Positions 1 to 40,742 of a stretch of DNA of 40,742 nucleotides are shown here, one piece after another (position 1 is the stretch's first letter; the number at the start of each line of letters is the position of its first letter). Location: the NCBI GenBank assembly GCA_009840525.1, contig VXNP01000004.1:1-40742 (forward strand), written 5' to 3'. The DNA is from Gammaproteobacteria bacterium (GTDB lineage Bacteria; Gemmatimonadota; Gemmatimonadetes; Longimicrobiales; Gaopeijiaceae). Under the pieces are notes generated by a model. It saw nothing but the letters and a program-made list of their open reading frames with translations. It was not told the DNA's origin and ran no database searches. Made by a program: the position numbers and the translations under genes.

Positions 1-1188
1 GGTGGGGTGGAGGGTCCTGCCGACGCGGAGGTCGTGGAGGCGCGCGGGCTGGTGGTCGCGCCCGGACTCATCGACGTGCATGTGCACCTGCGCGAGCCGG
101 GCGGGGAGCACAAGGAAACCATCGCGACCGGCGCGCGCGCCGCGGCCGCGGGGGGCTTCACCTCCGTGTGCGCCATGCCCAACACCAGCCCGCCCATCGA
201 CGATCCCGCCTCGGTGGGCTTCGTGGTGGCGGAAGGGCGGCGGGCGGGAGGCGCGCGCGTCTACCCGCTGGGGGCCATCTCCGTCCGCCAGGAAGGGAAG
301 AGGCTGGCGGAGATCGGCGAGATGGTGGCGGCGGGCGCGGTCGGCATCACCGACGACGGCCATCCGGTCATGGACTCAGGGCTGATGCGGCTCGCGCTCG
401 AGTACGCCCTGCCGTTCGGCATTCCGGTCGCCGACCACCCCGAGGACCTGGGTCTCTCACGCGACGGCAGCATGAACGAGGGGCTGGTGTCCGCCCGCCT
501 CGGCCTGGTGGGCAAGCCCAACGCCTCGGAGGACATCCACATCGTGCGCGACCTGCTGCTGGCCGAACTCACGGGCGGCCGCATCCACCTCCAGCACGTC
601 TCCACGGCGTGGGGGGTGGAAGCGATCCGGCAGGCGAAGGCGCGCGGGGTGCGCGCGACCGCGGAAGCGTCCCCTCACCACCTCATCCTCACCGAGGCGG
701 CGGTGGAGGGGTACCGCACCGACGCCAAGATGAACCCGCCGCTCCGCACCGACGCCGACGTGGCCGCCGTGCGCGCGGGCCTCGCCGACGGCACCCTGGA
801 CGTGATCGCGACCGACCACGCCCCCCACCACTACGACGAGAAGGAGTCCGCCTTCGACGACGCGCCCTTCGGCATCGTGGGGCTGGAGACCGCGGTCGGG
901 CTCGTGCTCACCCACATCGTCGGCGAGGGCGTCATCGACCTGCCCACCGCCATAGAGCGCATGAGTTCGTCACCCGCCCGCGCCTTCAACCTGCCGGGCG
1001 GAACCCTGGCCCCGGGGAGCGTGGCCGACGTGACCCTCATCGATCCCGCCCGCACCTGGGCCGTGGAGCCGGCGCGCTTCCTTTCCAAGAGCCGCAACAC
1101 GCCGTTTGCCGATTTCAAGTTGACCGGCAAGGCGGTGATGACCGTCGTCGGCGGGGGGATCGTCTGGAGCGAGGAGGCTAACGGGTAG
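1..1188 (+). CDS. pyrC: Dihydroorotase, class I (5' end cut off by contig edge)
   Basis: Dihydroorotase closes N-carbamoyl-aspartate to dihydroorotate, the third step of de novo pyrimidine synthesis, in the cytoplasm. The frame is open from the first base. A GTG at 7 could start it, but family members begin roughly 40 residues earlier, so the true start is probably outside the window. Seen: the metal-binding HVHLREPG motif near bases 79-99, an ITDDG segment supplying the Asp typical of class I enzymes, EASPHH, and the late TDHAPH metal/catalytic motif near 811-828. The C-terminal amidohydrolase strand region (PGSVADVTLID) is intact. The stop TAG (1186-1188) overlaps the end of the converging PQQ dehydrogenase gene by 11 bases. 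pyrB may lie upstream, off the contig; this is inference. Confidence 0.94.
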   Translation, partial: GGVEGPADAEVVEARGLVVAPGLIDVHVHLREPGGEHKETIATGARAAAAGGFTSVCAMPNTSPPIDDPASVGFVVAEGRRAGGARVYPLGAISVRQEGKRLAEIGEMVAAGAVGITDDGHPVMDSGLMRLALEYALPFGIPVADHPEDLGLSRDGSMNEGLVSARLGLVGKPNASEDIHIVRDLLLAELTGGRIHLQHVSTAWGVEAIRQAKARGVRATAEASPHHLILTEAAVEGYRTDAKMNPPLRTDADVAAVRAGLADGTLDVIATDHAPHHYDEKESAFDDAPFGIVGLETAVGLVLTHIVGEGVIDLPTAIERMSSSPARAFNLPGGTLAPGSVADVTLIDPARTWAVEPARFLSKSRNTPFADFKLTGKAVMTVVGGGIVWSEEANG

Positions 1189-2902
1189 GCCCTTCCGGCA
1201 GCGCGAACGCCCGGATCCGCGGGAGGACCCTCCCGCTCGCCTGCCCGGAACCGATCACCACGTACTGACGCCCGCCTGCGGAGTAGGTCACCGGAGAGCC
1301 GGGACGCCCGTCCAGTTCCGTCGCCCAGAGCTCCCGCCCGTTGCGCGCGTCGAGCGCGACCAGCCGCGATCCTGTGCCCCAGAACACCAGGCCGCCGCCG
1401 GTGGACAGCGTTCCGCCGTGTCCTCCCTCCGCCGGCACGCGCCAGACCTCCCGGTTTTCGGCGGGATCCCAGGCCAGAAGCAGGTTCGAGGGGCCCTTGA
1501 GCGGCGGCCGCTCGGGACGGGGCCCGGCGTCGTCGCCGCGCACGGTGCCGGTGTTCCAGACGCCTGCGGTGTACTCGAAGCCCTCCTCCCTCTCGAAGAA
1601 GGAGATGTTGTTCCTGCCGGGGAGATAGACGAGGCCGGTCTCCGGATTCCACGACATGGGATGCCAGTTGTGCGCGCCGCCGGGGCTGGGCGACAGCCAG
1701 AGCGCGCCCGTCTTCCCGTAGCGCGCCCCCGGCGTCTCCACCGGGCGACCCGTCTCCGGGTCGACGTGGGTGGCCCAGGTGAGGTCGTCGGCGAAGGCTT
1801 CGGCGGAGATGAACTCGCCGGTATGGCGGTCGATGACGTAGAAGAAGCCGTTCTTGGGCGCCTGGACGATGACCTCGCGCTCGCGCCCGTCGATGGTGAG
1901 GTCCAGCAGCATGAGCGGCTGGGTGGCGGTGTAGTCCCAGTCGTCGCCGGGAGTGGTCTGGTAGTGCCAGCGCAGAGCGCCGTCCGCGGGGTCCAGGGCC
2001 AGAATCGAGGAGAGGTAGAGGTTGTCGCCGCCGCCGGGGCTGCGGTTGTCGCGGCTCCAGGGCGATCCGTTGCCCGTGCCGATGTACAGGAGGCCGGCCT
2101 CGGGGTCGGCGGCCATCCCGTCCCACACGGTGCCGCCGCCTCCGACGATCCACCACTCGCCCGTCCAGGTCTCGGCCGCGGCCCGCATGGCGTCGCTCTC
2201 GAACCCGAGCGCCGGGTTGCCGGGGACCGTGTAGGTCCGCCACAGCTGCTCCCCCGTGTCGGCATCGTAGGCGGTGACGTAGCCGCGCACCCCGTACTCG
2301 GCGCCGGCGTTGCCGATGACCACGATGTCGCCCATGACCCGGGGCGCGCCCGTTACGGAATAGTCGGACCCGGGAGGGGTGGTCTGCGTCGACCACGCCA
2401 GCGATCCGTCCGCCTGGTTGAGCGCAACCAGCCGCCCGTCCAGGAGCCCCGAGATGACCTTGTCGCCGTGGAGCGCGGCCCCCCGGTTGACGTCGCCGCA
2501 ACAAGTGCGCGGGCCGCCGCGGTCCTCAGTCGGAATGCCGGGGTCCCAGCGCCAGATCTCCGCGCCGGTGGCGGCATCGAGGGCGAAGACCACGCTGAAC
2601 GGGCCCGTCGCGTAGAGGACGCCGTCGGCGATCAGAGGCGTGGCTTCGATCCGGGCGCCGGCCTTGGGAATCTCCCAGCTCCACGCGACCTCCAGCCCGG
2701 CAACGTTGCCGGCATCGATCTGGTCGAGCGAGCTGAAGTAGGTCTCGGCCGGGTTGCCTCCGTGGTGCCGCCACTCCTGCTGGGCGGCCGCGGAGGTTGC
2801 GAACAGGAAGCCGAAGAAGACAGCGATGACCTGCGAGCAGCCGCGGGCAGCGGCGGGAGGAATGCGTGCGCCGCGGTCCCGCGCGGTGGGCGAGGTCGTC
2901 AT
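1178..2902 (-). CDS. PQQ-dependent alcohol dehydrogenase-like quinoprotein, secreted
   Basis: 574-residue periplasmic eight-bladed propeller quinoprotein that would oxidise an alcohol or sugar and pass electrons to a cytochrome c. The N-terminus carries a Sec signal ending near ATSAAAQQ. Seen: repeated propeller W-motifs (ALDAATGAEIWRW, AYDADTGEQLWRT, ALDARNGRELWAT); a vicinal TCCGDVNRG, the disulfide over PQQ typical of quinoprotein alcohol dehydrogenases; the metal ligands Glu in GAEYGVRG and Asn in IGTGNGSPW; and the catalytic Asp323 in DDWDYT. The residue two after the catalytic Asp is Thr325, not the Asp of lanthanide enzymes, so a calcium enzyme is inferred. No C-terminal cytochrome domain is present. 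A GGAG lies about 8 bases before the ATG. The substrate cannot be read from sequence. It stands alone, 247 bases downstream of rpsT. Confidence 0.9.
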   Translation of the reverse strand: MTTSPTARDRGARIPPAAARGCSQVIAVFFGFLFATSAAAQQEWRHHGGNPAETYFSSLDQIDAGNVAGLEVAWSWEIPKAGARIEATPLIADGVLYATGPFSVVFALDAATGAEIWRWDPGIPTEDRGGPRTCCGDVNRGAALHGDKVISGLLDGRLVALNQADGSLAWSTQTTPPGSDYSVTGAPRVMGDIVVIGNAGAEYGVRGYVTAYDADTGEQLWRTYTVPGNPALGFESDAMRAAAETWTGEWWIVGGGGTVWDGMAADPEAGLLYIGTGNGSPWSRDNRSPGGGDNLYLSSILALDPADGALRWHYQTTPGDDWDYTATQPLMLLDLTIDGREREVIVQAPKNGFFYVIDRHTGEFISAEAFADDLTWATHVDPETGRPVETPGARYGKTGALWLSPSPGGAHNWHPMSWNPETGLVYLPGRNNISFFEREEGFEYTAGVWNTGTVRGDDAGPRPERPPLKGPSNLLLAWDPAENREVWRVPAEGGHGGTLSTGGGLVFWGTGSRLVALDARNGRELWATELDGRPGSPVTYSAGGRQYVVIGSGQASGRVLPRIRAFALPEGPTR

Positions 2903-3149
2903 GGGTGCGCTCCGGGCCGGATCGGCGACATGGGTAGCCGGAGGCGTGGTGCGGCCGCCATCGCCGACAACAAGTCCACGGGAAAGCTTGGGACGCGGAG
3001 GCGATGGGGCAAGAAACCCGGCGCGGGCGGGCTCCGACGCAACGTCAGTCTGTCCCGGGGGCAGCCAGGCATGAAACGAGTGGCGAGCGCCGCCCGCGTT
3101 GAGAACCGGGCGACCTCGCGGCCGAAGCCAGTCAGCCCGGGGGCCTACC

Positions 3150-3404
3150 TCAACCCAGGGAGTTCACCCGACGCGCCAGCGCGCTCTTCGTGCGGGCGAC
3201 GGCGTTCGGGTGCAGCAGGCGGGAAGTTGCGGCGCGATCCAGCAGGACCTGGGCCTCGCGAAACCGGGCCTGGGCGGTCTCGGCGTCGGTGGCTTCGCGC
3301 ACCTTCTTGAGCGCCGTGCGCAGACGGGAACGCTTTGCGCGGTTGCGCGCATTCTGCTCCCGGCTCTTGTTCATGCGCTTTATCGCGCTCTTGACGTTCG
3401 GCAT
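3150..3404 (-). CDS. rpsT: 30S ribosomal protein S20
   Basis: 84-residue basic protein that binds 16S rRNA early in small-subunit assembly. The N-terminus MPNVKSAIKRMNKSREQNARN is the family signature, and the length is normal. Basic helical repeats continue to the end (PNAVARTKSALARRVN). A purine-rich GGGGAA lies six bases before the ATG. It is transcribed divergently from the M50 protease gene across 114 bases, which must hold both promoters. The 247 bases downstream, up to the PQQ dehydrogenase start, show no gene or clear terminator. Confidence 0.97.
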   Translation of the reverse strand: MPNVKSAIKRMNKSREQNARNRAKRSRLRTALKKVREATDAETAQARFREAQVLLDRAATSRLLHPNAVARTKSALARRVNSLG

Positions 3405-3491
3405 CCTGTTCCCCGGATCGTACGGTCCTTCTTCTGCAAGCTGCGGAGGATACCCAATTGCGCCTTGCGAATCAACCGGGTAGCGGTCGGG

Positions 3492-3518
3492 TGCACCCGC
3501 GGGTAGCTTCCGGGTGCA
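3492..3518. repeat. Inverted repeat abutting the M50 protease start codon
   Basis: TGCACCCG at 3492-3499 pairs perfectly with CGGGTGCA at 3511-3518, leaving an 11-base loop. The second arm ends exactly at the ATG of the next gene, and no Shine-Dalgarno sequence is visible there. It could be a hairpin that limits translation or a dimeric operator in the rpsT/M50 divergent promoter region. Function is inference. Confidence 0.4.
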
Positions 3519-4178
3519 ATGGACATTCTCCTGCTGATTCCCGTCCTGCTCCTATCCATCATCGTCCACGAAGTCGCGCACGCCTGGGTCGCGCTGCGCG
3601 AGGGCGACGACACCGCCTACACGCTCGGGCGCATAACTCTCAACCCGCTCCCGCACATCGATCTCATCGGGTCGATCCTGGTGCCGCTCGGCCTCTACTT
3701 CATGAACGCCGGGTTCCTCTTCGGCTGGGCGAAGCCGGTGCCCGTCAACCCCCGCAAGTATCACAACTACCGGGGCGGCGACATCCGCGTATCGCTGGCC
3801 GGCATCGCCGCCAACCTGATCCTGGCGGCCGGGTTCACCCTGCTCGCCGCCCTGCTTGTGAAGACCGCTCAGGTGAGCGGCGGGGCACTGGCCGGGCCGA
3901 TGGATGTGGCGGTGCGCATCGCGGAGTTGGGCATCCTGATCAATCTCGTGCTCGCGTTCTTCAACCTGGTCCCCATCCCGCCCCTCGACGGATCTCACGT
4001 CCTCTACCACCTGCTGCCCACGCGCCTCGGCGTCGCGTACCGTCGTCTGGGACGCTACGGGATGCTCATCCTGCTCGCCGTGTTCTTCCTGTTCCCGGGT
4101 CCGTTCTTCTCCATCGTCCTGGCACCGGTTCGTTTCTTCATGGGAGCGGCCCAGGACTTCATCGACCTGTGGCTCTGA
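3519..4178 (+). CDS. Site-2 protease family (M50) membrane metalloprotease
   Basis: 219-residue integral membrane zinc protease of the short M50 class without a PDZ domain. Seen: HEVAH (H17, E18, H21) in the first transmembrane segment and the third zinc ligand Asp157 in PPLDGS inside a later hydrophobic helix, both in the family's expected places. The remaining sequence is mostly hydrophobic, with about five to six membrane segments. Short M50 proteins next to scpAB are widespread in bacteria. Their substrates are mostly unknown; cleavage of membrane-anchored regulators is the general family role. It is the first gene of the scpA-scpB-rluB operon, and its stop overlaps the proposed scpA start. 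Confidence 0.93.
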   Translation: MDILLLIPVLLLSIIVHEVAHAWVALREGDDTAYTLGRITLNPLPHIDLIGSILVPLGLYFMNAGFLFGWAKPVPVNPRKYHNYRGGDIRVSLAGIAANLILAAGFTLLAALLVKTAQVSGGALAGPMDVAVRIAELGILINLVLAFFNLVPIPPLDGSHVLYHLLPTRLGVAYRRLGRYGMLILLAVFFLFPGPFFSIVLAPVRFFMGAAQDFIDLWL

Positions 4179-4951
4179 CGCCCTTCGACGTCGCCGCGGG
4201 AGAGCGCCGGGAGCTGTTCGTGGTCGCGCTGGAGCGCTTCCAGGGGCCGCTGGACCTGCTGCTGCACCTCATCCGGCAGCAGGACATCGACATCTTCGAC
4301 ATCCCCGTCGCCACCATCACCGACCAGTTCCTCAAGGTCGTGGGCGGGATCGGGGCGGAGGAACTCGAGGGCGCCGGCGAGTTCGTCGAGATGGCCGCAA
4401 TCCTCATCGGCATCAAGGCGCGCATGCTGCTTCCGCACCGCAGGGAGGAGGAGGACGAGGATCCCCGGGCCGAGCTGGTCCGGCGCCTGCTGGAGTACGA
4501 GCAGGTCCGCGAGATCTCGTCCCGGCTGGAGATCATGGAGGCGCGCAGGATGCGCCGTTGGGCCAAGGGCTACGTGCCGCCGCGTCCGCGCCCCGCGCCC
4601 CGTGACACGCCGCTGGACACGACCTGGGACGAGGTATGGGAAGCCGCGCTCGCAGTCGAGCTTCCGCGGCCCCATGTCCCCCCCCGCGTAGAAACCCGCC
4701 TGGTGTCGATGGAGGAGAAGATCGCCCTGATCCGCGATCGGCTGCGTACTGTCGGGCGCATCGAGTTCTCCCGCCTGATCGGTTCCTGGCGCGCGCGCAT
4801 GCACGGGGTCATGACGCTGCTGGCCGGGCTCGAGCTCGCCCGCCGCCGACAGGTGCGCCTGCGCCAGACCCGGCCCTTTGCCGAGCTCTGGCTCTATCGG
4901 CGGGCTGCCTCGGCGGTGGAATCCGAGAACGCCGGCGGGGAAGCCGCGTGA
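4169..4951 (+). CDS. scpA: Segregation and condensation protein A
   Basis: Kleisin subunit that bridges the SMC heads and binds ScpB in the bacterial condensin complex, compacting and segregating chromosomes. Seen: the ScpA N-terminal signature FQGPLDLLLHLIRQQDIDI with DIPVATITDQFL just after it, a middle acidic linker (EEEDEDPRAELV), and a C-terminal winged-helix part ending in FAELWLYRR. The frame is open far upstream, but homology begins only here. I chose GTG at 4169, which overlaps the M50 stop by ten bases and gives 260 residues, the normal length. A CTG at 4175 is an alternative. It is followed by scpB with a GTGA overlap. Confidence 0.91.
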   Translation: MALTPFDVAAGERRELFVVALERFQGPLDLLLHLIRQQDIDIFDIPVATITDQFLKVVGGIGAEELEGAGEFVEMAAILIGIKARMLLPHRREEEDEDPRAELVRRLLEYEQVREISSRLEIMEARRMRRWAKGYVPPRPRPAPRDTPLDTTWDEVWEAALAVELPRPHVPPRVETRLVSMEEKIALIRDRLRTVGRIEFSRLIGSWRARMHGVMTLLAGLELARRRQVRLRQTRPFAELWLYRRAASAVESENAGGEAA

Positions 4952-5520
4952 ACCCGGCGCAGGTGGTCGAGGCGATCCTGTTCTCGAGCGATGCCCCGCT
5001 GACCGCGGAGGAGATCGCGCGCGCGGGCGAGAGCCTCGACGAAGACGTGGTCGCCGAGGCCATCGCGGCGCTCGGGCGCGAGTACAACGATGGCGAACGG
5101 GCCTTCCAACTGGTGGAGATCGCCGGCGGGCATCAGTTGCTGACCCGTCCGGAGTTCGCGCCCTACCTGGAGCGATTCGAGACGGTGCCGCGGCCGGCAC
5201 GCCTGTCCAGACCGGCGCTGGAGACGCTCGCCATCGTCGCCTACCGCCAGCCCGTGGGCCGCATCGAGATGGAGTACATCCGCGGAGTGAACTGCGCGGG
5301 CGTGATTCGCACCCTCGTCGACCGCGACCTGATCGAAGTCACCGGACGCGGAGAAGGGATCGGCAGACCGCTTCTCTACGGGACCACCGGTCACTTTCTC
5401 GAACACTTCGGCCTGCAGTCGCTCGACGAGCTGCCGCGACCGGCGGAACTCCCGGTCGTGCTCCGGGAGCCGGGGCCGCTCGAGGTCGAGCCGGCAGAGG
5501 AGCAGCCGGCCGCCGAGTGA
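4948..5520 (+). CDS. scpB: Segregation and condensation protein B
   Basis: 190-residue partner of ScpA in the SMC condensin complex. It has two winged-helix domains: the first begins VVEAILFSSDAPLT and the second covers the conserved ALETLAIVAYRQPVGR and EYIRGVN segments, followed by the family's RGEGIGRPLLYGTT and a TGHFLEHFGL turn. The tail is acidic (EVEPAEEQPAAE). The GTG start shares four bases with the scpA stop and its own stop shares four with the next gene, so translational coupling along the operon is likely. Confidence 0.94.
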   Translation: MNPAQVVEAILFSSDAPLTAEEIARAGESLDEDVVAEAIAALGREYNDGERAFQLVEIAGGHQLLTRPEFAPYLERFETVPRPARLSRPALETLAIVAYRQPVGRIEMEYIRGVNCAGVIRTLVDRDLIEVTGRGEGIGRPLLYGTTGHFLEHFGLQSLDELPRPAELPVVLREPGPLEVEPAEEQPAAE

Positions 5521-6278
5521 CCGGGGCAGCGGACGCCGTCACCGGGCCGGATCGAGGCGAGCGGCTGCAGAAGTTCATCGCCCGGGCGGGCGTCGCCTCC
5601 CGCCGCCGGGCCGAAGCGCTGATCGTTTCGGGACGGGTGCGGGTGAACGGCCGGACGGCGACCGTGCTCGGAACGCGCGTGCGCCCCGAAGTCGACGAAG
5701 TGGTCGTGGACGGTGTCCGCGTGCGGCCGGGACCGGTCCGCTGGGTGATGCTGAACAAGCCGGCGGGATTCCTCACCACGCGCCGCGACGACCGGGGGCG
5801 CGACACCGTCTACGACCTGCTTCCCGAATCACTGCGCGGGCTCGTTCATGTGGGCCGGCTGGACCAGGCCACCGAGGGGTTGCTGCTGTTCACCAACGAC
5901 GGGGAAGTGGCGCATCTGCTCGCGCATCCCCGATACGGGGTGGAGCGCCAATACCGGGCGCGGGTCGCCGGAACTCCCTCGGCCGCCGTTCTCAGACGCC
6001 TGGTGTCCGGGGTGAGGCTGGAGGACGGCGTGGCGCGGGCGAGGCGCGCCCGCTTGCTGACGCGCGATCCGCCGTGCGCCGTCCTCGAACTGGTCCTGAC
6101 GGAAGGGCGCAAGCGGGAGGTGCGGCGGATGTGCCGGGCGGTCGGCCACCCGGTGCGGCAGCTCGAGCGCGTGCGCTTCGGTCCCATCCGGCTGCGGGGC
6201 CTCGCCCGCGGGGAGTGGCGGGAGTTGGGAAAGGCGGAGATGGCGGCCCTGGAGAAGCTGCGCGCCTCCGGCTCCTAG
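5517..6278 (+). CDS. rluB: 23S rRNA pseudouridine synthase, RluB/RsuA family
   Basis: Converts uridine to pseudouridine in rRNA. The 253-residue protein starts at a GTG sharing GTGA with the scpB stop. Seen: an S4 RNA-binding domain at about residues 14-60 (LQKFIARAGVASRRRAE, then VRVNGR), followed by the RsuA/RluB catalytic domain with the catalytic Asp116 in GRLDQATEGLLLFTNDG and the family tail EGRKREVRRMCRAVGHPV. An rluB gene immediately after scpB is a common bacterial arrangement, which favours RluB over RsuA or RluE; exact site specificity is inferred from that context. Confidence 0.91.
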   Translation: MTGAADAVTGPDRGERLQKFIARAGVASRRRAEALIVSGRVRVNGRTATVLGTRVRPEVDEVVVDGVRVRPGPVRWVMLNKPAGFLTTRRDDRGRDTVYDLLPESLRGLVHVGRLDQATEGLLLFTNDGEVAHLLAHPRYGVERQYRARVAGTPSAAVLRRLVSGVRLEDGVARARRARLLTRDPPCAVLELVLTEGRKREVRRMCRAVGHPVRQLERVRFGPIRLRGLARGEWRELGKAEMAALEKLRASGS

Positions 6279-6366
6279 CCGTCAGCCGCGCCTCGCCCGA
6301 CCTCCGGACTCGCTTTGGACGGACGTCGGCCCGCGCGCTCCGAGCCCGCGCCCCGCTGCGCCCGCG

Positions 6367-7029
6367 CTACCAGCCTTCCGCTCCCATCAACGGCACGAAC
6401 GCGCACTCCATCAGCCGTTCGGTGGTCGTCCCGGCGGGCGTTCGCCGGATGCGCACCAGTTGCTGAATCCGACGCGATCCGACCGGAATGACCATGCACC
6501 CGCCGTCCGGGCGGAGTTGTTCTTCCAGCGAAGGCGGGGCCGCCGGCGCAGCGGCCGTGACCAGGATCGCGTCGAAGGGTGCCTTCTCCGCCCACCCCAG
6601 CGTGCCGTCACCGACGCGCACGTGCACGTTTTCGTATCCTGCGTCCCGCAGGAGCCCGCGCGCCCCTGCCGCCATCCCGGGCAGGCGCTCGATGGTAAAG
6701 ACCTCCCCGGCGAGACGCGCGAGAATCGCCGTCTGATAGCCGCTGCCGGTCCCGATTTCGAGCACGCGCTGCCCGGGCGAGAGCTCCAGAGCCTCTGTCA
6801 TCGCGGCCACCATGTAGGGCTGGGACATGGTCTGCCCACCCGTCAACGGAAGGGCGCGGTCCTGGTAGGCCACCGCGCGGTGCTCCCGGGGCAGGAAGTG
6901 CTCGCGCGGAACCTCGCCCATGGCCGCGAGCACTTCCTCATCCCGGATGTTCCTGCGCCGCAACTGCCTCGCAACCATCCTGGCCCGCCGACCGGCGAAC
7001 CGTTCCGGCTTGGTCTTCCGTGAGAACAT
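6367..7029 (-). CDS. pcm: Protein-L-isoaspartate O-methyltransferase
   Basis: Methylates isoaspartyl residues in damaged proteins with SAM, starting their repair. 220 residues, normal length. Seen: the substrate-binding TGGQTMSQPYMVA near residues 63-75, SAM motif I VLEIGTGSGYQTAILA near 92-107, the acidic motif FTIERLPG, VRVGDGTLGW, and the later FDAILVTAAAP. It converges with rluB across an 88-base gap in which I see nothing clear, and its start is followed upstream by the DUF5916 gene on the same strand, 104 bases away. Confidence 0.95.
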   Translation of the reverse strand: MFSRKTKPERFAGRRARMVARQLRRRNIRDEEVLAAMGEVPREHFLPREHRAVAYQDRALPLTGGQTMSQPYMVAAMTEALELSPGQRVLEIGTGSGYQTAILARLAGEVFTIERLPGMAAGARGLLRDAGYENVHVRVGDGTLGWAEKAPFDAILVTAAAPAAPPSLEEQLRPDGGCMVIPVGSRRIQQLVRIRRTPAGTTTERLMECAFVPLMGAEGW

Positions 7030-7133
7030 GCCCGCCGGATCCTGCTCGAGTTCCCGATGGAGGCCCAGCGCCGACCTCCCCGCCGGGCTGCCGGCAACGC
7101 GGCCGCGAGTCCACCTCCTTCGCGGCCGCCCCG

Positions 7134-9812
7134 CTACCGCGACAGCCAGTAACTGAGCTTAACCATGAAGATGTTGTCCGGCATGACGCCGAAGAGTTCA
7201 CCGAGGTCCGAGTCGAAGTCGAATTGCCCGGTGCCGGCGCTGTGATTGCGGCCCTGCGACCAGACGAGGTAGAGCACGGACCCCGGCGAGTACTCCCACC
7301 TGAGCACCGTATTGGACCGGAACTGCTTGAAGCTGAAGTCGGGATTCCCGAACGACACCGGGCTCCCGCCCAGTTCGGCCAGGTAGCGGCTGTCCTCGGG
7401 GCGCGCCTCCACGGCTTCGAACCTGTCGGCGTAGAGCTCCGCGCGCGGGTCGGCCACCCGCTTGAAGTCGCTGTAGCTTCCGGACCCCACGAAGGGCTGG
7501 GCGTACACCTGCAGCGAGAGGTTGGGCGTGAAGGCGTAGTCCACGCGGGCGGTCAGCCCCACGGTGGTCTGGTTGATGCGCCCGAAGAGGTAGTTGGGGG
7601 CGTCGGCGTCGATGCGCCGGACCCACTGACGGTCGTCGAGATTGCGGTTGAGCATGGCGCCAAGGCTGAAAGTGGCTCTGCCCGATGGCCGCACGCTGAG
7701 CGTCGGCGCGACGCCCACCGACCACGAATCGCTTTCGGGACGGACGTTGCCCCAGGAGTTGACGTTGATCCTGACCGGCTTGCGGGCGTCGCTGCCGAAT
7801 CCCCCCCAGAAGTTGGTCTGCCCTTCCGTCCTGACGAGCGGTCCGCCCCGCAGCAGACCGTCGGACCAGGCCCCCAGCTCCTGGTTCACGCCCGCGTATC
7901 CGTACCAGAAGTTCCGGAGCTGGAAATTGACGTTGACGTTGCCTCCGGTCCCGGCGCGATCCCGATCGTAATTCCACACGTTCCAGGCGTTGAGGTTGAC
8001 GAACCAGTTGCGGAAGGGGCCCTGGGGCGTGGAATTGTGATATCCGCCCCAGACCCAGTGCACGAGGTAGTCGGCGTCGCGCTGGTAGCCCATGTCGTTG
8101 ACCTCGAAGCCGGGCGTGCGCGTCTGGAATCCGGTGCCGACGCGCCAGGGGCTTCCGGCGAACTTCATGATCCCGAAGTTGGCCGCGCCTCCCCCCAGGC
8201 TGGTGCGCTCGGCGTCGTAGCTCACATGCCCGGCGTCGGGCCGCTGGTAGTACCGGGCCGGCGCGCGCTGCGTGCGGGCGATGGCGTCCGGCGAACCTCG
8301 CACGTGCGAGCCGAGCACGTACCCCTCGAGCTGCCAGGCGTCGCCTCCGAAGCGGTGCCTGAAGTCGACCCCGCCGGTGTAGGCCGCTGACCTCAGCCCC
8401 AGGTCTTCGGCGACTCCGGCGTTCCGATTGACCGTGGTGCCGATGAACCCCACGGCCGAGCGGCCTTCCGCGAAGTCCTTCTGCAGCCTCAGGACCCCAT
8501 GGTTGGAGAACGGCTCTACGGGCTGCTGGAACGAACTGCCCGTTCCCGGCGCGATATCGGCGCGCTCTTCGGAGGTCATCGCGTGCAGCGCCCCGATCGA
8601 CCATCCGCCGGCCGTCTTTCCGGAGAGTTTCCAGGCGCCCAGGATCGTGGTTTGATCGTCGGCATCCGCAAACCCACCCTGCGGATCCGCCCATCCCTGG
8701 GGCGCGCGCCCGATCCTGCGGGAGTAGAACAACGATTCGTTGGCGCCGTCCCCGTCCCCGAGAGCGATGCCGAAATTGAAGATGCCCGCGCCCTCGACGA
8801 AGAACGGCCGCCGCTCCGGGAAGAACGTCTCGAACGCGGTCAGGTTCACCTGGGCGGGGTCTGCCTCTACCTGCCCGAAGTCGGGGTTGATGGTCACGTC
8901 GAGGGTGATGTCGGACGTCACCCCGTACTTGAGGTCGGCACCGACCGATCCCAGCGCGTCGTTCGGTCGATAGAAGGGGTTGGCCTCGTCTCCGGGGGCG
9001 CGCCTGAGGCTGGCCAGCGAATAGGGAAGGACCTCCAGCCGCCGGGGCGGGTCGAGGTCCCGCAGCCCGCGCAGCTCCCCGAAGCGCGACACGATGCCGC
9101 CGTCGGCGCGGGTGGTGGGCGCCCACGCCGAGAGTTCCTCGCGGCGCGCGAGGTGGCGCATGAAGTTGATGCCCCAAGTCTGTTCATCCCGGTCCCGGAA
9201 GCGCAGCTGCGAATAGGGGATGCGGAACTCGGCGCTCCATCCCGCTTCGTCGCGCGCGGTCGCGACATCCCAGACCGCGTCCCATCCCGAGTCCTCGCCG
9301 GTGTCGTCGAACCTGTAGACGTCCTGCTTCACGCCGGCGGGGTTGACCACGAACTGGAAGGCCGTGCGCCGGTCGAAGTAGGAGTCGATGACCACGCCCA
9401 GCAGATCCGAATACGACTGTTGATCGCGCCGCGTCAGCTGGCTCGCGATCTCGCCGGGACTGGTGTCGTGCGCCCGCATGAACACGAACAGCGCCGTGGC
9501 TCCGTAGAGAACGCGCGCCTCGGTGCGCTGGGTTGCGGGCTGGCCTTCGTCGGGTTCGAACTGGGTAAACCGGGTGGCCACGGCCGCCGCTCCCCACGCG
9601 GCCTCCTCCATGGCGCCGTCCACCGTGATGTCCGCGTCGGTGACGCGCGTCGCCGGGAGGATCGGCACCTCCTCGCTGCCACAGCATCCGGGCACGACCA
9701 GCGCGCCGCCCGGCGACGTTCCGGATCCCTGTTCCTGGGCCCGTATCTCCGCGCCGGCGCCCGCCAGCGCAAGCATCAGCCCAAGCATGTGCCCCACGTT
9801 TTTCCTCTTCAT
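7134..9812 (-). CDS. DUF5916 outer-membrane protein with N-terminal CBM9-like domain
   Basis: 892-residue secreted protein. A Sec signal (ending near AEIRAQ) is followed by a family-9 carbohydrate-binding-like sandwich (ITVDGAMEEAAWGAAAVATR, then VLYGATALFVFMRAHD) at about residues 55-240. Then comes the DUF5916 hallmark region: DVTINPDFGQVEADPAQVN, TFFPERRPFFVEGAG. The remaining 500 residues are rich in alternating aromatic strands, as in an outer-membrane barrel, ending in the hydrophobic strand FMVKLSYWLSR. The family's function is not established; such proteins are abundant in Gemmatimonadota, Acidobacteria and Bacteroidetes. GGGAGGGG precedes the ATG. A Cys pair (PGCCGSEE) just after the signal is unusual for this family, but the lipobox is absent. 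Confidence 0.88.
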   Translation of the reverse strand: MKRKNVGHMLGLMLALAGAGAEIRAQEQGSGTSPGGALVVPGCCGSEEVPILPATRVTDADITVDGAMEEAAWGAAAVATRFTQFEPDEGQPATQRTEARVLYGATALFVFMRAHDTSPGEIASQLTRRDQQSYSDLLGVVIDSYFDRRTAFQFVVNPAGVKQDVYRFDDTGEDSGWDAVWDVATARDEAGWSAEFRIPYSQLRFRDRDEQTWGINFMRHLARREELSAWAPTTRADGGIVSRFGELRGLRDLDPPRRLEVLPYSLASLRRAPGDEANPFYRPNDALGSVGADLKYGVTSDITLDVTINPDFGQVEADPAQVNLTAFETFFPERRPFFVEGAGIFNFGIALGDGDGANESLFYSRRIGRAPQGWADPQGGFADADDQTTILGAWKLSGKTAGGWSIGALHAMTSEERADIAPGTGSSFQQPVEPFSNHGVLRLQKDFAEGRSAVGFIGTTVNRNAGVAEDLGLRSAAYTGGVDFRHRFGGDAWQLEGYVLGSHVRGSPDAIARTQRAPARYYQRPDAGHVSYDAERTSLGGGAANFGIMKFAGSPWRVGTGFQTRTPGFEVNDMGYQRDADYLVHWVWGGYHNSTPQGPFRNWFVNLNAWNVWNYDRDRAGTGGNVNVNFQLRNFWYGYAGVNQELGAWSDGLLRGGPLVRTEGQTNFWGGFGSDARKPVRINVNSWGNVRPESDSWSVGVAPTLSVRPSGRATFSLGAMLNRNLDDRQWVRRIDADAPNYLFGRINQTTVGLTARVDYAFTPNLSLQVYAQPFVGSGSYSDFKRVADPRAELYADRFEAVEARPEDSRYLAELGGSPVSFGNPDFSFKQFRSNTVLRWEYSPGSVLYLVWSQGRNHSAGTGQFDFDSDLGELFGVMPDNIFMVKLSYWLSR

Positions 9813-9982
9813 CCCCGCCCCTCCCGTTGTCTGTTGAAGAACCGGCGGCCCGTACGAGGCCGGGTTGCGGACGGTTTCGCACCGTGGCGAAAGTCGGCGC
9901 CAACGTGGCCACTGTCGCCCCGGGATGGCCGCGCCTAACTTGCTGCCGAGTCCAGGACGCGGCCCGGGAAGGAGAGAATGTC

Positions 9983-10990
9983 ATGACGAGGATCAGGCAG
10001 CAGTCGGCACATTGGCGCTCGGTTCAGTTGGTGAGAGGGCCGGTAAAGGCGACCTCATGGCGCGGTTATCCCCTGCTCGCCGCTCCCTTGCTCATTGCCG
10101 TCTGGGCCGGCCTTTCGAGCCCCGCGTTCGCCCAGGCGCCCGCCGTCCTCGCTCCCGATCAGGAGGTGGCACTGGTGACCGGATCCACGTCGGGGTTGGG
10201 AAGGGAACTGGCGCTCAGGCTGGGTGCCCGGGGTCATCACGTGATCGTGCACGGGCGCAACGAGGAGCGGGGCGCGGAGGTGGTCGACGCCATCAACGCA
10301 GAGGGGTCGGGCAGTGCCCGCTTCTACCGCGCCGACCTGGCCTCGTTCGCGGATGTGCGGCGGTTCGCGGAGACGCTGCTCGACGACTATGGCCGCCTCG
10401 ACCTTCTCATCAACAACGCCGGTTTCGGGTCGGCGCCGGACGAGAGGCTGGTTACCGAGGATGGCCACGAATATCGCTTCCAGGTCAACTATCTTTCCAC
10501 CTTCCTGCTGACCCACATGCTGATGCCGCGGCTGCTGGACAGCGCGCCGGCGCGCATCGTGAACGTCTCCTCGGGGGCCCAGACGCCCATCGACTTCGAA
10601 GACGTCATGATCGAGAAGGACTTCAGCGGGCGCCGCGCCTACGCCCAGAGCAAGCTGGCCCAGGTGATGTTCACGCTCGACCTGGCCGAGGACCTGGAGG
10701 GCACCGGCATCGTGGTCGGCTCACTGCATCCGGCCACCTACATGCCCACCGGAATGGTGCGCCGGCTGGGCGCGACGCCGCGCTCGACCATCGCCGAGGG
10801 CGCGGACGCCGTGATGCAGCTGGTGGACTCCGACGAATACGAGAGCGGGCAGTACTTCAGCGGCCTGAACCCCGCCCGGGGCAACGACCAGGCCTACGAT
10901 GCCGGGGCCCGCGCGCGCCTCAGCCGGCTCAGCCAGGCGCTGACCGGAGTTCGCTGCAGCATGGGCCGCTGCCGCTATGTCGGGGGCTGA
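9983..10990 (+). CDS. Short-chain dehydrogenase/reductase with an N-terminal signal peptide
   Basis: 335-residue classical SDR fold enzyme. Seen: nucleotide-binding TGSTSGLG (T66-G73), NNAG, catalytic Ser in NVSSGAQ (196/197), Tyr220 and Lys224 in YAQSK, so all catalytic residues are present. Ahead of the Rossmann fold lies a ~50-residue extension with a hydrophobic core and an AFAQA cleavage-like site. The start is well supported: GGAAGGAG at 9967-9974 sits eight bases before ATG 9983. The only later start giving a normal SDR N-terminus (GTG 10166) directly abuts AGGAGG and has no spacing. NAD(P) enzymes are normally cytoplasmic, so export is odd. Substrate unknown. It converges with the barrel gene, whose stop begins one base after this stop. 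Confidence 0.88.
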   Translation: MTRIRQQSAHWRSVQLVRGPVKATSWRGYPLLAAPLLIAVWAGLSSPAFAQAPAVLAPDQEVALVTGSTSGLGRELALRLGARGHHVIVHGRNEERGAEVVDAINAEGSGSARFYRADLASFADVRRFAETLLDDYGRLDLLINNAGFGSAPDERLVTEDGHEYRFQVNYLSTFLLTHMLMPRLLDSAPARIVNVSSGAQTPIDFEDVMIEKDFSGRRAYAQSKLAQVMFTLDLAEDLEGTGIVVGSLHPATYMPTGMVRRLGATPRSTIAEGADAVMQLVDSDEYESGQYFSGLNPARGNDQAYDAGARARLSRLSQALTGVRCSMGRCRYVGG

Positions 10991-13423
10991 TCAGAGGAGC
11001 GAGTCCAGATACAACGCGATCCAGAACTCGCGGGCGGGCCCGTTGAGGCCGTAGGAGATGTCGGTGCGCATGAGGCCGTCGAACAGGCTCGCGCCGACGC
11101 CGACGCCGAAGAGCAGACCGTCGTGTTCGAGTGCACGGGTTGGTGTCTCCACCGCAGCCGGACCGACCCGGTCGCGCCCGCCAAGGTCGTATCCCTCGCG
11201 ATGGTAGCGCCCCTCGTAGCTGGCCCACCCGGCATCGGTGAAGACGCTCAGCGTGCCGATGTCGTAGGTGCGGGCGACCTCCACCCGGCCACGGCCGAAG
11301 GACGGTCCCCAGACCGCCGACGGCGGCTGTCCGCGTAGCGACCGGGTGCCGCCCAGGAACCAGGCCCGCTGGGCGGTGGCGTCGCCGAACGTGGTCCCGC
11401 CTGCGAGCTCGGCGCCCATGCGCCACCTGCGGCCCGACAGCGGCGCGGCCACCCGCAGCACGGCGCTGGCCCGACCGTAGCTGGCGGCGTCACCCCCGCC
11501 GGAGGACCACCGCCGGGCGGCCTGGCCGTAGAGCTCGACCCCGACCTGGGTGAGATACGGATCTTCGCCCCACCAGGGCGACAGCCGGATCTCGGTTCCC
11601 AGTTCGTCGACCGGGTCAGCCGCCACGTTGGGCCGGAAGTCCCAGTTGTCGTCGAGCATGTGGAAGAGGGCGAACCCCGCCTGAGTCGGCGCGGCCTCCT
11701 GGCGTTCCGCGTAGGTCCTTACCTCGAACCACTGGCGGGCGACGGCCGGGGGACGCCAGATCAGGTCGACGCCCGCGGCCTGGAAGTACTCGCCCTCGTC
11801 TCGTCCCAGAAAGACGGCATTGAGCGAATTGCCGAACCCGAGATGCCCGGCGCGCGGGCTGGTGGAGACGAGCTGGCGGTAGACCCCGAGCGCCAGGCGC
11901 CGGCGCAGCGTCTCCCGGCCGATCTCGACGCGCGCCTTGGGTTCGAGGTCCGAGACGCCGAGGAATGCGCTGGTGTTCAGGGTGTACGTTCCGGCCAGGT
12001 CGGTGCGGAAGTCCAGTCCGGCGGCCAGCCCCTCGACCCGGTTGTAGCGGATCAGCCCGGGCTGGCCCCATCCCCAGTCGAGCGCCCAGGGTATCCCGGG
12101 CACATCCGGAGCGGCCAGATCGGCCAGGCTCTCGAAGTATTCGCCGACTTGGTCACCGGACGGAAAGCCCACCGCCTCGTCCCAGATGGGAGGCGGGAGT
12201 TCCGGGCTGGTCAGCACCAGGGTACGCTCCCGGGGCGCGATGTAGAACGCGTCCCGCTCCGCGGCGAAGTCGCTCTCCTCGGCACTCTCGTATTCCACAC
12301 CGCCCTCCTGAGAGAGCAGGCGCGCCACGAAGGCCATCGCCTCGGCCCGTGTCTCGAAGTGCCGTTCGATGAGTTCCGGGGCCGCGACCGGTTCGGGCCT
12401 CTCGGCGTCCCGCGCGGCGGCCTCGGCCTCGGCTCGCTCGACGTCGGCGCGCGTGGTAACCGACTCCAACTGGTACGAGACATCCATCTCCAACGGAAAC
12501 TTGATGATGCCGGCGGCGATCTGCCCCTCGAAGCGCATGTAGTGGGGAAGCCAGACCTCGAAGTTCCAGAGGCTGTAGTCGACCGCGATCATGGAGAGAT
12601 CGAACGTCCAGGGCTTGAAGACCCCGGGCACGAACCGGAACGAGCCTGCCTCCTGCTCCTCCTGGAGTTCCTGCAGATCGCGCATGAAGTCGAACTGGCG
12701 GCTCAGCCGGTAGACCGCCCGTACCAGTGCCCCGGATTCGGGCTCGATCCAGAGCGTGCCCACGATGAGTTGGATGTCCGCCTCACGGGGGATCACGTCC
12801 AGTTGCACCGCGCGCAGCCGCCGACCGTCGGCGAAGGAGAGCGTCAGCGTGTCGCCGCTGGCATATCGATAGCGTTGGTCCGCGCCCGTGGCCAGCGGGT
12901 GTTCGATGGCGCTGCCGGGTTCGAACTCGGCCTCGTTGGCGCCGAAGAACAGGCGGTCGCCCCCGGGATCGAAGGGTTCATCGAAGGCCAGGTCGTCGAG
13001 CCAGTCCATGTCGCCCTCGCTGCGCGCCGTCGACCAGCCGGGATACTGCGACCTGGCGCCCAGAACCTGCACCACCGCGTCGTATTCATGATCCCAGAAC
13101 GCGCGCACGGCGGTCTCGTCCCGGTAGATGACCCGGTCCTTGAGCGGAGCCCGGATGGCGGCCGCGATCCGCTGCCGGATGACCGCCTGATAGCGCAGGA
13201 CCGATTGCTCCACGGATCTCCAGTTCGCCTGCGCGGCTTCGAAGATGGTTCGCGCGTCCGGGTCGGCGAAGGCGTCTTCGGCGAGCGGCGCACCCTCCGG
13301 CTCCTCCTGCGCCCGAACCGGATGCGGGTGCGCGGAGAGAGCACCGAGGCAGGCGATGCCGAGCGGAAGAAGCGCCCGCCACCCGCCGAACTCCCAGCGG
13401 CCGGTCCACCCGCGGCTCTTCAC
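10991..13423 (-). CDS. Outer-membrane protein with C-terminal Omp85-like barrel
   Basis: 810-residue secreted protein of no firmly known function. Signal peptide ends near PHPVRAQEE. Residues about 40-400 form a mixed domain with a YRDETAVRAFWDHEYDAVV segment and a beta-rich part resembling an outer-membrane lipoprotein-sorting fold (DTLTLSFADGRRLRAVQLDVIPRE). From about 500 on, regular amphipathic strands lead to FLGGTRSLRGQ with Arg697, matching the conserved Arg-Gly loop of surface-antigen/Omp85 barrels, and the final strand ends EFWIALYLDSLL. The GTG start at 13423 shares GTGA with the stop of the repeat protein upstream, so the two are likely co-translated and may act together. The open frame runs further upstream, but inside the other gene. 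Confidence 0.8.
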   Translation of the reverse strand: MKSRGWTGRWEFGGWRALLPLGIACLGALSAHPHPVRAQEEPEGAPLAEDAFADPDARTIFEAAQANWRSVEQSVLRYQAVIRQRIAAAIRAPLKDRVIYRDETAVRAFWDHEYDAVVQVLGARSQYPGWSTARSEGDMDWLDDLAFDEPFDPGGDRLFFGANEAEFEPGSAIEHPLATGADQRYRYASGDTLTLSFADGRRLRAVQLDVIPREADIQLIVGTLWIEPESGALVRAVYRLSRQFDFMRDLQELQEEQEAGSFRFVPGVFKPWTFDLSMIAVDYSLWNFEVWLPHYMRFEGQIAAGIIKFPLEMDVSYQLESVTTRADVERAEAEAAARDAERPEPVAAPELIERHFETRAEAMAFVARLLSQEGGVEYESAEESDFAAERDAFYIAPRERTLVLTSPELPPPIWDEAVGFPSGDQVGEYFESLADLAAPDVPGIPWALDWGWGQPGLIRYNRVEGLAAGLDFRTDLAGTYTLNTSAFLGVSDLEPKARVEIGRETLRRRLALGVYRQLVSTSPRAGHLGFGNSLNAVFLGRDEGEYFQAAGVDLIWRPPAVARQWFEVRTYAERQEAAPTQAGFALFHMLDDNWDFRPNVAADPVDELGTEIRLSPWWGEDPYLTQVGVELYGQAARRWSSGGGDAASYGRASAVLRVAAPLSGRRWRMGAELAGGTTFGDATAQRAWFLGGTRSLRGQPPSAVWGPSFGRGRVEVARTYDIGTLSVFTDAGWASYEGRYHREGYDLGGRDRVGPAAVETPTRALEHDGLLFGVGVGASLFDGLMRTDISYGLNGPAREFWIALYLDSLL

Positions 13424-14775
13424 GGGCCCTCCGGGCTGCCGGGTGCCGCCGGGACCGAGTCGAAGCGCACCTCGCGGATATCGTCCCACGGGATCAGACG
13501 CCACCCCCGGCCCCCGTCGCTCATCCCGGAGTCCTGCGCGCCCGCGACCATCACGCCCTTGTTGTCCGAACTCACATCTCGGGCTCCATCGAGTGCCAGC
13601 CTGCGCCCGTCCGCGAGGGTCACCGCGGCACCGTCCTCCTCGCCGGGCACAATTCGGCGGACGAATCCGAATTCGATGTCGTATTCGATCCCCTCCGCTT
13701 CGCCGTTCAGGATTTCCCAGCTGCCCGCCTCGTCCGCGTCCCAGCGCAGTTCGCCCTGGACTTCCTCTCCCTCGCGCGTGACCACTGTGCCGGCGAGCAG
13801 GCGGCCCCCGTCGAACCGGCTGCGGTCGCCGCGAGTCTCCGACTGTCCACCCGACCGGTCGCCCTCGCCTGCAGTCTCCGGGGCCTCGTGGAAACGCACC
13901 TCCAGCAGATGCTCCCACGGCACCACGACCACCCCGAGCCCGGGATCGGCGATTCGGACTCCCCGGTTGCGCCGGTCGACGTCGTTGGAGCCCTCGAGCT
14001 CCAGCGCGCCGCCGTCACGCAGCTCCACTCGAGTGCGGCGGTTCACTGGCGTGAGCGAACGGATGCGCTCGAAACGGACCTGCCGCTCGCTGGGACGACG
14101 CGTCTCCCGGCCGTCGAGCACGTCGGACTCGAGAATCTCGTCCTGGTCCCAGGCCAGGTAGCCGGTGAACCGGCGGCCATCCCGATCCATGGTGGTGCCG
14201 TACAGCCGCCGTGCAGCGGGGAGTGCCGTCGCGGGAGGCGCGGAGAACACCACCCGTTCCATTTCGTCCCACTCGACTTCCACCTCTGCCTCCCCCGGCG
14301 CCTCGACGTGCACATCGGGGGAAGAGTTCCCGCGGCTGCCTCCACGGGGCTCGAGCCGGAGGCGCGTGCCGGAGCGCAGCGTCAGTTCCGCATGATCACC
14401 GTCGAGCACGACCAGCGAATCCAGGTGGCCGAAACGCACGCCGGAGAGAACTTCCATTGGAAAGTCGGGATCGACCTCGTCCCAGGTGATGCGATAGCCG
14501 CGCAGCTCGATGGTGCGCGTTGCGCGCTCACGGTCATGGGCCTCCAGCCACGCGAAATAGTTCTCCTCGGGAAGTTCCTTGAGCCCCTCGAGGATGTCGG
14601 CCCAGTTGGCTGCGGTCTCGTCCCAGCGAATGAAGCCGCTGTGCACTTCGCCTTCGGTGGTGTGCACCCGGCCCCAGATGCGGTCCGCATTCTGGGCGGA
14701 CGCGGGCACTGCAGCGAATGCCGAGAGAACGAGGATCCGGCGGAGAAGCGTCCGGCTTTGCGCTTGCGAGAGCAT
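13420..14775 (-). CDS. Secreted protein with three tandem internal repeats
   Basis: 451-residue protein I do not recognise as a named family. A signal peptide (LRRILVLSAFAAVPASAQ) is followed by three copies of one unit at roughly residues 33-180, 190-299 and 327-440. Each unit opens with a G-x-V/T-T/D-x-x-G-E/R strand and a RWDE/AWDQ/RWDA turn, continues to an 'I/V-L-x-G' step, then a strand-rich stretch, and closes with an 'EWDEMERVVF / PWEHLLEVRF / PWDDIREVRF' strand. The close of each unit looks like a small all-beta domain. The ATG at 14775 has AGGA five bases upstream; an ATG at 14877 would add 34 unlikely residues. Coupled by GTGA to the barrel gene downstream, so a periplasmic partner of that barrel is a reasonable guess. 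Confidence 0.8.
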   Translation of the reverse strand: MLSQAQSRTLLRRILVLSAFAAVPASAQNADRIWGRVHTTEGEVHSGFIRWDETAANWADILEGLKELPEENYFAWLEAHDRERATRTIELRGYRITWDEVDPDFPMEVLSGVRFGHLDSLVVLDGDHAELTLRSGTRLRLEPRGGSRGNSSPDVHVEAPGEAEVEVEWDEMERVVFSAPPATALPAARRLYGTTMDRDGRRFTGYLAWDQDEILESDVLDGRETRRPSERQVRFERIRSLTPVNRRTRVELRDGGALELEGSNDVDRRNRGVRIADPGLGVVVVPWEHLLEVRFHEAPETAGEGDRSGGQSETRGDRSRFDGGRLLAGTVVTREGEEVQGELRWDADEAGSWEILNGEAEGIEYDIEFGFVRRIVPGEEDGAAVTLADGRRLALDGARDVSSDNKGVMVAGAQDSGMSDGGRGWRLIPWDDIREVRFDSVPAAPGSPEGP

Positions 14776-14966
14776 CGCTGTCCTGAAAGAGGATCGGGTG
14801 CGTGACAGTCTTTTTGATACGATCCCGGGGCGTGATGGTTTCCCTGTTCCGGCGCATCTTCGCCCGGCTGCGTACATTGCCCCGGATGACCGTCGAGGAA
14901 CACGCCGATGAGATCACGCCGCCCCGAGGATCACGCCCACGCCACGCCAACCGGAGGAATGCCGAC

Positions 14967-16067
14967 ATGAGCAACGCACAGCGAACGGGCTGGGTTCCAT
15001 TCCTGATTCTGGTCGCGTCCGCCGGCTGGTTCGGTGGGACGCTCCGCGCCCAGACGAGCACCCACAATCCGTATCGGGCCACGCTGGGCTGGGAGCAGCT
15101 CCCGGATGGCCGCACCCTGGGGATCGTGAGCGGCGCGATCCCGGATCCCGATGGCGAGCATCTGTGGATCCTGGACCGGTGCGGGGCCAACCAGTGCGCC
15201 GGCACGGATATCGACCCGATTCTGAAGTTCGATCTGGACGGCAACCTGGTGGAGAGCTTCGGGGCGGGGCTGTTCGCCTTTCCGCACGGCTTCGCTCTGG
15301 ACCACGAAGGATACCTGTGGGTGACGGAGGGCGGGGCGCACGGGGACCCGCGCGGGGCGCTGGGCGAGAGCATGGGGATGGGCCACCAGGTCCTCAAGCT
15401 CACCCGCGAGGGGGAAGTGGTGATGCGCATCGGCGAGGCGGGGGTGCACGGGGACGACGAGACGCACTTCAACGGGCCATCCGGCGTCGCCATCTCACCG
15501 GAAGGGGACATCTGGGTTGCGGATGGGCACAGAGGCGGGAACAACCGCATCGTGAAGCTCGCGCCCGACGGCAGTTTCGTGCTGGCCGTGGGAGGCGGAG
15601 TGGGATCGGAGAGCCGGGAGCCCGGGCGCTTCAGCGACCCGCACGACATCAAGATCGACGCCCGTGGAAGGGTCCTGGTCGCCGACCGCGGCAACAGCCG
15701 CATCCAGGTCTTCGACGGAGACGGAAACCTGCTCTACATCTGGACCCACTTCGGCAAGCCCAGCGGGCTCTTCATCGACCGGGAAGACATTCTCTATGCG
15801 GGCGACGGGCTGTCGGGCGACCTGCGCACGGGACCGCCGGACCCCTGGCGCAGCAACTTCGGCTGGGAGAAGGGCATCCGCATCGGCGACCTGAAGACCG
15901 AGCAGGCCTGGGTGACCTGCTTCGTGCCCCAGCACGACGTGAACGTGGGGCCGGGCATCGAGTTCCTGGGGGTCGATTACGACGGAAACATCTACGCGGG
16001 CGAGGTCAACCGCATGCGGCTGGTGCGCTACGTCCCGTCGCGGCCCCTCCGCCCCGGCGGATGTTAA
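14967..16067 (+). CDS. Secreted NHL-repeat beta-propeller protein
   Basis: 366-residue exported propeller. A signal peptide (WVPFLILVASAGWFGGTLRAQ) is followed by NHL blades: FPHGFALDHEGYLWVTEGG, GPSGVAISPEGDIWVADGHR, DPHDIKIDARGRVLVADRGN, KPSGLFIDREDILYAGDG and FLGVDYDGNIYAGEVN. The overall pattern resembles peptidyl-alpha-hydroxyglycine amidating lyase-like propellers, but I cannot assign catalysis. Start chosen at ATG 14967 because GGAGGA lies eight bases upstream and a signal peptide follows; the frame is open to 14802 without better starts. It is divergent from the repeat protein across 191 bases. Confidence 0.86.
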   Translation: MSNAQRTGWVPFLILVASAGWFGGTLRAQTSTHNPYRATLGWEQLPDGRTLGIVSGAIPDPDGEHLWILDRCGANQCAGTDIDPILKFDLDGNLVESFGAGLFAFPHGFALDHEGYLWVTEGGAHGDPRGALGESMGMGHQVLKLTREGEVVMRIGEAGVHGDDETHFNGPSGVAISPEGDIWVADGHRGGNNRIVKLAPDGSFVLAVGGGVGSESREPGRFSDPHDIKIDARGRVLVADRGNSRIQVFDGDGNLLYIWTHFGKPSGLFIDREDILYAGDGLSGDLRTGPPDPWRSNFGWEKGIRIGDLKTEQAWVTCFVPQHDVNVGPGIEFLGVDYDGNIYAGEVNRMRLVRYVPSRPLRPGGC

Positions 16068-16104
16068 CTGATGTCTACTGACAACTAATCTGACATCTAC
16101 TGAT
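16066..16104. repeat. AT-rich imperfect repeat between convergent genes
   Basis: Between the NHL gene and the PQQ lipoprotein gene the sequence abruptly becomes AT-rich. GATGTC (16070-16075) and GACATC (16092-16097) form a short inverted repeat, and TCTACTGA occurs twice (16074-16081 and 16096-16103) as a direct repeat. It may form a weak bidirectional terminator, but there is no T-run. Function uncertain. Confidence 0.3.
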
Positions 16105-17796
16105 CTAATCAAGCCCGAACACGAAGAGCGTGCCGCCGGCCGAGCTCACGATGCGCTGCCGGCCGTCGACCTCGTAGGACATCGGGCCGCTGCGCACGGC
16201 GCCGCCCGACTGGAAGTTCCACAAGGGCTCGCCGGTCTCCGCGTCCAGGGCGAAGATGTTGCCTTCGTTGTCCCCGCCGAAGACGAGGTCGCCGGCGGTC
16301 GCCATCGCACCCGACCAGGGTGGGGAGAGCAGCGGGAACTCCCACACCAGCTCGCCGGTCAGGGCGTCGAGCGCCTTGATGGCTCCGCTGGCCTCCTCGC
16401 CCCGCAGCGCCTGCTCGCCGCCGCCCGTGTAGGGCTGTCCGGGCACGTACTCGACATCCGCCTTGAAATAGACGGCGCCCATGATGCGGGTCGGCTGGTA
16501 GAAGAGGCCGGTCCGGGGGCTGTAGCTGGGGCTGAACCAGTTGGCCGCGCCCTGCAGGCTGGGCCAAACGAGCACGCCCTCCTCGGTGGGGTCGGTGCCC
16601 GGAATCACGATCGGGCGCCCGTTCTCGTCCAGGCCCTCGGCCCAGGTCTGCTTCGAGTATTCCCGCCCGTGGAGGAATTCCCCGGTTTCGCGGTCGAGGA
16701 CGTAGTAGAAGGCGTTCCGGTTGGCGGTCACCACCAGCTTGCGCGGCTCGCCCTCCCATTCGGCGTCCAGCAGCACCTGGATCTGGTTGGCGTCCCAGTC
16801 GTGGGTGTCGTGGGGCGTGAACTGGAAGTACCAGATCATTTCCCCGGTGTCGGGATCGAGGGCGAGCAGGCAGTCCGTGTACAGGTTGTCGCCGGGGCGG
16901 ACGTCGCCGTTCCAGTCGGGCGCCGGGTTGCCGATGGGCCAGTAGAGCAGGTCGAGTTCGGGATCGTAGGAGCCGGTGAGCCAGGTGGACCCGCCCCCGG
17001 TCTCCCAGCTGTTGCCGCCCCAGGTCTCGCTCCCGGGCTCGCCGGGCGCGGGGATGGTGTAGGTGCGCCACGCAAGCTCGCCGGTCTCGGCGTCGTAGGC
17101 GTCGATGTAGCCGCGAACCCCGGCTTCCGCCCCGGACACGCCCACGATCACCTTGTCCTTGACGGTCAGCGGGGCCAGGGTGAGGGAGAAGCCAATCGCG
17201 TTGTCGCCCACCTCGACGTCCCAGCGCACGGCGCCCGAGCGTGCGTCGAGGGCGACCAGGTGCGCGTCCAGCGTTCCCACGAACACCGTGGAGTCGAGCA
17301 CCGCGACCCCCCGGTTCACGCGCGGGAAGCCGATGTTGAGCACGTCCGGCCCCATCTCCGGGGACCAGGTCCAGAGCTGGCGGCCGGAGCGCGCGTCCAG
17401 GGCGCTCACGGTGCTGGGCGGCTCGGTCACGTAGAGGATGCCGTCCACCGCGATGGGCGTGGTCTCTATGATGCCGTCGTCCATCTGATAGGCCCAGAGC
17501 ACCCTGAGGTCGCCGACGTTGGAGCGGTCGATCCGGTCCAGTCGGGAGTAGCGGTGCGACGCGTAGTTGCCCGAATAGGTGAGCCAGTTGTGGGGCTCGG
17601 CGTCGGCGTTGACGAGGCGCTCGAAGGGAACATTGGTCTGGTCGGGAGTGCCTTCGGGGGCGTCGCCTTCCGGGGCCGCCTGGCATCCCGGAACGATGAT
17701 CGCGCATGCCAGCAGTCCGTGGATGATTCCGCGCGGGCCGCGGGGCTCCGGGCGGGCAGGGCACCTTGAGGGCCGAATAGCAGCGAACCGGATCAT
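16105..17796 (-). CDS. PQQ-dependent dehydrogenase lipoprotein, DWD metal motif
   Basis: 563-residue quinoprotein propeller, predicted lipoprotein (ACAIIVPGC, Cys near residue 39). Propeller W-motifs are clear (ALDARSGRQLWTW, ALDPDTGEMIWYF, ALDAETGEPLWNF). Metal ligands: Glu in SGAEAGVRG, Asn in WPIGNPAPDWN, catalytic Asp333 with Asp335 two residues later in HDTHDWDANQ. That D-x-D resembles the DYD of lanthanide methanol/ethanol dehydrogenases. The vicinal Cys pair seen in the first PQQ enzyme is missing: the equivalent region reads GFPRVNRG. I chose ATG 17796 because GGAGG lies six bases before it; ATG 17802 would share ATGA with the cytochrome stop. Co-transcribed downstream of a diheme cytochrome c, its likely electron acceptor. 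Confidence 0.9.
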   Translation of the reverse strand: MIRFAAIRPSRCPARPEPRGPRGIIHGLLACAIIVPGCQAAPEGDAPEGTPDQTNVPFERLVNADAEPHNWLTYSGNYASHRYSRLDRIDRSNVGDLRVLWAYQMDDGIIETTPIAVDGILYVTEPPSTVSALDARSGRQLWTWSPEMGPDVLNIGFPRVNRGVAVLDSTVFVGTLDAHLVALDARSGAVRWDVEVGDNAIGFSLTLAPLTVKDKVIVGVSGAEAGVRGYIDAYDAETGELAWRTYTIPAPGEPGSETWGGNSWETGGGSTWLTGSYDPELDLLYWPIGNPAPDWNGDVRPGDNLYTDCLLALDPDTGEMIWYFQFTPHDTHDWDANQIQVLLDAEWEGEPRKLVVTANRNAFYYVLDRETGEFLHGREYSKQTWAEGLDENGRPIVIPGTDPTEEGVLVWPSLQGAANWFSPSYSPRTGLFYQPTRIMGAVYFKADVEYVPGQPYTGGGEQALRGEEASGAIKALDALTGELVWEFPLLSPPWSGAMATAGDLVFGGDNEGNIFALDAETGEPLWNFQSGGAVRSGPMSYEVDGRQRIVSSAGGTLFVFGLD

Positions 17797-17798
17797 GC

Positions 17799-18620
17799 TC
17801 ATCCTCCGAGGCTGGCCAGGTATGCGATGAGGTTGTCGATGTCCTCGCCCGAGAGGCTTGCCGTGGCGGGCATGAGGGAATGCCCGAAGCGCTTTTCGAG
17901 CTCGGCCAGTTCGGCCTTGCGCAGCGACACGATCGAACCCGTTGCGGTGATGAGCTGCACGGTGAACGCGTCCTCGTTGGCGCGCATGCCTTCGTAGACG
18001 GTGCCGTCGCGGGTGACGGCCCGCAGGGGCAGGTACTGGGCGAACCCGCTGCGCGCCCCCGAGCGGAAGACCGGAAGTTCCGCCGAGGGATCGACCAGCG
18101 AGGCACGCAGATACTCCGGGCCCCGGCGCATGCCGATGCCCGTCAGTTCGGGGCCGATCCCGACCCCGCGCCCCTCGACGATGTGGCACGAGAAGCACAC
18201 GCCCGTGGTCTCGAAGACCTCGCGGCCGCGCTCGGGATCGCCGGGGATCTCCACGAGCTGCGCCTGGCGGAGCGAGATGACGTGGGCGGCGACCAGGGCG
18301 GCTTCCTCGTCAGGGAGGATGGTTGCGCGCAGGCCCGGCATGCCGGTGCCGGGAATGCCGTCGCGGATGATGTCGACGACCGCTGCGTGGTCCGGTGCGC
18401 GCGGCAGGCGGCTGACCGCCAGCCCCGGCCCCTCGCCGCCCATCCCGAGGACGCCGTGGCAGCGCCCGCAGTGGGCCTGGTAGAGCCGCTGTCCGCGCTC
18501 CAGTTCCTCACCGGAGAAGGCGCGCGCGTCCTGGGCGGCCAGAGGGGATGCAGCCAGGGCCACCGCCGCGCCGAAGACCGCGAGACCGAAGCGGATGTTG
18601 TTGCTTGCTCCGTGCCGCAT
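17799..18620 (-). CDS. Diheme cytochrome c, periplasmic
   Basis: 273-residue exported cytochrome. Signal peptide ends near ASPLAAQ. Two heme c sites: CGRCH (C51, C54, H55) and CFSCH (C142, C145, H146). Candidate axial Met residues are in GIPGTGMPGL for the first domain and SLMPATASLS for the second. The second domain has the 'VGIGPELTGIGMRR ... LVDPSAEL' pattern of the heme-binding domain common in planctomycete and acidobacterial dehydrogenase systems. GGAGG lies six bases before the ATG. The PQQ dehydrogenase follows with overlapping codons, so this is most likely the electron acceptor for that enzyme. Confidence 0.92.
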   Translation of the reverse strand: MRHGASNNIRFGLAVFGAAVALAASPLAAQDARAFSGEELERGQRLYQAHCGRCHGVLGMGGEGPGLAVSRLPRAPDHAAVVDIIRDGIPGTGMPGLRATILPDEEAALVAAHVISLRQAQLVEIPGDPERGREVFETTGVCFSCHIVEGRGVGIGPELTGIGMRRGPEYLRASLVDPSAELPVFRSGARSGFAQYLPLRAVTRDGTVYEGMRANEDAFTVQLITATGSIVSLRKAELAELEKRFGHSLMPATASLSGEDIDNLIAYLASLGG

Positions 18621-18825
18621 AGCCGCCTCCGGGAACGTTGCTGTTGACCGCGCCAGCACACTGGACGAGCGCCGGTGGTGGCGGCGCGTTCCGATCCTCA
18701 TTCTAGGACGAGCGGCGGAGATGCGCACACGCGGGATTCCGTCCGCCGCACCGTGGACGTGCGCGCGGAGCGCCGGCCTCCGAGGCGTGGCAGATCCGGG
18801 AGCCGGCGAGACCAGAAGTTTGCGG

Positions 18826-19647
18826 TCAACCCGCTGCCAGGAATCCCGCGACCCGCCGCAGCGTACCGTCGTAGTCGGCGCGCAGGTGATTGAACCCCTG
18901 CTGCGTGCCCTGTCCCCGGGCCGAGGAGCGCCATCCCACCAGCGCCTCGCCCCGGCACACGCGCACATCGCCGGTGGGCTCGATGCGCCAGCCGGGCATG
19001 AACCGGTGGCAGTTGGCGATGTGCAGGCTGAGGCGCTCGATGCCGCGCAGCACCGCCCAGTCGTCCCGGAACTCGAGATCGGGAGCACAGCACGCGCGCA
19101 GCGACTGCAGCCGGGCCGCCTCGTCCGGTTCGTTCCAGGCGGCCCACCAGGCGGGCAGCGCGCGGGCCAATCCCGCCGACAGGTCCGTCCGGTTGGCGGA
19201 AAGCGCCAGGCGGCCCAGATGGAAGCGCCAGCCGTCCTCGTGCTCGCGCGCCGTGCGGGCGCTCAGAAAGCCGCCGTGACGCACGTCCGCGTGCGCGCCG
19301 CCCTGGCCCTCGGTCACCCGGAACTCCACGCGCGACGACGCGGCGGGCATGGTGTCGGCCTGCGGACCCGACTCGATGCCCCACGAGAGCGCGAACCTGC
19401 GCTTCATTTCGTTGAAGGCGAGCACTTCACCGGCCAGCACCATCTGGTACTGGGGGAACAGGGCCCGGTATGGGCTCCCGACGCGGGTCTCGAACGAGAC
19501 CTGACCGCCCATCCAGGCCGAGAAATGCTCGGGCGTGGTGAGGATGCCCCATACGGTCTCGGGGCTGGCCTCGATGTGGATGGAAAGCGTGACATCGGGG
19601 GATGCCGCCTCGTTTTCCCGGCTCGCGTCCGCGCTGCGTTCGCTCAT
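18826..19647 (-). CDS. AHSA1/SRPBCC domain fused to an NTF2-like domain
   Basis: 273-residue cytoplasmic protein with two ligand-cavity folds in one chain. Residues about 15-150 are an AHSA1-type SRPBCC domain (LSIHIEASPETVWGILTTPEHFSAWMGG, broken by GWRFHLGRL at its end). Residues about 165-273 look like a SnoaL/NTF2 fold (WWAAWNEPDEAARLQSLRAC, CAPDLEFRDD, ALVGWRSSARGQGT). I chose ATG 19647, where SRPBCC homology begins soon after; the frame is open further up without a better start. The function is unknown. It is divergent from the S9/S12 gene (110 bases). Confidence 0.78.
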   Translation of the reverse strand: MSERSADASRENEAASPDVTLSIHIEASPETVWGILTTPEHFSAWMGGQVSFETRVGSPYRALFPQYQMVLAGEVLAFNEMKRRFALSWGIESGPQADTMPAASSRVEFRVTEGQGGAHADVRHGGFLSARTAREHEDGWRFHLGRLALSANRTDLSAGLARALPAWWAAWNEPDEAARLQSLRACCAPDLEFRDDWAVLRGIERLSLHIANCHRFMPGWRIEPTGDVRVCRGEALVGWRSSARGQGTQQGFNHLRADYDGTLRRVAGFLAAG

Positions 19648-19757
19648 CGATTGCTCTTGGATGGTGGTGGGTCCACGTCCGGACCGGCTGCGGATGCCGG
19701 GGCGCTCGCGGGCCCGTATTGTAGGTTGCCCATCCGGCACAACCAACCCGGAGACCG

Positions 19758-22700
19758 ATGATGGACAACAGATTGTGGATGCGCATCCAGCCGTCGGCGA
19801 AGACCCGGGCCGCGGCTGCCGTGGCTTGCCTGCTCGCCCTCTCGCTCCCGCTCGCATGCGCGCCACCCGCGCGGGACGTCGACGGCGACGCCCTGCCCCT
19901 CACCTGGGAGAACATCTTCACCCGCAACCGTGGCGCCCGTCAGGCCGCGCTCTCGCCGGACGGGGCATGGGTCGCGGTCAGCGCGAGCACGCCGGAATTC
20001 TCGGGGGTTTTTCTGGTGGCGGCGGATGGTGAATCCGGGCCTGCGCCGTGGGTGGAGGGCTCGTCGCCGGTCTGGTTCGGCGACGGGTCGGGCATCGTCT
20101 TCTCGCGCGGCGGAGACCTGTGGCGGGCGGCGGTGGGATCGAGCGAGCCGACCCGCATCACCGACGACCCGGCGGACGAGCGGGCCGCGCGGCCGTCGCC
20201 GGACGGCGGCACCATTGCCTTCTACAGCGGGCGCTCGGGTCACCAGGACATCTGGACCGTGCCGGCCGACGGTTCCGCTCCGCCGAAGCAGCTCACGCGC
20301 GCCTCCATGGCGGCCGACGACTTCCGCTTCGCCCCCGCTTGGTCGCCGGACGGGACGCACGTCGCCTACTACTCCAACCGGAGCGACTACTGGGAGGACG
20401 ACATCTGGGTGGTGGAGGTGGAGACCGGCGCGGAGCGGCAGATCTCCAGCGGTCTGATGGCCTCTTCCACGCCGGTCTGGTCGCCGGACGGATCGCGCAT
20501 CGCCCTGCTCGGCACCTCCAAGGACGAGTACTGGTACGAGGATCTCGCCTACATCTACCTCCTCGACCCGCAGGCGGGGACGGAGGAGGTGGTTCCCATG
20601 CAGATCCACGCCACCGACTGGCTGCACAACCACACCGTCACCTGGTCGGGCGACGGCTCCGAGCTCTTCTTCCCCTATCACGAGCGCGCCGAGGTGGAGT
20701 TGTGGCGGGTGCCGGCGGACGGGGGCGTCGCCACCCGGGTGACGAACATGGGCGGGTCCTTCCGCGCCTACCACGCGACCCCCGATGGCTCCGCGTTCGT
20801 CTTCCTGCGTTCGACTTCGACGCGCGGGACGGAGGTCGACTACGTTGCCGCCGAGGGTGGGGCGGCGCGCCGGCTCACCCGTTTCTCGACCCGGTGGCGG
20901 GGACTCGTGGAGGCGGAGGAGGTGAGCTACCGCAGTTGGGACGGCCTCTACATCCAGGGCTTCCTCTTCCGCCCTCCGGGATTCGCCGAGGGCGGAGATG
21001 CGACAGCATCAGCCGGCACTGCGACATATCCCGCGCTGGTCATGGTCCATGGGGGCGGCACCAACTCCTATCTCAAGGGGCTGAGCCTCACCGAGCAGCA
21101 TCTGGCGCAGCTCGGGTACGTGGTGCTGGCCGTCAACTACCGCGGCGGTTCCGGCTTCGGGCGCGAGTTCCAGGATCTGGGCGTGGGGGACTGGGCCAAC
21201 GGACAGGCGCTCGACGCCGCCGCTGCCGCCGACTTCCTCCGGGCGCAGCCCTGGTCCAACGGGAAGGCCGGCATCTACGGCTACAGCTACGGGGGCATTC
21301 AGAGCATGGCCGCGGTCGCCCGCGCACCCGACGCCTTCGATGCCGCCGTGCCCATGGCGGGGATCTACGACTTCGCCGACGCCTACACCAACGCGGATCG
21401 GCTGGGGAAGATCTTCATCCGGACCGGACACGGGGGCGCACCCGGGGACCGCCCCGAAGTCTACGCCATCAGCAACACCCTGGCGCGCGTACCGAACGTG
21501 GTCACGCCCACCCTCATCATGCACGGGGAAGAAGACGTGCGTGCCCCGTATCGGCAGTACGAACTCGCGGTGGAGATCCTTGACAGGGAAGGGAAGGTCT
21601 TCGAGAGCCACTCCTATCCCGGAGAGCCGCACGGCTTCCGCGATCCCATGAACCGGGTGGACATGTATCGCAGGCTCGAAGCGTGGTTTGATCGCTGGCT
21701 GAAGGAGGATGCGCCGGATGCGCAGTCCACCGCGGCGGGAACCGGCGTTCCGGCCTGGCCCGGCGAGGAATGGCCGGTCTCCACCCCAGAGGCGGAGGGG
21801 CTGGATCCCACGGCCATCGATTCGCTCCTTGCCGACATCGACGCCGGCCGGTTCGGGCTCATCGACCACTTCCTGCTCATTCGTCGCGGCCACGTGATCG
21901 CGGATCGCCACTGGGACCACGGCGAGGAGTATGCGCGCATCCTGGCCGAGCAGGAGGATACCGCGAGCCACCCCTACAACTACGATCATCCCGACTGGCA
22001 CCCGTACTACCGCGACACCGGACTGCACACGCTCCAGTCGGTCACCAAGAGCGTGACCTCGGTCGCCTTCGGCATCGCGGTCGACGCGGGCCACATCGAC
22101 GGCGTCGACGCTCCGGCGTGGCCGTTCCTCGCCGCCTACGGCCCGGATCTCGGCGAGCCGGCGCGCGCGAACGCGACGCTGGAGGACTTCCTCACCATGC
22201 GCAGCGGCATCGACTGGGCGATTCCCGGCCAGACCTATGCCGACGACACCCATCCGACCAGCGAGCTCGAGGCGAGCGAGGCATGGATCGACTATGTCGT
22301 GCGGCGTCCCGTCGGCACCGAGCCCGGAACCCGCTTCGACTACAACGACGGGGTGAGCGTCCTCCTGGGGAAGATCCTGCGCGAGGCCACCGGGCAGCGC
22401 GCCGACGCCTGGGCGGAGGAACATCTGTTTCGTCCCATCGGCATCCGCGACTACTACTGGAAGATCACCCCGGACGGAGAGGCGGACACCGAGGGCGGGC
22501 TCTATCTCGCGCCCCATGACCTGGCGCGAATCGCGTACCTGATGTTGCGCGGGGGCGAATGGGACGGGCGGCGGATCGTGTCGCGCGCATGGGTGCGGGC
22601 GTCCACCTCGCCGGTCATCCCCGACCTCAACCCCGGCAACGACCGTGACGACGGAGGCTACGGCTACCAGTGGTGGGTGCCGTTTCACGAGGATGGGGAG

Positions 22701-22862
22701 ACCCGGGTCTTTTCCGGAAACGGCTATGGCGGCCAGTTCCTGCACGTCGTGCCGGAGCACGATCTGATCGTGCTCTTCAATGGGTGGACGTTGCACACGG
22801 GCGCGGAGTTTTCCAGCTGGACCGCGCTCCAGGACCGCATCCTGCCCGCCATCCGCGACTGA
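19758..22862 (+). CDS. Secreted S9 prolyl-oligopeptidase-family peptidase fused to S12 beta-lactamase-like hydrolase
   Basis: 1034-residue exported protein with two complete serine-hydrolase parts. The leader (AVACLLALSLPLAC) may be a signal peptide or lipoprotein signal; the residue at -3 is Pro, so the lipobox is not canonical. Residues about 50-380 form a TolB-like propeller (LSPDGAWVAVS, PSPDGGTIAFYSG, WSPDGTHVAYYSN). The alpha/beta-hydrolase domain has Ser510 in GYSYGG, Asp593 in EEDVRAP and His625 in EPHGFRDP. After a linker (about 650-680), an S12 domain carries SVTKS (Ser761, Lys764), a FDYNDG box where YxN has Asp instead of Asn, and a GNGYGGQ box. GGAG upstream fits ATG 19758 or 19761. 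The RuBisCO-like gene starts seven bases after the stop. Confidence 0.9.
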   Translation: MMDNRLWMRIQPSAKTRAAAAVACLLALSLPLACAPPARDVDGDALPLTWENIFTRNRGARQAALSPDGAWVAVSASTPEFSGVFLVAADGESGPAPWVEGSSPVWFGDGSGIVFSRGGDLWRAAVGSSEPTRITDDPADERAARPSPDGGTIAFYSGRSGHQDIWTVPADGSAPPKQLTRASMAADDFRFAPAWSPDGTHVAYYSNRSDYWEDDIWVVEVETGAERQISSGLMASSTPVWSPDGSRIALLGTSKDEYWYEDLAYIYLLDPQAGTEEVVPMQIHATDWLHNHTVTWSGDGSELFFPYHERAEVELWRVPADGGVATRVTNMGGSFRAYHATPDGSAFVFLRSTSTRGTEVDYVAAEGGAARRLTRFSTRWRGLVEAEEVSYRSWDGLYIQGFLFRPPGFAEGGDATASAGTATYPALVMVHGGGTNSYLKGLSLTEQHLAQLGYVVLAVNYRGGSGFGREFQDLGVGDWANGQALDAAAAADFLRAQPWSNGKAGIYGYSYGGIQSMAAVARAPDAFDAAVPMAGIYDFADAYTNADRLGKIFIRTGHGGAPGDRPEVYAISNTLARVPNVVTPTLIMHGEEDVRAPYRQYELAVEILDREGKVFESHSYPGEPHGFRDPMNRVDMYRRLEAWFDRWLKEDAPDAQSTAAGTGVPAWPGEEWPVSTPEAEGLDPTAIDSLLADIDAGRFGLIDHFLLIRRGHVIADRHWDHGEEYARILAEQEDTASHPYNYDHPDWHPYYRDTGLHTLQSVTKSVTSVAFGIAVDAGHIDGVDAPAWPFLAAYGPDLGEPARANATLEDFLTMRSGIDWAIPGQTYADDTHPTSELEASEAWIDYVVRRPVGTEPGTRFDYNDGVSVLLGKILREATGQRADAWAEEHLFRPIGIRDYYWKITPDGEADTEGGLYLAPHDLARIAYLMLRGGEWDGRRIVSRAWVRASTSPVIPDLNPGNDRDDGGYGYQWWVPFHEDGETRVFSGNGYGGQFLHVVPEHDLIVLFNGWTLHTGAEFSSWTALQDRILPAIRD

Positions 22863-22869
22863 CGCACCG

Positions 22870-23985
22870 GTGCGTGCGGTCGGTCTTCGCGCCAGCTATC
22901 GGCTGAACTGCCGGCACCTGCGCGAAGCCCTGTCCGTCGCGGGCGCCATCGGGCGCGAGCAGACCGTGGAGGCTCCGCCCGGCGTGGGCGGCGACCGGCT
23001 TCAGGCGCGCATGCTCGGGCGCATCGAGCGTCTCGAACCGGAGCGCGGCGGGAGGTGGCTGGCGCGAGTCGCCTATCCGCTGGACGCCACCACGACCGAA
23101 CTCACCCAGATTCTGAACGTGGCATACGGCAACGTGTCGCTCATGGACGGGGTGCGGCTGGTGAGACTCGAGCTGGCGCCGGCCGTCCTTCGTTCGCTGC
23201 CCGGGCCGCGCGTGGGGATCAGGGGTATCCGCTCGCTGGCAAGGGCGTCGGCGCGCCCCCTGGTGAGCGCCGCCGTCAAGCCGATCGGGCTGTCTTCGAG
23301 CGGGCTTGCCCGACAGGCGGCCGCCTTCGCCCGCGCGGGCGTGGACGTGGTGAAGGACGACCACGGTCTGGCCGTCCAGGGCTCGGCCCCGTTCGCGGAG
23401 CGCACCCGGGTGATCGCCGAGGCCGTCGCCGGCGCGAACGCGGCGGTGGGAGGGCACACCGCCTATTTCCCCAACCTCACCGGCCCGCTGGATACCCTCG
23501 AGGAGCGACTCGAGAGGGTGGAGGCGCTGGGGCTCGCCGGCGTCGTGCTGTGCCCGAGCCTGATGGGGCTGGACGCGCTCCGCCGGGTCGCAGCCGGCCC
23601 CCGCGCGCCGGCCATCATGGCCCACCCCTCCCACGCGCAGACCGCGCCCGGCCGGGCGGAGGGCATCGCCCCGGACGTGCTGCTCGGCACCCTCTACCGG
23701 GTTGCGGGCGCCGACATCGTGGTGTACGTAAACGCGGGCGGGCGCTTCGCGTGGCCGGAGGAGACCTGCCACGCGATCAACAAGCGTCTGCGGGAGCCGC
23801 TGGAGCGGCATCGCCGCGCTCTTCCCGCGCCCGCCGGAGGCGTCAACGCCGCCGAGGCCGGCCACTGGTTCGGCCGCTACGGCCCGGACACGATGCTGTT
23901 GATCGGGGGAAGTCTCCTTGTGCAACGGGATCTGGAGGGCGCGGCGCGGCGCCTGGTGGAGGCGGCGCTACGATGGGAGGGATGA
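22870..23985 (+). CDS. RuBisCO-like protein (form IV), likely methylthioribulose-1-phosphate isomerase type
   Basis: 371-residue RuBisCO large-chain homologue that does not look like a CO2-fixing enzyme. Homology includes YPLDATTTELTQILNVAYGN, the KPIGLSSSG loop (Lys137, one residue shorter than KPKLGLS), GVDVVKDDHG, GGHTAYFPNL and GGSLLVQRD. The carbamylated Lys and metal Asp are kept (K162, D164), but the Glu of KDDE is His165. That change, with the short loop, supports a form IV protein. In Rhodospirillum rubrum a form IV protein isomerises 5-methylthioribulose 1-phosphate to 1-methylthioxylulose 5-phosphate, and a cupin then works next to it. Here a cupin and mtnA follow immediately, so the same activity is inferred. 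GTG 22870 begins the homology. Alternatives: enolase (MtnW) or an apionate-type activity. Confidence 0.86.
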   Translation: MRAVGLRASYRLNCRHLREALSVAGAIGREQTVEAPPGVGGDRLQARMLGRIERLEPERGGRWLARVAYPLDATTTELTQILNVAYGNVSLMDGVRLVRLELAPAVLRSLPGPRVGIRGIRSLARASARPLVSAAVKPIGLSSSGLARQAAAFARAGVDVVKDDHGLAVQGSAPFAERTRVIAEAVAGANAAVGGHTAYFPNLTGPLDTLEERLERVEALGLAGVVLCPSLMGLDALRRVAAGPRAPAIMAHPSHAQTAPGRAEGIAPDVLLGTLYRVAGADIVVYVNAGGRFAWPEETCHAINKRLREPLERHRRALPAPAGGVNAAEAGHWFGRYGPDTMLLIGGSLLVQRDLEGAARRLVEAALRWEG

Positions 23986-24458
23986 AGAAGGTGAGCAGGT
24001 CCCGGGTCATTCGCGGAGGGGCCGGCGACTGGGCGAACGTCCAGCCGAGGCGCTACAAGCACGAGGAAGAAGGACTTGCCCGATTCCGCGATGTGACGCG
24101 CCACACGCTTCTCGGAGGCGGCCCGGATGGCGCCGAGGCCGGCCTGGGTTTCGAGCTGCGGTATTTCGAGGTTGCGCCGGGGGGCTATTCCTCTCTCGAG
24201 CGCCATGCGCACGGGCATGCCGTCGTGATCGTGAAGGGGAAGGGCGCGGTTCGCCTGGGAGAGGCAACGGAGCCGGTCTCGGCGCTCGATGTCGTGTACG
24301 TGGCTCCGCACGATGTCCACCGCTTCTCCGCCGACGCAGGGGAGGCGCTGGGCTTTCTCTGCGTCGTGGACCGGGCGCGGGACCGCCCGGTAGTGGTGGA
24401 CGAGGCCGGCTCCGCCTCCCCGGGCGCGGCCGGGTCAGGGGAGCGGAGGGGCCGGTGA
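23982..24458 (+). CDS. Cupin, probable 1-methylthioxylulose-5-phosphate methylsulfurylase
   Basis: 158-residue single cupin domain. Metal-binding His residues are clustered in ERHAHGHAVV (H75, H77, H79) in the first motif and H110/H113 in APHDVHRF in the second, but the Glu of the classical first motif is replaced by Val. The N-terminal half is family-specific rather than generic (RFRDVTRHTLLGG). In R. rubrum a cupin next to the RuBisCO-like gene releases methanethiol and makes 1-deoxyxylulose 5-phosphate. The same gene order here supports that role; without the context I would only call it a cupin. ATG 23982 shares ATGA with the upstream stop; ATG 23973 or GTG 23991 are other possible starts. 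Four-base GTGA overlap with mtnA follows. Confidence 0.75.
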   Translation: MKKVSRSRVIRGGAGDWANVQPRRYKHEEEGLARFRDVTRHTLLGGGPDGAEAGLGFELRYFEVAPGGYSSLERHAHGHAVVIVKGKGAVRLGEATEPVSALDVVYVAPHDVHRFSADAGEALGFLCVVDRARDRPVVVDEAGSASPGAAGSGERRGR

Positions 24459-25564
24459 AGGTCGGCGGCATTCCCTATCGCGCCATCTTCACCGAGGGCG
24501 AGGGCGCGGACGTTCAGGTCATCGACCAGACCCTGCTGCCGCACCGGTTTCTCATCCGGCGGCTCTCGACCGCCGGCGACGCGGCGCACGCCATCTCCGC
24601 CATGGTCGTGCGCGGAGCCCCCCTCATCGGCGCTACCGCGGCGTACGGGGTCGCGCTCGCCATGCGCGCCGATCCCTCAGACGAGTCGCTCAACGCATCC
24701 GTTGGCCTGCTGATCGCGACGCGCCCGACAGCGGTCAATCTGCGCTGGGCGCTCGAGAATGCCGAAGCCGCGCTCCGGCCATTGCCTCCCCCGCGCCGGA
24801 TGAGCGCCGCCTACGGGTTCGCCCACGCTCTTTGCGAAGACGATGTGCGCATCAACCGGAGCATCGGCGACGTCGGACTGGACATGTTCCGGGAGATCCA
24901 TCGGTCTGCGGCAGGTGTGGCGCGCCGGCCCGGCCGGCCTCTCAACGTGCTCACCCATTGCAACGCCGGGTGGCTGGCGACCGTCGACTGGGGCACCGCC
25001 ACCGCACCCATGTACCGGGCCCACGACGAAGGGCTGGACATACACGTCTGGGTTCGCGAGACGCGCCCGCGCCTTCAGGGGGCCGGGCTCACCGCCTGGG
25101 AACTCGGCCAGCACGGGGTGCCGCACACGCTCGTCTCCGACAGTGCCTCGGGCCATCTGCTGAGTCGGGGGAAGGTCGATGTCGTCATCGTGGGCACCGA
25201 TCGCACGGCCGCCTCCGGTGACGTCGCAAACAAGGTGGGCACCTACCCTCTCGCCCTCGCCGCCCGCGACAACGGCGTCCCCTTCTACGTGGCGGTTCCC
25301 TCCCCCAGCATCGACTGGACTACCGAAGACGGGACCCACATCCCGATAGAGGAGCGGGATGAGGACGAGGTGACGCTGGTGCGCGGCGTCGATGAGGCCG
25401 GGGTGGAGCGCACCGTGCGGATTGCTCCCGAAGGTACGCGCACGGCCAACTATGCCTTCGACGTTACCCCTCGCAGGCTGGTGACCGGGCTGGTCACGGA
25501 GCGGGGCGTGTGCGCCGCCGACGGCAAGGCGCTCAGAAGGATGTTTGGAAGGGAGATGGGGTGA
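24455..25564 (+). CDS. mtnA: S-methyl-5-thioribose-1-phosphate isomerase
   Basis: 369-residue cytoplasmic enzyme converting methylthioribose 1-phosphate to methylthioribulose 1-phosphate. Seen: VVRGAPLIGATAAYG, catalytic Cys169 in LTHCNAG, ETRPRLQG, DSASG, catalytic Asp249 in GTDRTAASGDVANKVGTY, and the PSPSIDW tail segment, all in family order and close to normal length. A GGAGGGG sits just before GTG 24455, which shares GTGA with the cupin stop. In this operon its product feeds the RuBisCO-like protein. MtnA resembles eIF2B subunits, but the Cys/Asp pair and ETRPRLQG settle it as mtnA. Confidence 0.95.
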   Translation: MKVGGIPYRAIFTEGEGADVQVIDQTLLPHRFLIRRLSTAGDAAHAISAMVVRGAPLIGATAAYGVALAMRADPSDESLNASVGLLIATRPTAVNLRWALENAEAALRPLPPPRRMSAAYGFAHALCEDDVRINRSIGDVGLDMFREIHRSAAGVARRPGRPLNVLTHCNAGWLATVDWGTATAPMYRAHDEGLDIHVWVRETRPRLQGAGLTAWELGQHGVPHTLVSDSASGHLLSRGKVDVVIVGTDRTAASGDVANKVGTYPLALAARDNGVPFYVAVPSPSIDWTTEDGTHIPIEERDEDEVTLVRGVDEAGVERTVRIAPEGTRTANYAFDVTPRRLVTGLVTERGVCAADGKALRRMFGREMG

Positions 25565-25632
25565 CAGGCCCGGCATCGCCGCGCGACCCGCGGGTCAGGG
25601 AAACGATGCGGGGGAGGGTGTCCGCGGCGGCG

Positions 25633-25857
25633 TCAGTCGGAGATGACCGAATCGGTCCTGCGCTTTCGGGCGTACAGCCAGGCTCGCGCCGAGGCGCGGG
25701 CGCGCTCCCGGCGCGCTTCGCGGTCCCGGTAGGCTCGGGCGCATTTGGCGCGGCAGGTTGTTCCGTCGCGCCGAGCCGGCACTGGTGCGCCGCAATACAC
25801 GCACAGATTCTCGGACGCGGACGGTGCGTCCCCCCGCTGCCTGCGACGATGGGTCAT
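25633..25857 (-). CDS. Small cysteine-pair (zinc-ribbon-like) protein
   Basis: 74-residue protein, not recognised as a named family. Four cysteines form C19-x2-C22 and C35-x3-C39, the spacing of a small zinc finger, followed by a long basic helix rich in Arg and Ala (RDREARRERARASARAW). Such small basic zinc-finger proteins often bind nucleic acid; that role is inference. No Shine-Dalgarno sequence is visible before ATG 25857. It converges with mtnA (68-base gap) and is divergent from the M1 peptidase gene. Confidence 0.5.
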   Translation of the reverse strand: MTHRRRQRGDAPSASENLCVYCGAPVPARRDGTTCRAKCARAYRDREARRERARASARAWLYARKRRTDSVISD

Positions 25858-25969
25858 GCTGCATTATCCGGCCGTAGATTCCACACACAGCTACCGCACT
25901 TTCCGGCGTCCGGCTGCTGCACACAACACACACCTGCCGCATCTCAAGCGGCTCGACCTGAGTGGCTGT

Positions 25970-26001
25970 ATTGTCTCCCAAGCTGGATAAACCAATATAT
26001 G
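25970..26001 (+). promoter_or_regulatory. Possible promoter for the M1 aminopeptidase gene
   Basis: The 212-base gap between the zinc-finger and M1 genes turns AT-richer near 25960-26060. TTGTCT (25970-25975) and TATATG (25996-26001) could be -35 and -10 boxes, but the 20-base spacing is long and the organism's sigma-factor consensus is not known. A small hairpin, GCCGC/GCGGC (25935-25951), lies just upstream. Confidence 0.22.
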
Positions 26002-26069
26002 CAACACGGACAACCCTGCGTCAAACCTCATGGTGTTTCCGTCAATGCAATCCCTGGCAAGGATGTCCA

Positions 26070-27752
26070 ATGCGCCGCCGCCTGATCGCGTTACCGTGGA
26101 TACCCGCACTCCTTCTGCTCGGAACGACGCCCGCTCCCCGTTTTGTCGAGCAGCCCCACGCAGGGATCGTCGTCGAGCAACCTCGCCCCGGCATCGACAT
26201 CGAGGCGTACCGCTTCGAGCTGACCCTCCGCGATGACATCGACCGAATCACCGGACGAGCCACGGTGCGGTTCCGTTTCACGGCGGACGGAGTCGTGGAG
26301 CTGCCGCTCGACCTGATCGGCGTTACGCCCGACGGTCAGGGAATGGAGGTCACCGGCGTCCGGGCGGCGGGGCGTCCCCTCGAGTACCGCCACGAGAACG
26401 ACCTTCTGACGGTGCGGCTGCCCCGGGCGGGCCGCCCCGGCGAGCGGGACTCGGTGACGGTGAGCTACCGCGGCGCCCCCGCGTCCGGCCTCCGCATCGG
26501 CCCCAACAAGTACGGCGAACGCACCTTCTTCAGCGACAACTGGCCCAACCGCGCGCGCAACTGGCTGCCGACGGTGGACCATGTGGCGGAGAAGGCCGCG
26601 TGCGAATTCGTCATCACCGCGCCCGCGCACTACCAGGTGGTGTCCAACGGAGTCCTGGTGGAGGAGACGGACCTTGACGGTGGCATGCGCCGCACTCATT
26701 GGCGGCAGGCGGCGCCCATCTCTCCGTGGCTTTTCGTGGTGGGCGTGGCGCGCTTCGCCGTGCAGAACCTGGGGGAGTTCGACGGAAAGCCCGTACAGAC
26801 CTGGGTGTACGCGCGCGACCGTGACGCGGGCTTCCACGACTTCGCCGTCCCCACCCTCCAGGTCCTCGCCTTCTTCGACGACTACGTGGGACCCTTCGCC
26901 TACGAGAAGCTGGCCAACATCACCTCCCCGGCTACCGGCGGGGGCATGGAGGCCGCGACCGCCCTCATGTACAGCGAAAACGCGATTACGGGCGACAGGC
27001 CGGTGCGGTGGCGAAACGTCGTCATCCACGAGATCGCACACCAGTGGTTCGGCAACGCGGTCACCGAATCCGAGTGGGACGACGTATGGCTGAGCGAGGG
27101 GTTCGCGACCTACTTCACGCTGCTCTTCCGCGAGCACGCGTACGGAAGGGACGACTTCGTCACCGGCCTCCGCGAGGCGGCGGAGCGCGTGCGGTTCTGG
27201 TACGAGCAGAATCCCGACTATCGCATCGTCCACGACGACCTCGAGGACATGTCGCGGGTTACCAGCGTGGCCACCTACCAGAAGGGCGCCTGGGTGTTGC
27301 ACATGCTCAGGGAACGCATCGGCGACGAAGCCTTCCAGAGGGGCATCCGCACCTACTATGCCCGTCACCTGAACGGCACGGCCTCCACCGACGACCTCAT
27401 GCAGGCCATGGAGGAGGCTTCCGGCGACGACCTGCAGGCCTTCTTCGACCAGTGGCTCCGGCACGGGGGCAATCCGGTCTTCGCTGGATCATGGGCGTAC
27501 GATTCCGATTCCGCAGCGGTGCGCGTCGACCTGCGCCAGGTGCAGGAGACGGGGCTGTTCCGGATGCCCCTCGACATCGGGATCTACATTGGTCGCGACC
27601 CGGTGCCGGCCCGGGTGGTCACAGTCGAGCTGGACGCGGCCTCCCACAGCTTCTCGATCCCGGTGGACGCCGAGCCCTCGGAGGTTCGCCTCGACCCGGA
27701 TACCCGGGCGCTGTTTGCCGCGGAGTTCGAGAGGGCGGCCGGGGCGCCCTGA
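26070..27752 (+). CDS. Secreted M1-family aminopeptidase
   Basis: 560-residue zinc metallopeptidase that trims N-terminal residues. A hydrophobic leader (RRRLIALPWIPALLLLG) indicates export. The N-terminal saddle domain runs to about residue 200. Zinc site: HEIAH (H320, E321, H324) with the third ligand Glu343 in WLSEGFATY, the correct 18-residue spacing. The substrate-binding GxMEN loop reads GGGMEAATA (M293, E294, A295), with Ala in place of Asn. The C-terminal part includes YQKGAWVLHMLRERIGDEAF and a short propeptide-like beta domain. AAGG seven bases before ATG 26070 supports the start. Its stop is only three bases from the converging RND gene's stop. Confidence 0.92.
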   Translation: MRRRLIALPWIPALLLLGTTPAPRFVEQPHAGIVVEQPRPGIDIEAYRFELTLRDDIDRITGRATVRFRFTADGVVELPLDLIGVTPDGQGMEVTGVRAAGRPLEYRHENDLLTVRLPRAGRPGERDSVTVSYRGAPASGLRIGPNKYGERTFFSDNWPNRARNWLPTVDHVAEKAACEFVITAPAHYQVVSNGVLVEETDLDGGMRRTHWRQAAPISPWLFVVGVARFAVQNLGEFDGKPVQTWVYARDRDAGFHDFAVPTLQVLAFFDDYVGPFAYEKLANITSPATGGGMEAATALMYSENAITGDRPVRWRNVVIHEIAHQWFGNAVTESEWDDVWLSEGFATYFTLLFREHAYGRDDFVTGLREAAERVRFWYEQNPDYRIVHDDLEDMSRVTSVATYQKGAWVLHMLRERIGDEAFQRGIRTYYARHLNGTASTDDLMQAMEEASGDDLQAFFDQWLRHGGNPVFAGSWAYDSDSAAVRVDLRQVQETGLFRMPLDIGIYIGRDPVPARVVTVELDAASHSFSIPVDAEPSEVRLDPDTRALFAAEFERAAGAP

Positions 27753-27755
27753 GCG

Positions 27756-30700
27756 CTAAGCGGCGGGAGAAGCGACCGATCGTCCCTCGGTGAGACGGTG
27801 GTGCACCATGGTCAGAGCGGGCACGATCAGCATCAACACCGCCGTCGCAAACAGGATTCCGAAGCCGAGTGAAGCCGCCATCGGCACCAGGAACTGCGCC
27901 TGCAGGCTGCGCTCGAAGACGAGCGGCGCCACCCCGAGGAAGGTGGTCACGGACGTAAGCAGGATCGGGCGGAAGCGCGCCTTGGCTCCGTCGATGATCG
28001 CCTCCCTGCCGGGCATTCCCCGCCGGAGGCGATCGTTGATGAAATCGATCATGACCAGGGAATCGTTCACCACGACGCCGCTAAGGCCGATCACGCCGAA
28101 CATCGACATCATGCTCATCGGCAGCCCCAGAAGCAGATGGCCCGCGATCGCGCCGATGATCCCGAACGGGATGGCGGCCATGACGATGAGGGGCTTGGTG
28201 TAGGAGCCGAAGGGGACTGCGAGCAGGGCGTAGATAGCCAGCAGGGCCAGAGCGAATCCGCCCGCCAGGGCACCGAAGGACTCCACCTGTTCCTGCTGTT
28301 GGCCTCCGAAGCTGTAGGAGAGGCCCGGGTCGCCCGCGGCCAGTTCCGGAAGAACGGTCGCGGCAAGCTGCTCCGTCACCTCACCTCCGGTGATGACCTC
28401 CCGGTCGACGTCGGCGGTGACGGTGATGACCCGTTCTCCGTCGGTCCGCCGGATCGTGGTGGGCGAGCTTCCCAGGCGCACCGAGGCGACTCGGCCCAGC
28501 GGCACCTCGCCTCCCATGGGCGTGCGCACCAGGTACGCCTCCACGTCCGCGATGGCGTTGCGTTCCTCTTCGGGCAGGCGAACGTAGACGCGCACCTCCT
28601 CGCGGCCGCGCTGTACGCGCACCGCCTCGTTGCCGAAGAACGCCGATCGCACCTGGCGGGCCAGGGCGTCCAGGGTCAGCCCCATGGTCCGGGCCTCCGG
28701 TCGCAGGTCGAGCTGGATCTCCCTGAGTCCCTGATCCTGGTCCGCGCGGACATCGAACACGCCCTCGAACGCCCGCAGGCGCTCCATCAGGCTGTCGGCG
28801 ACCGATGTAAGACGCCCGGGATCCGGGTGGGCGAGCTCGACGTGAACCGGAAAGCCGAAGTTGAGCAACTCGGCCGTGATCGTCAGCGCCTTCGCTTCGG
28901 GGAGGGGACCCAGTTCCTCCCGCCACGCCTGCTGGAAGCCGGCCGCGGAGACGTCGCGGAAGTCGGCAGTTACGAGCTTGAACTCCACCGCCGCCAGGTT
29001 GGGGCGCGGATCGGCTGAGGGCCCGGCTCCGAAGGGCGCCATCTGCCGCGCCTCCTGGCCCACCGTAACGTTGACGCCTTCCAGGAGCGATTCCGAGCTC
29101 TCGGGGGAAAGCCGCGCGATGGCGCGGTATCCCGATGCTTCCACGAACTCGGCCATGTCGGAGGTTCGCGCCGCGGGCGTGCCTTCCGGCATCTCCAGCG
29201 TGGCCGTTACCAAATCCGCCTCCACCGTGGGCATGAAGTTCACCCGGATGATGCCCGCCGGCACCATTGCGACAGAAAGGACGATGAGCGAGATCCCGGT
29301 CGTGATGACCAGTCCGGGCTGAGCGGTGGCGACCCTCAGGGCCCGGTCGAGAGGCCCGGCGATGAAGCGCTTCAGCCCCAGATCGACCCCCCGCTGGATG
29401 CGGGCGACCAGGTGATCCCGGGACCGGCGCCGGCCCCTCCCCGGATCCGGCATGTGAGACAGGTGGTTCGGCAGAACCAGGAGCGACTCGACGAGCGAGA
29501 ACATGAGGACGGAGATCACGACGACGGGGAGCATCGTCATCAGCCTGCCCATGACGCTCGGAACGAAGAACAGCGGGCAGAACGCCACCACGGTGGTGAG
29601 GACGGCGAAGATGACCGGGCCCGTGATGCGGCGGGTCCCGCGGATGGACGCGTCCACGCCGCGCCAGCCCTTTTCGCGCTCCGCATGGATGTTTTCGCCC
29701 ACCACCACGGCGTCGTCGACGACGATGCCAACGGCGAGGATGAACGCGAAGAGCGTCATCATGTTGATCGAAACGGCCAGCCAGTTCATCACGGCGAAGG
29801 TGCCGACGAAGGACACCGCGATGCCGACCGCCACCCAGAACGCGAGCCTGAGATCCAGGAAGAGGGTGAGCGAGAGCAGGACGAGTGCCAGGCCGATGAG
29901 GCCGTTCTTGACCAGCAGCCCGAGGCGGCTCTCGAAGATCTGGCCGGAGTTGTTCCACACCTCCAGTCCCACCCCGGCGGGCAGCGACGGGATGACCTCC
30001 TCTTCCAGGTGCTCCTCGACCGCCGCAACGATGTCGAGCACCTTCTCGTCCGAGGTCCGGAAGACCTCCACATAGACGGCGGGCTGGCCCTGGAAGCGGG
30101 CGATCAGGTCCACATCGCGGAAGCCGTCGCGCACCTCGGCGATGTCTCCCAGGCGCACCACGGTGCCGTCCACCCGGCTGAGGACGATGATGTCCTCGAA
30201 GTCGTGCTGGGTGTAGTTCTGCCCGGTGGTGCGGATGCGCACCTCCTCGTCCCGGGTGTCAATGCTTCCCGCGGACAGGTCGAGGGATCCGCCCCGCACC
30301 GCGCCCGCGATGTCACCCAGGGTCAGGCCCAGCGCCCGCAACTGATGGAGGGGGACCTCGACGGAGATCTCGTAGTCGCGAATGCCCGTCGTTTCGACGT
30401 ACGAGACCACGGGAAGCGCCGCGAGCCCGTCTTCGGTGCGGTACGCCAGCTCCTTGAGCGTGCGCTCGCCCACGTCGCCGAACAGCACCAGGCGGATGAC
30501 GCTCTGGCGATTGGTCAACTCGCTGACCTCGGGGCGTTCCGCGCCGGCGGGGAAGGTCTGGATGCGGTCGACCTGGGCCTTTATGTCGTCGAGTGCCCGC
30601 GCGACATCGGCGCCCAACTGGAGTTCCACCGTTACCGACCCCCGCCCCTCGGCCGCCGTCGAACGGATCTCCTTGACGTCGTCCACCGCCTCGATCTGTT

Positions 30701-30968
30701 CCTCGATCTTGCGCAGGATCGACTCTTCGATCTCGTCGGGCGTGGCCCCGGGATAGGGAACCGAGATGACGACCTGGTCGAGGGAAATCTCCGGGAAGAC
30801 TTCCTGTACGAGGCCGCGCAGGGAGACGAAGCCCGCCGCCAGAATGAAGAACATGAGCAGGTTGGCGGCGACCCCGTTGCGGGCCATGTAGGCGATGGGG
30901 CCGCGCGCCTCCCGCGGCCGGTCGTTCGGCGAGTGCTCGTCCGGCGAAGGCGCGTCGGAGCGGGTCAT
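27756..30968 (-). CDS. RND-family efflux transporter, inner-membrane pump
   Basis: 1070-residue AcrB-like proton-driven pump. The first transmembrane segment (GVAANLLMFFILAAGFV) follows a cytoplasmic N-terminus. The proton-relay pair Asp418/Asp419 lies in VGIVVDDAVVVGENIH in TM4, as in other RND pumps. Two large periplasmic loops and C-terminal TM segments (SMMSMFGVIGLSGVVVNDSLVMI, FGILFATAVLMLIVPALT) complete the duplicated fold. It shares ATGA with the adaptor gene and ends an OMF-adaptor-pump operon. The sequence does not reveal its substrate; drugs, lipids or metals are all possible. No dedicated regulator is next to it. Confidence 0.95.
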   Translation of the reverse strand: MTRSDAPSPDEHSPNDRPREARGPIAYMARNGVAANLLMFFILAAGFVSLRGLVQEVFPEISLDQVVISVPYPGATPDEIEESILRKIEEQIEAVDDVKEIRSTAAEGRGSVTVELQLGADVARALDDIKAQVDRIQTFPAGAERPEVSELTNRQSVIRLVLFGDVGERTLKELAYRTEDGLAALPVVSYVETTGIRDYEISVEVPLHQLRALGLTLGDIAGAVRGGSLDLSAGSIDTRDEEVRIRTTGQNYTQHDFEDIIVLSRVDGTVVRLGDIAEVRDGFRDVDLIARFQGQPAVYVEVFRTSDEKVLDIVAAVEEHLEEEVIPSLPAGVGLEVWNNSGQIFESRLGLLVKNGLIGLALVLLSLTLFLDLRLAFWVAVGIAVSFVGTFAVMNWLAVSINMMTLFAFILAVGIVVDDAVVVGENIHAEREKGWRGVDASIRGTRRITGPVIFAVLTTVVAFCPLFFVPSVMGRLMTMLPVVVISVLMFSLVESLLVLPNHLSHMPDPGRGRRRSRDHLVARIQRGVDLGLKRFIAGPLDRALRVATAQPGLVITTGISLIVLSVAMVPAGIIRVNFMPTVEADLVTATLEMPEGTPAARTSDMAEFVEASGYRAIARLSPESSESLLEGVNVTVGQEARQMAPFGAGPSADPRPNLAAVEFKLVTADFRDVSAAGFQQAWREELGPLPEAKALTITAELLNFGFPVHVELAHPDPGRLTSVADSLMERLRAFEGVFDVRADQDQGLREIQLDLRPEARTMGLTLDALARQVRSAFFGNEAVRVQRGREEVRVYVRLPEEERNAIADVEAYLVRTPMGGEVPLGRVASVRLGSSPTTIRRTDGERVITVTADVDREVITGGEVTEQLAATVLPELAAGDPGLSYSFGGQQQEQVESFGALAGGFALALLAIYALLAVPFGSYTKPLIVMAAIPFGIIGAIAGHLLLGLPMSMMSMFGVIGLSGVVVNDSLVMIDFINDRLRRGMPGREAIIDGAKARFRPILLTSVTTFLGVAPLVFERSLQAQFLVPMAASLGFGILFATAVLMLIVPALTMVHHRLTEGRSVASPAA

Positions 30969-32200
30969 CCGGGCCCGTCGGCGCTCGTCCGCACCACCAT
31001 GCCCTCGGTGGCGAACTGCAGGCCGCTCAGCACGACCGCCTGTCCTTCCGCCAGGCCACCGGTGACGTACACGAGTTCGTCGGCACGCTGCAGGACGCCC
31101 ACCGGGACGATGGTGACCAGGGTGTCCTGACGCAGCGCCCAGACTTCATTCCCGGTCCGAAGCGCGGAACGCGGCACGGTGAAGTAGCGCTCCGGGGCGG
31201 CTCCGGCGATACGCACCTCCACGAACTGACCGACCAGGAGGGGTGGGCCGCCCGGGCCTTCCTCCGCTTCCGCACCGTCGCCCTCGGAGGTGATCGCCCG
31301 ACCGCCCGCGAACGGCTCGGGGACGCGCACCACCACGTCGATCGTGCGGGTCTGCTCGTCCAGCGCGGCCTCTGCCCGGTCCACGTATCCCGACCACCCG
31401 TACGAGGCATCGCCGTACTCCGCCATCACCGTCGCCTCCACGCTTGCGTCGCCATCACCGGCATCCAGCGTCCAGAGGTCGGGGATGAGGGCCGCATCGG
31501 CGTCCGACAGCGGAACCACCACCTCCACCGCGTCGTCGGCGTAGAGCCGGCCCACGCCCTGCCCGGCGGCCACGAACTGCCCGACGTCCACCATCTCGGT
31601 CCGCACGATGCCGCTGAAGGGCGCGCGCACCTCGGTCCGCGAGAGCGCCAGCTCCGCGTCGGCGAGAGCCGCGCTGTCCCGCGCCAGAGCAGCGCGGGCG
31701 GCCGCGAGCTGCGGCTCCCTCAGCGTGAGCGGGCTCGCTTCTCCCGGAGGGGGGGCATCGTCTGCCCGCCGGCGCAGGAACCCCTCGTACTCGGCGCGGG
31801 CAATGCGGGCCTCCTCCTCGGCCTGAAGGAGCGCGACCAACTGCGCGGCGACGTTGGCGCGCGCCTGCTGCACGCGGTTCAGGTAGTCCGCGTCGTCGAT
31901 GCGGAACAGGACCTCTCCCGCACTCACCCGCCCGCCGCTCAGGAACGCGGGCGCGACCGACGCGACCTTGCCGTTGATCTGGGCGGCGACATCGATCTCG
32001 GCGCGCGGACGCACCGTGCCTGCGCTGTAGACGGGGATGGCGCCGTCCCGGTCGGTGGCCGGGGCGGTCGTGACGAACGGCGCCTGCGAGCCCGGCTCGC
32101 GCAGCGGGGGCTCGGGACGCAGGGCGATCATGACGGCCGCCAGGACGACGGCGCCCCCGAGGATGCCTGATGCGATCAGAAAACTGCGGCGGCGGCTCAT
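30965..32200 (-). CDS. RND efflux periplasmic adaptor subunit
   Basis: 411-residue membrane-fusion protein linking the inner-membrane pump to the outer-membrane channel. One N-terminal membrane anchor (GILGGAVVLAAVMIAL), a lipoyl/barrel-sandwich half (GTVRPRAEIDVAAQINGKVASV), a helical hairpin of about 80 residues rich in Ala and charged residues (ARANVAAQLVALLQAEEEA), the second half (TEVRAPFSGIVRTEMVDVGQFV), and a beta-barrel and membrane-proximal domain. It shares ATGA overlaps with both neighbours in the operon. Confidence 0.94.
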   Translation of the reverse strand: MSRRRSFLIASGILGGAVVLAAVMIALRPEPPLREPGSQAPFVTTAPATDRDGAIPVYSAGTVRPRAEIDVAAQINGKVASVAPAFLSGGRVSAGEVLFRIDDADYLNRVQQARANVAAQLVALLQAEEEARIARAEYEGFLRRRADDAPPPGEASPLTLREPQLAAARAALARDSAALADAELALSRTEVRAPFSGIVRTEMVDVGQFVAAGQGVGRLYADDAVEVVVPLSDADAALIPDLWTLDAGDGDASVEATVMAEYGDASYGWSGYVDRAEAALDEQTRTIDVVVRVPEPFAGGRAITSEGDGAEAEEGPGGPPLLVGQFVEVRIAGAAPERYFTVPRSALRTGNEVWALRQDTLVTIVPVGVLQRADELVYVTGGLAEGQAVVLSGLQFATEGMVVRTSADGPG

Positions 32201-33738
32201 CTATCCGTCCCCCCGGTTGGCGTGTCGGCCTGTCCTTCGGATTCAGCGGCGGGCACCATGCGCGCGCTCTCGAGCTCCTCGGGCGGAACGGTCCAGTCAC
32301 CGCCCAGAGAGCGGTGTACCGCCAGGCGCGCCAGGGCCAGATCGCGGCGCGCGCCGGCGAGCGTCGACTCGACGTTGAGGAGCGCCCGCACGGCGTCGAG
32401 GTAGTCGACGTAGCCTCCCACGCCGGCGGCGTAGCGGCGCGATTGCAGCTCGACCGAGGCGAGGGCTTCGTCCCGCTGTGATGCGAGAAACTCGTGGCGC
32501 CGTCCTTCGTTGCCGAGCGCCGCCAGCGCCGCCTCCACCTCGTGCACCGCCGTCACTACGGTGCGCCCGTAGGCGGCCGCCGCCTGACCGAAGCGGGCGT
32601 GCGCAACCGCGATGTTGTTGCGGATGCGACCACCCTGGAAGATCGGCGCGGTCAGGTTGCCGAGCAGGTTGCGAAACCACTGGTCGACGTTGAAGAGCCC
32701 GTCGGCGTCGGCGGACTGCACCCCGATCGTTCCCGAGAACGACAGCGAAGGGAGCATTTCGGCCCGGCGCGCGCCGATGGTGAAGCGGGCGGCCTCGAGC
32801 CGCAGACCCGCCGAGCGCACGTCCGGCCGCTGAACCAGGAGGTCCGCCGGCACCCCCGCGGAGACGGGATCGCTCGACGGCAGCGGCGCCAGCGAATCGG
32901 GGAGGATCGCGTCGAGCTTCTCGCGGAAGCCGCCCACCAGAACGGCCAGACGCCCTTCGGCGTTGACCAGTTGACTCTCCAGTTGAGGAAGGGCGGCCTG
33001 CGTGTTCCGAAGTTCCTGGCGAACCTGGTAGAGTTCGAAGGAAGTGACCAGCCCGCGGTCGTAGCGGGTCTCTGCGAGCTGCTCCCGTTCCAGGAGGACG
33101 TCGATCGTTTCGCGGGCGAGGGCTTCGCGCCTGCGCAGGTCGGCGATTTCGAAGTAGGTCGTGATGGTCTCGGACAGGACGCCGATGCGCGCCGCGTGGT
33201 AGTCCGACTCCGACGCCAGGTACTCCTGCCCGGCGGCCCGCGAATCGTTGCGGGCACGTCCCCAGAAGTCCAGTTCGTACGCGAAGTCGACGCCCAGCGA
33301 CCAGGTTTCGATACCGAGGCGCTCGGGGAACTCGAAGCCGGGCAGGCGATCACCCGCGATCTCGCGGAACTGCTGGCCGAAGCCGGCGTTGGACGGGTTG
33401 TCCGTGTCGCTGACGTTCGCGCTGGCCTGGATGGCGGGAAGGAGCGATGCGCGCGCGATCCCCGCCTGGGCCCTGGCCTGCTGCACCCGGGCGACCGCTT
33501 CGGCCAGGTCGAAGTTGGCGGCCAGCACCGAGTCGATGACGGTGTTGAGCGCCGGGTCCTGGAAAGTGGTCCACCACTCCCTGGCCTCGTACGCGCCCGA
33601 CTCTTCGCTCCCCTCGAAGCTGTCGGGAAGCTCGGCGACCGGCTCCGGCACCGAAGGCGCGGGCGCGAGAGAGCACGCTGCGAGGAGGAGCAGCGATGAC
33701 AGCGCCACAAGGGGCGCAGGCGTCTGCTGAACGTTCAT
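32197..33738 (-). CDS. RND efflux outer-membrane factor (TolC/NodT-like) lipoprotein
   Basis: 513-residue outer-membrane channel of the operon. The lipoprotein signal ends LLLLAACS, a good lipobox. The OMF duplication is visible as long coiled-coil helices (VIDSVLAANFDLAEAVARVQQARAQ and, in the second half, GRTVVTAVHEVEAALAAL), with the NodT-family LLVQRPDVRSAGLRLEAARFTIGARRAEMLPSLSF motif around residue 340. Start chosen at ATG 33738 because the signal peptide follows directly. First gene of the operon; 118 bases separate it from higA. Confidence 0.94.
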   Translation of the reverse strand: MNVQQTPAPLVALSSLLLLAACSLAPAPSVPEPVAELPDSFEGSEESGAYEAREWWTTFQDPALNTVIDSVLAANFDLAEAVARVQQARAQAGIARASLLPAIQASANVSDTDNPSNAGFGQQFREIAGDRLPGFEFPERLGIETWSLGVDFAYELDFWGRARNDSRAAGQEYLASESDYHAARIGVLSETITTYFEIADLRRREALARETIDVLLEREQLAETRYDRGLVTSFELYQVRQELRNTQAALPQLESQLVNAEGRLAVLVGGFREKLDAILPDSLAPLPSSDPVSAGVPADLLVQRPDVRSAGLRLEAARFTIGARRAEMLPSLSFSGTIGVQSADADGLFNVDQWFRNLLGNLTAPIFQGGRIRNNIAVAHARFGQAAAAYGRTVVTAVHEVEAALAALGNEGRRHEFLASQRDEALASVELQSRRYAAGVGGYVDYLDAVRALLNVESTLAGARRDLALARLAVHRSLGGDWTVPPEELESARMVPAAESEGQADTPTGGTDR

Positions 33739-33856
33739 GACCGCGTCACCTGCCTGTGTGCACGGAAGCTGTCCGACGTGATGCCGAAAAGCTGGTCCGG
33801 GGACGGGGTCGGCGCAAGCGGAAAAGGGGCCGTCAACCCAAGGCTTAGTGAGCTCG

Positions 33857-34210
33857 TCAGGCTGCCCGCGGCTCGATTTCGCGCTCGATTCCGGGCCGGA
33901 TCGTCCGTTCGGCGACGTCGAGATCGTAACGGGTCTGAAGATGGATCCAGAACTCCGGAGTGGTCCCGAAGTAACGTCCCAGGCGAAGCGCAGTGTCAAC
34001 GCTGATGGCGCGGCGTCCCAGGACGATATCATTTACTCGCGGTCGCGAAACCTTCAGCGCCCGGGCCAGCCCGTACACGCTGAGTCCCATCGGCCGGAGG
34101 AAATCGTCCCGCAGAATCTCACCGGGATGTATCGGGGGGAGCCGCTCCCCTGAAGCCACGTCGGAGAAATCCACCCGCTGGCGATCCAGGTCTTCACGGC
34201 TGATGGTCAT
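33857..34210 (-). CDS. higA: HigA-family antitoxin
   Basis: 117-residue VapI/HigA-type antitoxin that neutralises HigB and represses the operon. Seen: the family's PIHPGEILRDDFL start, an XRE helix-turn-helix (GLSVYGLARALKVSRPRVNDIV, residues about 42-64), and GTTPEFWIHLQTRYDLDVAE. The order toxin-first, antitoxin-second is typical of hig loci. It follows higB by a 16-base gap. Confidence 0.95.
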   Translation of the reverse strand: MTISREDLDRQRVDFSDVASGERLPPIHPGEILRDDFLRPMGLSVYGLARALKVSRPRVNDIVLGRRAISVDTALRLGRYFGTTPEFWIHLQTRYDLDVAERTIRPGIEREIEPRAA

Positions 34211-34226
34211 GAGTCGCCAAATCCCT

Positions 34227-34508
34227 TCAATGGTAGTCTACGATCTCCACATCCCATGCTTCGCCGTCACGCCAACGGAAGCAGATGCGCCATTGTTCGT
34301 TGATGCGGATGCTGTGGAACCCATTCCGGTCTCCCCGCAGGGCTTCCAGCCGGTTGCCAGGCGGAACTCGTAAATCTTCCAGCCTGATTGCAGCATCGAT
34401 GGTCAGGAGCTTGGCTCGAGCCCGCCCTTGGATCTGTATCGGAAGTCTCCTGACGGCGTGGCCGGAGAAGATGGCCGCAGCCCGCTTGTCCGAGAAGCTC
34501 TTGATCAC
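34227..34508 (-). CDS. higB: HigB-family mRNA interferase toxin
   Basis: 93-residue RelE-fold ribosome-dependent mRNA interferase. The start MIKSF is the usual HigB N-terminus, and the C-terminal strand motif (NEQWRICFRW, then VEIVDYH) holds the Arg and His positions of the active site. The start is GTG at 34508 with no Shine-Dalgarno upstream. A predicted promoter places transcription near this codon (see next entry). Confidence 0.93.
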   Translation of the reverse strand: MIKSFSDKRAAAIFSGHAVRRLPIQIQGRARAKLLTIDAAIRLEDLRVPPGNRLEALRGDRNGFHSIRINEQWRICFRWRDGEAWDVEIVDYH

Positions 34509-34511
34509 GGC

Positions 34512-34543
34512 GTAACGTAACGAGTAACGGTACGTTCGGTCAA
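34512..34543 (-). promoter_or_regulatory. Putative hig promoter with GTAAC direct repeats
   Basis: Read on the minus strand, TTGACC (34538-34543) is a near-consensus -35 and TACGTT (34514-34519) a possible -10, 18 bases apart. Three GTAAC copies (34512-34516, 34517-34521, 34524-34528) cover the -10 side and could be the HigA operator. The transcript would begin at or near the GTG of higB. Motif match is by eye. Confidence 0.4.
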
Positions 34544-34757
34544 GTCAGGGGTTATCGGACTACGGAAACCGGAGGTCACCAGATGCAACAGCTTGTAGTT
34601 CTTCGCAGTTTCGCGAAGTCCACTCCGGGCTGGTCGCGCGAAGTTATGGGGGTCGCCATGTTGACCGCCTTGCCTTGTGTGCGACCAGTCACGATGGCAG
34701 CAGTGATTCGTGCCTGCTGCGGCGTGCGCAAATGGCCGATTCCGAGGAAACACGCGC

Positions 34758-35430
34758 ATGAGACTGTTCAGGATCTCGCGCGACCAGGCCGTTCAACAAG
34801 GACCAGCGAGTCGTGGTCGTCGGGCAGCAGATCGCTCCCGGCGTAAAGCAAACCGCGTCGTTTCTGGCAAGGAAGGGACTAAGAGTCACCTGCCTGGAGT
34901 TCACCTTCTTTCAAGACGATGACGGCAACCGGCTTCTCTCCCAGGAAGTCGTGGTCGCTTCGACGCCGCAGAAGCCGAAACCCGCTACAAGGTCTCCCGT
35001 TGACGAGGGTGAGTTCTTCGCCTCGCTTGACAGCCATGGAAGGGCCGTTCTCTCCCGTGTTCTGGCGTGGGGGAGGGAGAGAGGGCTGTCGCTCCGTTGG
35101 TCTCCAGGGGGGTTTTCGCTGGGAGTTGACGTTGGCGGCACCCGGCTCGTCGTCTGCGAGGGACGCTCACCCAAGTCTACCTACAAGCAGACCCTCTGGA
35201 CGACGTTGCGCGACCGGCAGGGCCTCGGACGTACAACGGTGCCGGAACGAGTAATCCACGCACTGCAAGCGCAAGGCAATGCTGCCGGGCTCATCGAACA
35301 CGGCAAATACCTCAGGTGTCAACTCACACGCCCGTTTACGGAGCAGGAAATCGATGCCCTCGTGGAGTGCTGCGAATCAACGGCGAGCGCGCTCCGGGAG
35401 TACGGTGCCCAGACCAACTCCTCAAGCTGA
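34758..35430 (+). pseudogene. Decayed PD-(D/E)XK/DUF91-like nuclease-type gene
   Basis: Codons from 34758 read MRLFRISRDQ, which resembles the start of DUF91-like nuclease proteins, but that frame then runs into unrelated sequence. One frame over, from about 34798, comes RPFNKDQRVVVVGQQIAPG, followed by TASFLARKGLRVTCLEFTFF and LLSQEVVV, a segment such proteins carry after their nuclease domain. The rest, to 35430, has a C-terminal domain I do not recognise. If so, the ~100-residue nuclease domain has been lost by deletion with a frameshift. A shorter real gene from ATG 34813 (205 residues) is the alternative. It sits beside the hig pair, in the window's only accessory-looking spot. The 249 bases upstream (34509-34757) hold the hig promoter and no gene I can support. 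Confidence 0.5.
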
Positions 35431-35451
35431 CCAAGGGCTCACGCGTGATCC

Positions 35452-36069
35452 CTACCGTGCGACCTCGAACGGCACGGTCGCCACCTGGTCGTCCCACCAG
35501 ATCGTGAACAGGCCGCCCTGGGGGGTCATGTCCATGAAGGTGATGTTGAGCTGATCGGCGGACATCGCGATCGTCGAGACGTCCATGGTGGTGCGCAGAA
35601 CGTCGCGGTCGGGCGTGTAGCCGTAGGCGCCCCACAAGGCGTCCGGGTTCTCCTCGCGGAAGTCGTTCTTCACGCCCCAGTTGGCGAAGATGAGCGTCCA
35701 CTCGTTCTCGGTGAGTTCCGCGAAGACGCTGTATTCACCGGCGGGGAGGCGCTGGCCGCGGAAGGTCAGGTCGGTCTCGGTCATGAAGCGGGTGGACTGG
35801 TCGGCCCCGACGCGCCACACCGGCGCCCCGCGCAGGAAGGCCTGCCCGTACTCGTCGCCCGAGCCGAACAGGTCGCGGCCCCGGAGGATGGGGCGGCCGT
35901 AGGTAACGACGACCCACGAGCCGTTCTCGTAGCTGCCCTCCGCGTTGTACGCGCCTCCGACATGGGCGGCGGCCTCGCCGCGGGGGCTCAGCGGCCTGTC
36001 CTGAGCCTGAACGGTTGCGGCGAAGGCGAGCGCCAGGGCGAGACAGCACAGCGGCCTAAGCATCTTCAT
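35452..36069 (-). CDS. DUF2911 family secreted protein
   Basis: 205-residue exported protein with a signal peptide (LRPLCCLALALAFAATVQAQ). The DUF2911 pattern is clear: VVVTYGRPILRGRDLFG near residue 55, WRVGADQSTRF, LPAGEYSVFAE and WTLIFANWG. Function of the family is unknown; the fold is beta-rich and exported. ATG 36069 is chosen because GGAGGAAACCG precedes it with good spacing; ATG 36063 is next. Convergent with the decayed gene and divergent from the NHL lipoprotein. Confidence 0.9.
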   Translation of the reverse strand: MKMLRPLCCLALALAFAATVQAQDRPLSPRGEAAAHVGGAYNAEGSYENGSWVVVTYGRPILRGRDLFGSGDEYGQAFLRGAPVWRVGADQSTRFMTETDLTFRGQRLPAGEYSVFAELTENEWTLIFANWGVKNDFREENPDALWGAYGYTPDRDVLRTTMDVSTIAMSADQLNITFMDMTPQGGLFTIWWDDQVATVPFEVAR

Positions 36070-36271
36070 CGGTTTCCTCCGGGGTTTGGGGTGGTGAAAC
36101 GCGCGCACAATCCTACACGAGCCGTCCGGTGGGAGAAAGGGGGGAGGTCCGGAGATGTGCCAGCGGGGCGGGACCCCCTGGCATCCAGTACGTTGTCCCG
36201 AGTCCGGCATCGTCTCGCGAAGCCGGCCACGCCCGGTATCCACGCAAGATTCGCAGCTCACTGGAGGAACC

Positions 36272-37423
36272 ATGGCTCGATCTCCCCTGCGCCTGTCCGT
36301 CATCGCGCTCGTGGCGCTGTTCCTGGCCTGTTCGGAGTCGGGCACGCCGGGCGCCGACTCAGTCTCCTCCTCCACGGCGCCGGTCGGTTCCGCCGCCGGT
36401 CCGCCATCCTTCGAAGTCGATCCCACCTGGCCGCGCGAGCTCCCCAACGACTGGATCCTGGGCGCGATCACGTCGGTCTTCGTCGATGACCGGGATCACG
36501 TCTGGATCACGCATCTTCCCGAGACGCTTACGCCGGAGGAGATCTCCGCGGTGCAGGATCCGCCCATCGGGGAGTGCTGCGTGCCGGCACCTGTCGTGCT
36601 CGAGATCGACCCGGAGGGCAACGTGGTTCAGGGGTGGGGCGATCCCGCCACCCAGGACGTGTCCGAGTACCCGCGTAACTCGCACGGGCTCTTCATCGAC
36701 CACAACGGCAACGTCTGGATCGGCACCTACCGCCACCATCGCGTCATGAAGTTCACCCGGGACGGACAGCACCTCATGACGCTGGGTGAGTACGACGTGA
36801 ACGGCGGAAGCTCCGACACCGCGCTCCTAGGCGGTCCGGCCGGGATCTGGGTCGACCCGGAAACCAACGAGGTGTTCGTCGCGGACGGATACCGCAACCG
36901 GCGGGTGATCGTATTCGATGGAGACACGGGCGCGTACCTGCGGCACTGGGGCGCTTACGGAGAGCCCCCCGACGACGACGCCACCTACGACTACGGCGCC
37001 CGCACCGCCGACAGCCTGCTCCCGCCGCAGTTCTCCACCGTGCACGACCTGTTCGGTTCGGCGGACGGCCTGATCTACGTGGCGGACCGGCGCGGCAACC
37101 GCATCCAGGTGTTCCAGCGCGACGGCACCTACGTGACCGAGAAGACCATCGCCCCGCTCACCCGCGCCTCCGGGTCGGCGTTCGTTATCGCGATGTCGCC
37201 GGACGCCGCGCAGCAATGGCTCTATCTGGCCGACGGCACCAACCACAAGGTGTGGATCCTGCGCCGCTCCGACCTGGAGGTCGTGGGCGAGTTCGGCCGC
37301 GGCGGCCGGCAGGTGGGCCAGTTCCTCCGGCCGCACGGCATGTCGGTGGACTCCCGGGGCAACATCTACGTGGGCGAGGCCTCGACGGGCCGGCGCGTGC
37401 AGAAGTTCGCGGTGGGAGGTTAG
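36272..37423 (+). CDS. NHL-repeat beta-propeller lipoprotein
   Basis: 383-residue exported propeller. Lipoprotein signal VIALVALFLACSES has a good lipobox. NHL blades: NSHGLFIDHNGNVWIGTY, GPAGIWVDPETNEVFVADGY, VHDLFGSADGLIYVADRR and PHGMSVDSRGNIYVGEAS. GGAGGA ends six bases before ATG 36272; upstream starts lack this. It is a second NHL protein of the same general type as the one at 14967, but lipid-anchored. Role unknown. Confidence 0.88.
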   Translation: MARSPLRLSVIALVALFLACSESGTPGADSVSSSTAPVGSAAGPPSFEVDPTWPRELPNDWILGAITSVFVDDRDHVWITHLPETLTPEEISAVQDPPIGECCVPAPVVLEIDPEGNVVQGWGDPATQDVSEYPRNSHGLFIDHNGNVWIGTYRHHRVMKFTRDGQHLMTLGEYDVNGGSSDTALLGGPAGIWVDPETNEVFVADGYRNRRVIVFDGDTGAYLRHWGAYGEPPDDDATYDYGARTADSLLPPQFSTVHDLFGSADGLIYVADRRGNRIQVFQRDGTYVTEKTIAPLTRASGSAFVIAMSPDAAQQWLYLADGTNHKVWILRRSDLEVVGEFGRGGRQVGQFLRPHGMSVDSRGNIYVGEASTGRRVQKFAVGG

Positions 37424-37472
37424 GGGAAGCGAGCGGGTCGCTGCCCCTGGCTGCTACCCTCTCGATCCCGTC

Positions 37473-38942
37473 CTAACGGCCCGTCCCGCCCGCCGGCAGC
37501 CGATAGTCGAGCGGCGGGAAGCGGTCGCCCAGAAGCGGCTCGTAGACCCAGCCCTCGGGGATGCGGTCCGCGTGCTCCGTCCTGGCCGCCTCCACCAGGT
37601 CGGGCCGGGTGAACACGTCGATCGCGGTCATCGCCAGCGTCTTGGCCGCCACCACCATGCCCTTGTCGCCGATGGGCGTGCCGCCCGCCGCGACTGCGTG
37701 CCATGAATGAGCCGCGGTGCCGGGCACCCAGGTGGCGGTTCTCACCCCGCCCGTGGGCACAGCCCAGCTCACGTCGGCCACGTCGGTGGAGCCCCCGGTT
37801 CCCTCCTCTGTCACGAAGAAGGGCTGGATTTCCGCCGCCGATTCGATGGGAAGCGCGTCCTCGGGCAGGTGTTGGGCCAGCGCTTCGGCGAAGCGGCGGT
37901 CCTGCTCACTGTAGTGCACGCCCCCGACCTGCTCCAGGTTGGCGTGCATCGCCTCCTGCAGCGTCACGTTGATGAGCATGTTGTAGAGGCCGTGAATGAC
38001 CTCGTACCGCATCTCGGTTCCAGTCCCCAGCGCGGCGCCCACCGCCGTCTGCACCACCCGCTCGAAGATCTCGTGCACGTTCGCAGGATCGGGGTTGCGC
38101 ACGTAGTAGAAGACCTCGGCGAAGTCGGGCACGACGTTGGGCGCCGCCCCGCCGTAGGTGATCACGTAGTGGATGCGGGTCTCCTGCGGGACATGCTCGC
38201 GCAACAGGTTGACCATGTGGTTCATGGCCTCCACGCCGTCCAGGGCCGAGCGCCCGCGCTCGGGCGCCCCGGCGGCGTGCGCGGACACGCCGGAGAAGCG
38301 GAACTTGGCCGACTTGTTGGCCAGGCTGCTTGAGGCGCCCGCGGAGTTCCTGTCACCCGGATGCCAGTGGAGCATGATGTCGACGTCGTCGAAAAGCCCT
38401 TCGCGCACCATGTAGACCTTGCCCGCCCCGCCTTCCTCGGCCGGCGTCCCGTAGACGCGCACCTCTCCGGTCTGGCCCGTGGCCTGCATCCAGTGGCGGA
38501 CAGCGATGCCGGCGGCGGCCGAACCCGTGCCGAACAGGTGGTGTCCGCACGCGTGGCCCGCCAGCTTGCCGGGGAGGGGGGTGCGTTCGGGGCTCCGGTC
38601 CTGGGTGATGCCGGGGAGCGCGTCGAACTCCGCCAGGATGCCCACGACCGGCCCCTCCCCGTTGCGGTAGCTGGCCACGAAAGCGGTGGGAATGCCCGCA
38701 ACCCCCATCTCCACCTCGAAGCCGGCGGCCTCCAGCATGCCGGCCAGCAGGCCCGAGCTCTCCGTCTCCAGATAACCCAGCTCTGCCAGGTCCCAAATCT
38801 CCTGGGCGATGCTCGAATAGGAGCCCGCGTTTTCGTCGATGAAGGCGGCGACCATGTCCTTGCCGTCCTGCGCCTGAAGCGGTGCGTGGGCAAAGCCGAG
38901 AGCCATTGCTGCGGCGATAATGATGAGGGCGCGAGCGTTCAT
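37473..38942 (-). CDS. Secreted M20-family amidohydrolase (AbgB-like)
   Basis: 489-residue M20D-type amidohydrolase with a signal peptide (ALIIIAAAMALGFAHAPLQAQ). Seen: ILAEFDALPG, the metal motif LAGHACGHHLFGTG (H130, C132, H134), GTPAEEGGAGK with catalytic Glu168/169, the dimerisation-domain SGVSAHAAGAPERGRSALDG, and the late PGTAAHSWH. The closest pattern is p-aminobenzoyl-glutamate utilisation protein B, but AbgB is cytoplasmic, so the exported form more likely cleaves N-acyl amino acids or peptides outside. Substrate is inference. Confidence 0.91.
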   Translation of the reverse strand: MNARALIIIAAAMALGFAHAPLQAQDGKDMVAAFIDENAGSYSSIAQEIWDLAELGYLETESSGLLAGMLEAAGFEVEMGVAGIPTAFVASYRNGEGPVVGILAEFDALPGITQDRSPERTPLPGKLAGHACGHHLFGTGSAAAGIAVRHWMQATGQTGEVRVYGTPAEEGGAGKVYMVREGLFDDVDIMLHWHPGDRNSAGASSSLANKSAKFRFSGVSAHAAGAPERGRSALDGVEAMNHMVNLLREHVPQETRIHYVITYGGAAPNVVPDFAEVFYYVRNPDPANVHEIFERVVQTAVGAALGTGTEMRYEVIHGLYNMLINVTLQEAMHANLEQVGGVHYSEQDRRFAEALAQHLPEDALPIESAAEIQPFFVTEEGTGGSTDVADVSWAVPTGGVRTATWVPGTAAHSWHAVAAGGTPIGDKGMVVAAKTLAMTAIDVFTRPDLVEAARTEHADRIPEGWVYEPLLGDRFPPLDYRLPAGGTGR

Positions 38943-39069
38943 GTTCTGCTTCCTTTATCCGGGCCTGTATGACGATCGGGATGGCAGCGGCGGAGGGGTT
39001 CACGCTCTTCACTCCGCATGGGTTCATGGTAGCAGGGCGAGGGGACTCCGGCACTCCCGCGGCTTCGCG

Positions 39070-39456
39070 CTACCCCGGCCGGCGCCGGTCGCGAAGGTTC
39101 AGCATTACCGAGAGTCCCAGCGCCAGCAGCGCGCTGCTCACCACCACCGCATCGACGAGGGCCGCGTTCCAGTCGATGCCCGTGACCGCGTCCAGGTGGT
39201 ACTTGATCCACGACGCCGGCAGGCCGGTCTCCCCCAGGGCCCGCTTCACGTCCCAGTGCCAGTCCGTCAGCGGGCAGTATCCCCATCCGTACACAATCCC
39301 GGCTCCGAACCAGAACAGCAGCGTCACGCCGATGGTCAGCAGGTGGAGCCGCCGGGTTCTCCTGCAGGCCCATCCGAGCATGTTGAAGGCCACCAGCGCC
39401 GTATGGAAGACGACGAACAGCACGTCGAGGAACCGGTAGAGGGCCGTTTCGGTCAT
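39070..39456 (-). CDS. DUF2784 small membrane protein
   Basis: 128-residue membrane protein of unknown function with about four transmembrane segments (FLDVLFVVFHTALVAFNMLGW; LLTIGVTLLFWFGAGIVYGW; VVSSALLALGLSVMLNL). The family's CPLTDWHWDVKR motif is present. Start chosen at ATG 39456, where the family begins. An upstream extension in the same frame lacks homology. Confidence 0.86.
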   Translation of the reverse strand: MTETALYRFLDVLFVVFHTALVAFNMLGWACRRTRRLHLLTIGVTLLFWFGAGIVYGWGYCPLTDWHWDVKRALGETGLPASWIKYHLDAVTGIDWNAALVDAVVVSSALLALGLSVMLNLRDRRRPG

Positions 39457-39680
39457 GGGTAACGATAGGCTCCGACACCTGCCCGCGCGATCTGCGTAGG
39501 CAGCAGGGGACAGCCGGACCTGTCCCGGCGATACAGGCACCATTTCCCGGTCAACGGGGCTGGACCGGAGCCGATGATCGCGAGACATTGAAAGGCCGCC
39601 GGGGGCTGCGCACTCTGGGATGTGGCATGTGCCAGACCCGCGACCCCGTTCCTGCACACCCGCAAAGCGCAGCACTGCTG

Positions 39681-40247
39681 ATGGAACACGACTCCACGCA
39701 AGGTGCCCGAGACCCGAGAGACATCTCGGTGAACGTCAACCTCAGCCTCCCGGACGCGCCGGCCTATGAGGCCGTATACAAGGACGTCCTGGGATACGGG
39801 CTCTGGTGCCTTTGCCTCGCGGGGGTCTGTGGGGCCCATCGCATCTACATGGGCAAGTGGGGGACGGGAATCCTCTGGCTGTTGACCTTCGGCCTCGCGG
39901 GCGTCGGCCAATTGGTGGACCTGTTCCGCATGAAGTCGCTGATCCGCGATTCCAACGTGCGCAAGGGCTACATTCCCCACCCCATGCTGGCTGCCCGCGC
40001 CAACCCCGGCGCCGCGCCGCCGGCAGCCCTTCCCAAACCCGCGGACCTGAGGCTCGTGCTGCTCCAGGCCGCGGAGAAGAAGGGCGGCGAACTTACGGTC
40101 ACCCAAGGGGTGATGGCCTCCGGGAAGTCCTTCGAAGAGGTCGAGAAGTGCCTGCGCGGCATGGTCGACCAGGGCTATGTCGACGTCGACAACGCCCCCG
40201 GCAGCGGCGTCATCGTGTATCGCTTCCCGGAGCTGTCGGGGAGCTAG
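39681..40247 (+). CDS. TM2-domain membrane protein
   Basis: 188-residue protein with a TM2 domain: KDVLGYGLWCLCLAGVCGAHR, then YMGKWGTGILWLLTFGLAGVGQLVDLFRM, two hydrophobic helices around the family GAHRxYMGK turn. The C-terminal ~60 residues look like a winged-helix-like part (ELTVTQGVMASGKSFEEVEKCL). Start uncertain: ATG 39681 lacks a Shine-Dalgarno, and ATG 39627 or 39588 would extend it. Role unknown. Upp follows after 16 bases, so they may share a transcript. The 224 bases between DUF2784 and this start hold both promoters and no gene. Confidence 0.82.
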   Translation: MEHDSTQGARDPRDISVNVNLSLPDAPAYEAVYKDVLGYGLWCLCLAGVCGAHRIYMGKWGTGILWLLTFGLAGVGQLVDLFRMKSLIRDSNVRKGYIPHPMLAARANPGAAPPAALPKPADLRLVLLQAAEKKGGELTVTQGVMASGKSFEEVEKCLRGMVDQGYVDVDNAPGSGVIVYRFPELSGS

Positions 40248-40263
40248 CGACCGCGGAGGCGCC

Positions 40264-40742
40264 GTGCCCGACCGGCCCCATCTCAGGGTACTCGGCCATC
40301 CGCTGGTCGGGGACAAGGTCACCCGCCTGCGCGACCACCGCACCGGACACCGGGAGTTCCGGGATCTGATCCGCGAGATCGGCTCCCTCATGGCCTATGA
40401 GGTGCTGCGCGACCTGCCTGCCGAAGAAGTGGAGGTCGAGACTCCGCTGGAGACCACCACCGGCCTCCGCGTGCGCGAGGAGGACATCGTGCTGGTGCCG
40501 ATCCTGCGCGCCGGGCTCGGGATGCTTGAGGGCTTCACCGCCGTCCTGCCGGGCGCGCGCGTCGGGCACGTGGGGCTTTACCGGGACCACGCAACGCTCC
40601 AGCCGGTCCAGTACTACTTCAACGTCCCGCGGCCCGCGGGCCCCCCCCGGCGGGGGGGGGAAAAAAAACACGGGACCGGCGGGGGGGGGGCGGCAGCCCG
40701 CACACGGCGGAAGGGGCCAGGCGCGCCCCCACAACGGGGTGG
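40264..40742 (+). CDS. upp: Uracil phosphoribosyltransferase (3' end cut off and corrupted)
   Basis: Pyrimidine-salvage enzyme making UMP from uracil and PRPP. GTG 40264 follows GGAGG (40255-40259) with four bases' spacing. Clear family pattern: LGHPLVGDKVTRLRD, FRDLIREIGSLMAYE, VPILRAGLGMLEGF, VGLYRDHATLQPVQYYFNVP. The expected PRPP-binding region should come next, but after about 40640 the bases turn into homopolymer runs and the reading becomes nonsense, so the true end is not readable. Confidence 0.92.
   Translation, partial: MPDRPHLRVLGHPLVGDKVTRLRDHRTGHREFRDLIREIGSLMAYEVLRDLPAEEVEVETPLETTTGLRVREEDIVLVPILRAGLGMLEGFTAVLPGARVGHVGLYRDHATLQPVQYYFNVPRPAGPPRRGGEKKHGTGGGGAAARTRRKGPGAPPQRG
40621..40742. 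other. Low-quality contig end
   Basis: From about 40640 to the end the sequence consists of long C, G and A runs (eight or more identical bases in a row several times), unlike anywhere else in the window, and breaks the upp frame. This looks like a poor read tail at an assembly end and should not be used for annotation. Confidence 0.75.

Follow-up and report, generated by a model that had tools for sequence, protein, structure and literature searches.

An overlapping gene pair of Gemmatimonadota encoding a three-repeat secreted-type protein and a DUF5686-like Omp85-type barrel protein, tentatively read as an outer-membrane module

Results

A secreted-type protein and a barrel protein are encoded by overlapping genes

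We analyzed a 40,742-nucleotide stretch of DNA (the window) from a genome deposited as Gammaproteobacteria bacterium and placed by GTDB in the Gemmatimonadota (assembly GCA_009840525.1, contig VXNP01000004.1). Two of its genes, here called rep and bar, lie on the minus strand with rep upstream and bar downstream.

13420..14775, minus strand: rep, three-repeat secreted-type protein of 451 aa, from ATG at 14775 to TGA at 13420 (open reading frame and sequence)
14692..14775, minus strand: N-terminus of rep, signal-peptide-like, residues 1-28 (sequence read by eye)
10991..13423, minus strand: bar, DUF5686-like Omp85-type barrel protein of 810 aa with a GTG start at 13423 (profile comparisons)
13420..13423, minus strand: GTGA, the four-base overlap of the rep stop and the bar start (sequence)
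13427..13432, minus strand: GGAGGG, ribosome-binding-like site for bar within the 3' end of rep, three bases before the GTG (sequence)

A first-pass annotation of this DNA had described the GTGA overlap between a repeat-protein gene and a barrel gene, and the sequence bears it out. Of 15 distinct related places, 12 likewise had a four-base overlap of the two genes when start codons were picked by script.

Rep consists of three repeats

14236..14679, minus strand: repeat 1, residues 33-180, longer by a segment that repeats 2 and 3 lack (alignment)
13879..14208, minus strand: repeat 2, residues 190-299, the unit used for the structure model (alignment)
13456..13797, minus strand: repeat 3, residues 327-440 (alignment)

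The three tandem units had been proposed with exactly these limits, and they align with one another above all shuffles. The local alignment scores were 66 (repeats 1 and 2), 159 (repeats 2 and 3) and 78 (repeats 1 and 3), against shuffle maxima of 64, 64 and 65; none of the 2000 shuffles for each comparison reached the observed score, the margin for repeats 1 and 2 (66 versus 64) being small. When profiles were built from 21 sequences (the window protein and 20 relatives), the profile-profile E-values between repeats ranged from 5.6e-24 to 4.8e-37. The openings RWDE, AWDQ and RWDA were read correctly in the first pass; the closing step W-x5-VRF, claimed for all three, holds for repeats 2 and 3, whereas repeat 1 has W-x5-VVF. 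An internal duplication within each repeat was considered and rejected, the two halves failing to align. No Pfam or NCBIfam model matched the rep of the window above its cut-off.

The model of the repeat unit (repeat 2; pLDDT 69.9, pTM 0.66) suggests that the fold is probably a small beta barrel, an assignment that we regard as uncertain. A Foldseek search with this model gave no match at E 0.001. The best structural matches were 4uqy and 4uqz (Z 6.1, rmsd 3.0, 97-98 residues), and at Z 3-4 there were numerous matches to chains of LSm, Hfq and small lipoproteins, all below the trusted level; any likeness of the repeat to the ImpE fold and to LSm/SH3-like small barrels consists of these matches. 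The ImpE fold (HsiE1/TagJ) is described in PMC4239648 as a 12-stranded barrel. ImpE was rejected as a sequence relative of the repeat: the comparison (with L135, L137, L138 and L146 left out for lack of a usable frame) scored 21.6 against a maximum of 16.7 in 60 column shuffles, yet the two profiles aligned across 20 columns only, with a prob of 7.4. The bacterial PH domain bPH_6 (PF10756) matched 14 of the 21 rep proteins at E 10 (best E 5.3e-9) through a shared W-x-x-(I/L/F) closing step. Because the rep of the window reached 18.5 bits against a cut-off of 22 and its best stretch covered 16 residues of the 73-position model, no PH fold is established for rep.

Bar is a divergent DUF5686 relative with insertase-type motifs

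12458..13264, minus strand: N-domain of bar, roughly residues 54-322, a homologue of the DUF5686 N-domain (profile comparison)
10994..12136, minus strand: beta-barrel region at the C-terminus, roughly residues 430-810 (Pfam matches of relatives to Omp85 and ShlB; TamA/BamA profiles; DUF5686)
11327..11338, minus strand: L6 signature L-R-G-Q, residues 696-699 (column counts in 54 barrels)
11228..11242, minus strand: strand-13 signature F-T-D-A-G, residues 728-732 (column counts in 54 barrels)

The earlier view of the barrel as Omp85-like agrees with the Pfam, profile and motif matches. PF01103 (Omp85) matched 18 of the 19 distant relatives of bar, with L095 exceeding the cut-off, and 5 of the 12 near ones; the bar of the window gave no PF01103 match, its assignment by this family coming through relatives only. 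Profile searches also matched TamA and BamA, the TamA entry of the PDB reaching E 1e-6. In comparison with DUF5686 (PF18939), represented by 10 proteins of the phylum above the Pfam cut-off, N-domain and barrel together aligned over 611 columns (prob 99.8, E 2.1e-28). Residues 40-345 alone gave a prob of 97.7 and E 1.9e-12, with a score of 101.5 against a maximum of 28.4 in 40 column shuffles, and residues 430-810 a prob of 99.1. These profile comparisons indicate that bar is a divergent DUF5686 relative within the Omp85 superfamily. It shares homology in both N-domain and barrel with DUF5686 and differs by the coupled repeat protein and by the absence of a PF18939 match at E 10 in the window protein; among 12 near relatives the best E was 0.017, and L131 reached 21.2 bits against the Pfam cut-off of 39.2. 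A literature search on DUF5686 and PF18939 gave no paper and hence no function. LolA found no support as a relative of the N-domain, the comparison giving a prob of 2.9 (11 LolA-matching proteins, some rows apparently in wrong frames), and a structure model of bar from five close sequences had a mean pLDDT of 27.8.

The Omp85 motifs are given in PMC4490367 as (V/I)RG(Y/F) in L6 and (F/G)xDxG in strand 13, the latter being F-x-D-x-G in TamA and BamA versus G-x-D-x-G in FhaC. The SLRGQ that the first pass had noticed sits at residues 695-699, and the L6 of the window protein, L-R-G-Q, keeps R-G and deviates in the outer letters. In the 54 barrels (L114 was left out), R was found in 53 and G in 51 at L6, and at strand 13 F in 54, D in 53 and G in 50. 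Bar thus carries the insertase-type lid-lock residues, R-G and F-x-D-x-G, in common with BamA and TamA. It differs from these in its DUF5686-type N-domain, its separate repeat protein and the absence of any POTRA family match, by sequence, among 31 barrels of the family (12 near and 19 distant).

These results bear on the idea that bar exports rep to the surface or the medium, as a two-partner-like system on a POTRA-less barrel, which we consider unlikely. In its favor are the signal-peptide-like start of rep, the gene order and overlap, by which an Omp85-type barrel and its secreted-type partner form a two-gene unit as in FhaC/ShlB with TpsA, and the ShlB/FhaC profile, which with a best E of 5.4e-7 matched 16 of the 19 distant barrels over the C-terminal barrel common to all Omp85 proteins. 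The pair differs from two-partner secretion in having no POTRA match, F in place of G in strand 13, and a 451-aa repeat protein that showed no Pfam match to a haemagglutinin or TPS family at E 10 in any of 21 rep proteins.

The pair is kept across genera

The first pass knew of no named system with such a pair, and none turned up in the libraries and literature that we searched. The pair is also not confined to this genome. We found rep in 66 places in 45 Gemmatimonadota genomes, with bar directly downstream in at least 41 of the 66 places and at least 39 of the 45 genomes (pieces of one gene were merged, and neighbours were taken from the barrels among the matches listed). The remaining 25 places had no barrel downstream among the matches listed; the 11 that were read all belonged to the anchored class described below, and the others were fragments, contig ends or unread. 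Conversely, 10 of 51 high-scoring barrels among the matches listed lacked a rep directly upstream, three of them being second barrels in tandem. The paired barrels formed one clade (SH-aLRT 99) in a quick tree of 54 barrels, and the pairing looks like one gain followed by some losses.

The bar family is much wider than rep (271 versus 45 of 298 genomes). Since bar occurs in many genomes without a detected rep, rep has the look of a helper added to bar, not of its sole cargo; this mostly partnerless distribution also counts against export of rep by bar.

It is quite improbable, in our judgment, that the two genes are mere neighbours, a DUF5686-like barrel co-transcribed with an unrelated secreted protein upstream and sharing no function with it. 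Compact genomes often have overlapping genes, and distant barrels do occur without rep; against this, the pair stays together across many genera while the gene neighbourhoods around it change. No third gene was conserved, neighbour families being common within groups of loci and not between groups. In some loci, the window included, the overlap filter of this gene calling removed rep or bar; other analyses of these loci showed both genes. Six neighbour proteins were scanned, and the types found (M1 peptidase, FAA hydrolase, ApaG, alpha/beta hydrolase) had no clear link to the pair. Searches of viral contigs with the rep alignment, the bar alignment and the Rufibacter protein (see below) found no relatives, phage records held no rep relative, and plasmids gave one match for rep and none for a distant barrel.

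Rep and bar diverge together, rep faster

Distances of rep and bar correlated at 0.93-0.96, and at 0.75-0.90 after the distances of a flanking gene were removed; in each of five controls with 11-16 loci, 0 of 2000 permutations reached the partial correlation. The correlation exceeds that of flanking genes, a further point against mere neighbours. Rep evolves faster, with a mean distance of 0.50-0.53 versus 0.33-0.36 for bar. Between the window and L003, L004 and L006, dN/dS was 0.30-0.31 for rep and 0.12-0.15 for bar, the order being reversed against L002 (0.14 and 0.18). Within the genus, rep and bar occur as old alleles that recombine, and the flanks on either side are more conserved. Alleles of this kind are frequent in surface proteins and, with the fast divergence of rep and its higher dN/dS in all but the L002 comparison, favor a rep exported through bar. 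Locus L005 is a mosaic, its rep belonging to one allele type and the bar that follows to the other. Any fit between rep and bar must therefore tolerate mixed allele types, and the separability of the two genes speaks for unconnected neighbours.

Relatives of rep occur in other forms

Two other classes of rep relatives were assigned by eye: an anchored class (13 loci, one clade, support 98), whose proteins begin with a short conserved motif, mostly (E)D(A/V)(K/R)N, ahead of a membrane span, and a lipoprotein-like class (2 loci, one clade, support 99); L175 was left out of this tree. The plasmid match, in Rufibacter tibetensis, is a homologue with three repeats (E 1e-24, 26% identity over 97%) that lies 16 bases before a His_kinase gene, followed by a LytTR regulator. 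The repeat module is therefore not bound to barrels. As judged from their sequences, the anchored, lipoprotein-like and kinase-linked forms would all place the repeats outside the cytoplasm; the first two suggest the periplasm, which argues against release of rep through bar.

The kinase-linked form and the conserved start of the anchored class are what would be expected if rep served outside the cytoplasm as a sensing or ligand-binding module, reporting to a co-encoded membrane protein or regulating it, be that protein the barrel, the LytS-type kinase of Rufibacter or its own anchor in the anchored class B. We hold this to be doubtful: the Rufibacter case is a single example from the Bacteroidota, the six neighbour proteins scanned at Gemmatimonadota pairs included no kinase, and no known ligand-binding family of Pfam matched any of the 21 rep proteins, that of the window included, above the cut-off.

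Discussion

Our best explanation, held tentatively and at somewhat below even confidence, is that rep and bar form a two-gene outer-membrane module in which rep serves an insertase-type barrel as its accessory subunit in the periplasm. We favor this role for rep over two-partner secretion. It is preferred because the forms of the rep relatives would all lie outside the cytoplasm, because bar is of the insertase type and because bar is more widely distributed than rep. The first-pass annotation had suggested a periplasmic chaperone or cargo carrier feeding the barrel in the manner of two-partner secretion. Its periplasmic helper remains the best reading of the sequences, while the two-partner manner is opposed by the missing POTRA and TPS matches, the F-x-D-x-G motif and the many barrels without rep.

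In the proposed module, bar would be an outer-membrane protein whose DUF5686-type N-domain faces the periplasm. Rep would be exported via Sec and remain periplasmic, its three small beta-barrel units forming a chain, and it could bind the N-domain of bar or the clients of bar. There it may do part of the job that POTRA domains and the BAM lipoproteins do for BamA, by receiving or holding client chains or by gating the barrel, and translational coupling would supply rep and bar in matched amounts.

Several observations count against rep as a helper. Rep outpaces bar in divergence, as a surface protein might, and at least some rep places lack a listed barrel and some barrels lack rep; the ShlB/FhaC matches, the kinase-linked form in Rufibacter and the L005 mosaic point the same way.

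Omp85 proteins are usually described with client-handling POTRA domains. A bolder form of the helper reading, which we think rather unlikely, is that the Gemmatimonadota have in this pair a second machine for outer-membrane insertion or export, built on a POTRA-less insertase-type Omp85 barrel, in which the POTRA role has moved to a separate, exchangeable chain of three small beta-barrel repeats with diversifying alleles. If true, an insertase-type barrel without detectable POTRA domains and with its own secreted partner would allow one to ask whether an unrelated protein can do POTRA work, and the pair would offer a first handle on DUF5686.

A repeat protein gene overlapping an Omp85-type barrel gene

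The window is the entire contig C153 of a 3.99-Mb genome in 155 contigs, and two adjoining genes on its minus strand form the pair analyzed here:

13420-14775, minus strand, rep, three-repeat secreted-type protein (451 aa)
10991-13423, minus strand, bar, DUF5686-like barrel protein (810 aa), downstream of rep

The end of rep and the start of bar share the sequence GTGA, with GGAGGG three bases upstream of the GTG, and both N-termini, read by eye, resemble Sec signal peptides. Neither window protein gave a match over the Pfam cut-off or a notable NCBIfam or PDB sequence match. Among 21 rep proteins, bPH_6 was a weak Pfam match in 14 (best E 5.3e-9), and YcxB, DUF2442, NifT and DUF903 matched weakly in at most four each. 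A scan of named genomes with rep, which as a one-protein query reaches close relatives only, returned five loci (L002-L006), all from metagenome-assembled genomes. For L005 and L006 the record titles read Gemmatimonadetes and BD2-11 clade; the title of L002-L004, Gammaproteobacteria, looks like a misnaming, given a rep identity of 92-96%. At L002:5127-7711 the bar gene is broken in that assembly into two pieces in different frames; relatives have intact copies. Other genes were noted in the window:

7134-9812, minus strand, DUF5916 protein with a weakly CBM9-like start, on the far side of the SDR gene that comes after the pair
16105-18659, minus strand, PQQ-dehydrogenase-type protein, with a cytochrome c type gene ahead of it
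19758-22862, plus strand, single 1034-aa frame with prolyl-oligopeptidase (Peptidase_S9) and Beta-lactamase family domains

The barrel protein belongs to the Omp85 superfamily

We compared bar with its near and distant relatives. Among 12 near barrels, 5 (bar itself not among them) matched Pfam Omp85, as did 18 of 19 distant ones; of these 19, 16 matched ShlB and 10 DUF5686. Against the PDB, the distant-barrel profile returned TamA (E 1e-6), then Toc75, CdiB and BamA, aligned to the final portion of the barrel, and one galectin row by chance. When the bar family was compared with ten proteins of the phylum over the DUF5686 cut-off, 611 columns were aligned (probability 99.8), and the N-terminal domain alone reached a probability of 97.7 and a score of 101.5 vs at most 28.4 in 40 shuffles. 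These matches and alignments, all at the sequence level, indicate that bar is a divergent relative of DUF5686 within the Omp85 superfamily.

In Omp85 proteins, an L6 arginine pairs by salt bridge with an aspartate of strand 13, whose motif is F-x-D-x-G in TamA/BamA and G-x-D-x-G in FhaC, according to PMC4490367. Among 54 barrels, the L6 arginine and the strand-13 aspartate were each kept in 53 and the strand-13 phenylalanine in all 54, so that the lid-lock is of the insertase type (F-x-D-x-G), unlike that of FhaC. No POTRA family match was found by Pfam in the 12 near and 19 distant barrels. PMC4104836 mentions an Omp85 class without an N-terminal extension; bar, in contrast, possesses one. 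In the open-licence literature we found no paper on DUF5686 (PF18939) or naming Gemmatimonadota together with Omp85, and two that name Gemmatimonadetes together with Omp85; descriptions may exist elsewhere.

The repeat unit is probably a small beta barrel

The three tandem units proposed in the first-pass annotation align with one another beyond shuffles, and profile comparison agrees. Between units, each half aligns with its counterpart, the first with the first and the second with the second; no match was found by alignment between the two halves within units. Unit 2 was modelled with 18 unit sequences taken from six genomes; the model has eight strands (mean pLDDT 69.9, pTM 0.66; below 50 at residues 24-44). 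Its best structural match is the ImpE fold (Z 6.1); chains of LSm, Hfq and small lipoproteins come next (Z 3-4), and all these matches are below the trusted level. The model suggests that the unit is probably a small beta barrel.

The pair is conserved in most genomes with rep

Of 298 Gemmatimonadota genomes, 271 matched the bar profile, with three candidates scored per genome, and 45 matched the rep profile: 42 of the window's family, two of its order and one of its class (a short, weak match). At least 41 of 66 typed rep places, in 39 genomes, have bar, among the barrel matches listed, no more than 400 bases downstream in the same orientation. Ten of 51 typed high-scoring barrels lack rep directly upstream, three of them being second barrels in tandem. 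The four-base overlap recurs in 12 of 15 distinct places (16 rows, L036 duplicating L006; bar start chosen by script), the others overlapping by 11, 26 and 37. Adjacency was confirmed in 20 further loci, picked because both genes already showed in the profile lists. The pair stays constant while its gene neighbours vary between groups of genera. No rep was found beside 16 distant barrels in the loci read: the upstream gene is on the opposite strand in nine and on the same strand at a gap of at least 57 bases in six, and the last (L095) lies at a contig end.

On a quick, midpoint-rooted tree of 54 barrels, 33 paired and two tandem barrels form a single clade (support 99), inside which the unpaired L112 and L113 also sit; the paired/unpaired label changes three times, vs a shuffled mean near 16. 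The number of rep losses may be higher than this tree shows, because its loci were hand-chosen and four further unpaired barrels were left out. Rep distances correlate with bar distances (0.93-0.96, or 0.75-0.90 after removal of a flanking gene's distances; none of 2000 permutations reached the observed value in any of five controls), which fits co-evolution or joint inheritance. Tandem orders rep-bar-rep-bar-bar and rep-bar-bar occur at L118 and L125, where one rep may serve two barrels. At L175:5699-6922, an in-frame stop splits a rep with no adjoining barrel, as if the unit were in decay.

Forms of rep without a barrel

Thirteen barrel-less loci, classed by eye, carry a short start followed by a membrane span ahead of the repeats:

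L046, L047, L048, L050, L051, L053, L177-L183, membrane-anchored rep forms

Their conserved start usually reads (E)D(A/V)(K/R)N, and together they form one clade (support 98). Two relatives with a lipoprotein-like start (by eye) form another (99), and L043 and L044 carry secreted-type rep without a barrel. Outside the phylum, a plasmid of Rufibacter tibetensis (Bacteroidota) encodes a homologue, likewise of three repeats, that aligns with 97% of the query at 26% identity (E 1e-24):

L174:7007-10151, homologue region of the Rufibacter tibetensis plasmid

The homologue is secreted-type if started at an in-frame ATG 15 codons upstream of the annotated start. It lies 16 bases upstream of a LytS-type histidine kinase gene (His_kinase, E 1e-20), which is followed by a LytTR regulator. 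The rep family thus extends past Gemmatimonadota, and its neighbour can be other than a barrel. Pectinesterase and polysaccharide lyase genes are annotated around it.

Allele exchange and the relation of rep to bar

We compared the window with four other species of its genus (L005, L037-L039). The dS of bar was 0.76-0.81 in all four and that of rep 0.78-0.85 against L037-L039, vs 0.14-0.46 for six flanking genes, about 1.7 to 6 times the flanking divergence. L005 is a mosaic: its rep is close to the window's allele (dS 0.15) and its bar is of the other allele type (dS 0.80), the switch falling at about window positions 13575-13376; L005 may be an assembly chimera. With their high dS and this mosaic, rep and bar behave like old alleles that have been swapped between better-conserved flanking regions.

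Past gene order and homology, we infer every mechanistic step. We tentatively favour rep as a periplasmic helper of bar. That rep is instead a passenger exported by bar would agree with the ShlB matches of the barrels, the fast divergence of rep and the allele pattern, but it is unlikely, and the helper is preferred to it because the lock is of the insertase type, many genomes have bar without rep, and rep has anchored and lipoprotein-like relatives. A role of rep as a sensing module is slightly less probable than export, and the absence of any joint function is improbable. The exchange of rep and bar alleles suggests a changing partner, for example phages, hosts or clients.
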